The notes below the pieces were generated by a model. It worked only from the letters and a program-made list of their open reading frames with translations. It was not told the origin of the DNA and searched no databases. A stretch of DNA of 61,822 nucleotides from Sanguibacter inulinus (GTDB lineage: Bacteria; Actinomycetota; Actinomycetes; Actinomycetales; Cellulomonadaceae). The stretch is from the NCBI RefSeq assembly GCF_013415325.1, contig NZ_JACBYE010000025.1, forward strand, positions 1 through 61,822. The letters are read 5' to 3'. Positions within the stretch are counted from its first letter, which is position 1; each line of letters begins with the position of its first letter. The position numbers were made by a program, and so were the translations under genes. This document shows, in pieces, positions 1 to 61,822 of this stretch.

Positions 1-60
1 CCCGGCCCCTGCCCCCAGCCCCCGGCCTTGGGAGCACGCTCTCCCTCGCCCGTTGCATTG

Positions 61-75
61 CATAGCCTGGCTATG
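61..75. promoter_or_regulatory. Inverted repeat, probable MarR operator
   Basis: CATAGCC-T-GGCTATG is a perfect 7-bp inverted repeat with a one-base spacer. It ends 12 bp before the GTG start of the MarR gene. MarR proteins usually bind such short palindromes over their own promoter, so autoregulation of this MarR-MFS pair is the natural inference. No clear -35/-10 pair could be assigned. Confidence 0.55.
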
Positions 76-87
76 TAAACTCGTCGG

Positions 88-585
88 GTGACCACGTCGA
101 CGCCCTCCGCCCCCCAGCCTGACGCTCCCCGCGACGCCAGCACGCTCGGCGGGGACCTCGTCGTCGCCTGCTCCAGGTTCGCCCGGACCGCGGCCCAGGC
201 GATCGACGTCGACGTCTCGGTGACGATGTGGCGCATGCTCTCCAACCTCGCGCACACCGGCGACCTCAGCGTCACCGAGCTCGCGGCGATCGAGCGCACC
301 TCGCAGCCGACTGTCTCCAAGATGGTCAAGCGGCTCGAGGCCCAGGGCCTCGTCTCACGACGGCCCGACCCCACCGACCGACGGTCCAGCGCCGTCTCCG
401 TCACCGACGCCGGGCGAGCCTCCCTCGCCCGCTACCGTGCGTCCCTCACGACGGCCCTCGCCCCCCACCTCGCCCAGCTCGACGAGGACGACCTGCGTAC
501 GCTCGACCGCGCGCTCGACCTCCTCGCCCACCTGACCACCGAGGTGGCCGACGCAGGACCCATCACCAGCGAAAGCGTGACCTGA
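88..585 (+). CDS. MarR family transcriptional regulator
   Basis: A 165-residue protein with the MarR winged-helix layout. The recognition helix lies around residues 68-85 (SQPTVSKMVKRLEAQGLV), followed by the basic beta-wing RRPDPTDRRSS (about residues 91-101), the family hallmark. The start is GTG at 88, immediately after a palindromic operator candidate. Its TGA overlaps the ATG of the downstream MFS transporter by one base (TGATG), so the two are translationally coupled. MarR proteins next to efflux pumps normally repress the pump and are released by a phenolic or xenobiotic ligand; the ligand here cannot be told from sequence. Confidence 0.85.
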   Translation: MTTSTPSAPQPDAPRDASTLGGDLVVACSRFARTAAQAIDVDVSVTMWRMLSNLAHTGDLSVTELAAIERTSQPTVSKMVKRLEAQGLVSRRPDPTDRRSSAVSVTDAGRASLARYRASLTTALAPHLAQLDEDDLRTLDRALDLLAHLTTEVADAGPITSESVT

Positions 586-1982
586 TGACGTCCAGCACCA
601 CCCAGCACAGCACCTCTCAGCACAGCTCCAGCCCGCAGAAGTCCGCCCGGCCCGGCAAGTCCGCGCACGGCTCGTCCGGGCGCAGCACCGCAGCCCCCGG
701 CTCCCAGCCCGCCGGTCCGCCCGGCACGGCGCCCAGCGCGGCAGGGTCCATGCTCCGCCAGCCCCGCGTCGTGTGGGCCATCGCCTTCGCCTGCGTGATC
801 TCCTTCATGGGGATCGGCCTGGTAGACCCGATCCTCACCTCCATCGCCGCCGAGCTCGACGCCTCGTCGAGCCAGGTGATGCTGCTCTTCACCAGCTATC
901 TGTTCATCACCGGTCTCGCGATGCTCTTCACCAGCTGGGTGTCCTCGCGTATCGGCGCCAAGAAGACGCTGCTCGCAGGACTCGCCCTCATCGTGGTCTT
1001 CGCGGCCCTCGCCGGGGCCTCGGGCTCGATAGGGCAGATCATCGGCTTCCGCGCCGGCTGGGGTCTGGGTAACGCCCTCTTCATCTCGACGGCCCTGGCG
1101 ACCATCGTCGCGTCGGCGAGCGGCAGCACCGCGAGCGCGATCATCCTCTACGAGGCCGCCCTCGGTATCGGCATCGCCGTCGGTCCGCTCGTGGGCGGCG
1201 CGCTCGGCGAGGTCAGCTGGCGCGCACCGTTCTTCGGGACAGCAGCTCTCATGGCTGTCGGCTTCCTGGCGATCGTCATGTTCTTCGGGAGGTCCGCGCC
1301 GAGCACGGGCCCGAAGATCTCCGCGACGGCGTCGTTCTCGGCGCTCAAGAAGCCCGGCCTGCGGACCCTCGCCCTCGCGGCGCTGTTCTACAACTTCGGG
1401 TTCTTCGTGCTGCTCGCCTATTCGCCCTTCCCCATCGAGGCGGCCGCCGAGACCGTCGGCATCCATGTCGGTGCCCACGAGCTCGGGCTGGTGTTCTTCG
1501 GCTGGGGCATCTGCCTGGCGATCACCTCCGTGGTGGCCGCACCGCGCCTCACCCGCAGGTTCGGGCTGCACGCCGTGCTCTACGCGATGCTCGGGCTGCT
1601 CGCCCTCGACTTCGTGGTCCTGGCGACCTTCACCGACCGCTTCGCCGTGATCGTCACCGCGATCATCGTCGCCGGACTGTTCCTCGGGGTGCTCAACACG
1701 GCGCTCACCGAGGCCGTCATGGAGTCGACCGACCTGCCACGCTCGGTCGCCTCGTCGACGTACAGCGGCGTGAGGTTCATGGGCGGCGCCGTCGCACCGG
1801 CCGTCGCCGGACCGATCCGCGACCACCTGGGGCTGCCCGCCCCGTACTGGACGGCGGCCGTCGCCGTGCTCGTCGCGATCGGTGTGCTGGTGCTCGGACG
1901 CCGGACCTTCGCCCAGGACCACGACATCCCGTCGGAGAGCGCCGAGGACGAGGCCCTCGCCATCTCGGCAGGCGACGCCTGA
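585..1982 (+). CDS. MFS drug/metabolite efflux transporter (DHA1-like)
   Basis: A 465-residue major facilitator protein. The first ~55 residues are a Ser/Thr/Pro-rich, probably disordered cytoplasmic tail. The membrane part begins at MLRQPRVVWAIAFACVISF and shows about 12 hydrophobic helices, with the MFS loop 2-3 signature region SSRIGAKKTLL between helices 2 and 3. ATG 585 is chosen because it overlaps the MarR stop; the long reading frame upstream of it is only the MarR gene in another frame. Coupling to MarR suggests proton-driven export of a toxic compound. The gene is followed by a strong hairpin at 2052-2090. Substrate unknown. Confidence 0.82.
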   Translation: MTSSTTQHSTSQHSSSPQKSARPGKSAHGSSGRSTAAPGSQPAGPPGTAPSAAGSMLRQPRVVWAIAFACVISFMGIGLVDPILTSIAAELDASSSQVMLLFTSYLFITGLAMLFTSWVSSRIGAKKTLLAGLALIVVFAALAGASGSIGQIIGFRAGWGLGNALFISTALATIVASASGSTASAIILYEAALGIGIAVGPLVGGALGEVSWRAPFFGTAALMAVGFLAIVMFFGRSAPSTGPKISATASFSALKKPGLRTLALAALFYNFGFFVLLAYSPFPIEAAAETVGIHVGAHELGLVFFGWGICLAITSVVAAPRLTRRFGLHAVLYAMLGLLALDFVVLATFTDRFAVIVTAIIVAGLFLGVLNTALTEAVMESTDLPRSVASSTYSGVRFMGGAVAPAVAGPIRDHLGLPAPYWTAAVAVLVAIGVLVLGRRTFAQDHDIPSESAEDEALAISAGDA

Positions 1983-2051
1983 CCTGGACGAGACATGTCC
2001 CGGCCCGCCCCTAGGGTCCGGCCGTCCGGACCTGAGAAGACCACCGGGAAC

Positions 2052-2090
2052 GCCTGCGGGCCCCGACCGTCATGGTCGGGGCCCGCAGGC
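2052..2090. terminator. Strong hairpin between convergent genes
   Basis: A perfect 17-bp inverted repeat (arms 2052-2068 and 2074-2090) with a 5-base loop, placed 70 bp after the MFS stop and 52 bp before the stop of the convergent desaturase. It can serve both strands. There is no T-run, as is common in high-GC actinobacteria. Confidence 0.8.
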
Positions 2091-2142
2091 TCGTGCTGGG
2101 TGAGGCCGCACCGGGCGGGGCGCTGGGCCTCGGGTCAGGGTG

Positions 2143-3237
<1,095 letters not shown>

Positions 3238-3293
3238 CGTCGTCCGTTCGTCGTCCTGCTGCACCGGGGGTCCCCGACGCTCTGACGGCAACG

Positions 3294-3307
3294 CTACGGA
3301 ACCGTAG
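3294..3307 (-). promoter_or_regulatory. Palindrome upstream of the desaturase
   Basis: CTACGG-AA-CCGTAG is a 6-bp perfect inverted repeat 57 bp upstream of the preferred desaturase start. The spacing suits an operator overlapping its promoter. The binding protein is unknown; TetR-type lipid regulators bind palindromes of this sort. Confidence 0.4.
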
Positions 3308-3319
3308 GTTAGGTCGACA

Positions 3320-3333
3320 GGGGGTTAACCCCC
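3320..3333. promoter_or_regulatory. Perfect 14-bp palindrome GGGGGTTAACCCCC
   Basis: A perfect palindrome in the 334-bp gap between the desaturase start and the lacI-type gene. It could be an operator for either divergent gene. It does not look like a classical LacI-family site, which usually has a central CG. Function inferred only. Confidence 0.3.
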
Positions 3334-3571
3334 CTCTTCTAGGACTGAGGTCCCTGGTGGCTCTCAGGGACGGGCTCCGCGCGTCTTGGCAGGTCGCGGG
3401 CAGACGGCCGCCAGGACCGGGGCCAGGACGGGGGTCAGGCCGCAGGCCGACGGCACGCAGGCCGTCGTCGAGCAGCTCGGGGCGCGCGAGGAACAGCCGG
3501 GCTCGGGCGACGATCCCCTAGGCTCGTCTGGACCGCCTGCGACCGGCGGCCGCCCGCCCACGGAGAACCAA

Positions 3572-4642
3572 ATGACTGCGCACGACCACGACAGCCTGGC
3601 TGCCGTCCCCGCGGGGCCGGCGCCGCTCGCGACGGTCGCCGCTGCCGCCGGCGTCTCGGTCCCCACGGTGTCGAAGGTGCTCAACTCGCGCCCAGACGTC
3701 TCCGCCGCCACCCGGGCGAAGGTCCAGGCCGCGCTCGAGGCGCACGGCCACACCGTGCGCCGACCCGTCAGCAAGCCGACGGGTCTGGTCGACATCCGGG
3801 TCGTCAGCCTGGAGAGCACCTGGTCCGAGGCCGTCGTCCGCGGGGCTGCCGAGAGCGCCCGTCGCCACGGCGTCGACCTCGTCATCACCGTCGACCCCGA
3901 CCCTGACGACTGCGGGGCGTGGGTGCGGCACGCCCTGGCGCGCGGGACCGACGGGGCCGTGAGCGTCGTGACGGTGCCCGACGCCGCCGAGCGGCAGGCC
4001 TTCGCCGACGCCCTCGTACCCGTGGTCGTCGTCGACCCGCGGGTGCGCCCGCCCGAGGGCCTGCTGAGCGTCGGGGCGACCAACTGGCAGGGCGGCCTCG
4101 ACGCGACGGCGCACCTGGTGGCGCTCGGTCACCGCAGGATCGGCACCATCACCGGGGACGACGCGCAGGCGAACGCGCTCGCGCGGCTCGCCGGGTACCG
4201 CACGGCGCTCATCCAGGCGGGGATCGCGCCCGACGACTCCCTCGTCCGGCGCGGCGACTTCACGGTCGACGCCGGCTACGAAGAGGCGTGGCACCTGCTG
4301 TCCCTCGACGACAGACCGACGGCCATCGTCGCGAGCAGCGACGACACAGCCCTCGGCGCGCTCCGGGCCGTGCGGGAGGCAGGGCTGCGGGTCCCCGACG
4401 ACGTCTCCCTCGTCGGTTTCGACGACCTGCCGATCGCCGCGTGGCTCGACCCTGCGCTGACGACGGTCCACCAGCCGCTCGTCGAGATGGGGGCTGCAGC
4501 CGTCGACCTCCTGCACCGCGCGCGGTCGGGGACCGGTCACACCGTGCGGGCCGAGCTCGCGACGACCCTCGTCGAGCGGGCGTCGACAGCGCCCCCGCCC
4601 GCTGTCGTGCGGAGTCCTGCACACCCTCGACAGAAGACCTGA
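3572..4642 (+). CDS. LacI family transcriptional regulator
   Basis: A 356-residue LacI/GalR regulator. The N-terminal helix-turn-helix at about residues 19-42 ([20 protein letters not shown]) has the typical hinge-helix continuation, followed by a periplasmic-binding-protein-like effector domain with conserved segments such as [27 protein letters not shown] and [25 protein letters not shown] 3572 is chosen because GGAGA lies 5 bases upstream and because the HTH starts soon after; in-frame upstream starts add a low-complexity stretch. It is convergent with the GH144-like gene at 4724-6955, so control of that glucanase by a sugar ligand is plausible but unproven. Confidence 0.88.
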
Positions 4643-4690
4643 GACAGCTCCGCACAGCGCGAGGCCGCCACCGGACCACCGGCGACGGCC

Positions 4691-4722
4691 TCGTGCTGTC
4701 GTGCTGTCGTGCTGTCGTGCTG
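4691..4722. repeat. Four perfect tandem copies of TCGTGCTG
   Basis: An 8-bp unit repeated four times without error. It ends one base before the stop codon of the minus-strand glucanase (stop at 4724-4726), so it forms the first bases of that mRNA's 3' untranslated region. It lies in the 81-bp space between two convergent genes. Such repeats can change copy number by slippage. Confidence 0.9.
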
Positions 4723-4723
4723 A

Positions 4724-6955
4724 TCAGACCAGTCGGCGCCTGCGGACCAGGTACACCGCTGCGGAGCCGAGCAGGACCGACAGGACTGCGACCCCGACGA
4801 GAGGCACCGTCCCGTCGGCACCGGTCTGGGCGAGGTCGCGGTCCGGAGCAGCACCGTCGGCCGCCCCTCCGCCGGGGGTCGGCGCCACCGGTGCGGTGGT
4901 CTCGGGAGCCGGTGCCGGGTCTGTCGGTGCCGGGTCCGTCGGCGCCGGAGGTGTCGGCTCCTCGGTCGGTGCTGCGGCGACCTCGACCGTCACGTCCACC
5001 TCGCCCGGGGTCGTGACCCCGGCCGTGCTGGTCGTCGAGATCGCGAGGGCGTACGTGCCCGGCGCGAGAGTCGTCTGGCCGTCGCAGGACCATGCGCCGT
5101 CGGCATCGACGGGTGCCGTGCAGAGGGTCTGGACCGCGAGCGCGGCCACGTCGCCTGTCGGCGTCGCGGTGACCGTGAGCTCGGCCCCCGGCTCCCCCGT
5201 GCCGGAGAACGTGGTGCGGGGGTCGGTCAGCACTGTGCCCGTGGCAGGGGTGGTCAGGACCGGGACCACGGCCTCGGCCGAGGCGGAGAAGACCTCGGCC
5301 TCCATGAGCGGGCGCAGCGAGGCCTCGAGCTGGTCGTCGACGAAGTAGTCCTGGAGCGAGCCGTCGGTGAGGTAGTTGCCGATCGCCGCCATGATCATCG
5401 ACTGGTCGAGGGACAGGTACGTCTGGGCGACGGTGCCCGAGCGGACCGCGATCGCGTCGTAGAAGCCGCCGGGTCCGTAGGAGTCGAAGTCGGACTCGAG
5501 CCCGTCGAGGTTGGCGAGCACGCCCTCGGGGTCGTAGGACAGACCGAGGAAGGAGGCGTGCGGGGTGACGACACCGTCCTGGTACTCGGGGTCGGGGTTG
5601 GTGCCCTCGGCGCAGCCGAAGCTGTCGACGTCGACGTTGGTGACGCCGTCGGAGAGGTAGCCGTCGTCACGCATGCCCAGCTGGTCGACGCCGTACTCGG
5701 CGTAGCCGCCGAAGGGGTTGGACGCCGGCGAGAAGCCCCAGTACCCGTAGCCGGCCTCGTCCAGGCCGTGCTGCTTCTGCGCCTCGACGACCAGCGGGTG
5801 GTTGACGCCCCACGAGGTCGGGCCCCACTCGGACTCGGGGACGAGCATGTCGGGCATGAGCGCCTCGAACATCGACCCGCCCCAGCCGGGGACGATCGAC
5901 ATGCCGCGGTAGCTGTACGCACCCTCGAAGACGTCGACGCCGAGGTACGTGCGGGTCACGCCGCTCGGGCGCGACTCCTGCCAGGCCCAGTCGCAGGTCG
6001 AGGGGAAGGTGCGCCACGTCGCGTAGTACGTCTCGGGCGGGACGTCGCCCTCGGCGATCCCGAGGTAGGTCGCGATGCGGGTCTCGGAGACTGTCGTGTC
6101 GTAGTGGTGGCCCGTGTAGTAGACGTCCTGGCCGGTGCCGAGGTAGTCCCCCGGGACCGACCCCTCGGTCTGCTTCTCGTCCCAGAACCCTCCGCGCAGC
6201 AGGCCCAGCCCGCGGTCGGGCAGGGCGTCGGCGTTGTAGTAGACGCCGAAGTTCATGTCGTCGTAGATCGCCGTCGCCTCGTCGGCCAGGCGGGGCTCGG
6301 CCTCGGCGACGACGCGCAGCGCGGCGGCGAGCCAGCCGTTGTCGACCGAGCTGAGGAACTGCTCGACGACGGCGCCGTCTCCGGGCCAGCTCCGCACCCT
6401 GTCGCCGGTGGCCGGGTCGTACCAGTTGTAGAACATGCCGCTCGGCTCGTGGCGGTCGAGGCCGTCGACGGTCGCGAGCGTCGTGCTCATGAGGTCGTAG
6501 GCCTCGTCGGCCGTGACGATGCCGAGGTCGCGCGCCATGACCGTCGACCACAGGTAGCCGCCGATGTTCGTCGGCGAGGTGTAGGCGCTACGGGTCGCGG
6601 GGTCGAGCGCGCCGCCGATGTTGTCGGCGGGCAGTCCCGTCGCCGGGTCGGTCATCGCGGCGAGCGAGTCGTAGGTGTCGGCGGCGTAGCGCTCGAGCGT
6701 GGCCTCCTGCTCGGGGGTGACGGCGCTCGGCACCACAGGGGCTGCGGCAGCCCCGGCGTGCGACGTGGTCGCGGCGGGTGCGGGCGCTGCGGCGACCAGC
6801 GAGGTCGCGACGAGCGAGGCGCCGACGGTCACGGCGCAGGCTGTGACAGCCCGCCGCAGGCCGCTCCGGGGTGCTGCGGAGACGGGGACGTCTGCCGCTG
6901 CGCCGGTCGGGGTGGGTGACGTGCGGCTGGGTGTGCCGCGGTTCGGGGATCCCAT
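4724..6955 (-). CDS. Secreted, sortase-anchored GH144-like glucanase (glucoamylase-family)
   Basis: A 743-residue surface protein. A long Ser/Pro-rich N-region leads into a hydrophobic signal segment (about residues 32-62). Residues ~75-540 resemble the PF10091 glucoamylase-like/GH144 domain; the clues are NIGGYLWSTVMARDLGI, MFYNWYDPATG, the aromatic-rich GYGYWGFSPASNPFGGYAEYG and VTPHASFLGLSYDPE. GH144 members cleave beta-1,2-glucans. Next come a bacterial Ig-like module (~550-640), a Pro/Thr/Ala linker and a cell-wall sorting signal: LAQTG at 708-712, a hydrophobic helix and RRRR. LAxTG is the form recognised by actinobacterial class E sortases; no sortase gene is in the window. ATG 6955 has GAGGAAG upstream. 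Exact substrate is uncertain. Confidence 0.75.
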   Translation of the reverse strand: MGSPNRGTPSRTSPTPTGAAADVPVSAAPRSGLRRAVTACAVTVGASLVATSLVAAAPAPAATTSHAGAAAAPVVPSAVTPEQEATLERYAADTYDSLAAMTDPATGLPADNIGGALDPATRSAYTSPTNIGGYLWSTVMARDLGIVTADEAYDLMSTTLATVDGLDRHEPSGMFYNWYDPATGDRVRSWPGDGAVVEQFLSSVDNGWLAAALRVVAEAEPRLADEATAIYDDMNFGVYYNADALPDRGLGLLRGGFWDEKQTEGSVPGDYLGTGQDVYYTGHHYDTTVSETRIATYLGIAEGDVPPETYYATWRTFPSTCDWAWQESRPSGVTRTYLGVDVFEGAYSYRGMSIVPGWGGSMFEALMPDMLVPESEWGPTSWGVNHPLVVEAQKQHGLDEAGYGYWGFSPASNPFGGYAEYGVDQLGMRDDGYLSDGVTNVDVDSFGCAEGTNPDPEYQDGVVTPHASFLGLSYDPEGVLANLDGLESDFDSYGPGGFYDAIAVRSGTVAQTYLSLDQSMIMAAIGNYLTDGSLQDYFVDDQLEASLRPLMEAEVFSASAEAVVPVLTTPATGTVLTDPRTTFSGTGEPGAELTVTATPTGDVAALAVQTLCTAPVDADGAWSCDGQTTLAPGTYALAISTTSTAGVTTPGEVDVTVEVAAAPTEEPTPPAPTDPAPTDPAPAPETTAPVAPTPGGGAADGAAPDRDLAQTGADGTVPLVGVAVLSVLLGSAAVYLVRRRRLV

Positions 6956-6993
6956 GGGTGCACTTCCTCGTGTGTCAGGGACGACGTGCCCAT

Positions 6994-7011
6994 TTTCGTC
7001 ATCGAAATTTC
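6994..7011 (-). promoter_or_regulatory. AT-rich palindromic region before the glucanase
   Basis: TTTCG-TCAT-CGAAA overlaps the 8-bp palindrome GAAATTTC in an unusually AT-rich stretch 40-60 bp upstream of the glucanase ATG. It is a candidate promoter/operator; the regulator is unknown. The nearby LacI protein is one possibility. Confidence 0.25.
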
Positions 7012-7142
7012 AGAGATACATTCCGAAAAGGCACGAAGAGACTAGTGACCGGCGTCTCACCCGTCAAGGCGTCCGAGATCGGCTCGAACCGGACACGAAG
7101 TAGCGCCGATCGGACGGACGGAGGCTCGGATTTCTCAGCAAC

Positions 7143-7161
7143 TAAGGTTATCCTCACCTAC
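7143..7161 (+). promoter_or_regulatory. DtxR/IdeR iron box
   Basis: This 19-bp site matches the DtxR/IdeR consensus TTAGGTTAGCCTAACCTAA at 14 positions by eye. It abuts the GTG start of the ABC ATPase at 7162, so a bound repressor would cover the transcription or translation start. A regulator with all canonical DtxR metal ligands is encoded at 37887-38591. Confidence 0.7.
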
Positions 7162-8010
7162 GTGAAGCAGACTTCCCCCGGTCCCGAGACCTCCTCCGAG
7201 CACCCGTCGCTCGCGGGGACGGACCTGTTCCTCGCCTACGACAGGTCGACCGTCGTGCACGGCGCGTCGCTGCGTCTCGTCGCAGGTCAGGTGACAGCTC
7301 TCATCGGGCCCAACGGTTCGGGCAAGTCGACCCTGCTGCGCTCGCTCGCCCGGTTGCACAGGCCCACCTCCGGCACCGTGAGCCTGCCCGACGCACCCGA
7401 CGCCCTCGCGCTCAAGCCCAAGGACTTCGCACGCCAGGTGACGCTCCTGTCGCAGAGCCGGCCCACGCCCAACGGCGTGACGGTCCGCGACATCGTCGGC
7501 TACGGCCGTCACCCCTACCAGGCGCGGTACCGCCGCACCGACGCCGACGGGCCCCGCGCCGTCGCCCACGCCATGGAGGTCACCGGGGTGACCGGCATGG
7601 CGGACCGCGGAGTCGACGAGCTCTCGGGCGGCGAGCTCCAGCGCGTCTGGCTCGCGACCTGCCTCGCGCAGGACACCGGGGTGCTGCTGCTCGACGAGCC
7701 CACGACCTATCTCGACCTGCGCTACCAGGTGGAGATCCTCGACCTGGTGCGCGACCTCGCCGACGACCACGGCGTGGCCGTCGGGGTCGTCCTGCACGAC
7801 CTCAACCAGGCCGCGGCAGTCGCCGACCACGTCGTCCTGCTCCGCCAGGGTGTCGTCCAGGCCTCCGGGTCGGCCGTCGACGTGCTGAGGGCCGACCTGC
7901 TCAGCGAGACCTACGGGCTGCGCATCGACGTGAGCGTCGACCCGCTCACCGGGCTCGTCCGGACCGAGCCTGTCGGACGCCACACCGCCCGACGCGCCCA
8001 GCCCGCCTAG
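7162..8010 (+). CDS. Iron/siderophore ABC transporter ATPase (FecE/FepC type)
   Basis: A 282-residue ATPase of the FecE family that powers iron-chelate import. Walker A is GPNGSGKSTL, the signature is LSGGELQRV, and Walker B is LLLDEPTTYLD. The D-loop and the switch histidine (VVLHDLNQAA) are in place. GTG 7162 is preferred: it directly follows the iron box, upstream sequence has poor codon bias, and the domain begins ~15 residues later. No Shine-Dalgarno is visible, so the message may be leaderless or the start may be further downstream. It is the first gene of an iron-uptake operon with a binding protein, a fused permease and a second binding protein. Confidence 0.88.
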   Translation: MKQTSPGPETSSEHPSLAGTDLFLAYDRSTVVHGASLRLVAGQVTALIGPNGSGKSTLLRSLARLHRPTSGTVSLPDAPDALALKPKDFARQVTLLSQSRPTPNGVTVRDIVGYGRHPYQARYRRTDADGPRAVAHAMEVTGVTGMADRGVDELSGGELQRVWLATCLAQDTGVLLLDEPTTYLDLRYQVEILDLVRDLADDHGVAVGVVLHDLNQAAAVADHVVLLRQGVVQASGSAVDVLRADLLSETYGLRIDVSVDPLTGLVRTEPVGRHTARRAQPA

Positions 8011-8116
8011 CCGGACCCGCTCACCCAGAGCACCCAGACCTCTGCTCCGAGCCCGGCCACCCGCGCCGGGACACCAGCCGCCCCGCACCCGTGGGGCCCA
8101 GCACCGAAGGACACCC

Positions 8117-9118
8117 ATGCGCCCTACCCACCTGCTGGCACTCCCCGCAGCCCTGCTGGCCGCGGCCCTCACGCTCAGCGCGTGCGGCACCACCGAGACC
8201 CCCGACGCCGACGCCTCCGGCGACGCGACGACCGCCGCGTCGACGGGCCCGGTCACCTACACCGACGAGCGCGGCGAGCACACGCTCGACGCACCGGCCA
8301 CAGCCGTGGTCTCCCTCGAGTGGGGCCTGACCGAGAACCTGCTCGCGCTCGGCGCACCCATCGTCGGCCAGGCCGACGTCGAGGGCTACAACACCTGGGA
8401 CACCTCGATCGCGCTCGACCCGTCCACCCCGGACGTCGGCACGCGCGGCGAGGCGAGCCTCGAGGCGATCTCCGCCCTCGAGCCCGACCTCATCGCCGTC
8501 ACGACGGACACGACCGACGCCGTGGTCGACCAGCTCGAGGACATCGCGCCCGTCGTGGTGCTCCGTGGCTCGGACGGCTCCGACCCGATCGGCTACATGC
8601 GCAGCACCGTCGAGACCCTCGCCGCCGCGACGGGCACCGACGCGAAGGGCGAGGAGCTCCTCCAGTCCTTCGACGACAAGGTCGCCGAGGGCAAGGCAGC
8701 GCTCGAAGAGGCCGGGGTCGCCGGTGCGGCCTTCACGATGGCCGACGGCTGGATCACCAACGGGACCGTCTCGGTCCGCATGTACACCTCGGGCTCGTTC
8801 TTCGGCGCGATCGGCGACGAGCTCGGCCTCGAGAACGCCTGGACCGGCGAGGGCGACCCCGACTACGGCCTCGCACAGACCGACGTCGAGGGTCTGACGG
8901 CACTCAGCGACACGAAGGACCTCACCTTCCTCTACACGGCGAGCGCGAGCGAGGCGAACCCCTTCGACGAGGGCCTCGCCGGCAACGCGATCTGGGAGCA
9001 GCTGCCCTTCGTCGCCGCAGGTGACGTGCAGCGTCTGCCCGACGGCATCTGGATGTTCGGCGGCCCGGCCTCGGCCGAGGCCTACGTCGACGCCGTCGTC
9101 GCCGCGCTGACAGCATGA
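8117..9118 (+). CDS. Iron-siderophore substrate-binding lipoprotein (FecB-like)
   Basis: A 333-residue lipoprotein with the lipobox LSAC (Cys at about residue 22) after a hydrophobic signal peptide. The mature part is a class III periplasmic-binding fold: the N-lobe has ATAVVSLEWGLTENLLALG and LEAISALEPDLIAVTT, followed by the long connecting helix region and a C-lobe ending AAGDVQRLPDGIWMFGGPASAEAYVDAV. It captures ferric-siderophore complexes outside the membrane and hands them to the permease. AAGGA precedes ATG 8117. Its stop overlaps the permease start by 4 bases (ATGA). Confidence 0.88.
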   Translation: MRPTHLLALPAALLAAALTLSACGTTETPDADASGDATTAASTGPVTYTDERGEHTLDAPATAVVSLEWGLTENLLALGAPIVGQADVEGYNTWDTSIALDPSTPDVGTRGEASLEAISALEPDLIAVTTDTTDAVVDQLEDIAPVVVLRGSDGSDPIGYMRSTVETLAAATGTDAKGEELLQSFDDKVAEGKAALEEAGVAGAAFTMADGWITNGTVSVRMYTSGSFFGAIGDELGLENAWTGEGDPDYGLAQTDVEGLTALSDTKDLTFLYTASASEANPFDEGLAGNAIWEQLPFVAAGDVQRLPDGIWMFGGPASAEAYVDAVVAALTA

Positions 9119-11241
9119 GCACCGCGCAGGGGCGGGTCGACCAGCGAGCGACCCCGCTCGTCCCCGACGGTCGCGGCGAGCAGCCGCAGCTCACCGGACG
9201 TCACCCGCTCCTGCGCACAGGCGGGGTCTTCCTCGCCACCGGCCTGGTGGTCCTCGTCCTCGCGGCCGTCCACCTCACCCAGGGCACAGCGGGCCTCGGG
9301 CTCGGCGACGTCGTCAGGTCGTTGCTCGGTCTCGACGAGGGGTCGACGGCCTCGGCCGTGCTCGTGGCGTCCAGGCTGCCCAGGCTCGTCGCCGGGCTGC
9401 TGGTGGGCGCTGCCCTGGGCGCAGCCGGCGCGGCGCTGCAGTCTGTCGCCCGCAACCCGCTCGCCTCCCCCGACACCCTCGCGGTCAACGCCGGCGGGTA
9501 TCTCGCGGTCGTCACTGCCGCCGTCGTCGGGATCTCCCTGCCCTTCTACCTCTCGGGGGTGCTGGCCTTCCTCGGTGGGTTGGCCGCCGCAGGGCTCGTG
9601 CTCGCCCTCTCCCAGGGAGGCAGCGCTGGGCCTACCCGCCTGATCCTCGCCGGTGCGGCCACGACCCTCGCCCTCAGCGCGGTCACGAGCGTGCTGCTCG
9701 TCCTCTTCCAGCAGCAGACCACGGGCCTCTTCGCCTGGGGCAGCGGGTCTGTCGTGCAGTCAGGCACCCGGGTCGTGACCCTCGCGGCGCCTGTGGTGCT
9801 CGTCGGTCTGCTCGGTCTCGCGCTGCTGGCACGCCGTCTCGACCTGCTCGCGCTCGGCGACGACGCAGCCCGCGTGCTCGGCGTCGACGTGCGCGGCACC
9901 CGGGTCCTCACCGTCGGGGTCGCCGTGCTGCTCTCGGCCGCCGCCGTGACCGTCGCCGGTCCGATCGGCTTCGTCGGGCTCTGCGCCCCCGTGCTCGCCC
10001 GCCTCGTCGCGCGCACAGTGCCTGGTCTCAGCCGGCACACCACGCTGCTGCCGCTCTCCGCGCTCTTCGGCATCGTCGTCGTCCTCGGCGCCGACGTGCT
10101 GCTGCGCCTCGTGCTGCCGGGGCAGTACGGCGCGGCCGTGCCCACAGGCATCGTCACCACGGTCTTCGGTGCGCTCACCCTCGTGCTCCTGGCCCGCAGG
10201 CTCCGCGACTCCGGGCCGGCCGCCAAGGGCGCTGCCGCGCACGTGCGCCCCCGGACTGCGCGCCGCAGCGTCGTGGTGGTCACGGTCCTCGGGGTGCTGC
10301 TGGTCGTCGCCGCCGTGCTCGCAGTCCTGCTCGGCGACAGGATGCTGCTGCTCGGCGACGTCTCGAACTGGTTCGCCGACCAGGCCGGCCGTCAGGTCTC
10401 CTTCGTCCTCGACCAGCGGATGCCGCGGGTCCTGGCCGCCCTGCTCGCCGGAGCCGCCCTCGGGCTCGCCGGGACGCTCGTGCAGGCGGTGTGCCGCAAC
10501 CCGCTCGCCGAGCCCAGCCTGCTGGGTGTCACCGCCGGAGCCGGCCTCGGAGCCGTCACCGTGATCCTCCTCGTGCCCGGAGCGCCCGTCTGGGCCATGT
10601 CGCTCGCCGCGACGGCCGGGGCCTTCGTCACCTTCGGGCTCGTCTACCTGCTCGCGTACCGCGGCGGGCTGAGCTCGGACAGGCTCGTCCTCATCGGTGT
10701 CGGGATGAGCGCAGGCGCCAGCGCCTTCACCACCCTCGTGATCCTCGTGGTCGAGCCGTGGAACACCAACCTCGCGCTCACCTGGTTGTCGGGCTCGACC
10801 TACGGCCGCACCATGGCGCAGATCGTGCCCGTCGCCGTCGTCCTGCTCGTCGCGACGCCTCTCGCGATCTCGCGACGCCGCGAGATGGACGTGCTCTCCC
10901 TCGACGAGGACACCCCGCGCACGCTCGGCGTCTCGGTCGACCGGACCCGGCTGCTGCTGCTCTCCGCGACGGTCCTCATCACCGCGGCCGCCGTGTGCGC
11001 GGTGGGGGTCGTGGGCTTCGTCGGGCTCGTCGCGCCGCACGCGGCACGGGCGCTCGTGGGTTCGCGCAACGGACGGGTGATCCCCGTCGCGATGCTGCTC
11101 GGCGCGCTGCTCGTCTCGGTCGCGGACACCGTGGGACGGACCGTCATCGCCCCCGCGCAGATCCCCGCGGGCCTGACGACGGCGCTCATCGGCGCGCCGT
11201 ACTTCGTCTGGCTGCTGTGGCGCCAGCGCACCACGCGCTGA
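9115..11241 (+). CDS. Fused double FecCD iron-siderophore permease
   Basis: A 708-residue permease made of two complete FecCD/BtuC-type halves in one chain (about residues 30-365 and 375-705). In most systems these are separate ~340-residue proteins forming a heterodimer; FhuB of E. coli is a known fused example. Both halves keep the family core: AARLPRLVAGLLVGAALGAAG-like and QRMPRVLAALLAGAALGLAG openings, a short NPLASPDTL / NPLAEPSLLG loop, and a late FVGLCAPVLARL / FVGLVAPHAARAL segment. A single polypeptide would thus form the whole channel, served by the ATPase at 7162 and one or both lipoproteins. Confidence 0.88.
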   Translation: MSTAQGRVDQRATPLVPDGRGEQPQLTGRHPLLRTGGVFLATGLVVLVLAAVHLTQGTAGLGLGDVVRSLLGLDEGSTASAVLVASRLPRLVAGLLVGAALGAAGAALQSVARNPLASPDTLAVNAGGYLAVVTAAVVGISLPFYLSGVLAFLGGLAAAGLVLALSQGGSAGPTRLILAGAATTLALSAVTSVLLVLFQQQTTGLFAWGSGSVVQSGTRVVTLAAPVVLVGLLGLALLARRLDLLALGDDAARVLGVDVRGTRVLTVGVAVLLSAAAVTVAGPIGFVGLCAPVLARLVARTVPGLSRHTTLLPLSALFGIVVVLGADVLLRLVLPGQYGAAVPTGIVTTVFGALTLVLLARRLRDSGPAAKGAAAHVRPRTARRSVVVVTVLGVLLVVAAVLAVLLGDRMLLLGDVSNWFADQAGRQVSFVLDQRMPRVLAALLAGAALGLAGTLVQAVCRNPLAEPSLLGVTAGAGLGAVTVILLVPGAPVWAMSLAATAGAFVTFGLVYLLAYRGGLSSDRLVLIGVGMSAGASAFTTLVILVVEPWNTNLALTWLSGSTYGRTMAQIVPVAVVLLVATPLAISRRREMDVLSLDEDTPRTLGVSVDRTRLLLLSATVLITAAAVCAVGVVGFVGLVAPHAARALVGSRNGRVIPVAMLLGALLVSVADTVGRTVIAPAQIPAGLTTALIGAPYFVWLLWRQRTTR

Positions 11242-11267
11242 CGGACCCCCTGATCTTCTCTGGCGCT

Positions 11268-11285
11268 GACCGGGTCACCCCGGTC
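11268..11285 (+). terminator. Weak intra-operon hairpin
   Basis: A 7-bp stem, GACCGGG/CCCGGTC, with a 4-base loop lies in the 121-bp gap between the permease and the second lipoprotein. It lacks a T-run. It might lower expression of the distal gene or stabilise the upstream message. Confidence 0.3.
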
Positions 11286-11362
11286 TGCCAGATCCGCCTG
11301 GCCGGAGCCGTCCACGGACCTCGCCAGCACCGCCCACCTGATCCCTCCTGGAAGGACCTCCG

Positions 11363-12334
11363 ATGAGCACCCCGACCCGCCCGCGCGCTCCCCGCCGCAC
11401 ACACCTCCTGATCGCCGCTCCCCTGCTCGCCGCCACCCTGCTCACCGGGTGCTCGACCGTCACCGACGGCGCCGACGCGACCGGCAGCACAGCCTCCGGC
11501 GAGGCGACCTCGGCCGCCCCGACGACGCAGACCATCGAGCACGCCCGTGGCACGACCGAGGTCCCCGCCGAGCCGCTGCGGGTGGTCGTCCTCGAACCCG
11601 TGCAGCTCGACACCGCCGTCGCCCTGGGTGTCGTCCCGGTCGGTGCCGCTGTGCTCAGCGACGAGGCCGGCATCCCCGCGTACCTCGGCGAGGAGGCCGC
11701 GGGCATCGAGTCCGTCGGTACCGTCACCGAGCCGAGCATCGAGAAGATCGCCGCCCTCGAGCCCGACCTCATCCTCGGGACGGAGTCGCGCCACTCGGCG
11801 CTCTACGACCGCCTCGACGAGATCGCGCCCACGGTGTTCATGGCGACCCAGACCGACCCGTGGACCGAGAACGTCGCGCTCGTCGCCCGCGCCCTCGGCG
11901 ACGAGGCCGGGGCGCAGACCCTGCTCGACGACTTCGACGCGCGCTGCACCGAGGTCGCGGACGAGCACGACACGGCCGGCAAGACCGCCCAGCTCATCCG
12001 TCCGCGCGACGGACAGCTGAGCCTCTACGGGCCGACCTCCTTCGCCGGGAGCGCCCTCGAGTGCGCGGGCTTCACCACCCCCGAGCGCGACTGGGAAGAC
12101 TCGATCTCCGTCGACCTGTCCTACGAGCGGGTCTTCGAGGCTCAGGCCGACCTCGTCCTCGTCACCACCTCGGACACCAGCGACCCGGCGACCATGCCTG
12201 AGGTCATCACGACGAACGCCGACGCCTTCCCCGACGCCCACCTGGTCGACCAGTCCTTCTGGATCACCGGCGTCGGCCCGCTCGGCGGGATGACGGTGCT
12301 GGACGACCTCGACAGGATCCTCGCGGAGCAGTAG
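11363..12334 (+). CDS. Second iron-siderophore substrate-binding lipoprotein
   Basis: A 323-residue lipoprotein with the lipobox LTGC (Cys at about residue 30). Like the first binding protein it has the class III fold: RVVVLEPVQLDTAVALGVVPVGAAV, then EPSIEKIAALEPDLILGTESRH, then DEIAPTVFMA. A segment in the C-lobe with RPRDGQLSLYGPTSFAGSALE is typical of FecB/FepB relatives. GGAAGGA precedes ATG 11363. Two receptors feeding one permease would widen the range of ferric chelates. A strong hairpin follows 8 bp after the stop. Confidence 0.87.
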   Translation: MSTPTRPRAPRRTHLLIAAPLLAATLLTGCSTVTDGADATGSTASGEATSAAPTTQTIEHARGTTEVPAEPLRVVVLEPVQLDTAVALGVVPVGAAVLSDEAGIPAYLGEEAAGIESVGTVTEPSIEKIAALEPDLILGTESRHSALYDRLDEIAPTVFMATQTDPWTENVALVARALGDEAGAQTLLDDFDARCTEVADEHDTAGKTAQLIRPRDGQLSLYGPTSFAGSALECAGFTTPERDWEDSISVDLSYERVFEAQADLVLVTTSDTSDPATMPEVITTNADAFPDAHLVDQSFWITGVGPLGGMTVLDDLDRILAEQ

Positions 12335-12342
12335 CCCACCGG

Positions 12343-12373
12343 CACAGGACGAGGGCCTCGCCCTCGTCCTGTG
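12343..12373 (+). terminator. Terminator of the iron-uptake operon
   Basis: A perfect 14-bp stem with a 3-base loop (CTC), starting 8 bp after the stop of the second lipoprotein. Confidence 0.85.
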
Positions 12374-12420
12374 TCCAGGCTGCCGCCCGCGCTCACCGGC
12401 CCGACCACCGGCCCCGGACG

Positions 12421-12457
12421 CAGAAGAACCCGGCTCCTGAGGAGCCGGGTTCTTCTG
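12421..12457 (-). terminator. Terminator downstream of tRNA-Ala
   Basis: A perfect 17-bp stem with a 3-base loop. On the minus strand it begins 8 bases beyond the CCA end of tRNA-Ala. The stem base is AT-containing (CAGAAGAA...TTCTTCTG), which gives a T-rich end to the RNA. Confidence 0.85.
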
Positions 12458-12465
12458 TCGTGCTG

Positions 12466-12541
12466 TGGTGGAGCTAAGGAGATTCGAACTCCTGACCTCT
12501 TCGATGCGAACGAAGCGCGCTACCAACTGCGCCATAGCCCC
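12466..12541 (-). tRNA. tRNA-Ala (anticodon CGC)
   Basis: A 76-base cloverleaf on the minus strand. The acceptor GGGGCTA pairs with TAGCTCC, including the G3-U70 wobble that is the alanine identity element. The anticodon loop TTCGCAT gives anticodon CGC, reading GCG. The T-loop TTCGAAT is normal and CCA is encoded. A terminator follows. Confidence 0.97.
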
Positions 12542-12622
12542 AGGTCTGACGACCGGACGAACCGGTGTGCCGAACCGCTGTCTAGCCTAGCACCCAGGTG
12601 GAGGTGCTCCGCACAGGAGCGG

Positions 12623-13831
12623 TCACTCCCCCGCAGCCCGGCGGCGGGCCAGGACGGAGTTGAGGTTCACGCCGAGGCTGTCCTCGGACGGCTCCTCGGC
12701 GGTCACCGTGGCCGGAGCGGGCTGCGCGGGGCTGGCCCCGGCGAGCTCGGCACGACGCTCCTCCGTGAGCTTGCGGAGCTCGGCCGTGAGGGGCGCGGGC
12801 TCCCAGCGGGGCGCGGTCGACTTGAGGGTGTAGACCGGGCGCGGGACGGCGACGGGCTCCCAGTCGGTGCTCTCGCCCTCCTGGGCTGGAGCGGGCTGGC
12901 GGGCGGCAGGGGCGGCCGATGACGCACGGTCAGCGCCGCCGGTCGGACGAGAGGCCGAGGATGCCTCCGGCTCGGCAGTCTCAGCCGTTCGGGCGGCAGC
13001 CGTCGGAGCGACGGTCCGCTCTGCCTCGGCGCCGCTCGTCGCGGCGGCGGTCTTGGCGGCAGTGGTCTTGGCTGTCGTCGAGCTCTCCGCACCCTGGCCC
13101 GCCACGCCTGCAGCACCCGCAGCCCGCACGCGGGAGATCATCTCGGTCTGAGTCTGCGAGGAGTGCACGGCACGACCGGTCACGGTGGTGCGCACAGCAG
13201 GTGCGGGGCGTCCGGCACGGCGCAGCGCTGCGGGGCGGGCGGCCTCGCGGGCCGCCTCACGCTCCCTGGCAGCAGCGTCGGCGCGGGCGTTCGCGAGGAC
13301 GGCGCGACGTCCGAGGACGAGCACCGAGACGAGGAGGACGGCGGGGACAGCCACGGTCCAGACGGGCAGGGACGTCACGGCGACGATCACGCCGACGAGG
13401 GCTGTGAGCACCACGAGGCCGAGCGTGAGGGTCGCGCGGCGGCGCGCAGCAGCGGCGCGGCGCGCGAGCAGCGCGTCGCGCGAGGCCGACCCGTACGAGT
13501 CGTTCCGCTCCATGTCCTGCACTCCATCCGTGATCTGACGCCGAGCCCGCACCGTCGTGCCGATCGGCGGTGTCAGCAACGACACGTCCACACTGCTCGA
13601 CGTCGTGCAGTCACCATGCTTCTGAGAGACGGCCTGCGCGGACCGTCCCGTGGTGCTCTTGCTGGGTGACGAGTCACCGCTCGCGACCGCGAGGACACGC
13701 AGACGACCGGAGAACCTGTCGTCCACCCGCGACTCGAGCAGCTGCTGACGGTGACGCAACCTCTGAGGGACCAGGTAGGCCAACCACAGCACGACCACAG
13801 CCACGACGACGATACCGGCTGGTGATCCCAC
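12623..13831 (-). CDS. sepX: Membrane protein of the SepX/GlpR type
   Basis: A 402-residue protein. Residues 1-20 form one membrane helix (IVVVAVVVLWLAYLVPQRL), residues ~135-180 form a helical hairpin, and the rest is a long Ala/Thr/Pro-rich, low-complexity cytoplasmic region. Family assignment rests on the N-terminal helix plus YLVPQRLRHRQ and on gene order: it follows moeA/glp and a RimJ-like acetyltransferase, as Rv0996 does in M. tuberculosis. There the homologues (SepX in Streptomyces, GLPR in Corynebacterium) are divisome membrane proteins that recruit a gephyrin-like MoeA and Wag31. GTG 13831 is the start. The C-terminal half is probably disordered. Confidence 0.65.
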   Translation of the reverse strand: MGSPAGIVVVAVVVLWLAYLVPQRLRHRQQLLESRVDDRFSGRLRVLAVASGDSSPSKSTTGRSAQAVSQKHGDCTTSSSVDVSLLTPPIGTTVRARRQITDGVQDMERNDSYGSASRDALLARRAAAARRRATLTLGLVVLTALVGVIVAVTSLPVWTVAVPAVLLVSVLVLGRRAVLANARADAAAREREAAREAARPAALRRAGRPAPAVRTTVTGRAVHSSQTQTEMISRVRAAGAAGVAGQGAESSTTAKTTAAKTAAATSGAEAERTVAPTAAARTAETAEPEASSASRPTGGADRASSAAPAARQPAPAQEGESTDWEPVAVPRPVYTLKSTAPRWEPAPLTAELRKLTEERRAELAGASPAQPAPATVTAEEPSEDSLGVNLNSVLARRRAAGE

Positions 13832-13930
13832 ACGCTGACGTTAGGCGAGGTGGCAGCACCGACCGTGGACGCACCCCGGCGTGTCGGCCCCGGGCCGCTG
13901 TCGCGGTCGATGCAGGGCTCCCCGTCGCCG

Positions 13931-14611
13931 TCAGGCGCCCTGCGTGGACCGCCACCGGGCGAGCAGCCCGTCCGGCACCTCGGGGGCTGTCAGAGCGAAG
14001 GTCCTGTGGTCGCACCACCGGCCCTGGATGTGCAGGTACGCCTCGCGCAGACCTTCGTCGCGCAGCCCGAGCTTCTCGACCACCCGCAGGCTCGGCGCGT
14101 TCTCGGGCCTGATGTTGATCTCGACCCTGTGCAGCCCGAGCTCGAAGAAGCAGTGGTCGGCGGCCATCGCGACGGCCGTCGGGATCACACCCCGTCCTGC
14201 GACGTGCTGGCCGACCCAGTAGCCGATGCTCGCCGAGCACAGCGAGCCGTAGGTGATCGAGGAGACCGTCAGCTGGCCGACGAGCTCGCCGTCCAGCTCG
14301 ACCGCGAAGGGCAGCGTCGAGCCGTCGCGGGCAGCCTTGTCCAGGGCCCTGACGTAGCCCGTGAAGGACGGCGGGCGCGTGGGCTGCGTCCGTCCCGGCC
14401 ACCCGCGGTGACGGCCCTGGCGGTCGAGGCCTGTCGGTGCCGGGGTGGTGGCCTCCCACCGCTCGAGCCAGTCCTGGTTGTCCGCCCGCAGGTCCATCCA
14501 CGCGTCGCGGTCCGCCCGGCGCAGGCGCCGGAGCAGCAGCGTCCCGCCGGGGGCGCGCAGCGAGTCGTCCCGCAGGATCACCGGCCAGCGCGGCGCCCAG
14601 ACCACACCCAC
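13931..14611 (-). CDS. GNAT family N-acetyltransferase (RimJ/RimL-like)
   Basis: A 226-residue acetyltransferase of the ribosomal-protein-alanine type. It opens with LRRLRRADRDAWMDLRADN; the acetyl-CoA binding region is around IGYWVGQHVAGRGVIPTAVAM (the Q/R-x-x-G-x-G/A motif is QHVAGRG). It ends with the usual motif-B helix ENAPSLRVVEKLGLRDEGL. It transfers acetyl groups to an N-terminal or side-chain amine; the substrate is not known. GTG 14611 starts two bases after the moeA stop, so it is co-transcribed and probably coupled. It corresponds to rimJ (Rv0995) in the mycobacterial order. Confidence 0.82.
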   Translation of the reverse strand: MGVVWAPRWPVILRDDSLRAPGGTLLLRRLRRADRDAWMDLRADNQDWLERWEATTPAPTGLDRQGRHRGWPGRTQPTRPPSFTGYVRALDKAARDGSTLPFAVELDGELVGQLTVSSITYGSLCSASIGYWVGQHVAGRGVIPTAVAMAADHCFFELGLHRVEINIRPENAPSLRVVEKLGLRDEGLREAYLHIQGRWCDHRTFALTAPEVPDGLLARWRSTQGA

Positions 14612-14613
14612 CG

Positions 14614-15903
14614 CTAGCCCTCGAGGACCAGGCAGTGCACGCGGTCGCCGAAGCGCACCTCGGACTCGCCCTCGGGCACGACGGCCAGCGCGTTGGCCTC
14701 GGCGAGCCCTGCGACCGAGAGGTCTTCGAGACGGGTCGGGTCGCCGACGGGCGTCACGTGGTACCCACCGTCAGGCGACCCGACGAGGACCGCGGGGACG
14801 AACTGGCGCACACCCGCGGGGCTGCGCCAGCCGACAGCCGCGTGGGCCGCGACGGACGGCCTGTAGATGTCTGTGTAGCCGGCCATCGCGCGCAGCGCCG
14901 GCCGCACGAAGACCTCGTAGGAGATCTGCGCGGCGACGGGGTGCCCGGGCAGGGAGAAGACCGGGATCGTGTCTCCGGGGTTGTCGGTGCTGTCGCCGAT
15001 GCCGGCGTGGAGCGTCCCGAGGCCCTGGTTGCGCCCGGGGACCATCGCGACGTGGTCGAAGCGGACCGTGCCGAGCGGGGCCAGCACGTCCTTGAGGGTG
15101 TCGTGCGACCCCTCCGACAACCCGCCGGTGGTGATGAGCAGGTCGGCGCGGACCAGCTGGTCTTCGATCATCTCGCGCAGGCGGGTCTGGTCGTCGCTCA
15201 CCGGCGCCACCTGGATCGCGATGGCTCCGGCGTCCTGGACGGCGGTCCGCAGGGAGGGACCGTTCGCGTCGAACACCCCGGGACGGGTCGAGCCCGGCTG
15301 GACCAGCTCGTCGCCGACGGGGAGGATCACGACGCGCGGCGCGGGGTGCACCCTGATCCGGGCGTAGCCGAGGCTCGCCGCGAAGGCCAGCTGCCGGGCG
15401 TCGAGGCGGGTGCCGTGGCGCAGCGCGACGGTCCCGGCACGCACGTCGGAGCCGACGGCGCGGACGTTGGCGCCGGGGGCGAGCTCGGCCATGACGCGGA
15501 CCTTGGCGGCCCCGCGGTCGGTCGCCCAGACGGGGACGAGCGCGTCGGCCCCCACGGGCATGGGCACCCCCGAGCTCACCAGGACGCTCTGACGCGGCGC
15601 GAGCCTGAAGGGCTCGTCGGCAGCGGACCAGACGTCGTGGGTGACGGGCAGGACGACGGGTGACTCGTGGCTCGCTCCGGCGAGGTCCTGGGAGCGCACC
15701 GCGTAGCCGTCGCAGGTCGCCAGCGGTCGCGAGGGGATGTCCTCGGTGACGACGATGTCGGCCGCGAGGATGCAGCCCGCGGCATCGGTCAGGACCACGT
15801 CGAGCGCGGGGACGGGCAGGGCGACGGCGAGGACCGCCGCGAGCTGGTCCTGGACGCTCTTCACCGCTGAGCCACCGCCGTCGTCAAGACGCTCGAGCAG
15901 CAC
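14614..15903 (-). CDS. moeA: MoeA/Glp, gephyrin-like molybdopterin molybdotransferase homologue
   Basis: A 429-residue MoeA-family protein. The N-terminal MoeA domains have the conserved CDGYAVRSQDL; the molybdopterin-binding MogA-like domain has LITTGGLSEGSHD and SLPGHPVA; the C-terminal beta-barrel domain follows. MoeA inserts molybdate into adenylyl-molybdopterin, but the actinobacterial copy beside sepX/glpR and rimJ is the Glp cell-division protein in Corynebacterium. The missing GalU gene is notable: in mycobacteria and corynebacteria galU sits between 5-FCL and this gene. GTG 15903 is used; GTG 15864 (VKSVQDQLAAV) is a credible alternative. Confidence 0.85.
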   Translation of the reverse strand: MLLERLDDGGGSAVKSVQDQLAAVLAVALPVPALDVVLTDAAGCILAADIVVTEDIPSRPLATCDGYAVRSQDLAGASHESPVVLPVTHDVWSAADEPFRLAPRQSVLVSSGVPMPVGADALVPVWATDRGAAKVRVMAELAPGANVRAVGSDVRAGTVALRHGTRLDARQLAFAASLGYARIRVHPAPRVVILPVGDELVQPGSTRPGVFDANGPSLRTAVQDAGAIAIQVAPVSDDQTRLREMIEDQLVRADLLITTGGLSEGSHDTLKDVLAPLGTVRFDHVAMVPGRNQGLGTLHAGIGDSTDNPGDTIPVFSLPGHPVAAQISYEVFVRPALRAMAGYTDIYRPSVAAHAAVGWRSPAGVRQFVPAVLVGSPDGGYHVTPVGDPTRLEDLSVAGLAEANALAVVPEGESEVRFGDRVHCLVLEG

Positions 15904-16003
15904 GGGGCGGTAGGGGTGGTCGCGCTCATCCGGCCAGGGTAGTGCAGATACGACTCTGCGCAGGTCCTGACCGGGTCACACCCCGGATGGGGCGTTTCTT
16001 TGA

Positions 16004-16009
16004 GATACT
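16004..16009 (+). promoter_or_regulatory. -10 box GATACT of a leaderless gene
   Basis: GATACT is followed after six bases by the ATG at 16016, with no ribosome binding site between. This is the usual layout of leaderless actinobacterial transcripts. Confidence 0.6.
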
Positions 16010-16015
16010 TTGACC

Positions 16016-16651
16016 ATGAGTGGTCCAGCACAGCCGTACCCTGTCCACGCGGCGCTCGAGGCGGAGGACGCCAAGAGCGCCCTGCGCACAGCGATCCGCT
16101 CGGCCCGCGACGCGCGCACGGAGCGCCGACGCGACGAGGCCGCGCACGCCCTGGCCGAGGTCGTGCTGACCATCCCCGAGGTGCGCGACGCCCGACGCGT
16201 GGGCCTCTACGCCGCCCGTCCGGCCGAGCCCGGGACGGCTCCGCTGCTCGACGCCCTCGACGAGCTCGGCAAGACCATCTTGCTGCCGGTGCTCGGCGCA
16301 GGTCTCCAGCGCGACTGGGCCCCCTACGCCGGGGCCCACGACCTCTTGCAGCGCGCCCCGGGGCGCCCGCCCGAGCCCTCCGGCGACCCTGTCGGTCCGT
16401 CGGCCCTCGAAGACGTCGACGTGGTGATCGCCCCCGCTCTCGCGGTGGACACCTCCGGCACGCGGCTGGGCCAGGGCGGCGGCTGGTACGACCGCGCCCT
16501 CACCTTCGTGAGGCCCGACGTGAAGATCGTCGCCGTGGTGTTCCCCGAGGAGATCTACGACGCGCAGGAGCGCCCGCTCCCCCGCGAGGAGCACGACCGC
16601 CCCGTGCACGGGTACGCCACTCCGCACGGCTGGGAGTGGATCACGGCGTGA
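16016..16651 (+). CDS. 5-formyltetrahydrofolate cyclo-ligase
   Basis: A 211-residue protein that converts 5-formyl-THF to 5,10-methenyl-THF with ATP, returning a storage folate to one-carbon metabolism. It contains the family signature GTRLGQGGGWYDRAL near residue 155 and the downstream VVFPEEIY. Counting starts at ATG 16016, just behind a -10 box, rather than the TTG two codons upstream. It is divergent to moeA. Its 3' end overlaps the 3' end of the penicillin-acylase gene by 11 bp on the opposite strand, so no terminator fits between the two. Confidence 0.9.
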   Translation: MSGPAQPYPVHAALEAEDAKSALRTAIRSARDARTERRRDEAAHALAEVVLTIPEVRDARRVGLYAARPAEPGTAPLLDALDELGKTILLPVLGAGLQRDWAPYAGAHDLLQRAPGRPPEPSGDPVGPSALEDVDVVIAPALAVDTSGTRLGQGGGWYDRALTFVRPDVKIVAVVFPEEIYDAQERPLPREEHDRPVHGYATPHGWEWITA

Positions 16652-19241
16652 GCGTGAGCTCGTCCTCCGACGCCGTCTCGACGGCCTCGCGGCTCGACCG
16701 CCACGTGTAGGAGTCGCCGGCCGCCCAGGTCGACAGCTGGTCTTCGTAATGGCTGCTGGCCGGGTGGCCCGACGTTCCGGTCACCACGACCCAGGTCGAG
16801 GCGTCGAGGTCGGCCAGGTCGACGACCGCCCGCATCGACGGACCTGCGGTCACCTCGAAGGAGCCTGTCGAGGCGTCCCACGACGTGGCATCGACGATCG
16901 CCGCGCCACCGCTCATCTCGAGGGTCGGCGGGTTGACGAAGCCACGGACGATGCCTGGGACCGACTCCCCGCCGAGCACGGGGTGCTCGAGGTCGAGCGT
17001 GTGCAGGGAGCCCCAGCGCCAGTCCGACGGGTCGCTGCCGAGACGGACCGTGAGCTCGGACCGGGCGTTGACCAGAGCCTGCTGGAGGATCGAGTCGCGC
17101 GTCTCGACGATGTTGGCCGTGCGCCTGTCGTCCCACCACGAGCTCATCGGGTCGTCGAGCCGGGTGCGGACCACCTCGAGCCACCGGTCGCTGCCGTCGG
17201 CCGCGGCCTCCTCGGAGAGCTCGTCGTCGAAGGTCAGCGCGAGCATCTCGGCCCAGACCGCCGAGAAGTAGGCGGCCGCCGGTGAGTCGGCGTCCTGGCT
17301 GTAGTCCCAGTCACGCAGCAGGTCCTGCCCGCCGCGCTCGAAGCCCGTCGTGAGCCGCTGCTCGAGGAGCACGGGGACGAGCAGCCGCGCGAAGGGGTTG
17401 TCGGTGTCGCCCTGGATCCGCTCCATGTCGTCGACGGTGAAGGGCGTGCCAGCCGCGATCTGCTCTTCGAGCAGCGTGCGGATGCGCTGCGACCTGAAGC
17501 CGTAGTCCCAGTCCGAGGTGAGGTACGGCCCGGCCCCGGCCGGTGCGACGGCCTGGTTCGCCGCGACGATGAACCCCTCGGCCGGGTCGAGGACCGAGGG
17601 CATCGTGGCAGGGTCGACGGTGCCCTGCCAGTCGTAGGCGCTGTCCCAGCCGGGCCGCGGCCACGTGCCGTCGGAGGGCATGGGTCCCTCCACAGCGCCG
17701 CGGACCGGGATCGTGCCTGGAGCCTGGTAGCCGATGTGGCCGTCGGTCGTCGCGAAGACGATGTTCTGCGACGGGACCTCGAACAGCCGTGCCGCTGCGG
17801 CGATGTCCTCGGCGTCGGCCGCGGTGTTCATGGCGAAGATCGCGTCGGCGGTCCGCCCGGGTGTCAGCGCGGTCCAGCCGAGGGCTACCTCGTAGCCACC
17901 TCCCCCGGCACGGAGCACGCCGTCGACGACCTCGGTCGGCGTCCCGGTGACGGGGGCGACGTCGAGCACGTCGGAGATGATCGGACCGTGGCCGGTCGAC
18001 CGCACCTCGAGGGTGACGTCGTCCGCGCCGGCGACCTTGATGACCTCGGTCCGCGTGGTCATCTCGTTCCAGGTCCCGTCGACCTGGTACGTGTCGTCCT
18101 GCGTGCGCTCGACGAAGAAGTCTGTGACGTCGGCCCCGAGGTTCGTGATCCCCCAGGCGAGCCCGGGGTTGTGGCCGATGATCACACCGGGGAAGCCTGC
18201 GAAGGAGAAGCCGGTGACGTCGAAGGGGCAGGCGTCGCCCACGGCGTCGCAGTGCAGACCGACCTGCGCCCAGATGCTCGGGGCGGCGAGGCCGAGGTGC
18301 GGGTCGTTGGCCAGCATCGGGCTGCCCGTGGCCGTGTGCTCGCCCGAGACCACCCACGAGTTCGAGCCGATACCCGCTCCGCGTCCGACGAGGACCGGGA
18401 CTGCCGAGACCGCCTGCGCCGCAGAGTCGACAGCTCCGGCAACCGCGGGGGACGTGAGGTCGAGGGGGTCCGAGGACGCCCCGGCTCCGGCCCCGCTGGG
18501 AGCGGGCGTGCTGTTCGCGGCGGCCGCCTCGGCGGAGAGGATCGGCGCGTTGACGGTGTCCGGGTAGTCGGGGAAGAGCTCGTCGACACGTCCCACGTCG
18601 CGGACCGTGGCGAGGGACTGCGCCCGGGCCAGCTCGTCGTCGTAGTTGCCGCGCAGGTCCCAGGCCATCGCCTTGAGCCAGGCGAGGGAGTCGACGGGGT
18701 CCCAGCGCTCCGGGTCCTCGACGGAGACCTGCAGACCGAGCACGGAGTACTCGACGGCGATCTGCGAGGTCGAGCGCTCGGCGAGATACGCGTTGACGCC
18801 GTCGGCGTAGGCCTGGAGGTAGTTCTTGGTGTCGGAGTCGAGGATCTCCCACTCCTGCTCGGCGACCTCGCGCCACCCGAAGGTGCGGATCACCTTGTCC
18901 GCCTCGAGGGCGTCGGCGTTCTCGCCCACCAGCTCCGAGAGCCGACCCGCGGTGACGTGACGTCGGTAGTCCATCTCAAAGAACCTGTCCTGAGCCTGCA
19001 CGTAGCCCTGGGCCATGAAGAGGTCCGCTGCCGTCGAGGCGTAGATGTCCGGGACACCCTGCGCGTCGCGGTGCACGGTGACTGGCGCGGAGAGACCGGC
19101 GACGCTCAGCTCGCCCGAGGTGGTCGGCAGGGGTCGCCGGACCAGCACAGCGGTGGTGACGACCGTCGCCACGAGGGCGACGACGAGCAGGAGGGCGAGG
19201 GCGACGAGGGAACGGCGGAGAGCGACATGACGAGAGGGCAC
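16641..19241 (-). CDS. Penicillin acylase family Ntn-hydrolase (membrane-anchored)
   Basis: An 866-residue N-terminal-nucleophile amidohydrolase. An N-terminal hydrophobic segment (residues 11-34) anchors or exports it. The alpha-chain region includes DIYASTAADLFMAQGYVQAQDRFFEMDYRRH; the precursor should self-cleave at Gly292-Ser293 within GIGSNSWVVSG, freeing Ser293 as nucleophile; the beta chain follows with NDPHLGLAAPSIW and GITNLGADVTDFF. Relatives hydrolyse acyl amides such as beta-lactams or acyl-homoserine lactones; the substrate is unknown. A disordered Ala/Ser/Pro insert (~236-258) lies before the cleavage site. The gene interrupts the usual 5-FCL to fmdB order and faces 5-FCL tail to tail with an 11-bp overlap. 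Confidence 0.88.
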   Translation of the reverse strand: MPSRHVALRRSLVALALLLVVALVATVVTTAVLVRRPLPTTSGELSVAGLSAPVTVHRDAQGVPDIYASTAADLFMAQGYVQAQDRFFEMDYRRHVTAGRLSELVGENADALEADKVIRTFGWREVAEQEWEILDSDTKNYLQAYADGVNAYLAERSTSQIAVEYSVLGLQVSVEDPERWDPVDSLAWLKAMAWDLRGNYDDELARAQSLATVRDVGRVDELFPDYPDTVNAPILSAEAAAANSTPAPSGAGAGASSDPLDLTSPAVAGAVDSAAQAVSAVPVLVGRGAGIGSNSWVVSGEHTATGSPMLANDPHLGLAAPSIWAQVGLHCDAVGDACPFDVTGFSFAGFPGVIIGHNPGLAWGITNLGADVTDFFVERTQDDTYQVDGTWNEMTTRTEVIKVAGADDVTLEVRSTGHGPIISDVLDVAPVTGTPTEVVDGVLRAGGGGYEVALGWTALTPGRTADAIFAMNTAADAEDIAAAARLFEVPSQNIVFATTDGHIGYQAPGTIPVRGAVEGPMPSDGTWPRPGWDSAYDWQGTVDPATMPSVLDPAEGFIVAANQAVAPAGAGPYLTSDWDYGFRSQRIRTLLEEQIAAGTPFTVDDMERIQGDTDNPFARLLVPVLLEQRLTTGFERGGQDLLRDWDYSQDADSPAAAYFSAVWAEMLALTFDDELSEEAAADGSDRWLEVVRTRLDDPMSSWWDDRRTANIVETRDSILQQALVNARSELTVRLGSDPSDWRWGSLHTLDLEHPVLGGESVPGIVRGFVNPPTLEMSGGAAIVDATSWDASTGSFEVTAGPSMRAVVDLADLDASTWVVVTGTSGHPASSHYEDQLSTWAAGDSYTWRSSREAVETASEDELTLTP

Positions 19242-19342
19242 GGTGCGAGGTTACGTGCTCGGCCCGACACCCGCCCCCGGCGGGCGAGATCGTTACCTGG
19301 CGGGTGTGCCGGAGCCCACTTCCAGGTGCGGCGGCGGAGACG

Positions 19343-19374
19343 TATGATTAGCACTCGGTCGACCCGAGTGCTAG
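19343..19374 (+). promoter_or_regulatory. -10 box with CIRCE (HrcA) operator
   Basis: TATGAT (19343-19348) is a good -10 box. Starting at its last base, TTAGCACTC-N9-GAGTGCTAG (19348-19374) matches the CIRCE consensus TTAGCACTC-N9-GAGTGCTAA at 17 of 18 positions. CIRCE is the operator of the heat-shock repressor HrcA. It lies 125 bp upstream of the fmdB-type gene and directly over the expected transcription start. Confidence 0.88.
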
Positions 19375-19499
19375 AACGGGCAACGCGTCGCAGCCTGCAC
19401 GTCGGGTCGCGTCCCTCCTGCCCGGCCCGCGCGGGAGACCGATCCCTACCCGGGTGCGCCGGTGCGCCCGACCCCCTACAGGTTCTCGAGGAGATCTCC

Positions 19500-19877
19500 G
19501 TGCCCCTCTACGCGTACACGTGCACCGCGTGCGGCCACAGCTTCGACATCCACCAGTCCTTCGCCGAGGACGCGCTGACAGTCTGCCCCGAGTGCGAGGG
19601 CCGTCTGCGCAAGGTGTTCTCCCCCGTCGGCGTGGTCTTCAAGGGCTCCGGCTTCTACCGCACGGACAACAGCTCGAAGAAGTCCTCGGGCTCGTCCTCG
19701 GGCTCGTCGAAGCCCGCCTCGGCCTCGAGCAGCACGAGCTCGTCGAGCGACAGTTCGAGCACGTCGGCCTCGTCCTCGAGCACCTCGGGCTCGTCCAGCT
19801 CGTCTGGCTCGTCCAGCGCCTCGGGGTCGTCCAGCTCGTCGAAGGCCTCGACGTCGTCAGGCTCCTCCGGCTCCTGA
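19500..19877 (+). CDS. FmdB/Ruc-family zinc-ribbon protein, heat-shock controlled
   Basis: A 125-residue protein. Residues 1-45 form an FmdB-type zinc ribbon with two CxxC pairs (CTAC at 8-11 and CPEC near 33-36), followed by VVFKGSGFYRTDN. The remaining ~70 residues are almost only Ser, with some Lys, Thr, Ala, and must be disordered. M. tuberculosis Rv0991c (Ruc), from the same neighbourhood, is a redox-regulated chaperone with a disordered C-terminus. The CIRCE site upstream fits a protein-folding role. GTG 19500 follows GAGGAG at good distance. Zinc binding and chaperone activity are inferred from family. Confidence 0.85.
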   Translation: MPLYAYTCTACGHSFDIHQSFAEDALTVCPECEGRLRKVFSPVGVVFKGSGFYRTDNSSKKSSGSSSGSSKPASASSSTSSSSDSSSTSASSSSTSGSSSSSGSSSASGSSSSSKASTSSGSSGS

Positions 19878-19990
19878 CTCAGCACAGTCTCCGCGCACGG
19901 CCGTCGTCCCCAGGGGCGGCGGCCGTCGTCGTGTCCACAGGCGGCTCGGATCCGGCACCGGCACGGTCTGAGGATCCCTAGCGTGCAGGC

Positions 19991-20863
19991 ATGCGCACAC
20001 AGTCCCGCACACCCGACCGGGTCAGTCCTCGGGGCAGGCCGGCACCTGACCTGCCCGACCGTGCCACCGCGCGCTCTCGCCCACTGACCCATCGCACCGA
20101 CCGCTCCGACAGCTCCGGCCGCTCCGGTCCCGGCGGACGACGAACCGAACGCGCCGGGGCCAGCTCGTCGCTCGTGGCCCGCCCAGGGGCGCTGGTCCCT
20201 CCGCGGGTGCGGCGTCGAGCGCGGGCTCTGCTGTGGCGGCACAGGTTCGTCGTCGCCGCACTGCTCGTCGGGCTCGCCGCAGCCGTGGTCGTCCACAGGC
20301 TCGCTCCTCCCCCCGAGCCGCGGCAGGCCGTGGTCGTCGCGGCCTCCACGCTGCCCGCCGGCACGACGCTCGGCGCCGCGGACCTGCGGACGGTCGACCT
20401 CCCCCTCGACGTGGTCGCCGAGGGATGGCACTCGGACCGCTCCGCCGTCGTGGGTCGCACCCTCGCGCTCGACGTCCCCGAAGGCACGATCCTCGGGGCT
20501 CCGCTGCTGGTCGACGAGGCTGCGACGGGACCACCGGGCACCGTCGTGGCAGGGGTGCGCCTGGCCGAGCCGGCACTGGTCGCGGTGCTGTCGCCAGGGA
20601 TGCACGTCGACCTGCTCGCGGCAGCCCCGACACTGGACGGTGCCGAGGGCGCGTCCGCCGCCCCGGCGACGACCCTCGCCGTGAGGGCGCTCGTCCTGCC
20701 TCAGCCAGCCAGCGCTGCAGACGACGGAGACGGGATCCTCGGTTCGGCAGGGAGCGCCGGTGACGCGGCCGAGCTGGTGCTCGTCGCGGTCACACCCGAC
20801 GAGGCCTCGCTGCTCGCGAACGTCGCCGGACGCCAGGCCGTGTCCGCAGTGGTCGTGCGATGA
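19991..20863 (+). CDS. SAF-domain membrane protein (CpaB/RcpC-like)
   Basis: A 290-residue protein. A basic, Ser/Pro/Arg-rich N-terminal 85 residues precede one membrane helix ([17 protein letters not shown]), then a SAF domain typical of CpaB/RcpC proteins: [25 protein letters not shown], then [21 protein letters not shown]. The later part ([38 protein letters not shown]) matches the CpaB extracytoplasmic region. CpaB works in Flp-pilus assembly, but no pilus genes are nearby, and the copy between fmdB and mscL is a constant actinobacterial neighbour of unknown role. Confidence 0.78.
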
Positions 20864-20900
20864 TCTTGTCGTCAATCGTCACCTCTGGAAGTGGGGATCC

Positions 20901-21377
20901 ATGAAGAACGTCGCGAACGGCTTCAAAGAATTCATCATGCGCGGCAACGCCATCGACCTGGCCGTCGGTGTCATCATCGGTGCGGCATTCGGTGCCGTGG
21001 TCAACGCGATCGTCGACAACCTGCTCACACCGCTGATCGCCGCGATCTTCAGCGAGCCGAACCTCGACTCGGTCATGACCTTCGAGATCAACGACGCCGT
21101 GTTCAGCATCGGTACCGTGCTCACAGCGCTGATCAACCTGTTCTTCATCGCGCTCGCGCTGTACTTCTGCGTGGTCCTGCCGCTCAACCACCTGCAGAAG
21201 CTCCGCAAGAAGGGCGTCATCGAGGAGCCGGAGGGCCCGTCGGAAGACGTCCTCATCCTCACGCAGATCCGCGACCTGCTGCTCGCCCAGAACGGTGGCC
21301 CGGCGCTCGGCACCTCGTCCGCGCCGTCCACCCCGGACGCCCCGACCACGAAGCCGCCGGTCCCGCCCGTCGCCTGA
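20901..21377 (+). CDS. mscL: Large-conductance mechanosensitive channel MscL
   Basis: A 158-residue channel that opens on membrane stretch to release solutes after osmotic down-shock. It has the classic start [24 protein letters not shown] (N-terminal amphipathic helix and TM1), the periplasmic loop with [14 protein letters not shown]2 ([16 protein letters not shown]) and the cytoplasmic helix region [15 protein letters not shown] Pro/Ala/Thr tail follows. ATG 20901 is set by the conserved N-terminus; GGAAGTGGGG lies upstream. A 20-bp terminator follows. Confidence 0.96.
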
Positions 21378-21411
21378 CGCAGGCCCGCCCGAGCGACACC
21401 CGGTCCCCACA

Positions 21412-21455
21412 ACGCGAGAGGCCGCAGCACCCCACGGTGCTGCGGCCTCTCGCGT
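21412..21455. terminator. 20-bp perfect hairpin after mscL
   Basis: Arms at 21412-21431 and 21436-21455 with a 4-base loop, 35 bp past the mscL stop. The minus-strand small gene ends at 21582, so this hairpin can also stop that transcript. Confidence 0.9.
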
Positions 21456-21581
21456 ACGGAATCCTCCACGTGCGTCGTGCTTCGCGTGCCGGGCCTGCTC
21501 GCGCGCCCGACCTCGTCGCTGCTGCGACCTCGCGCAGTCTCGGCCCCTGGCGTGCTGCAGCACCGCGGGCGCGACCTGAGA

Positions 21582-21878
21582 TCACCAGTGCGGCGGCACG
21601 TCCCGACGCAGCCGGTCGTCGTTGGCGTCGTCAGCCGACCCGTTGCCGGTGACCTCGTCGGCCCAGCCAGACGAGGTCTCGTCCGCGCTCAGCCCTGCGA
21701 CAGCCTCACGCTCGGGCCCCTTCCGGACCACCCGGCGGTGCCCACGTCGACGCGGTGTCTCGGGAGCGCCAGCAGGATCAGCCCCCTCGCGCTGCACCAC
21801 CGAGGCCGGTCGCTCCGGAGCAGAATGCCCCGGGCCAGGGCGGCCGCCGTCCGGCGCGCCGCCCTCTCCCGGGGTCAC
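21582..21878 (-). CDS. Small acidic-tailed protein ending in RRDVPPHW
   Basis: A 98-residue protein. The first two thirds are Pro/Gly/Arg-rich and probably disordered. The C-terminus, GLSADETSSGWADEV then DDANDDRLRRDVPPHW, is acidic and ends in PPHW, a tail I recall from small conserved actinobacterial proteins of unknown function. GTG 21878 overlaps the stop of the pseudo-helicase by 4 bases (GTGA), indicating translational coupling and a shared role. A longer in-frame start at 22013 would lie inside the helicase gene and is less likely. Confidence 0.6.
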   Translation of the reverse strand: MTPGEGGAPDGGRPGPGHSAPERPASVVQREGADPAGAPETPRRRGHRRVVRKGPEREAVAGLSADETSSGWADEVTGNGSADDANDDRLRRDVPPHW

Positions 21879-24800
21879 AGGCCCAGTGTCCGGCGCACCG
21901 CGCTCGACACGGCGATGTCCACGCGGTTGCTCCTGCGGACGATCCCCAGCTCGGAGCGCACCTGCGCTGCGAGCTCGTCGGCGTCGCGCGGGAGGCCGTC
22001 GGTCATGATCCACCGGGCCAGCTCGTCGAGGTCGTCGTCGCCGTAGGCGGCGATGGGCAGCCCGGGCTCGACGTCGGGTCGGCTCGCGCGGCGGACCGCC
22101 TCGCGCGGCTGCGGCACGTCCCCCTCGGTGAGCAGAGGAGCGGTGACCACGGGGACAGGCGCCGACGGGTCGACAACCTCTCCGGCAAGACCGTCAGCGT
22201 CGGCGAGCCCTGCGATGTCTCCGGCGTCGTCGAGACCGACCAGCGGGATCGCCCCGGTCACCGGCATGCGGGCCGCGCGGCGGCGCGCCTCGATGTCCAG
22301 GACGGTCTCGCGGATCCGCATGGCCTGACCCTCGGGGTCGAGGAACAGCGAGACGGACCACACCTGGACCACAGACCAGCCCAGACGTTCCAGCCGCTCG
22401 GCGCGCTGGCGGTCCCGGACGCGGATGCTCGTCTCTGCCGTGTAGTCGGCGTCGTCGGTGAGGACGGCGACGAGCAGCTCGTCGGGCAGGTCGGGGTGGC
22501 CGACCACGAGCGGGATGTGCTCGCCGTCGGCGGCGCCGTGGTGCGTCTCGACCGTGAGCCCTGCGCGGAACAGTCGCTCCGCGAGGTCCAGGACGAGGCG
22601 GTCCGGGTCGGGCTGACCCTCGATGAACCGACCGACGTCGTGCACAGGGCTGGCCGACCGCTGCTCCGCGAAGTCGAGGAGCGAGCCGAGCAGCTGGGCT
22701 CCCGCGCCGCGCAGGCGCTCGGGGTCGAGGTCCTCGGCCCCGAAGCACGAGACGACCGTGAGGCGGCGTCGTGTCGAGCCGATCGCGTTGAGGAGCAGGG
22801 AGTCTCCGGTGGGCCCGGACACGTCGCCGAAGTTGTGCAGCACCCGGCCGTGCGGGGTCCGACCGAAGCCGACCGAGAAGATCACGGCCTCGCGGCTCAG
22901 CCCGGCGACAGACTGCAGGTCGGAGACGACCACGGGCTCACGGCGCGAGGGGTCGAAGAACGGGCCGAGGGCCGCGTTCTGGCGCACCTGCCCGAGGATC
23001 GCCTCGCGGATGCGGTCGGCGTGCGCGCGCGACCCGGTGATGATCCCGAGGGACTCGTCGGGACGGTCGAGGGCGTGCATGATCGCGAGCTCGACCACCC
23101 GGTCGACCTCGGTCTGCGTGGACTCGACAGCACCCGACACGGGGTCGGGCATGCCGACGCCGTCGACGGTCTCGAAGAAGACCAGACGCTCCTGGGAGGG
23201 CAGCGGCATCGGGTGCAGGACACCCGCGTAGCCGTGCTGCGACAAGAACTGCGTGAGCTCGGGGTCGCGCCGCGAGGCGTCACCGGCGAGGCCGACCGTC
23301 GGCAGCAGCTCCGCGAGGCTGCGGACAGCCTGACCCGGCGCGCAGCGGGCGTCGCCCACCACGACGATCTGGCGGCCGCGGGCGATCGCCGACAGGACGG
23401 ACTCGACGGGCAGGTGCTGCGCGGCATCGAGGATCACGAGGTCCACGGTGCGGTGCGCGGGGAGCACGTGCGGCACGAGGGTCGGTGTCGCGATCATGCA
23501 GGGGCGGAGCTTGCGCAGCACGTCGCCGTACTCGTCGGCCACGGTCCGCAGGCTCGTCAGCGACTCTTCCACGAGGAGCGCGAAGAGACCCTCGGCCTGC
23601 TCCCTGTTGTCGCGGAGCGCTCCGTGGATCTGCGCGACGGCAGCCGCGCGGATCGGGGTGGCGAGGGAGTCGACGTGCTCGCGGTCGAGGGTGCGGAAGG
23701 TCTCGGCGAGCGCCTCGATGCCCCGGCCGCCGACCTCGGCGACGTAGGGGTCCGCGGCGAGGATCTGCTCGAAGACCGAGCTCCACCAGGCGAGGTCGAG
23801 CTCGGCCTCGACCAGCCCGCGCTCGACGCGGCGGGCGGTGAGGTCGGTGAGCAGCGTGCCGAGCCCGTGAGCCGTGAGGCTGCGGACCAGACGGGTGCGC
23901 TCGGGCAACGAGGTGAGCGCCCCGCGGTCGTCGAGCAGACGCTGCAGGCGCTCGGTGAGGTCGCCGAGGGTCATCCCGGCGAGACCGGCACCTGCCGAGG
24001 TCGTCGCGAGGACGGCGTCGAGGGCTGTGAGGTCCTCGACCACGTCGCGGTAGGTCTGCTCGATGGCTGCGAGGCCCTCCGGCAGTCGCGGCCATCCGCC
24101 GGACGGGCAGTGCTCGGCCCAGGTCTGGCGCTGCGCCTGGACCTCGAGCAGCGCAGAGTGCAGGTCGGCGACGCGTGAGCCGGGACGGATCATGTCCTTC
24201 GCACGCTTGACGAGGCGGCGGCGGTGCAGCCCGCTCATCTCGACGTCGTGCTCGTTGCGCCACTGACGGCTCGCCGTCGCGGCGACCAGGTCGTCGGCGG
24301 TCCGCTCGAAGACCATCGGCTGGAAGACCTCGAGGGTCGTGCGCATGCCGGCGAGCATCTCGATCTGCTCGCCCCAGGCGGAGACCGTGCGGGCGGCCTG
24401 CAGCCCGGTGTCCTCGACCACGGCGTCCATCTGCCTGCGGAGGTCGGCGAGCGAGACGTCGAGCAGCCGGGTGATCCGGGCGACGGCGTCCTCGGCCGTG
24501 GCGTCGGTGTCGATGTCAGCCCCGTACCAGGGCGAGGTGCCCGGCTGGGCGGAGAACGCGTCGAGGGACGCGGCGCGGACCAGGTCGGCGCCGACCTCCT
24601 GGCGCACCGAGGCGATGCGCGCGAGCGTCGCGGCGTCGAGCCTGACCGTCGTGGCGGGGGTCGGTCGTTCGGAGGTGAGCCGGGCCAGTGCCTGGAGCGC
24701 GTCGTAGGCGGAGATGTCCCACGGAGCACGCAGCTGGTGCAGGCCGTCGATCATCCGGGTGAGCCTGGACCGGGTCTCCACGAGGGCGAGGCGGGTGTCG

Positions 24801-26224
24801 GCGATGCGCGCGGCGTCGACAGTCGGCGCCTCGAGGGTCATGGCACCGAGCAGGCGGCGCGACACCGAGGTGCGCCAGCTGGGGCTCGGGGTGACGTCGA
24901 GGACCAGGTCCCCGAGACCGAGGTCCTCCAGGCGCGCGGTGAGCGCGTCGGCGGCGCGACGGTGGCCGGGGACGTACAGGACGCTGCGGCCGATGGCTGC
25001 TGCCTCCGCGACCACCGCTGCGACGGCGCCTGTGGCGTCGGCGCCCACGGGGGCGTCGACGAAGAGGTGGCTGCCCGTGGCGAGCGCGTCCAGGACGTTG
25101 CGGCCCGAGGGGTCGAGGTCGCCGACACCACGCTCCATGTTGGGCTCGGCGTCGCCCGTGCGCAGCGCGGGCATCGAGGCGGCGAGCGAGTCGATGGCTC
25201 CCTGGTCCCCGGCGAGAGCGGCGATGACCTCGTGACGGTCCAGCCCGATGTTGAGGTCGTCGAGGTCGTCGACGAGCATCTGCCCGGGGTGGGCGAAGGT
25301 CCCGACGAGCAGCTTGTCGGTCATGGTGAAGTCGGCGAGCACCGCCGAGCCGAGGGCGTTGATGCGGTCGAGGGCGACGGCAGGGTCGAAGCCCGAGCCC
25401 GTGAAGGCACCGCGGGCGAGGGCGGCGGCGTCGAGCAGGGCTCCGCGGGAGCGCAGCGCCCGGGCCAGCACGGGGTTGATCTCGGCCGTGGGCTCGAGGG
25501 CGAGCTCGTAGTCGGTCTCCCCTCCCCCGCGGGCCTCGATCTCGATCGGGCGCAGCAGGACCGGGGCGCGGACCGTGCGGCCTGCAGCGCGGGAGGCCTC
25601 GGCCGCGGCGTCGTCGTAGACCCCACGGTCGGACCCGCCGGAGAAGGCGACACGGGCGAGCGCTGCGACGTCGTCGGAGGTCTCGTCGACCTCGTGCTCG
25701 GTCCAGGTCGCGAGCCCGATCGCCAGATACGTCGGAGCGATGCCGTAGCGCTCGGCCTGCTCCTGGGAGCGCTGGGCGACGGCGCGCGCGCGGCGGCGGG
25801 CGACGGGCAGCGAGCTGCCCTCGCGGAAGATGTTCGCCAGGCGGGTGCTGCGGCCGGCGAAGAGCTGGGCGATGCCCGACGGGTGCGCGGCGGTGAGGTC
25901 GAGGACAGCGTCGCCGAGCAGACCGACGTCGGCGAGCGTCGAGCCGCCGGCCAGCGAGACCAGGGTCGAGCGCCAGCGGTCGATCGCGGCGGCGACGGTC
26001 TCGGCCGTGGTGGCAGGCTTGACGAGGGTGGGGACCGTGCGCATGGCACGCGTCTCGGCGTTCGCGTCGGCGTCGCCGTGGACCGCGCCGGAGGCGGACT
26101 GGTCCGTGCTGGTCATGTCAGGGGTTCTCTCGCTGGACGGGTCGTGAGGCGCAGCCGGGCTCGGGTCGTGGTCGGAGCGGGCCCTGTCGGTCCCCGCCGT
26201 CCTGTCGCGATCGGGAGCTGTCAC
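21875..26224 (-). CDS. Giant degenerate SF1 helicase with C-terminal Vsr/MTES_1575-like domain
   Basis: About 1,449 residues from GTG 26224 (1,413 from ATG 26116). The order is that of DUF4011-type helicases: an N-terminal alpha-rich region, split RecA folds and a C-terminal Vsr-like PD-(D/E)XK domain. The key motifs are eroded. The P-loop position reads DAPVGADATGA with no GKT; motif II reads VILDAAQH instead of DEAxQ; motif III is VVVGDARC; the late motifs VVVSDLQSVAGLSREAVIFS and NAIGSTRRRL keep the fold. The nuclease-like end (VVGHPDLPDELLVAVLTDDADY, then RVRDRQRAERLERLGW) lacks the usual D and E-x-D residues. It is probably a conserved pseudoenzyme of unknown function. The preceding 718 bp hold a promoter, a terminator and iterons. 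Confidence 0.75.
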   Translation of the reverse strand: MTAPDRDRTAGTDRARSDHDPSPAAPHDPSSERTPDMTSTDQSASGAVHGDADANAETRAMRTVPTLVKPATTAETVAAAIDRWRSTLVSLAGGSTLADVGLLGDAVLDLTAAHPSGIAQLFAGRSTRLANIFREGSSLPVARRRARAVAQRSQEQAERYGIAPTYLAIGLATWTEHEVDETSDDVAALARVAFSGGSDRGVYDDAAAEASRAAGRTVRAPVLLRPIEIEARGGGETDYELALEPTAEINPVLARALRSRGALLDAAALARGAFTGSGFDPAVALDRINALGSAVLADFTMTDKLLVGTFAHPGQMLVDDLDDLNIGLDRHEVIAALAGDQGAIDSLAASMPALRTGDAEPNMERGVGDLDPSGRNVLDALATGSHLFVDAPVGADATGAVAAVVAEAAAIGRSVLYVPGHRRAADALTARLEDLGLGDLVLDVTPSPSWRTSVSRRLLGAMTLEAPTVDAARIADTRLALVETRSRLTRMIDGLHQLRAPWDISAYDALQALARLTSERPTPATTVRLDAATLARIASVRQEVGADLVRAASLDAFSAQPGTSPWYGADIDTDATAEDAVARITRLLDVSLADLRRQMDAVVEDTGLQAARTVSAWGEQIEMLAGMRTTLEVFQPMVFERTADDLVAATASRQWRNEHDVEMSGLHRRRLVKRAKDMIRPGSRVADLHSALLEVQAQRQTWAEHCPSGGWPRLPEGLAAIEQTYRDVVEDLTALDAVLATTSAGAGLAGMTLGDLTERLQRLLDDRGALTSLPERTRLVRSLTAHGLGTLLTDLTARRVERGLVEAELDLAWWSSVFEQILAADPYVAEVGGRGIEALAETFRTLDREHVDSLATPIRAAAVAQIHGALRDNREQAEGLFALLVEESLTSLRTVADEYGDVLRKLRPCMIATPTLVPHVLPAHRTVDLVILDAAQHLPVESVLSAIARGRQIVVVGDARCAPGQAVRSLAELLPTVGLAGDASRRDPELTQFLSQHGYAGVLHPMPLPSQERLVFFETVDGVGMPDPVSGAVESTQTEVDRVVELAIMHALDRPDESLGIITGSRAHADRIREAILGQVRQNAALGPFFDPSRREPVVVSDLQSVAGLSREAVIFSVGFGRTPHGRVLHNFGDVSGPTGDSLLLNAIGSTRRRLTVVSCFGAEDLDPERLRGAGAQLLGSLLDFAEQRSASPVHDVGRFIEGQPDPDRLVLDLAERLFRAGLTVETHHGAADGEHIPLVVGHPDLPDELLVAVLTDDADYTAETSIRVRDRQRAERLERLGWSVVQVWSVSLFLDPEGQAMRIRETVLDIEARRRAARMPVTGAIPLVGLDDAGDIAGLADADGLAGEVVDPSAPVPVVTAPLLTEGDVPQPREAVRRASRPDVEPGLPIAAYGDDDLDELARWIMTDGLPRDADELAAQVRSELGIVRRSNRVDIAVSSAVRRTLGL

Positions 26225-26390
26225 CCCAGCACGGTATCTGGCCGGGACGGCGTTCGTGGCCTGACGCGCCGACGACGAGGGCCACGACGGGCCCGGGCGC
26301 TGCTGGAAGGGGTTGTCCGGCACCTCGACGGAGCGGTGACCTGGCCGTCCGTGACCGGGCTGAGCGCGGCGGGAAGGGCGGGGTGCGTCC

Positions 26391-26440
26391 GGAGAAAAAG
26401 GAACAGTGCGTGCCGCGCAGGGGGCAGGCGGCACGCACTG
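26391..26440 (-). terminator. Leader terminator before the pseudo-helicase
   Basis: On the minus strand a 13-bp stem (26440-26428 with 26416-26404, 11-base loop) is followed by TTCCTTTTTCTCC, a true T-run, rare in this genome. It starts about 10 bases after the -10 box at 26450-26455, so the transcript would be only ~50-60 nt unless read through. It may be an attenuator or the end of a small RNA. Confidence 0.75.
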
Positions 26441-26449
26441 TCAGGGACA

Positions 26450-26478
26450 ACTATGCACTCGCCCAGATCGAGTGTCAA
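26450..26478 (-). promoter_or_regulatory. Strong promoter with embedded CIRCE-like operator
   Basis: On the minus strand TTGACA (26478-26473) and CATAGT (26455-26450) are separated by exactly 17 bases. Between and across them lies, on the plus strand, TATGCACTC-N9-GAGTGTCAA (26452-26478). It matches the CIRCE consensus at 14 of 18 positions with the correct 9-base spacing. A bound HrcA-like repressor would block RNA polymerase directly. Confidence 0.6.
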
Positions 26479-26602
26479 CAGGGAAGTTGAATCTTCTTCC
26501 AGATCGGTTCGACGGGCTGTTCGCCGCGGTGCGTGGGCGAGGGTCTCACCTGCGGTTCTGCGCTCCGGGGCCCTGCCGGGACCACGTGCGAGAGCGCCTG
26601 TC

Positions 26603-26616
26603 GTGACCCTGGTCAC
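26603..26616. promoter_or_regulatory. Palindrome GTGACC-CT-GGTCAC
   Basis: A 6-bp perfect inverted repeat with a 2-base spacer in the long intergenic region before tRNA-Arg. Possible operator; nothing ties it to a specific gene. Apart from this, 26485-26700 shows no coding signal. Confidence 0.25.
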
Positions 26617-26702
26617 CCACGCGCCCACTCTCGCCAGCCGCTCCTCACCGCAGCCCGCCAGGCCACGACCACCCACCCGCACGCCCACAGGTCCCCACCT
26701 CG

Positions 26703-26845
26703 AGGTCGCACGGTTCACACCCAGGTCGTACGTCAGGCACCGAAGTCGTACGGACACGCCGTCCTGACGCCCCTAGCCCGGAGATCTGGCGTGTCCGTGC
26801 GACCTCGCGAGAGCTGCGACGACCTCGTCGGTGTCCTGGCGACCT
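26703..26845. repeat. Phased inverted-iteron element, copy A
   Basis: AGGTCG occurs at 26703 and 26723, and AAGTCG at 26743, exactly 20 bp apart. The inverse CGACCT occurs at 26800, 26820 and 26840, again exactly 20 bp apart. The innermost pair (offset 57 bp) forms 19-bp inverted arms, 26742-26760 and 26788-26806 (17 of 19 complementary), around a 27-bp spacer. A second copy with the same core spacing lies at 31341-31444. It sits in the gap between the pseudo-helicase promoter and tRNA-Arg. Confidence 0.85.
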
Positions 26846-26942
26846 CGTGGAGAGACGGACGTCTGGGGAGGGGCACCGCGACTCTGGTTGCCGGCCGTGG
26901 CAGGGATCACGGGCGACTGTCAGGTAGCCTTGTCTCGCTCTC

Positions 26943-27018
26943 GCGCCCGTAGCTCAGGGGATAGAGCACCGCTCTCCTAAAGCGGGTGTCGGCAGTTCGA
27001 ATCTGCCCGGGCGCACCA
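26943..27018 (+). tRNA. tRNA-Arg (anticodon CCT)
   Basis: A 76-base cloverleaf. The acceptor GCGCCCG pairs with CGGGCGC; the D-loop is AGCTCAGGGGATAGAGC; the anticodon stem-loop CCGCT-CTCCTAA-AGCGG gives anticodon CCT, reading AGG. The T-arm is GGCAGTTCGAATCTGCC and CCA is encoded. A possible -10 box TAGCCT lies at about 26925. Confidence 0.97.
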
Positions 27019-27071
27019 GTTCTCCCCTGTCTCGGCGTGCACCAGCGCGAGACCAGCGGCGCCCCAGGGCG

Positions 27072-27428
27072 TCAGACCTTCTTCACCACGCTCGACTTGA
27101 GCTGCATCGGACCGAAGCCGTCGACCTTGCAGTCGATGTCGTGGTCGCCCACCCCGTCGACGAGCCTGATGCCGCGCACCTTGGTGCCGACCTTGATGGC
27201 GGTCGCGCTGCCCTTGACCTTGAGGTCTTTGACGACGGTGACGGTGTCGCCGTCCTGCAGCACGTTGCCGACGGCGTCGCGGATCTCGCGCGGGCCGTCA
27301 GACGCCTCGGCCGGGTCTCCCTCAGCGGGCTCCCACTCGTGGGCGCACTCGGGGCAGACGAGCAGCGCACCCATCTCGTAGGTGTAGACGGAGGAGCACT
27401 CGGGGCACGGGGGCAGGGTGTCGGTCAC
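27072..27428 (-). CDS. yjdM: PhnA/YjdM zinc-ribbon domain protein
   Basis: A 118-residue protein of the PhnA (YjdM) family. The N-terminal zinc ribbon has CPEC at 8-11 and a second CPEC near 25-28; the C-terminal SH3-like domain has the family run [33 protein letters not shown] and ending [10 protein letters not shown]. Despite the name, the family is not required for phosphonate use and its biochemical role is unclear. GTG 27428 is the start. It stands alone, tail to tail with tRNA-Arg. Confidence 0.92.
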
Positions 27429-27602
27429 GGCCGCAACCCTACCGATCTCCGGGAGGCGCCCGTACCCCCCGGGCGGCCCCGACCAGGCGGGCTGCTAGAT
27501 CGCCCGATCCCCAGGCCCAGCACGATGGCGGAAGGCAGTCGACTGCGGGCGATGGCGCACAACGAGCGAGGAGCCTCCCGCCCGGGCCCCGCCCCCACGC
27601 AC

Positions 27603-27635
27603 AGAGGGGCCGGGCCCGCCGGACCCGACCCCTCT
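27603..27635 (-). terminator. Terminator of the MHS transporter gene
   Basis: A 14-15-bp stem with a 3-base loop, 17 bp beyond the transporter stop. Two positions are G-U pairs in the minus-strand RNA but C-A mismatches on the plus strand, so the hairpin is built for minus-strand transcripts. Confidence 0.75.
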
Positions 27636-27651
27636 CGACTGCGGCGTGCCG

Positions 27652-29061
27652 CTAGCGCTTGCCCACGGTCGCAGGCTCGGCTGCGACGTCCTCGTGCGAG
27701 GCGAGGCCGTAGTCGACGTCCTTCGTCTCCTTGGACAGGATCACCGCGACGAGGGTGAGGACCGCAGCCCCTGACAGGTAGAGCCCCACGAGCCAGGTGT
27801 CACCGTCTGCCTGGGCCCAGAGCGCGACCGCGACGATCGGCGCGAGCGCAGCGCCCAGGATCGAGCTCACGTTGTAGGCGATGGCGGACCCTGTGTACCG
27901 GACGTTGGTCGGGAACAGCTCGGGGAGCAGCGCACCCATCGGCCCGAAGGTCACGCCCATGAGCGTGAAGCCGAGGATGAGGAAGGCCTGGACGAGGCCC
28001 CCCGTGAAGGCGGCGTCGGCGCGGGGAACCAGGAACAGGTGGAAGGTCAGCCCGAAGACCACGATGAGGCTCGACACCCCGATGAGCAGCCGGCGACGTC
28101 CGATGAGGTCGGCGACGGGCCCGGAGATCAGCGTGAACAGCCCGAAGAAGATCACGCCGATGATCTGCATGATGACGAAGTGCACGTACGGGATGCCCAG
28201 ACCTGCGGGGTCGGCGTCAGCAGCCTTGGTGCCGTAGGTGAGCGTGAAGCTGGTCATGAGGTAGAAGAGCACGTAGGTCGCGAGCATGATGAACGTGCCG
28301 AGGACCAGCTGGCGCCAGTGGAACCTGAACACCGTGGCGAGGGGCGTCTTGGTGATCGCACCCTTCTTCTCGGCCGTGACGAAGGCCTCGGACTCGACGA
28401 GCTTGAGCCGCACCCACAGACCGATGATCACCATGACGGCCGAGAACAGGAACGGGATGCGCCAGCCCCACGAGAGGAAGGCCTCCGACTGCAGGAGCGA
28501 GTCCTCGGGGTGCGGCAGCACGGCGTTGATGGTGAGGAACAGCCCGTTGGCGATGATGAAGCCGATGGGCGCGCCGAGCTGCGGGAAGGTCCCGTACCAG
28601 GCGCGCTTGTTCGCGGGGGCGTTCTCGGTCGCGACGAGCGCGGCGCCGGACCACTCGCCACCGAGCGCGAAGCCCTGCGCGAGGCGCAGGACGAGCAGCA
28701 GGACGGGCGCCGCGACACCGATCGAGTCGAAGGTGGGCAGCGTGCCGATGAGGAAGGTCGCGATCCCCATGGTGAGCAGCGAGATGACCAGGGTCGTCTT
28801 GCGGCCCTTCTTGTCGCCGAGGTGGCCGAACACGATCGCGCCGACGGGCCGCGCGACCATCGCCGCGCCGAAGACGGCGAAGGAGGCGAGGAGCGCCGTG
28901 GTGTCGTTGCCCGTGGGGAAGAACAACGTCGGGAAGACGAGGACTGCCGCGGTCGCGTAGACGTAGAAGTCGTAGAACTCGATCGTCGTGCCGACGAGGC
29001 TCGCGGTGATGACCCTCCCGCGGGAGTTCAGCGGTCGGACGGGTGCTGCTGTGGTGGACAT
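27652..29061 (-). CDS. MFS metabolite:H+ symporter (MHS family, ProP/ShiA-like)
   Basis: A 469-residue, 12-helix importer of the MHS family, which takes up organic acids or betaines with protons. Markers are GTTIEFYDFYVYATAAVLVFP in helix 1, GHLGDKKGRKTTL in loop 2-3, and LRLAQGFALGGEWSGAALVATE (the RxxQGxxxGGE motif). The central PVADLIGRRRLL repeats the loop motif. ATG 29061 is chosen because GGAG lies 8 bases upstream; the 36 upstream in-frame residues are unconserved in look. Substrate cannot be named from sequence. Confidence 0.88.
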   Translation of the reverse strand: MSTTAAPVRPLNSRGRVITASLVGTTIEFYDFYVYATAAVLVFPTLFFPTGNDTTALLASFAVFGAAMVARPVGAIVFGHLGDKKGRKTTLVISLLTMGIATFLIGTLPTFDSIGVAAPVLLLVLRLAQGFALGGEWSGAALVATENAPANKRAWYGTFPQLGAPIGFIIANGLFLTINAVLPHPEDSLLQSEAFLSWGWRIPFLFSAVMVIIGLWVRLKLVESEAFVTAEKKGAITKTPLATVFRFHWRQLVLGTFIMLATYVLFYLMTSFTLTYGTKAADADPAGLGIPYVHFVIMQIIGVIFFGLFTLISGPVADLIGRRRLLIGVSSLIVVFGLTFHLFLVPRADAAFTGGLVQAFLILGFTLMGVTFGPMGALLPELFPTNVRYTGSAIAYNVSSILGAALAPIVAVALWAQADGDTWLVGLYLSGAAVLTLVAVILSKETKDVDYGLASHEDVAAEPATVGKR

Positions 29062-29357
29062 GTGGTGCTCCGGTCGGTGGGCGCTCACGTGCGAGGCGTC
29101 GTTCGCGGACGGGCGTCCGGGCGGCGGCGCGCTGGCACTGGAGGCTGCAGCGCGGGGCCGGGGGAACAAGAGGCCGTGCTCGACACGTCGGTGACGGTAC
29201 CGAGGAACCGTAGTCCTGTCTCACCATGAGGCCAGAGCGCCTCCAGCATCTGGACACGCGGGCTGGGTCAGGCCGCTCGGCAGCCGATCGCCGCGTCACG
29301 CTCCGCCCTGGGCGGACACCCCGGGCGCGACGGCCGAGCCGGTGGAAGAATCACCAG

Positions 29358-29837
29358 ATGACCCAGGACACCAACCCCGCACCCGGCACAGTCTCCCCCG
29401 CACCCCAGCCCGGCACGCAGCCGGCACTCTGGGTCGAGCGGACCGGCGGTCGCCGGTACGTCGGCCGCAGCGCCCGCGGAGGCGAGGTGCAGCTCGGCGG
29501 TCTCGACGTCGAGGGCACCTTCACCCCCGGCGAGCTCCTCAAGATCGCCCTCGCCGCCTGCACAGGCTTCGCCTCGGACGTCACCCTCGCGCGTCGCCTC
29601 GGCGACGACTACGCGGCCACCGTGCACGTCGCAGGTGTCTCGGATCCCGAGGAAGACCGCTACCCGGTGCTCACCGAACGTCTCGAGCTCGACCTGTCCG
29701 GCCTCGACGACGAGGCCCGCGAGCGCCTGCTGACCGTCGTCAACCGCGCGGTCGACGCGTCCTGCACCGTCGGTCGCACGCTCAAGGCCGGCGCGACCGT
29801 CGAGCTGACCATCGCCTCGGTGTCGACGACCGAATGA
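29358..29837 (+). CDS. OsmC/Ohr-family protein
   Basis: A 159-residue OsmC-type peroxide-detoxifying protein. The two conserved reactive cysteines are visible, in KIALAACTGFASDV and in VDASCTVGRTLKAG. Such proteins reduce organic hydroperoxides using lipoylated partners. The N-terminal ~20 residues are Pro/Thr-rich. ATG 29358 is chosen because the fold begins shortly after; the longer upstream frame is not conserved in look. It is followed by an EcsC-like gene 94 bp downstream. Confidence 0.88.
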   Translation: MTQDTNPAPGTVSPAPQPGTQPALWVERTGGRRYVGRSARGGEVQLGGLDVEGTFTPGELLKIALAACTGFASDVTLARRLGDDYAATVHVAGVSDPEEDRYPVLTERLELDLSGLDDEARERLLTVVNRAVDASCTVGRTLKAGATVELTIASVSTTE

Positions 29838-29931
29838 TCTCGGGTGGCGCGGCCCTGGGCAGGGTCGCGCCAGCTCCACCCGGCCGCCCCACCCCCGCTG
29901 GCCGACCCACGACGAACCGCAAGGAGCCACT

Positions 29932-30765
29932 GTGACCCAGAAGCTGTCCTTCGCCCGGACCCCGCTGATCGACGCCGCCCTCGACCAGGCGATCACCCTG
30001 CCGTCCTCGACCGTTCGGGCGCACGTCGACAGCCTGCGCCGACGCAACCCCGAGGCGTCGCCCCAGCAGATCGTCACGCTGCTCACCAAGGAGTACTCGC
30101 TCGTGCTCCAGGGCGCGGGTGGCGCCGTGGGTGCTGCGGCGGCCTTCCCCGGGGTGGGCACGGGGGTGTCGATGATTCTCAGCGGTGGTGACGTCGCGAC
30201 CTTCTTCAGCGCCTCGGCCGCCTACGCGCTGTGCGTGGCAGAGGTCCACGGGGTAGAGGCTGACGACCTCGACCGTCGCCGCGCGCTGCTGCTCGCCACG
30301 GTCCTCGGCGAGTCCGGCGCGAGGTCGGTCGAAGAGGTGTCCGGCAAGTCGGCGGCAGCCTGGGGCACCGCCCTGATGACGACCATGCCGAAGAGCACGA
30401 TCCGGCAGGTCAACAAGGTGCTCACGCGGCGGTTCGTCAAGCGGCAGATCGCCAAGCAGACCTCGCTCATGATGGGCCGCGTCATCCCCTTCGGCATCGG
30501 TGCCGTCGTCGGCGTCGCGGGTGGGCGGGCGCTCGCCCGCACGGTCGCCCACCAGGCGACCAAGGCCTTCGGCGAGCCGCCCGCGCACTTCGCGCGCGAG
30601 GTGGGCCCAGCCCGCTCGAAGGCCTCCAGCAAGGTCTACGAGTCCGTCGAGCCCGGCCGTGCCTCGAAGATCCCGCTGGTCGACCGCGCCCGACGGGCAC
30701 GGATCGGCCGTGGGAGGTCGAGCGAGGTCGGCTCCGGCCGCACCTCCGGTACGGACGAGTCGTGA
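29932..30765 (+). CDS. EcsC-like conserved membrane-associated protein
   Basis: A 277-residue protein with glycine-rich hydrophobic segments GAGGAVGAAAAFPGVGTGVSMIL and VIPFGIGAVVGVAGGRALA, typical of EcsC/DUF697-like membrane-associated proteins. The C-terminal ~60 residues are basic and low complexity. Function is not known. GTG 29932 has AAGGAG six bases upstream. The stop overlaps the start of the SRPBCC gene (GTGA), so the two form a coupled pair. Confidence 0.65.
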   Translation: MTQKLSFARTPLIDAALDQAITLPSSTVRAHVDSLRRRNPEASPQQIVTLLTKEYSLVLQGAGGAVGAAAAFPGVGTGVSMILSGGDVATFFSASAAYALCVAEVHGVEADDLDRRRALLLATVLGESGARSVEEVSGKSAAAWGTALMTTMPKSTIRQVNKVLTRRFVKRQIAKQTSLMMGRVIPFGIGAVVGVAGGRALARTVAHQATKAFGEPPAHFAREVGPARSKASSKVYESVEPGRASKIPLVDRARRARIGRGRSSEVGSGRTSGTDES

Positions 30766-31295
30766 CAGGCCGTCCGGCAGCGCACGACGCTGCAGCCGAG
30801 GGCCGAGGTCTGCGACGGGTGAGCGTCTCCCGGGAGCTGCCCGGGCAGCCCGGTGACGTCTTCGACCTGGTGGCCGACGTCCGCCACCACTCGCGGTGGA
30901 TCCCGCTGACCTGGGGTTCGTTCCCCGTGGAACCATCGGGCCGTCCGCTCCCCGACGGCCCCCTGCCGTTGGGCGCTCGGTTCACCATGTACAGCCACCC
31001 GGGGATCGTCGACCGCATGGAGGTCGTCGGTCTCGAACGTCCCGCCGGCGACGCGCTGAGCGGCACCGAGCGCCACAGGCTCGTGCTGCGCAAGGCCGGA
31101 CCGCTGCTCGAGGGGACGGCGGGCATCGACGTCGAGCCCGTCGACCATGCGACGAGCCTGGTCACCTGGTGGGAAGAGGTCTACCTCGCCGGACCGCTCC
31201 CGGCCCGCCTGACGTCCCCGCTCCTCGGGGTACCCCTCGGTCTCATGCTCCGCCTGGCACTGCACAGGGTGTCCCGCGAGCTCGACGCAGCCTGA
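30762..31295 (+). CDS. SRPBCC (START-like) family protein
   Basis: A 177-residue protein of the polyketide-cyclase/START-like superfamily. It shows SVSRELPGQPGDVFDLVADVRHHSRWIP at the start of the helix-grip fold, central beta strands with DRMEVVGLE, and the C-terminal helix GLMLRLALHRVSRELDAA. These domains bind hydrophobic ligands; the ligand is unknown. It is translationally coupled to the EcsC-like gene. It is followed by a 330-bp non-coding region holding the second phased-iteron element. Confidence 0.75.
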   Translation: MTGRPAAHDAAAEGRGLRRVSVSRELPGQPGDVFDLVADVRHHSRWIPLTWGSFPVEPSGRPLPDGPLPLGARFTMYSHPGIVDRMEVVGLERPAGDALSGTERHRLVLRKAGPLLEGTAGIDVEPVDHATSLVTWWEEVYLAGPLPARLTSPLLGVPLGLMLRLALHRVSRELDAA

Positions 31296-31340
31296 CCCCG
31301 GGCCTGCCCCGGGCCCCACAGGCGCCTCCCGTGACCGGCG

Positions 31341-31444
31341 AGGTCGCCCTCCCTAGGGCGAGGTCGCCCCTCTGACCTCGAGGTCGTACAGACACGCCAG
31401 AACAGCCCCGGATCGCCCGGTATTCGGCGTGTCCGTACGACCTC
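31341..31444. repeat. Phased inverted-iteron element, copy B
   Basis: AGGTCG occurs at 31341, 31361 and 31381, exactly 20 bp apart, and the inverse CGACCT at 31438. The offset between the inner pair is 57 bp, identical to copy A. The 19-bp arms 31380-31398 and 31426-31444 are complementary at 18 of 19 positions around a 27-bp spacer. Right-hand outer iterons are degenerate. The gap 31296-31625 otherwise shows nothing recognisable. Confidence 0.85.
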
Positions 31445-31625
31445 GCGCGCGAGCTCGGTCCTCAGGTGAGGGGTGGACCCGCGGAGCGCGAGGTGTTCCC
31501 GCGCGCTCTCGCAGGTCCGGGCGTAGTGTCGGCCATCACACAGACCGTGCGACGGCCGGCCGGGAGACCCTCCGGACGGCTCAGCGTCACCCCTCGCCAC
31601 GAGCGACAGCCTGAGGAGCCCGCCG

Positions 31626-32456
31626 ATGACCGCAGCCCACGCCCGCCGTTATCTCATGTGCCGTCCGGAGTACTTCACGGTGAGCTACGAGATCAACCCG
31701 TGGATGGACGTGAGCCGCCCGACGGACACGGCGCGCGCCGTGGAGCAGTGGGAGCGTCTGCGCGACGTGTACCTCGACCTCGGGCACACCGTCGACCTCG
31801 TCGAGCCCGTGCCGGGGCTCCCGGACATGGTCTACGCGGCGAACGGTGCGACTGTCGTCGACGGTGTCGTCTACAGCGCCCTGTTCACCCACCCCGAGCG
31901 TGCCCCCGAGGCCGCCGTCTACCTGCGGTGGTTCGCCGAGAACGGCTTCGAGGTGCACGACGCCCTCGAGCGCAACGAGGGCGAGGGCGACATCCTCACG
32001 GTCGGCCCCCTCTCCCTCGCCGGGACGGGCTTCCGCACCGACACGGCCGCGCACGCCGAGGCTGCGAGGCTCTGGGGCCGCGAGGTCGTGACCCTCGAGC
32101 TCGTCGACCCGCGGTTCTACCACCTCGACACCGCGCTCACAGTCCTCGAGGGCTCCGAGGGCGGCACCACCCCCGGCAAGGTCGCATACTACCCGGACGC
32201 CTTCTCGGCCGAGAGCCGCGCGGTCTTGGCGGACCTCTTCCCCGACGCCGTCCACGCCGCCGAGTCCGACGCGACGGTCCTCGGGCTCAACGCCGTCTCC
32301 GACGGCCACCACGTGATCCTCAACCCCGCCGCCACGCGCCTCCAGGCGCAGCTGAGCGAGCGCGGCTACGAACCGATCGGCGTCGACACGACCGAGCTGC
32401 TGCTCGGTGGAGGCGGCGCGAAGTGCTGCACGCTCGAGATCCGGGCGGCGGGCTGA
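31626..32456 (+). CDS. Dimethylarginine dimethylaminohydrolase (DDAH) / guanidino-group hydrolase
   Basis: A 276-residue enzyme of the pentein (amidinotransferase) fold. Key parts are MCRPEYFTVSYEINPWMD, ANGATVVDGVVYSALF, the His in RFYHLDTALTVL, and the catalytic Cys in the C-terminal GGGGAKCCTLEI (Cys267 or 268). DDAH hydrolyses methylated arginines to citrulline and a methylamine; actinobacterial homologues beside rocD may use related guanidino compounds. ATG 31626 follows GAGGAG. The rocD gene begins 12 bp after its stop, so they form an arginine/ornithine catabolic operon. Confidence 0.87.
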   Translation: MTAAHARRYLMCRPEYFTVSYEINPWMDVSRPTDTARAVEQWERLRDVYLDLGHTVDLVEPVPGLPDMVYAANGATVVDGVVYSALFTHPERAPEAAVYLRWFAENGFEVHDALERNEGEGDILTVGPLSLAGTGFRTDTAAHAEAARLWGREVVTLELVDPRFYHLDTALTVLEGSEGGTTPGKVAYYPDAFSAESRAVLADLFPDAVHAAESDATVLGLNAVSDGHHVILNPAATRLQAQLSERGYEPIGVDTTELLLGGGGAKCCTLEIRAAG

Positions 32457-32468
32457 GAGGAGCCGACC

Positions 32469-33683
32469 ATGGACGGGACGCACGTCGAGACCAGAGACCA
32501 CCTGGTGCACAACTACGCGCCGCTCCCGGTCACGGTCGCGCACGGCGAGGGCTCGTGGGTCACGGACACCGACGGTCGCCGGTACCTGGACCTGCTCTCC
32601 GGCTACTCGGCGCTCAACTTCGGGCACAGGCACCCGACCCTCGTGGCGGCTGCGGTCGAACAGCTCGGACGCGTGACGCTGACGTCGCGCGCCTTCGACA
32701 ACGACCAGCTCGGCCCCTTCGCGGACGAGCTCTGCGCCCTGGTCGGCGACTCGCTCGCCCTCGAGGGCACCCACGCCGCGATGCTGCCGATGAACACCGG
32801 CGCAGAGGCCGTCGAGACCGCGGTCAAGGCGGTCCGCAAGTGGGGCCACAGGCGCGGGATCGCCGAGCCGACGATCATCGTCGCGCGCGACAACTTCCAC
32901 GGGCGCACCACGACGGTCGTGTCCTTCTCGACCGACGACGAGGCCCGCGAGGGCTATGGCCCCTTCACCCCGGGCTTCCGCGTCGTCCCCTACGGAGACG
33001 CCGAGGCCGTCGCGGCGGCCGTCGACGAGACCACAGTCGCGGTGCTCATGGAGCCGATCCAGGGCGAGGCCGGTGTGGTCGTGCCCCCGCCAGGCTTCTG
33101 GGCCTCGCTGCGGACGGTCTGCGACGACGCCGGGATCTTGCTCGTCGCCGACGAGATCCAGTCCGGGCTCGGTCGCACAGGGACGACTCTCGCGTGCGAG
33201 CTCTGGAACGTCCGCCCCGACCTCGTGACCCTCGGCAAGGCGCTCGGTGGCGGGATCTTGCCTGTGAGCGCTGTCGTCGGACGCTCCGACGTCCTCGACG
33301 TCTTCACCCCGGGCACCCACGGCTCGACCTTCGGGGGCAACCCGCTCGCCTGCGCCGTGGGTCGCGCCGTCGTGAGGCTCCTCGACACCGGTGAGGTCCA
33401 GGAGCGTGCCGCGGAGCTCGGTGACCATCTCCAGCTGCGTCTGGACGAGATGGTCGAGTCCGAGCTGCTCACCGAGGTCCGGGGCGCGGGCCTGTGGGCC
33501 GGGGTCGACCTGCCGCCGACGTGGGAGTCGGGCCGAGAGCTCTGCCTCGCCCTGCGCGACGCGGGCGTGCTCGCCAAGGACACGCACGGCACCACGATCC
33601 GGCTCGCTCCCCCGCTGACCATCACCCTGGACGACCTCGATCTCGGTCTCGACAGGCTGCGGGACGTCCTCGCGACCCGCTGA
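32469..33683 (+). CDS. rocD: Ornithine aminotransferase
   Basis: A 404-residue class III PLP aminotransferase that moves the delta-amino group of ornithine to 2-oxoglutarate, giving glutamate semialdehyde. It has [17 protein letters not shown] (substrate/PLP loop), Asp228 in [10 protein letters not shown], and the Schiff-base Lys257 in [11 protein letters not shown]. The early VHNYAPLPV and [13 protein letters not shown] are typical of ornithine aminotransferases. The upstream DDAH gene supports a role in arginine-derived nitrogen supply. Confidence 0.92.
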
Positions 33684-33751
33684 CCTGGACCCGCACAACT
33701 GCGCAAGAAAGAAGTAGCCGCCCCTCACAGCCGAGGCACAGGATGGTCGCC

Positions 33752-34759
33752 ATGACCTCCTACGCGATCGAGGCTCACGGGCTCGTCAAGCACTTCGGCA
33801 CGACGCGTGCGGTCGACGGCATCGACCTCGCCGTCCCCGCCGGCACCGTCTACGGTGTGCTCGGACCCAACGGAGCCGGCAAGACGACAGCCGTCCGCAT
33901 GCTCGCCACCCTGCTGCGCCCCGACGCGGGCAGCGCGAGCATCTTGGGGCACGACATCCTCCGCGAGGCCGACACCGTCCGCAGCCTCGTCGGGCTCACG
34001 GGGCAGTACGCCTCGGTCGACGAAGACCTCACGGGCGCCGAGAACCTCATGGTGCTCGCGCGCCTCTACGGCTTCACGCGGGCTGCCGCTCGACGACGTG
34101 GGGCCGACCTGCTCGAGGCCTTCGACCTCACGGAGGCGGCCGGCAAGCAGGTCAAGACGTACTCGGGCGGCATGCGACGCCGGATCGACCTCGCGGCGAG
34201 CCTGGTCATGAGCCCGTCCGTGCTGTTCCTCGACGAACCCACCACCGGGCTCGACCCGCGCAGCCGCAACGACGTTTGGGACATCGTCCGGGTGCTCGTC
34301 GCCGACGGTGCCACCGTCCTGCTGACCACCCAGTACCTCGAAGAGGCCGACCAGCTCGCGAACCGCATCGCCGTGGTCGACCACGGGAAGGTGATCGCCG
34401 AGGGCACCGCCCCCGAGCTCAAGAGCTCTGTCGGCTCAGGCTCGGTCCAGCTGCGTCTCGCCGACCAGAGCCGCCGGGACGAGGCGGCGCGGATCGTCGC
34501 CGCGCTGCTCGGTGACCCGGAAGCCGTCTCGTTGTCCCCCGACCCGTCAGCGCTCTCGGCCCGCATCGACAGCAGCGCCGACGGCTCCGCGCAGGCGTAC
34601 CAGATCCTCCCCCGCCTCCACGAGGCGGGGATCCACGTGCCCGAGTTCTCGCTCGGCCAGCCGAGCCTCGACGAGGTGTTCCTCGCCCTCACAGGTCAGC
34701 CGACCGACCCCACGAGCCCGGCAGACGCCGAGCAGCCCTCCGAGGAGGCCACCTCATGA
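33752..34759 (+). CDS. ABC exporter ATPase (DrrA family)
   Basis: A ~335-residue ATPase. Walker A is [10 protein letters not shown], signature YSGGMRRR, Walker [14 protein letters not shown], followed by [14 protein letters not shown] and a C-terminal DrrA-type domain ending [14 protein letters not shown]. DrrA-DrrB pairs export drugs such as anthracyclines; many actinobacteria carry several of unknown substrate. ATG 33752 is preferred to ATG 33743, which lies too close to the AGGA. It overlaps the permease gene by 4 bases. Confidence 0.9.
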
Positions 34760-35589
34760 GCACCACCGACAGCCCGACGACGTCGGCCACCACGCTGCGG
34801 TCCGCGGTATCCCTCGACAGCCGTCCCACTCGCCCCTCGGCGATCGAGAACACCCTGACCTTCGCCTGGCGGGCCCTGCTGAAGATCAAGCACGTGCCCG
34901 AGCAGCTGTTCGACGTCACGCTCACGCCGATCATCTTCACGCTGATGTTCACGTATCTCTTCGGCGGGGCGATCGCCGGCGACACCGCGACCTACCTGCG
35001 GTTCTTGCTGCCCGGCATCCTCGTCCAGACCGTCCTCATCATCACCGTGTACACGGGGTTCACACTTAACACGGACATCACCAAGGGCGTCTTCGACAGG
35101 TTCAGGTCGCTGCCCATCTGGCGTCCGGCCCCGATCGTCGGAGCACTGCTCGGCGACACCGTGCGCTACACGATCGCCTCGGTCATCACCATCGGCCTCG
35201 GGCTCGTCCTGGGCTACAGGCCGGACGGAGGGCTGCCCGGGACGCTGGCGGCCGTGGCGCTGCTGCTCGTCTTCGCCTTCTCGCTCAGCTGGATCTTCAC
35301 CATCTTCGGCCTGCTGATGCGCACGCCCAACGCTGTCATGGGGGTCTCGATGCTCATCCTCATGCCGCTGACCTTCGCGTCGAACATCTTCGTCGACCCG
35401 GCGACCATGCCGTCGGCGCTGCGAGCTGTCGTGGACGTCAACCCGGTGACCCACCTCGTCACGGCCATCCGCGGGCTGATGGGTGGCACCGCCCAGTTCG
35501 GCGACGTCGTCTGGGTGCTCGTCGCCGCTGCGGCCCTCACCCTCGTGTTCGCGCCGATCACCATGCGGCTCTACCGCACCAAGAACTGA
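34756..35589 (+). CDS. ABC-2 type permease (DrrB family)
   Basis: A 277-residue partner of the upstream ATPase. About 30 variable residues precede [27 protein letters not shown]-like sequence (membrane entry), and then six hydrophobic segments follow. [23 protein letters not shown] is the conserved ABC-2 loop. Together two ATPases and two permeases would form the exporter. Substrate unknown; there is no adjacent regulator. Confidence 0.88.
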
Positions 35590-35631
35590 GCACCAGCCCA
35601 GCGCGAGGTCCGGTCGAGACGCCGTGCGGGG

Positions 35632-35661
35632 GCGGCCGGGCCGGACCTCTCGTCCGGCCGC
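35632..35661. terminator. Hairpin between the exporter and the stress protein
   Basis: GCGGCCGG/CCGGCCGC with a 14-base loop; an alternative stem GAGGTCCGG (35605-35613) with CCGGACCTC (35641-35649) overlaps it. The position between convergent genes suits a shared terminator. Confidence 0.4.
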
Positions 35662-35664
35662 GGG

Positions 35665-36582
35665 TCAGTCCGCGGGGATCTCGCAGTGCTTGTTGACGAC
35701 CATCACGGGGCAGGTGGAGTGGTGCAGCACGGCCTGGCTCGTCGAGCCGAGGAGGAGACCTGCGAAGCCTCCCCGCCCTCGGGAGCCGACGACCAGGAGA
35801 TCGCTCGCCTCGGAGAACTCGGTGAGCAGCTCGGCGCCGCTGCCGTCGAGCACGATGCGGCGCACGACGGTGCCGGGGTGCGCCGCCTCGGCCTTGTCGA
35901 CGATCGAGTTCAGCGCGTCGGTGACGTCGGCGAGCACCTGCTCGTGGTCGATCGCTGCCGGCAGCCAGGCGAGCATGCCCGCGCCCGATCCAACAGGGAC
36001 TCCCGCGACGGCGACGATCTCGGCACCCCAGAGGTTCGCCTGGTGGATCGCGGCGTGCAGAGCCCCGTAGGCCGACGGTGAGCCGTCGACCCCCACCACG
36101 ACGCGCTTCATCGGGTGGGTCGGGACGCTCGCGTCGGGGTCGCCGCTGCCGCGGTAGGGCACCACGACGGTCGGGCAGTGCCCGTGCGCCGGGAGCGCCG
36201 AGGAGACCGTGCCGAGCAGGCGCTCTGCGAAGCCACCGCGCCCACGGGTGCCCACGACGGCGAGGGAGAAGTCCTTGGAGCGCTCGACGAGCACCCCGGC
36301 CGCGTCGCCGGCGGCGAGCTCGGTCGTCAGCGTGACGCCGGAGCGGGCTGCACGCTCACGGGCGTCGTCGAGCACCGAACGAGCGCCGTCCTGGATCGCG
36401 TTGTCGTCGAGCGCTGCGTACCCGCCGTCGAGGGAGGCCGCCGCGAAGGACGGGAGGGAGTACGAGCAGACCGCGGTGATCGGCTGACCTGATCTCGACG
36501 CGTGGGCGATGGCCCAGTCGAGCGCGTGGAGGCTCGAGACCGAGCCGTCGACACCGACGAGGATGGCATCTGAGTGCGACAT
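35665..36582 (-). CDS. Tandem-domain universal stress protein
   Basis: A 305-residue protein with two UspA domains (about 1-145 and 155-300). Each starts with a typical first strand (ILVGVDGSVSS, VVVGVDGSPSA) and carries the ATP-binding motif G-2x-G-9x-G-S/T (GTRGRGGFAERLLGTVSS and GSRGRGGFAGLLLGSTSQ). Such proteins respond to hypoxia, starvation and other stress. ATG 36582 is fixed by a perfect GGAGGAG seven bases upstream. Confidence 0.93.
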   Translation of the reverse strand: MSHSDAILVGVDGSVSSLHALDWAIAHASRSGQPITAVCSYSLPSFAAASLDGGYAALDDNAIQDGARSVLDDARERAARSGVTLTTELAAGDAAGVLVERSKDFSLAVVGTRGRGGFAERLLGTVSSALPAHGHCPTVVVPYRGSGDPDASVPTHPMKRVVVGVDGSPSAYGALHAAIHQANLWGAEIVAVAGVPVGSGAGMLAWLPAAIDHEQVLADVTDALNSIVDKAEAAHPGTVVRRIVLDGSGAELLTEFSEASDLLVVGSRGRGGFAGLLLGSTSQAVLHHSTCPVMVVNKHCEIPAD

Positions 36583-36695
36583 GGCGTTCTCCTCCTGCAT
36601 CACGGACAAGCGGCGGTGCTTGTCCCGTACATTACCCGCTCATGACGCTGAGAACACGTTCGGCGGCCCCGCGAGATTCACGAGCGTCGCGGACG

Positions 36696-36734
36696 CACGA
36701 GAGCCCGGACCGCAGTGCGGTCCGGGCTCTCGTG
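36696..36734 (-). terminator. Terminator of the NlpC/P60 gene
   Basis: A 19-bp perfect inverted repeat, 31 bp beyond the stop of the NlpC/P60 gene on the minus strand. Confidence 0.88.
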
Positions 36735-36764
36735 GCGAGGCGTCTGCCGAGGCAGGACGACGTG

Positions 36765-37595
36765 TCAGCCGATGCGGATGAACGTCGGGTTGGACTGCCA
36801 GATCTCACGGAACTGGATCGTCTTGCCGGGGCGCGGTGCGTCGATCTGCGAGTTGCCACCCGCGTAGATCGCGATGTGCCCGGGCGAGTAGATCAGGTCG
36901 CCAGGCTGGGCGTCGGCGCGGGACACGACGGTGCCGGCCGAGGCCTGGGCACCAGAGGTGCGCGGCAGGTTGATGCCGAGCTGGGCGAAGACGTACGAGG
37001 TGAAGCCCGAGCAGTCGAAGCCGTCGGGGGTGGTGCCACCCGAGACGTACGGCACGCCGACGTAGCGACCAGCGACGTCGAGGATGGCCGAGCCGCTCGC
37101 GGAGGCGGGGACCGGCGCTGCAGCCTCGACAGGAGCCTCGGCGGCGACCTCAGAGGTCGAATCCGTGGACTCGGTCTGCGTGTCAGCAGAGATCGAGGTG
37201 CGCTCGGCGGTGCGCGAGGCGGCTGCAGGAGCGCGGACGGGCTCCGGCTCCGGCTCGGGCTCGGGCGCCGGGGTGACGACCATGTCGGTCTGCTCGACGG
37301 TCCAGGAGGCGTCGGCGGCGACAGTCACGGCCGGAGCCGTGCTGAGCGCGGCACGAGCCTCGGCCTTGAGCGACGCGACGTCGACGGTCGCGACCGAGGC
37401 GTCAGAGGGGAGGGGGGCTGCCGAGGCAGAGGTGGCACCCATCAGGGAGACGATGAGGCCAGAGGACGCAGCCACGAGGGCCGTCCGGCGTCCGACGGTT
37501 GCTGCGTTCTCGCTGGCCACGGAGGCGATCGAGGTCAGCGGCGCCAAGGGACGCCGTGCCGCGCGGTGGCGGGCACGAGCAGTGCTAGTAGTCAC
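36765..37595 (-). CDS. Secreted NlpC/P60 peptidoglycan endopeptidase
   Basis: A 276-residue secreted hydrolase. The signal segment TALVASSGLIVSLMGATSASA (about residues 39-60) is followed by a long Ala/Pro/Glu-rich linker (~65-165) and the NlpC/P60 domain: catalytic Cys in GFDCSGFTSYVF, His in SPGHIAIYAG. It cuts cell-wall peptides, probably D-Glu-mDAP/Lys bonds. No LysM or SH3b domain is visible. GTG 37595 has GGAGAG upstream. A c-di-AMP riboswitch precedes it, fitting the known control of cell-wall hydrolases by this nucleotide. Confidence 0.92.
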   Translation of the reverse strand: MTTSTARARHRAARRPLAPLTSIASVASENAATVGRRTALVAASSGLIVSLMGATSASAAPLPSDASVATVDVASLKAEARAALSTAPAVTVAADASWTVEQTDMVVTPAPEPEPEPEPVRAPAAASRTAERTSISADTQTESTDSTSEVAAEAPVEAAAPVPASASGSAILDVAGRYVGVPYVSGGTTPDGFDCSGFTSYVFAQLGINLPRTSGAQASAGTVVSRADAQPGDLIYSPGHIAIYAGGNSQIDAPRPGKTIQFREIWQSNPTFIRIG

Positions 37596-37610
37596 AAGTT
37601 CTCTCCAGTA

Positions 37611-37777
37611 CGCCTGCGAGGTCAGCTGTCGGGTTCGAGTAGGAGAACACTCGGCCTCACGACCGTCAGACGGTCGTGGGGCTTCACCCCAAGGACGCTG
37701 CGAGCAGCGCCCAGATTTGGGTCCCCCGTCCCTGCCATGCGGGTTGTCGGCGGCTCATGCAGTGGCAGGGTTAGGCG
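37611..37777 (-). ncRNA. c-di-AMP riboswitch (ydaO-yuaA type)
   Basis: The minus-strand leader carries the class landmarks in order: ATCGCCTAACCCTGCC at the 5' end, GGGGGACCCAAATCTGGG, GGGGTGAAGCCCC, a variable hairpin CGACCGTC-TGA-GACGGTCG-like, and the 3' core CGAACCCGACAGCTGACC then TCGCAGGCGT. P1 forms between CGCCT (37777-37773) and AGGCG (37615-37611). It ends 15 bases before the NlpC/P60 start region. In actinobacteria this riboswitch class usually turns wall-hydrolase genes off at high c-di-AMP. Confidence 0.88.
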
Positions 37778-37886
37778 ATCTGCACGAGCGCGTCTTCGGC
37801 ATGACTGCCTATGACGCTCCACGAAGGTACAACAGGTTTTCAGCAAATGTCACGCTCAGGTCACGAGAAATATTGTGACCCAGGTC

Positions 37887-38591
37887 TCACTCTGAGACGA
37901 AGATGTGGCGCGAGACCTCTTCGGGGAGGTCGAGCACCAGGTCAGCGCCTTCTGAGGTCACCGAGATACCGATGCCGGACTCCGTCCGGCCGACTGTGAT
38001 CTGCCCCCCAGGGACGACCCCGCTGCCTGCGAGACGCTCCAGGAGCTCGATGTCGGTCTGCAGGGGCTCGCCCAGGCGGGCCACGGTGGCCTCGAAGGAC
38101 TCGTCGGGGTGAGCCGTGACGGCCGCCTTGAGCGAGACCACGCCGTCGAGGAACCCGACCGCTGCGGCACCCTCGCCGAGCTCGACCAGACCCGGGATCG
38201 GGTTCCCGTACGGCGAGAAGTGCGGGTGGTCGAGGAGGTCGACGAGGCGCTTCTCTACGCGGTCGCTCATCACGTGCTCCCAGCGGCAGGCCTCTTCGTG
38301 GACGAAGGCCCAGTCGAGACCGATGACGTCGGTGAGCAGCCGTTCGGCCAGCCTGTGCTTGCGCATGACGCGCATGGCCTTGGTCTGGCCGACCTCGGTG
38401 AGCTCGAGGTGACGGTCGCCGCTGACGACGACGAGACCGTCGCGCTCCATGCGGGCGACGGTCTGCGAGACCGTCGGCCCCGAGTGCCCCAGACGCTCCG
38501 CGATGCGCGCCCGCAGCGGGACGATGCCCTCTTCGGCCAGCTCGTAGATGGTCCGCAGGTACATCTCGGTGGTGTCGATCAGGTCGCTCAC
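37887..38591 (-). CDS. DtxR/IdeR iron-dependent transcriptional regulator
   Basis: A 234-residue full-length DtxR-type repressor. Residues line up with C. diphtheriae DtxR number for number: ligands Met10, Cys102, Glu105, His106 (primary site) and His79, Glu83, His98 (ancillary site). The HTH (ARIAERLGHSGPTVSQTVARMERDGL, ~28-53) and the C-terminal SH3-like domain are present. With Fe(II) it should repress siderophore uptake; the iron box at 7143-7161 is one likely target in this window. GTG 38591 follows GGAGGAA; a longer upstream frame is not used. Confidence 0.92.
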   Translation of the reverse strand: MSDLIDTTEMYLRTIYELAEEGIVPLRARIAERLGHSGPTVSQTVARMERDGLVVVSGDRHLELTEVGQTKAMRVMRKHRLAERLLTDVIGLDWAFVHEEACRWEHVMSDRVEKRLVDLLDHPHFSPYGNPIPGLVELGEGAAAVGFLDGVVSLKAAVTAHPDESFEATVARLGEPLQTDIELLERLAGSGVVPGGQITVGRTESGIGISVTSEGADLVLDLPEEVSRHIFVSE

Positions 38592-38628
38592 GCGTTCCTC
38601 CAGTGCGTCAGGTGGCGCCGGACGACCC

Positions 38629-38652
38629 CGACGGGCTCCGAGGAGCCCGTCG
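38629..38652 (-). promoter_or_regulatory. Leader hairpin upstream of dtxR
   Basis: An 11-bp perfect stem with a 2-base loop, 38 bases upstream of the DtxR-type start. It could be a terminator or leader structure. Nothing more can be said. Confidence 0.3.
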
Positions 38653-38761
38653 AGAGGCACAGGGGTGCCGGCCGGAGCCGCTCAGGGCCCCGTCGCATCG
38701 TCCACACGTCTTCTCCGGACAGCCTATCTCGCCCTGCGCAGGCGCGGGGCGGGGGCCCTGA

Positions 38762-39907
<1,146 letters not shown>

Positions 39908-39932
39908 GCCCCACCTGCCGGGACGTCGACCG

Positions 39933-41294
39933 TCAGGTCGCGGTCGTGCGGTCTTTCGCCTCTTGGACGCCGAGGTCGTCGGCGACGTCGCGGCGGGCAT
40001 GGGCCTCGTCTGCGGGTCTGTGGACGGCGTCGGCCGAGGGTGCGTAGGTGACCTCGACGTGGGGGCGGTGGAACACCTGGTAGGTGACGGTGTAGTCCCA
40101 GTTCTTCTTGGTCCACAGCGCGGCACCTGCGGCCACGAGCAGCGCGGTGATCGAGCCGATGCCGATCGCCCAGCGGGCACCGTAGGTCTCCGCGATCCAC
40201 CCGACCACGGGCGAGCCGATCGGCGTGGCCCCGAGGAAGACCATCATGTAGAGCGCCATGACCCGGCCGCGCATCTGCGGCTCGGTCGACATCTGGATGG
40301 TCGAGTTCGCGGCCGTGAGCATGGTCAGGCTCGAGAACCCGACGGGGATGCTCATCAGCGCGTAGGTCCAGTAGGTCGGCATGATCGCCATCAGACCTGT
40401 CGAGACACCGAAGGCGAAGGCCGACCCGATGACGAGCCTCACCCGGGGACGCTCGCGGCGGGCAGCGAGGAGCGCACCGGCCAGGGACCCGATCGCGAGG
40501 ATGGACCCGAGGATCCCGTACTCCCCCGCACCCTTGCCGAACTCTGCCGTCGCCATGACGGCCGAGGTCAGCTGGAAGTTCAGGCCGAAGGTCGACACGA
40601 CGCAGACCACGCACATGATGACGACGATGTCGCTGCGGTTGCGCACGTACCTGACGCCCTCGCGGATCTGCCCCTTGGCCCGTGGGGCCACAGGCAGCCT
40701 GTTGAGCTCGCTCACGCGCATGCGGGTCATCGCGACGATCACCGCGGCGAAGGTCAGCCCGTTGATGATGAACATCCACCCCGGGCCGAAGGCGGCGATC
40801 AGCAGACCGGCCGCACCAGGACCGACGAGGCGCGCGGCGTTGAAGCCTGCGGAGTTGAGGCCCACGGCATTGGAGAGCTTCTCCTTGGGCACCATCTCGG
40901 CGACGAAGGTCTGACGCACAGGGTTGTCGATCGCCGTGACACAGCCGAGGAGCGCCGCGAAGACGTACACGTGCCAGAGCTCGGCGTGACCTGAGAGCAC
41001 GAGCGCGCCGAGGGCGAGGGCGAGCACGCCGAGGGCAGTCTGCGTGATGATCAGCAGCTTGCGGCGGTCGACGCGGTCGGCGAGCACACCGGCCCACGCC
41101 GAGAGCGCGAGGACGGGCAGGAACTGCAGCGCGGTGACGATGCCGACGGCGGTCCCCGAGTTGTCGGTGAGGACCGTGAGCACGAGCCAGTCCTGGGCCA
41201 CGCGCTGCATCCAGGTCCCGACGTTCGCCACGAGGGCGGCGCTGAACCAGAGTCTGTAGTTGTAGTACCTCAGGGAGGCGAAGGTAGGGCTCAT
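39933..41294 (-). CDS. MFS exporter (MFS_3/enterobactin-exporter-like)
   Basis: A 453-residue transporter with ~12 helices. Family marks are SLRYYNYRLWFSAALVANVGTWMQRVAQDWLVL at the start (no run is intact elsewhere), GVLADRVDRRKLL in loop 2-3, and DNPVRQTFVAEMV. The C-terminal ~55 residues are a charged cytoplasmic tail. Its ATG overlaps the MarR stop by 4 bases, so MarR probably represses this pump. Confidence 0.87.
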   Translation of the reverse strand: MSPTFASLRYYNYRLWFSAALVANVGTWMQRVAQDWLVLTVLTDNSGTAVGIVTALQFLPVLALSAWAGVLADRVDRRKLLIITQTALGVLALALGALVLSGHAELWHVYVFAALLGCVTAIDNPVRQTFVAEMVPKEKLSNAVGLNSAGFNAARLVGPGAAGLLIAAFGPGWMFIINGLTFAAVIVAMTRMRVSELNRLPVAPRAKGQIREGVRYVRNRSDIVVIMCVVCVVSTFGLNFQLTSAVMATAEFGKGAGEYGILGSILAIGSLAGALLAARRERPRVRLVIGSAFAFGVSTGLMAIMPTYWTYALMSIPVGFSSLTMLTAANSTIQMSTEPQMRGRVMALYMMVFLGATPIGSPVVGWIAETYGARWAIGIGSITALLVAAGAALWTKKNWDYTVTYQVFHRPHVEVTYAPSADAVHRPADEAHARRDVADDLGVQEAKDRTTAT

Positions 41295-41728
41295 CGACTG
41301 GCGATCCTCACGAGCAGCTCGCTCGCCGCTGCGAGCGTCTGCCGTTCTTCGGGGGTCAGCTGACCCAGGTTCTTGGTCAACCAGGCCTCGCGGCGTCGCC
41401 TGGTCTCTCTCACTTCGTCGCGGCCCGTCGTCGTCAGCTCGACGAGGACGAGCCTCTTGTCGGTCTCGTGCCCGACCTTGGTCACGAGTCCTAGCTCGGC
41501 GAGCGCGTTGACGGTGCGCGTCATCGACGGCGGGCGGATGTGCTCGTGGTCGGCGAGCGCGCCGGGCGTCATCGGGCCGTGCTTGTAGATCGTGGTGAGG
41601 ACTGCGAACTGTCCCTCGGGGAGGTCGGCCTCACCGCGCTGGCTCCGGAGTCGTCGGGAGATCCTGGTCAGCGCCACGCGGAGCTGGCCTCCGAGGGTCC
41701 CGGGGGCACAGGCGTCAGGTGTTGTCAC
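41291..41728 (-). CDS. MarR family transcriptional regulator
   Basis: A 145-residue MarR protein with the winged HTH MTPGALADHEHIRPPSMTRTVNALAELGLV (about 55-83) and the wing KVGHETDKRLVLVELT. GTG 41728 is the start, with AAGGAC upstream. A perfect palindrome at 41745-41761 lies 16 bp before it, an evident autoregulatory operator. It is translationally coupled to the downstream MFS exporter. Confidence 0.9.
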   Translation of the reverse strand: MTTPDACAPGTLGGQLRVALTRISRRLRSQRGEADLPEGQFAVLTTIYKHGPMTPGALADHEHIRPPSMTRTVNALAELGLVTKVGHETDKRLVLVELTTTGRDEVRETRRRREAWLTKNLGQLTPEERQTLAAASELLVRIASR

Positions 41729-41744
41729 TGTCCTTACCCTAACT

Positions 41745-41761
41745 CATTACCCTAGGTAATG
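41745..41761 (-). promoter_or_regulatory. MarR operator palindrome
   Basis: CATTACC-CTA-GGTAATG is a 7-bp perfect inverted repeat. A direct copy of TTACCCT lies 13 bp closer to the gene (41734-41740), so the site may be extended. It overlaps the promoter region of the MarR-MFS operon. Confidence 0.65.
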
Positions 41762-41852
41762 AAAGGGTCTGAGGGTGCGACGACGCCCCCGGACGGCTGG
41801 CCTGATCGGCCGCCTGGCAGACCTGGTCGGGTGCGCCGCTCGGCGCAGCGCG

Positions 41853-43142
41853 TCAGGGCACGTAGGCGACGACGACCTGCCCGTCGCCCTCGAGCGTCAT
41901 GTGACCCGCGTCGTGCGGGACGAAGACCGACTCGCCGCGGTCGAGCGTCGCGACAGGGCCGAGCGGCCCCGAGAGCGTGAGCCGCCCGTCGAGGCACAGG
42001 ACGATGCGCGGGCCGTCGTGCGTGACGAGCGCACTCCCGCTCACCGCCCCGAACAGCAGGGAGAACTCCGGGACGGGCGCCCTGTACGCGGTCAGCCCGC
42101 CAGGCTCGGCGCGCAGGACCGGCCGCTGAGGCGGTCGCGGCGCGTAGCTCGCGCAGGACATCAGCTCCTCGACGTCCACGCGCTTGGTGGTCAGCCCGGC
42201 GCGCAGCACGTTGTCCGAGCTCGCCATCACCTCGACACCGACACCGGTCAGGTAGGCGTGGACCTCCCCCGCGGCGAGGAAGACGGCCTCACCCGGAGCC
42301 AGGGAGACCCTGTTGAGCATGATCGAGACGAGCGCGCCGGGGTCGGCGGGGAACCAGCCGTCGAGGTCGAGCACGGTCTGGTCGGCCCGGGACGTCGAGA
42401 GCCCGGCGTCGATCCGGGCGCGCACGGAGGCCACGGTGCGGGCGAGGTCGTCGGTGCAGTCCACGTCGCGGGCCGAGAGCGCGACCTCGAATGCTGCGCG
42501 GACGCCGTCGGCGTCCGGAGACGCCCGCAGGGCCTCGCGCATCCTGGCGACGAAGTCTCCGTCGAGGCCCTCGAGCAGGGCCAGGGTGCGCGCCGGCCGA
42601 CGGAAGCCGCACAGCCCCTCGAAGGGGGTGAGCGCGAGGAGCATCTCGGGCTTGTGCTGGTCGTCCTTGTAGTTGCGCGACGGCGCGTCGAGCGCGATCC
42701 CCGCAGCGGTCTCCCGGCGGAAGCCTGCCCGGGCGACGTGCGGGTGCGGGTGCACCTGGAGGGACAACGAGGACTCGGCGGCCAAGATCTTCAGCAAGAA
42801 GGGCAGCCGAGGACCGTAGGCCTCGACGACCGAGCGGCCGAGCATCGCGTCGGGCGACGACCTGACGAGGGCCGCGAGGTCGACGGTCTCAGCCTCGTCG
42901 CGCGCCGCCGCTCCGGCGACAGCCGTCGCGAGCGAGGGGGCGAGCGGGTGCGCACCGAGCCACATCTCGGCGACAGGCTGGCCGTCTGGCTCCGCACCCA
43001 GGAGCTCCGGGATCGCAGTCGGAGACCCCCACGCGTACCGCTGGAGCGTGTTGGTGAGGCGGAAGACGCGGCGGGGCGCTGGTCGAGCGAGTGCGAGAGC
43101 CCTGAAGGCACGTGCACGAGGTGCAGGCTGTGCGTGGTGCAC
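41853..43142 (-). CDS. manA: Mannose-6-phosphate isomerase, class I
   Basis: A 429-residue type I phosphomannose isomerase interconverting mannose-6-P and fructose-6-P, feeding GDP-mannose. Zinc ligands are seen in LQVHPHP, HKPEMLLAL and GEVHAYL; VMASSDNVLRAGLTTKRVD is the catalytic-arginine region. GTG 43142 gives a ~25-residue basic extension before the conserved FRLTNTLQRYAWGS, and no closer start is visible. It lies 43 bp downstream of the purine permease gene. Confidence 0.93.
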   Translation of the reverse strand: MHHAQPAPRARAFRALALARPAPRRVFRLTNTLQRYAWGSPTAIPELLGAEPDGQPVAEMWLGAHPLAPSLATAVAGAAARDEAETVDLAALVRSSPDAMLGRSVVEAYGPRLPFLLKILAAESSLSLQVHPHPHVARAGFRRETAAGIALDAPSRNYKDDQHKPEMLLALTPFEGLCGFRRPARTLALLEGLDGDFVARMREALRASPDADGVRAAFEVALSARDVDCTDDLARTVASVRARIDAGLSTSRADQTVLDLDGWFPADPGALVSIMLNRVSLAPGEAVFLAAGEVHAYLTGVGVEVMASSDNVLRAGLTTKRVDVEELMSCASYAPRPPQRPVLRAEPGGLTAYRAPVPEFSLLFGAVSGSALVTHDGPRIVLCLDGRLTLSGPLGPVATLDRGESVFVPHDAGHMTLEGDGQVVVAYVP

Positions 43143-43185
43143 GGCTCGGATCCGTGGGGCCGGCGGAGCCCGCCCGACCCTCCGG

Positions 43186-44670
43186 TCAGAAGACGCCGAG
43201 GGCGTCGCCGAGCGGGCCGCGGACGAAGTACAGGACGAAGAGCACCGCGGCGATCCACATGAGCGGGTGCACCTGGCGGACCTTGCCGACCGCGATGCGG
43301 ATGACGACGAAGGTGATGAAGCCCGCGCCGATACCCGCCGTGATCGAGAAGGTGAAGGGCATGACGACGATCGTGAGGAACGCCGGGATGGCGAGCTCCA
43401 TGTTCTTCCAGTCGATGCCGGTCACCTGCATGACCATGAGGAAGCCGACGACCACGAGGGCCGGTGTGGCAGCCTCGGACGGCACCATCTCGACGAGCGG
43501 GGCGAAGAGGGTGGCGAGCAGGAACGCGACACCTGTGACGACGGAGGCGAGACCCGTGCGGGCACCGTCACCGACACCCGCGGCGGACTCGACGTACCCG
43601 GTGTTGGACGAGACACCACCGGCACCACCGGCGATCGCGGCGACCGAGTCGACGACGAGGATCTGGCGCGTCTTGGGGATGTTGCCGTCCTTGTCGACGA
43701 GGCCGGCCTCGGAGCCGACGGCGACCATCGTGCCCATGGTGTCGAAGAAGTCGGCGAGCAGGAGGGAGAAGACGAGCAGGATGACGGCGACAGCGCCGAT
43801 CTTCTCGAAGGAGCCGAAGAGCGAGAACTGGCCGAGGAGCGAGAAGTCGGGCCAGTCGATCACGCTGTCCGGGAGCTGCGGGACGTTGAGCTTCCAGCCG
43901 TGGGAGTTCAGGACGCCGTCGGCGCCGACCATCCCGCCGACCTTGGCGACGGCCTCGATGACCACGGCGACGACCGTGGACGCGATGATCGAGATGAGGA
44001 TGGCGCCCTTGACCTTGCGGACCATGAGCACGATCGCGGTGAGCACACCGAAGACGAAGACGAGCAGCGGCCACCCGGCGACAGAACCGGCGACACCGAG
44101 CTCGACGGGCGTGCCGGAGCCCGGGCGCACGAAGCCGGCGTCGACCATGCCGACGAAGGCGATGAACAGGCCGATGCCGACGCTGATCGCGACCTTGAGC
44201 TCGGGCGGGACCGCGCGGAACACGGCCTCACGGAAGCCCGTGAGGACGAGCAGCAGGATGATGATGCCCTCGAGCACCACGATGCCCATCGCGTCGGCCC
44301 AGGTCATCTCGGGCAGCGAGGCGATCGAGTACGCGACGACGGCGTTGAGGCCCATGCCGGCCGCGAGCGCGAGCGGGAAGTTCGCGACGAGGCCCATGAT
44401 GATCGACAGGACGCCGGCGATGAGTGCTGTCGCCGCGGCGATCATCGTGATGTTCGGCTCGTCGGTGCCGCCACCGAGCAGCTGGCCCGTGCCGTCCTGG
44501 ACGTTGCCGAGGATGATCGGGTTGAGGACGATGATGTAGCTCATCGCGAAGAAGGTGACGAGGCCACCTCGGATCTCGGAGGTGAGCGAGGAGCCCCGCT
44601 CGGAGATCTTGAAGAATCGGTCGAGCGCGCCTGCGGGCGCGGCTGTGTCACGGGTTGTGCTGTTCGCCAT
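43186..44670 (-). CDS. NCS2 purine permease (AzgA/PbuG type)
   Basis: A 494-residue, 12-14-helix proton-coupled permease for hypoxanthine, guanine or adenine. Markers are EIRGGLVTFFAMSYIIVLNP, FPLALAAGMGLNAVVAYSI, LADFFDTMGTMVAVGSEAGL and GGVSSNTGYVESAAGVGDGARTGLASVV. ATG 44670 is the start. It is divergent from the small DUF2530-like gene. Confidence 0.92.
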   Translation of the reverse strand: MANSTTRDTAAPAGALDRFFKISERGSSLTSEIRGGLVTFFAMSYIIVLNPIILGNVQDGTGQLLGGGTDEPNITMIAAATALIAGVLSIIMGLVANFPLALAAGMGLNAVVAYSIASLPEMTWADAMGIVVLEGIIILLLVLTGFREAVFRAVPPELKVAISVGIGLFIAFVGMVDAGFVRPGSGTPVELGVAGSVAGWPLLVFVFGVLTAIVLMVRKVKGAILISIIASTVVAVVIEAVAKVGGMVGADGVLNSHGWKLNVPQLPDSVIDWPDFSLLGQFSLFGSFEKIGAVAVILLVFSLLLADFFDTMGTMVAVGSEAGLVDKDGNIPKTRQILVVDSVAAIAGGAGGVSSNTGYVESAAGVGDGARTGLASVVTGVAFLLATLFAPLVEMVPSEAATPALVVVGFLMVMQVTGIDWKNMELAIPAFLTIVVMPFTFSITAGIGAGFITFVVIRIAVGKVRQVHPLMWIAAVLFVLYFVRGPLGDALGVF

Positions 44671-44744
44671 GGGGACTAGTGTGCCCGACCGTCCGCCGCA
44701 GCCTCACCACGATCTCATCACACCCGCGACACACCCGGACCACC

Positions 44745-44750
44745 TAGGCT
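44745..44750 (+). promoter_or_regulatory. -10 box TAGGCT of a leaderless gene
   Basis: TAGGCT is followed after six bases by GTG 44757, with no Shine-Dalgarno between. Confidence 0.55.
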
Positions 44751-44756
44751 GAGGGC

Positions 44757-45068
44757 GTGCGCACCTTCTTCGACCTCTTCCTCCACCCGGAACGGCGCCG
44801 ACCAGGCCCGCAGCCTCGTCAGGTCGACCTGCGCCGCGCAATCCTGGCGGGCATCGCTCTCTGGGCGGTGGCAGCTGCTGTGCTCGCCGTGGTGGGGCTC
44901 ACGACAGACCTCTCGGTGCGGTCGAACCTCGTGGTCTGCGCGACGGGCGGGGGTCTCGGTCTGCTCGCCCTCGCGTGGGAGCAGAACAACCGCCGCCGCT
45001 ACAGGGCCGTGGCCGAGACTGTCGACGTGGTCGACGGCACCGCAGCCCAGGACCGCACCCAAGACTGA
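44757..45068 (+). CDS. Small two-helix membrane protein (DUF2530-like)
   Basis: A 103-residue protein with a basic N-terminus (LHPERRRPGPQPRQVDLRR), two membrane helices (AILAGIALWAVAAAVLAVVGL and NLVVCATGGGLGLLALAW) and a short charged tail. It resembles DUF2530, a small actinobacterial family found beside NCS2 permeases. Function unknown. The -10 box suggests a leaderless mRNA. Confidence 0.7.
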   Translation: MRTFFDLFLHPERRRPGPQPRQVDLRRAILAGIALWAVAAAVLAVVGLTTDLSVRSNLVVCATGGGLGLLALAWEQNNRRRYRAVAETVDVVDGTAAQDRTQD

Positions 45069-45112
45069 CCCGGTCCGGACGCGACCGGTGCGGTCACCTG
45101 GCCCCCCTGCCG

Positions 45113-45952
45113 TCAGACGCGCCGGGGGCCGGCCTCGAGCAGCACACGCAGCTCGTCCGCGAGCGCCTCGTCGGTCGGCCCGCTCCGCGCGACCGAGGCC
45201 ACCACCCCGAGGAGGTCACCCGGGGTGTCGAGCCAGGCCCGCGGTGCCCGCTCGGAGACGAGCAGCCGCAGGAGCGCCTCGACCGCCCGGGCGTGCGGCG
45301 CCCAGTAGCCGCGCCCGGCAAAGCCGTCGCAGGCGACGATCCCGACGCCTGAGGCCGTGGTGATCTCGACGTCGAAGGCCGCTCCCTCGGGGTACCACTC
45401 GATGCCGATATTCCCGACGACGGCCGCGACGACGGTCGACAGCACCCCGGGATAGCGCCACCGGGTGGTCGGGGCGTCGATCTCAAGGGCCGCGAGGTCG
45501 CCCCACCGCACGAGGCCGCGCGGGACGCCGTCGTGGGCGCGGCCGTCGCCCGGGCTGTCAGCGGCGTCGAGGTCGTAGCCGTCGTCCGAACGCTCGTCGT
45601 AGTCGTAGCCGTCGTCGCGGTCGGCCCCGTAGGCGTCAGCGTCCTCGTGAGCGTCGTCGTCACGGTCTGCGGAGCGCTCGGCGTCGTCGTCCCCCTGACC
45701 GCTGATCGCCTGGATCCCGTCGGCGAGCAGGCGGACGTGCCGTCCGCCGGGGTCGCCGAGGCAGAGCACCCCGCCTCGGACGTTCGCGTACGCCACCCGC
45801 ACAGACCGGCTCCTCGTCTCGTCGGACGTCCCTCGACCACGACCCTCAGGCATCCTGCCCCCGGCCCGCCGGACCATCGTGCCCCAGCCGGACGGGCTCC
45901 ACAGCCCCAGGGACGCCGACGGCGGGCGTGCCGCAGGGTGTACCTGGGTCAC
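45113..45952 (-). CDS. Conserved-looking protein of unknown function with Asp-rich insert
   Basis: A 279-residue protein I do not recognise. After a basic N-terminus there is a compact segment VRVAYANVRGGVLCLGDPGGRHVRLLADGI, an Asp/Tyr-rich acidic insert (~85-130), and a C-terminal domain with GLVRWGDLAALEIDAPTTRWRYPG and GIEWYPEGAAFDVEITTASG. It has no clear signal peptide and starts 30 bp after the last chemotaxis gene on the same strand, so it may be read from that transcript. ATG 45853 is an alternative start. Confidence 0.6.
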   Translation of the reverse strand: MTQVHPAARPPSASLGLWSPSGWGTMVRRAGGRMPEGRGRGTSDETRSRSVRVAYANVRGGVLCLGDPGGRHVRLLADGIQAISGQGDDDAERSADRDDDAHEDADAYGADRDDGYDYDERSDDGYDLDAADSPGDGRAHDGVPRGLVRWGDLAALEIDAPTTRWRYPGVLSTVVAAVVGNIGIEWYPEGAAFDVEITTASGVGIVACDGFAGRGYWAPHARAVEALLRLLVSERAPRAWLDTPGDLLGVVASVARSGPTDEALADELRVLLEAGPRRV

Positions 45953-45982
45953 GACCGCCGTCGTAGAGGGGCTCTGCCAAGC

Positions 45983-46468
45983 TCAGACCACCAGCACCGA
46001 GAGGTTCCCCGGTCCGTAGCCGGAGACGTCGCACTCGAGGTCGAGGCGCGGCACGTAGGCCAGCACCCAGCCTGCGACGTCGTTCGGCAGCGCAGCCTTG
46101 GGCGGGTGCACAGCGCTGAGCCGCAGGTGCGGGGCACCCTCGGCGTTGAACAGCGACGCCATGACGTTGAGGATCTCGCCGGCGTTCTCGAGCAGCACGT
46201 CGGTCAGCTCTCCGGCGCCCACAGCGTTCTCCGAGGCGAGGGAGGGCATGAGGGCGATCGACGCGCCGGAGCGTGCCGCGAGCGGCACGTCCATGACGAC
46301 GATGGCAGCGAGCTGCATCTGGTCCGAGACGAACTCGGCGACGAGCGCACCGTCGGTGCTGCCGGGGTCGACCATCGGGCCGCCCGTGGCCACCGCGACC
46401 TCACGGCCGAGGAGACCTTCGAGCAGCTCGCGGACGTCGAGGGCGCTCGGCAGCGGCGTCGCGCTCAC
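45983..46468 (-). CDS. CheC/CheX-like chemotaxis phosphatase-family protein
   Basis: A 161-residue protein with the CheC/CheX/FliY look. The helix SLASENAVGAGELTDVLLENAGEILNVMASLFN carries the E-x-x-N pattern used to attack phospho-CheY. GTG 46468 overlaps the upstream response-regulator stop. As the last gene of the chemotaxis cluster it may dephosphorylate one of the two CheY proteins. A second such gene lies at 46864-47337. Confidence 0.6.
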   Translation of the reverse strand: MSATPLPSALDVRELLEGLLGREVAVATGGPMVDPGSTDGALVAEFVSDQMQLAAIVVMDVPLAARSGASIALMPSLASENAVGAGELTDVLLENAGEILNVMASLFNAEGAPHLRLSAVHPPKAALPNDVAGWVLAYVPRLDLECDVSGYGPGNLSVLVV

Positions 46469-46824
46469 GCGAGCACCGGGTCGATGACCTCGCGGAAGGA
46501 CTCCGCGGTGAACGGCTTCGCGATGAGGAACAGCGCGCCGGCGGCGGCTGCCTGGTCGCGCATCTCCTGCGACCCCTCGGAGGTGACGAACCCGAACGGG
46601 ATCATGCAGCCGGCCTGGCGGAGCGCCTGGAGCGCCTCGATCCCGGTGGCGTTGGGCATGTTCCAGTCCGAGAGGATGAGGTCAGGCTTCTCGGCGAGGG
46701 CCATGTCGTAGGCCTCCTGACCGTCGGTGGCCTCGATGATCTGCCAGTCGTACCCTGCCTGGCGCAGGGTACGGATCACGATCTGCCGCATCACGCGGCT
46801 GTCGTCGGCGACAAGGACGTACAT
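46465..46824 (-). CDS. CheY-like single-domain response regulator (second copy)
   Basis: A 119-residue receiver. The acidic pair is in VLVADDS; the phosphorylation site Asp is in LILSDWNMPNATG (about residue 54); the switch residue pair is FGFVTSEGS (Thr/Ser) and the conserved Lys is in IAKPFTAESF. It has no output domain. It differs clearly from the CheY at 47334-47717 and may bind another target or act as a phosphate sink. Confidence 0.88.
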   Translation of the reverse strand: MYVLVADDSRVMRQIVIRTLRQAGYDWQIIEATDGQEAYDMALAEKPDLILSDWNMPNATGIEALQALRQAGCMIPFGFVTSEGSQEMRDQAAAAGALFLIAKPFTAESFREVIDPVLA

Positions 46825-46863
46825 AAGGGGGGTTCCTCTCCTGCTTCTACTGGTGGTGCGGGC

Positions 46864-47337
46864 TCAGACCAGCGACCACAGCGACACGACGAGGACGTGG
46901 CCCCGCCAGTCGAGGGCGATGTCCTGCAAGAACTGCTGCTCGGGGAGCTCGGGGGCTGACTGTGCCACAGTCGGGAGCGAGAGCACCGCGGGGGCCGACA
47001 GCAGCGACTTGACGTTACCGCCCACGACGTTGGCGAGCTCACCGAAGGCGTCGGCGAGGTCTTCCTGGCCGACGGGCTCGGACGCGTCCATCATCAGCAG
47101 GGCGCGGGTGAGCTCGTCGGCTGCCGGACGCTCGGTGCGCACGATCGTCCGGACACCGAGACCGAGCTCGGCGACGGTCATGTCGACCCACGCGCTGAGC
47201 GGCTCGACGGGGGCCGGCACGGGCTCGAAGCGCTCGGAGACGAGCACCTCGCCGCCACCGTCGATCATGGCGGCGAAGACGTCTTCGGTGATGGTCAGGA
47301 TCTGCTCCCTGGCCACAGCCACAAGGTGGGCGATCAT
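46864..47337 (-). CDS. cheX: CheX-like phosphatase
   Basis: A 157-residue protein with the CheX/CheC signature QEDLADAFGELANVVGGNVKSLL (E-x-x-N and following G-G-N-x-K), then the usual strand region. CheX removes phosphate from CheY, replacing CheZ in many bacteria. ATG 47337 overlaps the cheY stop by 4 bases, and no CheZ or CheD gene is visible. Confidence 0.75.
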   Translation of the reverse strand: MIAHLVAVAREQILTITEDVFAAMIDGGGEVLVSERFEPVPAPVEPLSAWVDMTVAELGLGVRTIVRTERPAADELTRALLMMDASEPVGQEDLADAFGELANVVGGNVKSLLSAPAVLSLPTVAQSAPELPEQQFLQDIALDWRGHVLVVSLWSLV

Positions 47338-47717
47338 GCGTTCTCCTCTACGGGGAGCAGCCCGAGCAGCTCCAGCTTGTCCCGGAGAGCGTCCGGGGTG
47401 AACGGTTTGATGAGGTACTCGTGGGCCCCGGCCGCGAGAGCCCTGACGATCTGCCCGTGCTCGCTCTCGGTCGTGACCATCATGAGCGTGATGCCGCGCC
47501 AGGCGCGGTTCTCCCGGACCTTCGTGACGAAGGTGAGCCCGTCCATGACGGGCATGTTCCAGTCGATGCACGCGAGCTGGAACTCGTCGCCCACCTCGAG
47601 GGCGTCGAGAGCCTGCTGGCCGTCCCCGGCCTCGACGGTCTCGTAGCCGAGATCCTTGAGGGTCGAGGACACGATGCGCCGCATGGTCCGAGAGTCGTCG
47701 ATCACGAGTGCTTTCAT
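47334..47717 (-). CDS. cheY: CheY chemotaxis response regulator
   Basis: A 127-residue receiver: KALVIDDSRTMRRIV, phosphoacceptor in ACIDWNMPVMDGL (Asp near 54), Thr in MMVTTESE, Lys in LIKPFTPD. Phospho-CheY binds the flagellar switch. The ATG overlaps the cheR stop by 4 bases. Longer upstream reading frames are shadows. Confidence 0.93.
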   Translation of the reverse strand: MKALVIDDSRTMRRIVSSTLKDLGYETVEAGDGQQALDALEVGDEFQLACIDWNMPVMDGLTFVTKVRENRAWRGITLMMVTTESEHGQIVRALAAGAHEYLIKPFTPDALRDKLELLGLLPVEENA

Positions 47718-48532
47718 GCGGGTCTCCCTGAGTTCTGGTAGATCGAGCTGCGGCCGACCTGGACACGGGTCCAGGCGTCGTCGATGCCGACTGTGGTCTC
47801 TGCTGCCCCGAGGACGAGGAACCCTCCGGGGCGCATCTGCGGTCGCAGGCGCCGCAGGATGTCCCGCTTCACCTCGACGTCGAAGTAGATGAGCACGTTG
47901 CGCAGGAACACGACGTCGAAGGGTCCCCCTGCCGGCGGCGCGCTCAGCAGGTTGTGCTTGCTGAACCGCACCATCGACCTCACGTCGTCGGCGATCTGCC
48001 ACTGCGCGCCCGACTTGGTGAAGTGCTTGACGAGATAGGTCACGGGCAGGCCGCGGTTCACCTCGAGCTGGGAGTACAGGCCGGACTTGGCCTTGTCGAG
48101 GACCTCGTTGGACAGGTCCGTCGCGGTGATCTCGGCCCGGCGGGTGCCGAGCCTCTCGCGCAGGACCATCGCGATCGAGTACGGCTCCTGGCCCGTCGAG
48201 CAGGCCGCCGACCAGATCCGCAGGGGCGCGGCCGGCAGCAGCCTGGACGTCACTTCCGGGAGGATGTGGTCGGTCAACGACTGGAACGGCAGCGCGTCGC
48301 GGAACCAGCTCGTCTCGTTGGTCGTCAGCGCCTCGACGATCATCTCCGACTCGAGCTGGTCGGGGCGGGTGCGCTGGCTGCGCACGTACTCGTCGACCGA
48401 CACGCCGCGCCTGCGTGCGAGCGGCAGCAGCCGGCTCTCGACGAGGTACTCCTTGCCGGGGGCGAGGTGGATCGCGCTGCGTGCGCGGACGAGGTCAGCG
48501 ACGAAGGAGAAGCTCTCCGTGGTCAGGCTCAC
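47714..48532 (-). CDS. cheR: CheR receptor methyltransferase
   Basis: A 272-residue SAM-dependent methyltransferase that methylates receptor glutamates for adaptation. N-domain LVRARSAIHLAPGKEYLVESRL; catalytic domain NETSWFRD, SAM motif RIWSAACSTGQEPYSIAMVL, VFLRNVLIYFD and GFLVLGAAET. GTG 48532 follows the cheB stop without a gap. Confidence 0.95.
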   Translation of the reverse strand: MSLTTESFSFVADLVRARSAIHLAPGKEYLVESRLLPLARRRGVSVDEYVRSQRTRPDQLESEMIVEALTTNETSWFRDALPFQSLTDHILPEVTSRLLPAAPLRIWSAACSTGQEPYSIAMVLRERLGTRRAEITATDLSNEVLDKAKSGLYSQLEVNRGLPVTYLVKHFTKSGAQWQIADDVRSMVRFSKHNLLSAPPAGGPFDVVFLRNVLIYFDVEVKRDILRRLRPQMRPGGFLVLGAAETTVGIDDAWTRVQVGRSSIYQNSGRPA

Positions 48533-49639
48533 TCAGTTCACCTCCTGTGGTGCGGCGCTCGCCTGGACGAGGGCCGAGATGGTCTGCCCGATCTCGAGGA
48601 TCGGGACGATGCGGTGTGCGTAGCCGGCCTGGGCGGTGACGCCCGGCATGCCCCACACGACAGAGGTCTTCTCGTCCTGCACGACGATGGTGCCGCCGGC
48701 CTCGGCGATGGCACCCGAGCCGGCCTTGCCGTCAGCGCCCATCCCCGTGAGGATCACGCCGAGCAGGTCCGGGCCGATGCGCTCGAGGACCGAGCGGAAC
48801 AGCACGTCGACCGACGGCCTGCAGAAGTTCACGGGCGGACCGTGCGTGATGCGGGCGCGCAGGTTGCCGGCCTTGCCGTCGACCTCGAGGTGGGTGTCCC
48901 CAGGTGCGATGTAGATGCCGCCGGGGACGAGCGCCTGGCCGTCCTCGGCCTCGACGACCGTCGACGGGCCGAGCCTGTCGAGGCGGTTGGCCAGCTGACG
49001 GGTGAAGACCGCGGGCATGTGCTGCACCACGAGCATGGGGACCGGCAGCGGGACCGTGAGGCGCTCGACCACGCGGGAGAGCGCCTCGGGGCCACCCGTC
49101 GAGCAGCCGAGCACGACGGCACGCACGGGGTGGCGGCGCGCGCCCTGGCGGGGCGCTGCGGTCCGGGGTGCCGGCGGAGCACCGACGGCGGCCCGCACCG
49201 GGACCCCGGCCGCACGCTGCGGTGCCTGCCGGGCTCCGGGCACCAGGGCACGGATCTTCGGGATCAGCTGGTCGGCGACGGCCTTGAGCGACTCGTTGAT
49301 CGACCCGACGTTCGACGGCTTGGCCACGTAGTCCGACGCCCCGGCCGACAGCGCGTCGAGGGTCGCTGTCGCGCCCCGCTCGGTCAGGGTCGAGAACATG
49401 ATGATGGGCATCTGGTGGCCCCGCTTGCGGAGCTCGCGGACAGCCTCGACACCGTTGAGCTCGGGCATCTCGATGTCCATCGTCACGGCGTCGGGTCGCA
49501 GCTGCTCGACCTTGGCGAGCGCGAGCTTGCCGTTCGCGGCCGTCGAGATCACCTCGATACCGGGGTCGCTCTCGAGGGCCTGGACGACGAGGCGGCGGAT
49601 CACCACCGAGTCGTCGACCACGAGCACACGGATCGTCAT
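48533..49639 (-). CDS. cheB: CheB receptor methylesterase/response regulator
   Basis: A 368-residue protein: receiver (VLVVDDSVVIRRLV, Asp in VTMDIEMPELNG, KPSNVG), a Pro/Arg linker (~140-170), then the esterase with Ser in VLGCSTGGPEAL, His in VVQHMP and Asp in TGMGADGKAG. It removes receptor methyl groups when phosphorylated by CheA. Confidence 0.96.
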   Translation of the reverse strand: MTIRVLVVDDSVVIRRLVVQALESDPGIEVISTAANGKLALAKVEQLRPDAVTMDIEMPELNGVEAVRELRKRGHQMPIIMFSTLTERGATATLDALSAGASDYVAKPSNVGSINESLKAVADQLIPKIRALVPGARQAPQRAAGVPVRAAVGAPPAPRTAAPRQGARRHPVRAVVLGCSTGGPEALSRVVERLTVPLPVPMLVVQHMPAVFTRQLANRLDRLGPSTVVEAEDGQALVPGGIYIAPGDTHLEVDGKAGNLRARITHGPPVNFCRPSVDVLFRSVLERIGPDLLGVILTGMGADGKAGSGAIAEAGGTIVVQDEKTSVVWGMPGVTAQAGYAHRIVPILEIGQTISALVQASAAPQEVN

Positions 49640-49668
49640 GAGAGCACCTTGTCTGTCGGGAGGGAGAG

Positions 49669-51399
49669 TCAGACCGCGAACTGCGCGGTCTTGGAACGGA
49701 GGTCTGCGGAGGCGCTCGTGAGCTCCTCGACGGTCGTGCCCATGCGGGCGACTACGTCGGAGGACTCCGAGGCGACGGCGGCGACCGAGCCGATGTGCAC
49801 GGCGATCTCACCGGCGCCCGTGGCCGCCTCGGTGATGCCGCGGCTCATCTCGTTGGTCGTCGCGGTCTGCTCCTCGACCGCCGAGGCGATGGTCATCTGG
49901 TAGTCGCTGATGGTCCGGATGATCGTCGAGATCTCGGAGATCGCCGAGACCGTCGTGCCGGTCTGCGCCTGGATCTCGGCGATGCGGCGCGCGACGTCCT
50001 CGGCCGCACGGCCGGACTCCCCCGCGAGCTCTTTGACCTCGTGGGCGACGACCGCGAAGCCCTTGCCGGCCTCACCGGCACGGGCAGCCTCGATGGTCGC
50101 GTTGAGGGCGAGCAGGTTGGTCTGCTCGGCGATCGACGTGATGGCCTTGACCACGGCGCCGATCGCCTGCGAGGACTCGCCGAGCAGCCGGACGTTCTCG
50201 GCCGTCGTCTCGGAGACCTGGACAGCCTGTGCGGCGACCTTGGACGCCTCGTCGGCCGAGCCCGCGATCTCACGGATCGAGGCGCCCATCTGCTCGGCGC
50301 CGGCGGCGACCGACTGGATGGTGCGCGAGACCAGCTCGGCGGCCTCGGTCGCGACAGCGGCCTGCGCGCTCGTGGCCGCGGTCCCGCCGGCCACCTGGCT
50401 GTTGGCGGCGCCGAGGTCTTCGGCGCTCTGGGCGACGGCGTTCGCCGTGCCCACCACACCGGTCATCGCGGTGCGCAGCGTGGAGACCGCGAGGTCGTAG
50501 GACTCCGACATCTGACCGAGCTCGTCGCGGCTGAGGACCTCGACCTCGTGGGTGAGGTCACCCGTGGCGAGGGACTCGAGCGCGGCCTGGACAGATCGGA
50601 TCCCGGAGGTGATGCGGCGCACCACGAGCACCGCGAGGGTCACCGAGAGCCCTGCGCCGACGAGGAACGCGACACCCAGGACGAGGATCGTCCTGGACAC
50701 GTCGGCCTGGGCGTCGTGGAGCACCTCGGCCACCTGGAAGTCGATCTGACCCTGCGCGAGGAGCAGCGCACGCCCGGCACGGTCAGGGTCGGCGGCGACG
50801 TCGGCCGCGAGGGCCTGCTCGACGCCGTCGACGTCGCCGGCCTGCACGAGGGGCAGCACGACCGAGTCACGGTAGGTGGTCCACTCGTCCCAGCGGGTCA
50901 CGAAGTCCTGCCACTGCTGGGTGCCGGACTGCTCGAAGGTCTCGACCTCGGCGATCAGCCTGTCGACGGCCGAGTCGTTCCAGTCCGAGGAGGTGAGGAT
51001 CTGGGTGCGCAGCGCCTCGTCGGGCGCGGCCGCGGCCCGGCGCACGAGCAGCTGGCTGGTGGCCTGCGCGGCGCGGAGGTCGCCGAGGTCGCCCTGGAGC
51101 TCGCCGGTGAGGGTGTTCACCTGGTCCAGGTGGCCCGCGGCGCGGTCGAGGGCCAGCGCGGCCACCCCGCCGACCGAGGCGAAGACGACACCCATGACCA
51201 CGAGGGACGTGCCGATCTTGGCGGCGACGGGACGGTCCCAGAACCACCGAGCCCGCGAGGAGCGCGGTGCCTTGGTGGGAGGCGTGGCACCGGTACCGAC
51301 AGGGGCGACCGGGCTGTACTGGCTGCGTGCGGCAGGGCGGGCTGAGGGCGCAGCACTGGGACCTGTCGGGCGTACGGGCCGCACTGACGTCGTCGTCAT
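49669..51399 (-). CDS. Methyl-accepting chemotaxis protein E
   Basis: A 576-residue receptor: disordered cytoplasmic N-tail (~1-55), TM1 (SLVVMGVVFASVGGVAALAL), a ~130-residue helical periplasmic domain, TM2, HAMP (ITSGIRSVQAALESLATGDL), then the signalling coiled coil with the tip [35 protein letters not shown]. Shares its N-terminal WFWDRPVAAKIG style with receptor D. Its ATG overlaps the stop of the sugar-binding lipoprotein by 4 bases, so it is probably the receptor for that protein. Confidence 0.93.
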   Translation of the reverse strand: MTTTSVRPVRPTGPSAAPSARPAARSQYSPVAPVGTGATPPTKAPRSSRARWFWDRPVAAKIGTSLVVMGVVFASVGGVAALALDRAAGHLDQVNTLTGELQGDLGDLRAAQATSQLLVRRAAAAPDEALRTQILTSSDWNDSAVDRLIAEVETFEQSGTQQWQDFVTRWDEWTTYRDSVVLPLVQAGDVDGVEQALAADVAADPDRAGRALLLAQGQIDFQVAEVLHDAQADVSRTILVLGVAFLVGAGLSVTLAVLVVRRITSGIRSVQAALESLATGDLTHEVEVLSRDELGQMSESYDLAVSTLRTAMTGVVGTANAVAQSAEDLGAANSQVAGGTAATSAQAAVATEAAELVSRTIQSVAAGAEQMGASIREIAGSADEASKVAAQAVQVSETTAENVRLLGESSQAIGAVVKAITSIAEQTNLLALNATIEAARAGEAGKGFAVVAHEVKELAGESGRAAEDVARRIAEIQAQTGTTVSAISEISTIIRTISDYQMTIASAVEEQTATTNEMSRGITEAATGAGEIAVHIGSVAAVASESSDVVARMGTTVEELTSASADLRSKTAQFAV

Positions 51400-52526
51400 C
51401 GCAGCTCCTCCTCGGTGTAGTAGCCGCCGCCGACGAGCAGCGACTCGTAGTTCGTGGCGGTCACCACGACGGGGGCGAGCAGGTAGGTGGGGACCACGGT
51501 CACGCCGTTGTCGTAGGAGGTGACGTCGTTGACCTCGGGCGACTCGCCCTTGAGGAGCGCGTCACCCATGGCGACGGTCACCTCGGCGAGCTGGCGGGTG
51601 TCCTTGTAGATGCTGGAGAACTGCTCCCCGGCGATCACGGACTTGATCGAGGGGGCCTCGGCGTCCTGGCCGACGACCACGGGGAGCGGACGGTCCGGGG
51701 TGCCGTAGCCGGCACCCTTGAGCACGTCGATGATCGCGATCGAGATGCCGTCGTAGGGCGAGAGCACCCCGTCGATCTGCAGGTCGGTCCCGGCGTACAC
51801 GGAGTCGAGCAGGCGGGTCATGCGCTCGCCGCCCACCTTGGCGTCCCAGGCCTCGATCGCGATGCTCGCGAAGTCGGTCTCACCCGAGGGCACCTGGAGC
51901 ACCCCGGAGTCGAGGTACGGCTGGAGGACGCTGAAGGCACCCTCGTAGAACACCGTCGCGTTGTTGTCGTCCGACGACCCCGCGAAGACCTCGATGGTGA
52001 AGGGCCCGGCGGCCCCTGTCGGCTCCCCGGCCTCGTCGAGGACGCCCAGGCCCTGGAGCAGCGACGTCGCCTGCTGGGTGCCGACCCGGAAGTTGTCGAA
52101 GGTCGCGTAGTAGTCGACGTCCGGCGACTCACGGATGAGCCTGTCGTAGGCGATCACCGGGATGCCCGCGTCGGCGGCCCGGGCGAGCTGGGCCTTGAGG
52201 GCGGTCCCGTCGATCGATCCGACCACGAGCAGGTCGGCGCCGGCGTCGATCATCGAGTCGAGCTGGTCGACCTGCGTCGCCACGTCGTTCTCGGCGTAGC
52301 GCAGGTCGACCTGGTACCCGAGCGCCTCGAGCTGGGCCTGGAGGTTGTCGCCGTCCTCGATCCACCGCAACGACGTGGTCGTCGGCATCGCCACGCCCAC
52401 GAGGGACGCGTCGGCACCGGCGGCCTCGGACGCGCAGCCTGTCAGGGCGAGCGGGGCCGCGACGAGCAGCGCGAGGGCCGGCGCGACGCGGCGCGGCGAC
52501 CAGGGTGGGCGGGAGAAGGACATCAT
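51396..52526 (-). CDS. Sugar-type substrate-binding lipoprotein in the chemotaxis operon
   Basis: A 376-residue lipoprotein (lipobox LTGC, Cys ~32) with a type I periplasmic-binding fold of the XylF/ChvE group: VGVAMPTTTSLRWIEDGDNLQ, DSMIDAGADLLVVGSIDG, IPVIAYDRLIRE, DGVLSPYDGISIAIID and VVGQDAEAPSIKSVIAGEQFSS. There is no cognate ATPase or permease in the window. It lies between receptors D and E (5-bp gap and 4-bp overlap), so its likely job is to present a sugar to a chemoreceptor. ATG 52523 is an alternative start. Confidence 0.9.
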   Translation of the reverse strand: MMSFSRPPWSPRRVAPALALLVAAPLALTGCASEAAGADASLVGVAMPTTTSLRWIEDGDNLQAQLEALGYQVDLRYAENDVATQVDQLDSMIDAGADLLVVGSIDGTALKAQLARAADAGIPVIAYDRLIRESPDVDYYATFDNFRVGTQQATSLLQGLGVLDEAGEPTGAAGPFTIEVFAGSSDDNNATVFYEGAFSVLQPYLDSGVLQVPSGETDFASIAIEAWDAKVGGERMTRLLDSVYAGTDLQIDGVLSPYDGISIAIIDVLKGAGYGTPDRPLPVVVGQDAEAPSIKSVIAGEQFSSIYKDTRQLAEVTVAMGDALLKGESPEVNDVTSYDNGVTVVPTYLLAPVVVTATNYESLLVGGGYYTEEELR

Positions 52527-52531
52527 CGGCC

Positions 52532-53755
52532 TCAGATCGTGAAGTGGGACACCTGGGACCGGAGGTCCCCGGAGAGATCGGCGAGCTCGGAGACCGTGCT
52601 GCCGACAGCTGTGAGCACACCCGTAGAGGTGTGCGCGGACTCGGCGACGTCGGTGATCGTCGCGGAGATCTCGGAGGCCCCGGCTGCGGCGTCGGTGACG
52701 GAGCGGGACATCTCGTTGGTGGTCGCGGTCTGCTCCTCGACAGCCGACGCGATGGTCAGCTGGTAGTCGTTGATGCTCGCGATGATCGCCGAGATCTCAC
52801 CGATCGCCGCGACAGCAGACGTCGTCTGCGCCTGGACCTGGGTGATCCGGCGCGCGATGTCCTCAGCAGCCCGACCCGACTCCGCAGCGAGGTCCTTGAC
52901 CTCGCTCGCCACGACGGCGAAGCCCTTGCCTGCCTCACCAGCACGCGCAGCCTCGATCGTCGCGTTGAGGGCCAGCAGGTTCGTCTGCTCCGCGATGCTC
53001 GTGATCACCTTGACCACAGAACCGATCTCCTTCGAGCTCTCACCGAGCGCACCGACGGTGGCCGCGGTCGAGTTGGAGAAGGTCACGGCCTGGCTCGCGA
53101 CCTTCGCGGCCTCGTTGGCGTTGGTCGCGATCTCGCGGATCGAGGCACCCATCTGCTCGGCGCCCGCGGCGACGGTCTGCACGTTGAGGGAGACCTGCTC
53201 GGCGGCCGTCGCGGCCACCCCTGCCTGGGTGCTGGTCTGGCTGACGCCGCCGGCGACCTGGGTGTTGGCTGCGGCGAGGTCGTCGGCCTTGCTCGACACC
53301 GACCCGGCGGCCGCGGCGACCTGGGTGAGGGTGCCGCGGAGCTCGCCCCGGGCGACCTCGAAGGCGTCGACGATCGAGCCGACCTCGTCGGAGTCGACGT
53401 GGACGGCCGGGTGGGTGAGGTCGCCCGCGGCGAGCTCGTCGATCGAGCCGCGCAGCATCTCGATGCTGCGGCGGACGCGGCTGTTGACCGCGACGGTGAG
53501 GACCGTGCAGAGGATCGCACCGATGACGAAGGCGACGGCGAGGACGGCGAGCGTCCGCGTGGCCTCCTGCTCGGCGGCTGTCGCGAGCTCGGCCGCCGCG
53601 ACGGGGTCGGCCTCGGCCGACACCGCGCGCAGGCTCGACGCCGCGCTGCGCAGCGCGAGTGCCCCGAGACCGCCCACCACCGCGAAGACCGCGCCCATCA
53701 GCACCAGGGGTGCTGCGAACTTCACGCCGACGGGACGGTTCCAGAACCACTGCAT
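52532..53755 (-). CDS. Methyl-accepting chemotaxis protein D (tiny periplasmic domain)
   Basis: A 407-residue receptor. TM1 (FAAPLVLMGAVFAVVGGLGAL) and TM2 (TLAVLAVAFVIGAILCTVLTVAV) are separated by only ~40 residues, too short for a four-helix sensor. It then has HAMP and a full signalling domain. Such a receptor may sense through partner proteins such as the adjacent binding protein. Nearly 300 bp of its signalling domain is almost identical to that of receptor C. A sigma-28-type promoter lies 65 bp upstream. Confidence 0.9.
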   Translation of the reverse strand: MQWFWNRPVGVKFAAPLVLMGAVFAVVGGLGALALRSAASSLRAVSAEADPVAAAELATAAEQEATRTLAVLAVAFVIGAILCTVLTVAVNSRVRRSIEMLRGSIDELAAGDLTHPAVHVDSDEVGSIVDAFEVARGELRGTLTQVAAAAGSVSSKADDLAAANTQVAGGVSQTSTQAGVAATAAEQVSLNVQTVAAGAEQMGASIREIATNANEAAKVASQAVTFSNSTAATVGALGESSKEIGSVVKVITSIAEQTNLLALNATIEAARAGEAGKGFAVVASEVKDLAAESGRAAEDIARRITQVQAQTTSAVAAIGEISAIIASINDYQLTIASAVEEQTATTNEMSRSVTDAAAGASEISATITDVAESAHTSTGVLTAVGSTVSELADLSGDLRSQVSHFTI

Positions 53756-53819
53756 CTTCGGTCATCTCCTGCTGTAGTGCGGGGCGACGCAGGACTGCGC
53801 CGCCCGGAAGGCAACCTCC

Positions 53820-53847
53820 CTATCGGCACGCTGGTGCCATGTGTGAG
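53820..53847 (-). promoter_or_regulatory. FliA/sigma-28-type promoter of receptor D
   Basis: On the minus strand CTCA (53847-53844), 16 bases, then GCCGATAG (53827-53820). It matches the flagellar sigma form TAAA/CTCA-N15-17-GCCGAT. It lies in the 164-bp gap before receptor D. Confidence 0.75.
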
Positions 53848-53919
53848 ACGTCCCGGGCCGCGGCTCCGCGCCGCTGGCGACGGATCGACGTGGTGGTGCG
53901 GACGGCGGCCGGGTGGTGC

Positions 53920-55542
53920 TCAGACCGTGAAGGAGCCGACCTGGGTCCGCAGCTCTGCCGAGGTCCGGGCGAGCTCGTCGACGGTCTCGGACATCTGCCC
54001 GACGGTGATGGTCGACTCGGCCGCGGCCGAGGCCACGCCGGTGATGTTCGCGGCGATCTCCCCGGCGCCCGTGGCCGCCTCGGTGACCGAGCGGGACATC
54101 TCGTTGGTGGTCGCGGTCTGCTCTTCGACAGCCGAGGCGATGGTCAGCTGGTAGTCGTTGATGCTCGCGATGATCGCCGAGATCTCACCGATCGCCGCGA
54201 CAGCAGACGTCGTCTGCGCCTGCACCTGGGTGATCCGGCGCGCGATGTCCTCAGCAGCACGACCCGACTCGGCCGCGAGGTCCTTGACCTCGCTCGCCAC
54301 GACTGCGAAGCCCTTGCCGGCCTCCCCAGCACGAGCAGCCTCGATCGTCGCGTTGAGCGCCAGCAGGTTCGTCTGCTCCGCGATGCTCGTGATCACCTTG
54401 ACCACAGAACCGATCTCCTTCGAGCTCTCACCGAGCTCGCCGATCGCCGCGGCGGTCGCCGTCGAGAAGTCGACGGCCTGCCCGGCCACCCGGGCGGCCT
54501 CGTTGGCGTTCGTGGCGATCTCGCGGATCGAGGCGCCCATCTCCTCGGCGCCTGCGGCGACGGTCTGCACGTTGCGCGAGACCTGCTCGGCCGCTGCGGC
54601 GACGACGCCGGCCTGCGCGCTCGTCTCCTCGGAGCCTGCGGCGACCTGCGAGCTCGACGACGCGAGGTGCTGGGCTGCCGTCGCGAGGACGTCGCTCGAG
54701 CCGACGACCCCGGCGAGCAGCCGCGCGATCGAGCGCTGAGCCTCGGCGAGGGAGGTCGCCATGTCACCGATCTCGTCGGTGCTCGCGACCTGCGGAGTAC
54801 GGGTGAGGTCACCGGCGGCGAGGGCCTCGAGGGCACCGTTCACCTCGGCGGCCGAGCGCTTGACGCGGCGGCCGAGCACGAGGCTCAGGGTGACCACGGC
54901 GGTCAGGCCGAGGAGCACGGCGACCACGACGACAGCCCCGTTGCGGGTGCGGGCGGAGGTCATCTCGTCGTGGAGGGTGTCGGCGCGGTCCGTGAGCGAC
55001 TGGCCGAGCTCGGCGGTCTGGCTCGTGATCGCGTAGTACTGCTCGTAGCCGGCTCCGACCACGAGGCCGTCGGCCTCGACCTTGGAGGCCTCGGAGCCGT
55101 CCTGGTAGAGCGCGACGACCTGGTCGTCGACGGCCTCGAAGGCGTCCCAGCTGGACGTGATGTCCGCGAAGAGGCTCCGCTCGGCGTCGGTCATGGTCTC
55201 GACGTCGACCTCGCCGAGCAGCGTGCGGAGCTCGCCGATCGAGGTGACGAACCCGGCCCGGTTGGCGGAGTCGGCGGCGACCGCGGCCTGCGGTCCGACG
55301 GTGCTGGCGTCCCAGGCGTAGGCGACCTGCCACCCGGACACGTCCGAGTTGTACCGCGAGACCTGGGCGACCTGGAGGCGCAGCGCGTCGAGCGCGACGA
55401 TCTGGTCGCTGCTGGACTGCGAGGAGCCGAGCCCGCTCCACCCTGCGGCGGCCACGAGCGCGGCGACGACCATGCCCACCGCCCCGACGCTGAGGATCTT
55501 GGCACGGAGGTCGTAGCGGGGGCGGTTCTTCACGGTGGGCAT
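53920..55542 (-). CDS. Methyl-accepting chemotaxis protein C
   Basis: A 540-residue receptor: TM1 ([20 protein letters not shown]), a ~150-residue helical periplasmic domain, TM2 ([21 protein letters not shown]), HAMP ([15 protein letters not shown] region), and the signalling domain with tip [30 protein letters not shown] 55542 has AGGAG 5 bases upstream. It has its own sigma-28-type promoter, downstream of a strong terminator. Confidence 0.93.
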
Positions 55543-55623
55543 GAGCACTCCTGAGGCAGGCGGGTGGTACCAGACGTGCTCCCCCTGCGACCCTCGCAGG
55601 TGCGTGAGGGCCAGCTGGACGTC

Positions 55624-55651
55624 CTATCGTCCGGAGCACCCGGGAGTTGAG
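55624..55651 (-). promoter_or_regulatory. FliA/sigma-28-type promoter of receptor C
   Basis: On the minus strand CTCA (55651-55648), 16 bases, then GACGATAG (55631-55624). One base differs from the GCCGAT form. It lies 82 bp before receptor C. Confidence 0.65.
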
Positions 55652-55715
55652 GCGTCACAGATCGCCGGACCGGCGAAGTCTCCTGCGCGTGGGCCCTGAC
55701 GTCCGGCACAGACAC

Positions 55716-55754
55716 CGACGGCGCGGCGGCCCCCACCGGGCCGCCGCGCCGTCG
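55716..55754 (-). terminator. Strong terminator after receptor B
   Basis: A 17-bp perfect stem with a 5-base loop, 8 bp past the receptor B stop on the minus strand. It separates cheA-cheW-A-B from the C-D-lipoprotein-E-cheBRYX part of the cluster. Confidence 0.85.
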
Positions 55755-55761
55755 TGGTGCG

Positions 55762-57384
55762 TCAGTAGACGAAGCTGGCGACGCGTTCGCGCAGGTCAGC
55801 AGACATCATGGCGAGCTCCTGGACGGCCGTGCCCATCTGGGCGACGACGTCGGAGGACGCCACGGCGGCCGAGGCCACGCCGACGATGTTCTGCGCGATC
55901 TCACCCGACCCTGTGGCGGCCTCGGTGACCGACCTGGACATCTCGGTGGTCGTCGCGGTCTGCTCCTCGACGGCAGAGGCGATGGTCAGCTGGTAGTCGT
56001 TGATCGTCGCGATGATCTCGCCGATCCCCGAGATCGCCGCGACAGCCGACTCGGTCTGGCTGCGGTTCACGTCGATGCGGCGCGCGATGTCCTCGGCGGC
56101 CCGGGCCGACTCGGCTGCGAGGTCCTTGACCTCCGAGGCGACCACGGCGAAGCCCTTGCCGGCCTCGCCGGCACGCGCGGCCTCGATGGTCGCGTTGAGC
56201 GCGAGCAGGTTCGTCTGCTCCGCGATGCTCGTGATGACCTTGACCACGGCGCCGATCTCCTGGCTCGACGTCCCGAGGTCGACGACGGTGATGCGGGTGC
56301 GCTCCGACTGCTCGACGGCCTCGTTCGACGCACGGGCGGCCTCGTTGGCGTTCTGCGAGATCTCGCGGATGGACGCGCCCATCTGCTCGGCGCCCGCGGC
56401 GACGGTCTGCACGTTGCGCGAGACCTGCTCGGCGGCCGCGGCCACCACACCGGCCTGGACGCTGGTCTCCTCGGAGCCTGCGGCGACCTGCGTGGTCGAG
56501 GCCGACATCTCCTCGGCGGCTGCGGCGACGGTCCCGGCCGTGGCGACGACACCCGAGACGAGCTCGCGCAGGTTCGCCTGCGCCGAGGAGAGGGAGGCGG
56601 CCATCTGACCGAGCTCGTCGCCAGAGTCGACACCGGTGTCCTTGGTGAGGTCCCCGTCTCCGAGGGCGACGATGGTCTCCTGCACCTTGCGCAGGTTGCC
56701 GACGATCGAGCGCACGAGGGTCACGGCGACGACCACGGCGAGGAGCGCGGCGACGACACCCGCGACGATCATCGAGACGATCGCCGTGCGGGCTGTGGCC
56801 GTGGACTCCTCGACAGACTGCGCAGCGCTCTCGCCCACGGCGTCGATGATCTCCTGCAGGGCGCCCGTGACCTCGGCGGTGATCGGACGCACCTGCTCGA
56901 CGTAGGCGTCGTGGTAGGCGATCGCCCCGTCCTCGGTGATCGGTGCGATGGCCTCGACGGCCGCCTGGTACCGACTGTACGCGTCGGTCAGGGTCCCGAA
57001 GGCGGCGCTGTCGAGGACGTAGGGCTCGTAGGCGTCCATGCTCGCGAGGGCGTCGGTGTCGAACTTCTCCATCTCCTCCAGGACCGTCTTCTGACCCTCG
57101 GGGGTGCTCATGCCGTACTCGAGCACGCGGGCGCGGCTCGCCTGGAACCAGCGCTGGATGTTGTTGAGGTCCGACTGCGGTGCGATGGCCTCGCGGTCGA
57201 GCTGCTGCGTCTGGGCGTCGAGGGTCACGAGCCGCTGCGCGCCCACCGCGGTGATCATCGCCGTGAGCAGGATGACGATGCCGAAGCCGATCCCGATCCG
57301 CACGGCCACGGGGAGGTCGCCGAGGCGACGTCGGCGCGGCGCGCCGACCTGGCTGGACGTGGTGCCGGGCGTGCTCGAAGACAT
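55762..57384 (-). CDS. Methyl-accepting chemotaxis protein B
   Basis: A 540-residue receptor: basic N-tail, TM1 ([21 protein letters not shown]), a four-helix-bundle-like periplasmic domain of ~150 residues, TM2 ([22 protein letters not shown]), HAMP and the signalling domain. Its coiled coil has [11 protein letters not shown] where receptors C and D have [11 protein letters not shown] 57384 follows AGGAG. A sigma-28-type promoter lies 63 bp upstream and a strong terminator follows. Confidence 0.93.
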
Positions 57385-57446
57385 GGTGCTCCTAGGTCAG
57401 GGGGGGTGACGGGAGCGCGCGGCGCGCTCGACGTCGGGCAGCACTC

Positions 57447-57474
57447 CCATCGGCGGGCGCCCGACCGCCATGAG
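57447..57474 (-). promoter_or_regulatory. FliA/sigma-28-type promoter of receptor B
   Basis: On the minus strand CTCA (57474-57471), 16 bases, then GCCGATGG (57454-57447). Same spacing as the other two promoters. Confidence 0.72.
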
Positions 57475-57540
57475 CAGACAGGGCGGCTCCTCACCCGGGT
57501 GCGCTCCGCCACACCGGAGGACTGTGCCGTCACGGGGGGA

Positions 57541-57581
57541 CGCGCAGACCCCCGCCCTCGAGGAGGACGGGGGTCTGCGCG
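57541..57581 (-). terminator. Hairpin after receptor A
   Basis: A 14-bp perfect stem with a 13-base loop in the 261-bp gap between receptors A and B. There is no T-run. Confidence 0.6.
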
Positions 57582-57604
57582 GCGCGCGGTGCGGGGTGCG
57601 CCGC

Positions 57605-57639
57605 GCGCTGTGCGCTGTGCGCTGTGCGCTGTGCGCTGT
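57605..57639. repeat. Five perfect tandem copies of GCGCTGT
   Basis: A 7-bp unit repeated five times, ending 6 bp before the stop codon of receptor A (stop at 57646-57648, minus strand). It sits at the start of the 3' untranslated region, as the octamer repeat at 4691-4722 does. Confidence 0.9.
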
Positions 57640-57645
57640 GCGGGC

Positions 57646-59379
57646 TCAGTAGCGGAAGGTCGAGACCTTCGCGTGCAGGTCCGAGGCGATCCCGGCGAGG
57701 TCGTCGACCCGGCCACCGAGGTCGGCGATCGCGATGTTCGACACCTCGGCGGTCTGCGCGACCCCCGCGGCGTTCGCGGCGATCTCGCCCGAGCCCGTGG
57801 CGGCCTCGGTGACCGAGCGGGACATCTCGTTGGTCGTCGCGGTCTGCTCCTCGACGGCCGAGGCGATGGTCAGCTGGTAGTCGTTGATGCTCGCGATGAT
57901 CGAGGAGATCTCCGCGATCGCGTCGACCGCGGAACGGGTGTCGACCTGGATGGCCTCGACCCTGCGGGCGATGTCCTCGGTCGCCTTGGCGGTCTCCTGC
58001 GCGAGGTCCTTGACCTCGGAGGCGACCACGGCGAATCCCTTGCCGGCCTCGCCAGCACGTGCAGCCTCGATGGTCGCGTTGAGGGCGAGCAGGTTCGTCT
58101 GCTCCGCGATGCTCGTGATGACCTTGACGACGGCGCCGATCTCCTGGCTCGACGTGCCGAGCTTGGCGACGGTCTCGTTGGTCGTGGCGGCGACCGTCGT
58201 CGCCGAGTGCGCCACCTGCGCGGCCTCGTTGGCGTTGGTCGCGATCTCGCGGATCGAGGCACCCATCTCCTCGGCGCCTGCGGCGACGGTCTGGACGTTG
58301 CGCGAGACCTGCTCGGCGGCCGCGGCCACCACGCCGATCTGCGCGCTCGACTCCTCGGCACCCGTCGTCACCTGGGCGGCTCCGGCACGCATGTCCTGGG
58401 CCGCGTCGGAGACGCTGCGGGCCGACTCGGCGACCCCGCCGAGGACGTCGCGCAGGCTGCGCTGCGCGGTGACCAGGGCGCTGGCCATCGCACCGATCTC
58501 GTCGCGCGAGGTCACCTGCGGCTCGTCGGTGAGGTCGCCCGCGGCGAGCGACTCGAGGGAGTGCTGGACCTTGACGGTCGAGCGGGTGATCGAGCGGGCG
58601 ATGGTCATGCCGGCGGCCAGGCCGAGGGCCATGCCGAGGACGCTCACGACGATGATCACCAGCAGGCCGCGGCTGCCGGTAGACCGCGCCTCGTCGGCGA
58701 GGTCGGCGCTGAAGACGACGGCCTCCTCGGCCCCGGCGTCGAGGTCGACCAGGTACTCGTCGATGAGCGGCTGCGACACCTCGGTCAGGGCTGTCTCGTA
58801 GGCCTTCGGGTCCGCGAGACGCGCCGCCGGGACGACCTGGTCGTCGCGGACCTGGCGCCACTCGAGGAAGGTGTCGATCCCGGAGAGGGCCGAGGACTCG
58901 ATCCCCGCCATCGCCGTCCGGAACTGCTCGATCGCGGCGTCGGTCTCCGCGTCGTTGTCCGCCTGCTTGGTCAGCCACTCGTCGATGATGTCGTCGTCCG
59001 AGGCCGCCGCGATCTGCGCGACGATCAGACGCGCCTTGAGCTGCCCCTGGTGGACCTTGTTGAGCGGGATGACGATGTCGTTCTGGACCGTGGCGAGCGT
59101 GCTCGCGTCGTCCGAGATCGCCCGCGTGGTGGTCACGGCGACCGACGCGACGACCACGACGACGAGCACGAAGACGGCGATGATCGCGCCGATGCGCTGC
59201 ATGAGGCCGACCCGGCGGCGGCCCTGACCGGAGGGGGCCGTCGGTGCGACGGACCCGCGCCCGGCGGACGACGGGGTGTCGTAGGCCGGGGTTGTGGCTC
59301 CGTTCCCGCGGGCGGCACCCGACGGCGCGTCGGAGCGCGGACGGTCCAGGGACTGACGGGGTGCAGACGTGACGCTCAT
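57646..59379 (-). CDS. Methyl-accepting chemotaxis protein A
   Basis: A 577-residue receptor: ~45-residue Ser/Pro/Arg-rich N-tail, TM1 ([21 protein letters not shown]), a helical periplasmic domain of ~155 residues, TM2 ([20 protein letters not shown]), HAMP ([16 protein letters not shown]) and a full signalling domain with the standard tip. ATG 59379 has GGAAGAGG upstream. The 227-bp gap to cheW is rich in CTG/CAG-type short repeats (59460-59580). Confidence 0.93.
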
Positions 59380-59606
59380 GGTGCCTCTTCCGGTCGACAG
59401 GGGATGCCGGCCGCTCTCCACAGGAGAGACTCGTCGGCACGACGGGCCGAGAGCGGTCGTCGTCGGCCTGTCGTCTGGTGCTGTGCTGCGGTGGTGCGTT
59501 GCTGCTGTGCTGCGGTCGTGCTGGTTCCTGCGGGTGCTGCTGGCTGGTGCTGGGTCGTGCCGTCCTGCGCTGCGGCGGGGTCGCTGCCGTCGACCCCGCC
59601 GTGGGG

Positions 59607-60026
59607 TCAGGCGGCGAGCGCCGCGTCGACGTCGAGCGTCAGCAGCAGACCCTGGTCGAGCTTGAAGGCGCCGGTGATGAGCTCGCGGCTCTGCGCCCCG
59701 AGGGTCTCGGGCGGGGACTCGAACTGCTCCTCGTCGAGGGTGAGCACCTCGCCCACCTCGTCGACCAGCAGGCTGATCGAGTCGTCAGCCACCTCGACGA
59801 CGACCATCATCGACTCGGCGTCCGCCGCGAGGGCCTCGAGGCCCAGACGGGGACGCAGGTCGACCGTCATGACGACCTGGCCGCGCAGGTTCACCAGGCC
59901 GGCGATGCCGACAGGTGCGAGCGGGACCGGGGTGCGGGCGTGGTGCCCGAGCGTCTCGGAGATCCGCATGACCTCGACGCCGTAGAGCGCCTCGCCGATG
60001 CGGAACGTCACGTACTGGGTGGACAT
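59607..60026 (-). CDS. cheW: CheW coupling protein
   Basis: A 139-residue adaptor linking receptors to CheA. It shows [45 protein letters not shown] and the C-terminal [13 protein letters not shown]. Its ATG overlaps the cheA stop (TGATG). Confidence 0.95.
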
Positions 60027-61822
60027 CAGGCGCTCACCATCTCGGAGTCGTACGCAGAGCCGAGGCCTGAGGCCGCGGCGTGGTCCATGCCGTCGGTGCC
60101 GAGCATCTGGTCACCGTCGTAGAAGCGGGGGTCTGCCTGGAGCAGCGCCGTCGGCACGTCGAGCAGCTCGGTGACGCGTCCGGACAGGACGATCGAGCCG
60201 AGCAGGCCGATGTCGTCGACGGTACTGCGCTCCGCACCGGCGTCCGAGACGATCTCGACGATCTCGGAGACGACCATCGCGACGGTCCGCTCGCCGCGGG
60301 TGAAGACCACCAGGGGGATCTCCTCGGTCGGCTCCTCGAAGGACCCGAGGGTCCGGGCGAGGCGCGAGACCGGGACGATCGCGTCGCGGTACTGGATGAC
60401 CTCGTGGCCACCCACCAGCTCGATGCGGTCCTGGGCGACGAGCTCGAGGCGCGTGACCATCGCGAGCGGCACGGCGACACGACGTCCCGAGCCGATCCCG
60501 ACGACGAGCAGCTCGGTGACCTCGCCGGCCGAGACGCTCTTCTCGATCGCGGCACGGTGGTCGAGGTCGGCGATCTCCCCCGACAGCGACCGGCGGGCGA
60601 TCGCCTGGACGTCGAGGATGAGCGCGACCTGGCCGTCACCCATGAGGGTGGCGCCCGCGTAGATGCCGATCGTCTTGAGCTGGGCCGCGAGCGGCTTGAC
60701 GACGATCTCCTCGTTGTTGAGGACACGGTCGACCACGAGGCCGAAGCGCTGGTTGTCGGCCTGCAGCACCGCGATGACCGCGGAGTCGCCGTCGCCACGG
60801 GTCTGGCCCATGACGTCGCTGAGCCGCACGAGCGGGAGCAGCGCGCCGCGGAGCCTGTACACCTCGGCCGAGCCGATGTGCTCGATGGCCTCCTGCGTCT
60901 TCTGGGTGTCGAGGGCCACGAGCTCCTGCAGGTTGACCTGCGGGATCGCGTAGATCTCGGAGCCCGAGCGCACTGTGAGCGCGGGCATGATCGCGAGGGT
61001 CAGCGGGATGCGCAGGCGCCACGTGGTGCCACGGCCCACCTCGCTCTCGACCTCGACGGCGCCGCCGATCGACTCGATGTTCGAGCGGACCACGTCCATG
61101 CCGACGCCACGGCCGGACACGTTGGTCACGGCTGCGGCAGTCGAGAACCCGGGCAGGAACACGAGGTTGAGGATGTCGCTCGTCGCCATCGCGTCGAGCT
61201 GCTCGGCCGTCTTGAGGCCACGCTCGATCGCCTTGGCGGCGACCTTCTGCGGGTCGATGCCCGCGCCGTCGTCGCGCACCTCGACCATGACCTGACCACC
61301 TGCGTGGTAGGCGCGCAGGGTGAGGACACCCGTCGAGGGCTTGCCCGACGCCGTGCGCGTGGCCGGCGACTCGATGCCGTGGTCCACGGCGTTGCGCACC
61401 AGGTGGGTGAGCGGGTCCTTGACGGACTCGAGGAGGGAACGGTCGAGCTCGGTGTCCCCACCGACCATCTCGAGGCGCACCTCGCGGGCGCAGGCGGCCG
61501 CGAGGTCGCGGACGATGCGCGGCATCTTCGACCAGATGTGGTCGATCGGCTGCATGCGGGTCTTCATGACCCCTTCTTGCAGCTCAGAGGCGATGAGGCT
61601 CAGGCGCTGCGAGGAGCGGGTGAGCTCGGCGTCGGAGTCGAATCCGGCCAGCTGGGCGATCTGGTTGCGGACGAGGACGAGCTCGCCGACCTGACGCATG
61701 AGGTCGTCGAGGAGGTCGACGTCCACGCGGATCGACGACTCGCTCGTGCCGCGCGAGGCGACAGACTCTGTCGGCTCGGGTGCGCCGGCGCGGGCCGGGG
61801 TGGCCTTCGCGAGAGCGGGGGC
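60026..61822 (-). CDS. cheA: CheA histidine kinase, 3' part (cut by the window end)
   Basis: 598 codons lie in the window; the phosphotransfer (Hpt, P1) and CheY-binding parts are beyond it. Present are the dimerisation helices (DLLDDLMRQVGELVLVRN), the ATPase domain with N-box HLVRNAVDHGIE, G1 DDGAGIDP and G2 GRGVGMDV, and then two CheW-like domains in tandem (about GSEIYAIPQVNLQELV... and GRRVAVPLAMVTRLELV...). Most CheA proteins have one such domain. The in-frame GTG at 61726 is internal, not the start. Confidence 0.95.
   Translation of the reverse strand, partial: APALAKATPARAGAPEPTESVASRGTSESSIRVDVDLLDDLMRQVGELVLVRNQIAQLAGFDSDAELTRSSQRLSLIASELQEGVMKTRMQPIDHIWSKMPRIVRDLAAACAREVRLEMVGGDTELDRSLLESVKDPLTHLVRNAVDHGIESPATRTASGKPSTGVLTLRAYHAGGQVMVEVRDDGAGIDPQKVAAKAIERGLKTAEQLDAMATSDILNLVFLPGFSTAAAVTNVSGRGVGMDVVRSNIESIGGAVEVESEVGRGTTWRLRIPLTLAIMPALTVRSGSEIYAIPQVNLQELVALDTQKTQEAIEHIGSAEVYRLRGALLPLVRLSDVMGQTRGDGDSAVIAVLQADNQRFGLVVDRVLNNEEIVVKPLAAQLKTIGIYAGATLMGDGQVALILDVQAIARRSLSGEIADLDHRAAIEKSVSAGEVTELLVVGIGSGRRVAVPLAMVTRLELVAQDRIELVGGHEVIQYRDAIVPVSRLARTLGSFEEPTEEIPLVVFTRGERTVAMVVSEIVEIVSDAGAERSTVDDIGLLGSIVLSGRVTELLDVPTALLQADPRFYDGDQMLGTDGMDHAAASGLGSAYDSEMVSA

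Follow-up and report, generated by a model that had tools for sequence, protein, structure and literature searches.

What could read a block of DNA in which three short words face three inverted ones in exact 20-bp steps is the question raised by an intergenic locus of Sanguibacter inulinus, located in the 61,822-nt stretch analysed here (the window). The array, termed copy A, spans positions 26,701–26,847 and has no strand of its own; it comprises, on the plus strand, left outer word 2 (CGAGGTCGCAC, 26,701–26,711), left outer word 1 (CCAGGTCGTAC, 26,721–26,731) and the left arm of the core (CGAAGTCGTACGGACACGCC, 26,741–26,760), then a 27-nt loop (26,761–26,787), of which only the 4–5 nt beside the arms are conserved between copies, and, on the minus strand, the right arm (GGCGTGTCCGTGCGACCTCG, 26,788–26,807) and right outer words 1 (26,817–26,827) and 2 (26,837–26,847), whose plus-strand readings are CGACGACCTCG and TGGCGACCTCG. 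Three words face three around the core, and a 6-of-9 rule scores two outward words on each side. The original prediction had placed six words here: AGGTCG at 26,703 and 26,723 and CGACCT at 26,800, 26,820 and 26,840 stand where it put them, with both trios exactly 20 bp apart; the sixth is correctly located at 26,743, and its letters are AAGTCG, one base off AGGTCG. As for the inverted arms of the inner pair, the 27-nt gap holds, and the arms are 20 nt long rather than 19, with 90% complementarity between 26,741–26,760 and 26,788–26,807.

Anatomy and phasing of the arrays

Copy A proved to be one of many, beyond what had been noted at the outset. A second array, copy B (31,339–31,445, likewise unstranded), lies in the same window, with arms at 31,379–31,398 and 31,426–31,445, left words at 31,339 and 31,359 and no right word by the 6-of-9 rule; genome-wide, 36 arrays with a paired core were found, these two included (genome G000, the assembly of the window). 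Compared with its own assembly, the copy A fragment gave 57 matches on both strands, itself included, mostly 68–81% identical. A scan with the exact gapped core pattern hit 20 genomic places and one with its reversed control none, which bears out the claim that the symmetry is not accidental; together with the phase counts given below, this rules out a chance origin. A congener taken as S. keddieii (G003; one contig of 4,253,413 bp, starting with dnaA, dnaN, recF and gyrB) holds 18 arrays, one of them poor. Rows dropped for G000 were L044 (same place as L023), L040 (the window itself), and L039, L043 and L045, which have no core pair; in G003, L078 has no pair, and L082 (52 bp, four mismatches) was excluded from the phase, arm and loop tests and retained in the context and position counts.

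Regarding the layout, the facing GG and CC stand 61 bp apart in 34 of the 36 G000 arrays and 60 bp apart in the other two, so that the core, including both arms, measures 67 bp. It is built as a near-invariant CGAGGTCGYACRGACACGCC, 27 free positions and the mirror of the first element, and it is extended outward by CGAGGTCGYAC words in 20-bp phase. When the 72 half-sites are aligned on the core, the (near-)invariant CGAGGTCGYACRGACACGCC is followed by a softer RGA(T/A)C and by little beyond; CGAGGTCGYAC recurs outward at −20 and, more weakly, at −40, with information near zero in between, and the information peaks coincide with the words and the GACACGCC core. Up to 140 bp outward, the number of words per arm ranges from 0 to 7, and the bases of the spacers and loops are unconserved.

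The 20-bp phase was counted on 53 arrays (36 from G000, 17 from G003), scoring 103 of the 106 arms, with three arms too near a stretch end to be scored. Out of 220 same-orientation outward words, 173 fall at exact multiples of 20 bp and the other 47 elsewhere between 8 and 140 bp, against about 17 expected across all positions from base shuffles (binomial P ~4e-186); a word stands at exactly 20 bp in 95 of the 103 arms. Successive words are 20 bp apart in 178 cases, 19 bp in nine and 21 bp in one, with about 30 at other distances. This count also favours the original prediction on the point it had offered for its own refutation, namely that such words might be found equally often at random spacings. 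Adjacent spacers are alike at 5.5 of 10 positions versus 4.1 for random pairs, which suggests that the number of words grows by duplication of 20-bp units. A codon-like bias left by a decayed gene was considered and ruled out, since the arrays of G000 and G003 all lie outside called genes and 20 bp is not a multiple of 3.

The symmetry of the arrays could be read on double-stranded DNA or as a hairpin, and covariation of the arms bears on the choice: if pairing were required, the two arms of a single copy would be expected to agree, left base with right, more often than re-paired arms do. In G000 and G003 no such covariation occurs in the loop (z of 1.2 and −1.7), the spacers or the outer words; the core covaries slightly (z of 1.8 in G000 and 3.0 in G003), chiefly at position 5, a pyrimidine position concordant in 27 of 36 G000 and 16 of 17 G003 arrays. 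Because the arms do not covary except at this one core position, the Sanguibacter words appear to be sites that a protein would read on the double strand, and the long single-stranded hairpin proposed as an alternative is a poor account of them. Among related elements in other genera (the cousins described below), Actinotalea arms do not covary, whereas those of Isoptericola do (z of 2.8), as do those of the Pseudactinotalea-like or related genomes G223 (3.4), G281 (2.2), G158 (4.8) and G330 (2.8), where the signal is partly a sub-family effect. Neither this nor the slight core covariation is predicted by a pure double-strand reading; a hairpin is quite conceivable in the cousins yet explains the Sanguibacter arrays poorly, even though the symmetric core folds well as RNA in copies A and B.

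Two arrays have extra words outside the common plan: left of the L034 core (~3789–3980), pairs of words 20 bp apart recur every 37–38 bp or so, off the 20-bp lattice, and on the right side of L028 (~4171–4255) a second run of five words is shifted by 4 bp relative to the phase of the first. Rfam searches of six sources (the window, L032, L046, L056, L058 and L060) returned two tRNAs and a c-di-AMP riboswitch only, with no match to the array family.

Genomic setting, conservation and spread

Gene context was taken from a home-made gene caller that ignores tRNAs. On this basis, the 33 G000 arrays that could be classified comprise 21 between convergent, 11 between tandem and one between divergent genes, with three more at contig ends; in G003, 13 of 17 are convergent, three tandem and one divergent, with one more at a stretch end. 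With copies treated as independent, as for every P value given here, the convergent excess has P values of 1e-9 (G000) and 4e-8 (G003), with odds 12-fold and 27-fold those of the other gene pairs in the fetched stretches, and several arrays begin 18–60 bp past a stop codon. Copies A and B stand outside this main class, A between the start of a leftward gene and a rightward tRNA, and B between tandem genes. Gene ends are favoured by the cousins as well, with counts of five convergent, eight tandem and two divergent (15 loci from five genomes, two of the loci being the same element); of 34 loosely matched cousin pairs, 10 lay inside called genes, and two of these 10 (Isoptericola L052 and L054) had the exact element length, so that the intergenic rule is not absolute in the cousins.

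Along the chromosome, 15 of the 18 G003 arrays fall in the origin half (P = 0.0075, with gene content uncontrolled and for Sanguibacter only). The same holds for 28 of the 34 mapped G000 arrays (P = 0.0002 by copy and 0.007 by contig; two unmapped), for which contigs were placed on G003 with synteny assumed, one position per contig and gene content again uncontrolled.

Seven arrays occupy the same gap in G000 as in G003, and another lies close by. Across these eight orthologous pairs, 280 of 304 positions of the core words are identical (92%), versus 3631 of 5636 four-fold degenerate sites of the neighbouring genes (64%; P = 4e-28), 83 of 160 spacer positions (52%) and, in the six pairs with loops of equal length, 40 of 114 loop positions (35%). 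The order of these values suggests that the words have been under selection while the rest drifted. It should be noted that the pair L019/L072 shares a neighbouring gene and perhaps not the gap; without it, the counts are 244 of 266 for the core, 71 of 140 for the spacers and 32 of 95 for the loops. Orthologous arrays differ in their number of words. A further 13 G000 arrays, copies A and B included, were compared with the syntenic G003 gap, and none has an array there; seven of these 13 empty gaps are only 33 to 163 bp. The comparison covers the eight arrays taken as shared and these 13, out of 36, the other 15 being outside it, and old gain and old loss of arrays are indistinguishable.

As for the relatives, the model built from the 36 copies (R1) matched in 10 of 119 genomes, its own included, with stricter filters applied above 40 genomes, and gave no match in the four other congeners; so patchy a distribution indicates that this is not a general essential system. 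Cousins with four words in a tight palindrome occur in G067 and G075, taken as Isoptericola chiayiensis and Actinotalea soli, and in others, and 114 of 132 facing pairs at cousin loci (15 to 120 bp, a few loci being counted twice) are spaced by 23/24, 43 or 62/63 bp. Of 396 genomes of the order, 18 contain a looser facing-word pattern, the own genome included, and the reversed control occurs once in each of four; judged by word conservation, 12 of the 18 are real (G000, G003, G067, G142, G391, G013, G121, G240, G158, G223, G281 and G330), and the other six have single, chance-like matches. In an even sample of the phylum, also of 396 genomes, only the own genome and four single chance-like matches emerged, and the control matched in three.

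The words differ between lineages, on the scheme GAG-N-TCG-N-AC. At least two word sub-families coexist in G223 and in G158 (L171, L172, L176, L177, L181 and L182 among them), and the four words of one element usually agree; typing covered 19 of 20 elements in G223, 12 of 13 in G281, 15 of 17 in G158, 8 of 8 in G330 and 0 of 4 in G121, with elements of other lengths and one overlapping frame excluded. Elements present in G158, G330 and G240 have identical counterparts in records of Pseudactinotalea suaedae, P. terrae and Actinomyces oris. Scanning named genomes for two exact words gave 36 stretches; facing arrays occur in Actinotalea, Pseudactinotalea, Isoptericola, Microbacterium sorbitolivorans and Actinomyces, and the lone tandem pairs of Streptomyces and others may have no relation to them. 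Viral contigs gave nothing in an exact two-word scan, and their sole facing-word match (L152, overlapping open reading frames) was put down to chance.

Possible function and rival explanations

Dispersed gene-end palindromes are well known in Proteobacteria, where their purpose is debated. Other bacterial systems share single traits with the arrays. Plasmid replication and partition iterons combine direct words about two helical turns apart with inverted pairs; unlike them, the arrays are chromosomal, number tens of copies and have no rep or par gene beside the loci examined. MatP-matS, Noc, SlmA and ParB-parS rely on dispersed conserved sites biased along the origin–terminus axis, as the arrays are toward the origin half, but the arrays are phased rather than single palindromes and are absent in close congeners. 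BldC-type operators present a variable count of direct words, bound head to tail at ~10-bp spacing; the number of words is variable in the arrays too, whereas their spacing is 20 bp, their plan is mirror-symmetric and they stand at gene ends instead of promoters. Closest are the REP, REPIN and BIME elements, which PMC3733652 describes as dispersed extragenic palindromes, placed mainly in convergent or unidirectional gaps soon after stop codons, patchy, and of several types per genome; the word Actinobacteria is absent from the text of that paper. Like these elements (GTAG and CGTC super-families), the arrays are intergenic, mostly convergent or unidirectional, near stops, patchy and of several types per genome; unlike REP, they number tens of copies and have a 67-bp core, direct words phased outward from it, spacers of free sequence and, in Sanguibacter, arms that covary little. 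REP dimers are their nearest relatives in behaviour, and the arrays are REP/BIME-like in genomic behaviour with a design of their own. Among the literature matches listed (titles and abstract openings), no description of a family of phased-word arrays was found, and going by those matches the family seems not to have been described before.

The reading that we tentatively favour is that of a REP/BIME-like gene-end family in which the phased words dock a cooperative, putative protein, probably for insulation or chromosome organisation. Conserved words and phase together with free spacers and loops point to a protein lattice, and in this the sequence comparison agrees with the original proposal of a multi-subunit DNA-binding assembly on a two-turn lattice. 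The protein would read every 11-bp word on one face of the helix, two turns apart; cooperative binding would proceed outward from the symmetric core, and the result would be a nucleoprotein block with mirror symmetry, in most cases where convergent transcription units meet. Most likely, such a block would insulate or organise the chromosome, by stopping polymerases, pinning supercoils or tethering origin-proximal DNA, and changes in word number through duplication of 20-bp units, to which the likeness of spacers points, would tune its occupancy. A bolder version, which we regard as possible but doubtful, holds that an actinobacterial putative protein on a strict 20-bp lattice builds blocks at origin-proximal convergent gene ends, making up a new system of insulation or chromosome organisation in which the words drift from one species to the next and the lattice (facing distances of ~23/24, 43 and 61–63 bp, steps of 19–20 bp) is kept.

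The gene-end position would equally suit a bidirectional terminator or 3'-end hairpin, with the core transcribed from either side, its long stem ending or protecting convergent transcripts and the outer words lengthening the stem. The placement of several arrays shortly after stop codons and the arm covariation of some relatives agree with this, as do the RNA folds of copies A and B, far better than those of shuffles (z from −4.4 to −8.0). Yet no stem-loop followed by a T run, as in intrinsic terminators, occurs in 26,100–27,100, the region scanned around copy A; the array linked to rpsA stands past an apparent stem-loop terminator (seen by eye) that follows the stop codon, and the four other congeners have no array at that site. 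These three results weaken a terminator role; moreover, a stem-loop resembling that of rpsA lies beside the L036 array, similar ones are present at the empty L032 and L036 sites of G003 (all by eye), the Sanguibacter arms hardly covary, and a terminator has no need of words phased at exactly 20 bp, so that we consider this reading quite unlikely. Separately, past an rpsA-like stop codon in G009 (L143) there is a long run of ~27-bp tandem repeats of unrelated sequence.

Another way to account for the patchy, lineage-specific abundance, the species-specific words, the distinct-word sub-families within one genome and the 13 of 13 empty G003 gaps is a selfish REP-like palindrome, spread by a mobilising enzyme that recognises the words, with gene ends as safe landing sites; REPs have a like gene-end bias according to PMC3733652. 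Against it, the words appear to be selected at old shared loci, copy A matches no plasmid or phage sequence, and recent copies are lacking: among 50 loops of equal length the best pair agrees at 15 of 19 positions, where the null maximum is 12–16, and since no pair exceeds chance, spread has not been by recent copying. The near-identical recent copies of a MITE or non-autonomous transposon are likewise missing from this comparison. Regarding the enzyme, RAYT (PF01797, Y1_Tnp) was detected in two of 59 genomes searched (G050 and G057, with no R1 match listed there) and in 5 of 14 control genomes; seven array-bearing genomes in the search (G000, G003, G012, G013, G018, G028 and G029) have none, and G067, G059 and G075 were outside it. 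REP units are hairpins of 20–40 bp with GTAG or CGTC at one end, and the core consensus of the arrays (CGAGGTCGYACRGACACGCC followed by RGA(T/A)C) bears neither tag. With no REP tag and no RAYT in the array-bearing genomes searched, membership of the RAYT/REPIN system was ruled out and the arrays are not filed under REP; together with loops that keep no trace of recent copying, the lack of RAYT also tells against the RAYT/Y1 kind of site for the transposase-like protein that had been among those suggested for copy A. Selfish spread is accordingly graded as unlikely. Far less probable still are plasmid-type iterons, whether as sites at which a replication or partition protein acts or as its chromosomal decoys: iteron origins carry 19–20-bp direct words and inverted pairs, which is the likeness, while the absence of a plasmid match, the 36 scattered copies and the lack of any replication or partition protein among the 28 distinct array-locus proteins scanned with Pfam speak against them.

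In practical terms, the sequences set the constrained parts of the arrays (words and phase) apart from the free ones (spacers and loops), and the arrays offer a ready bait of known geometry for the putative lattice protein; an array-rich S. keddieii, congeners that gave no array match, and loci with both filled and empty sites make insulation, termination and selfish spread directly testable.

Genes and features around the copies

The neighbours of the arrays give no lead to a binding protein, no linked gene being seen at the array loci in a survey of 293 neighbours, the majority without an assigned name; at eight G000 loci ABC-type ATPases, and at three LacI-type regulators, are encoded no more than three genes from an array, and both families are common. 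Copy A is flanked by a minus-strand gene (21,875–26,116) and by a plus-strand tRNA-Arg (CCT; 26,943–27,018). The former had been called a pseudo-helicase; it is an intact open reading frame for a 1413-aa protein with an MTES_1575 REase domain and a below-cut-off match to DUF4011, and G003 has a full-length match, 93.6% identical. This protein also matched the PADLOC models PDC-S37 (E = 2.8e-100) and Hhe (E = 7.3e-42), and for this reason it may be a candidate anti-phage defence protein. Directly downstream of a leftward promoter-like site (26,478–26,450) is a perfect 14-bp inverted repeat (26,403–26,441), kept in G003, which is possibly a 5' leader hairpin of the MTES_1575 gene. Copy B is preceded by a plus-strand gene with a Polyketide_cyc2 domain (30,819–31,295), which ends 44 bp ahead of the array. 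Finally, the c-di-AMP riboswitch of the window lies on the minus strand at 37,596–37,762.
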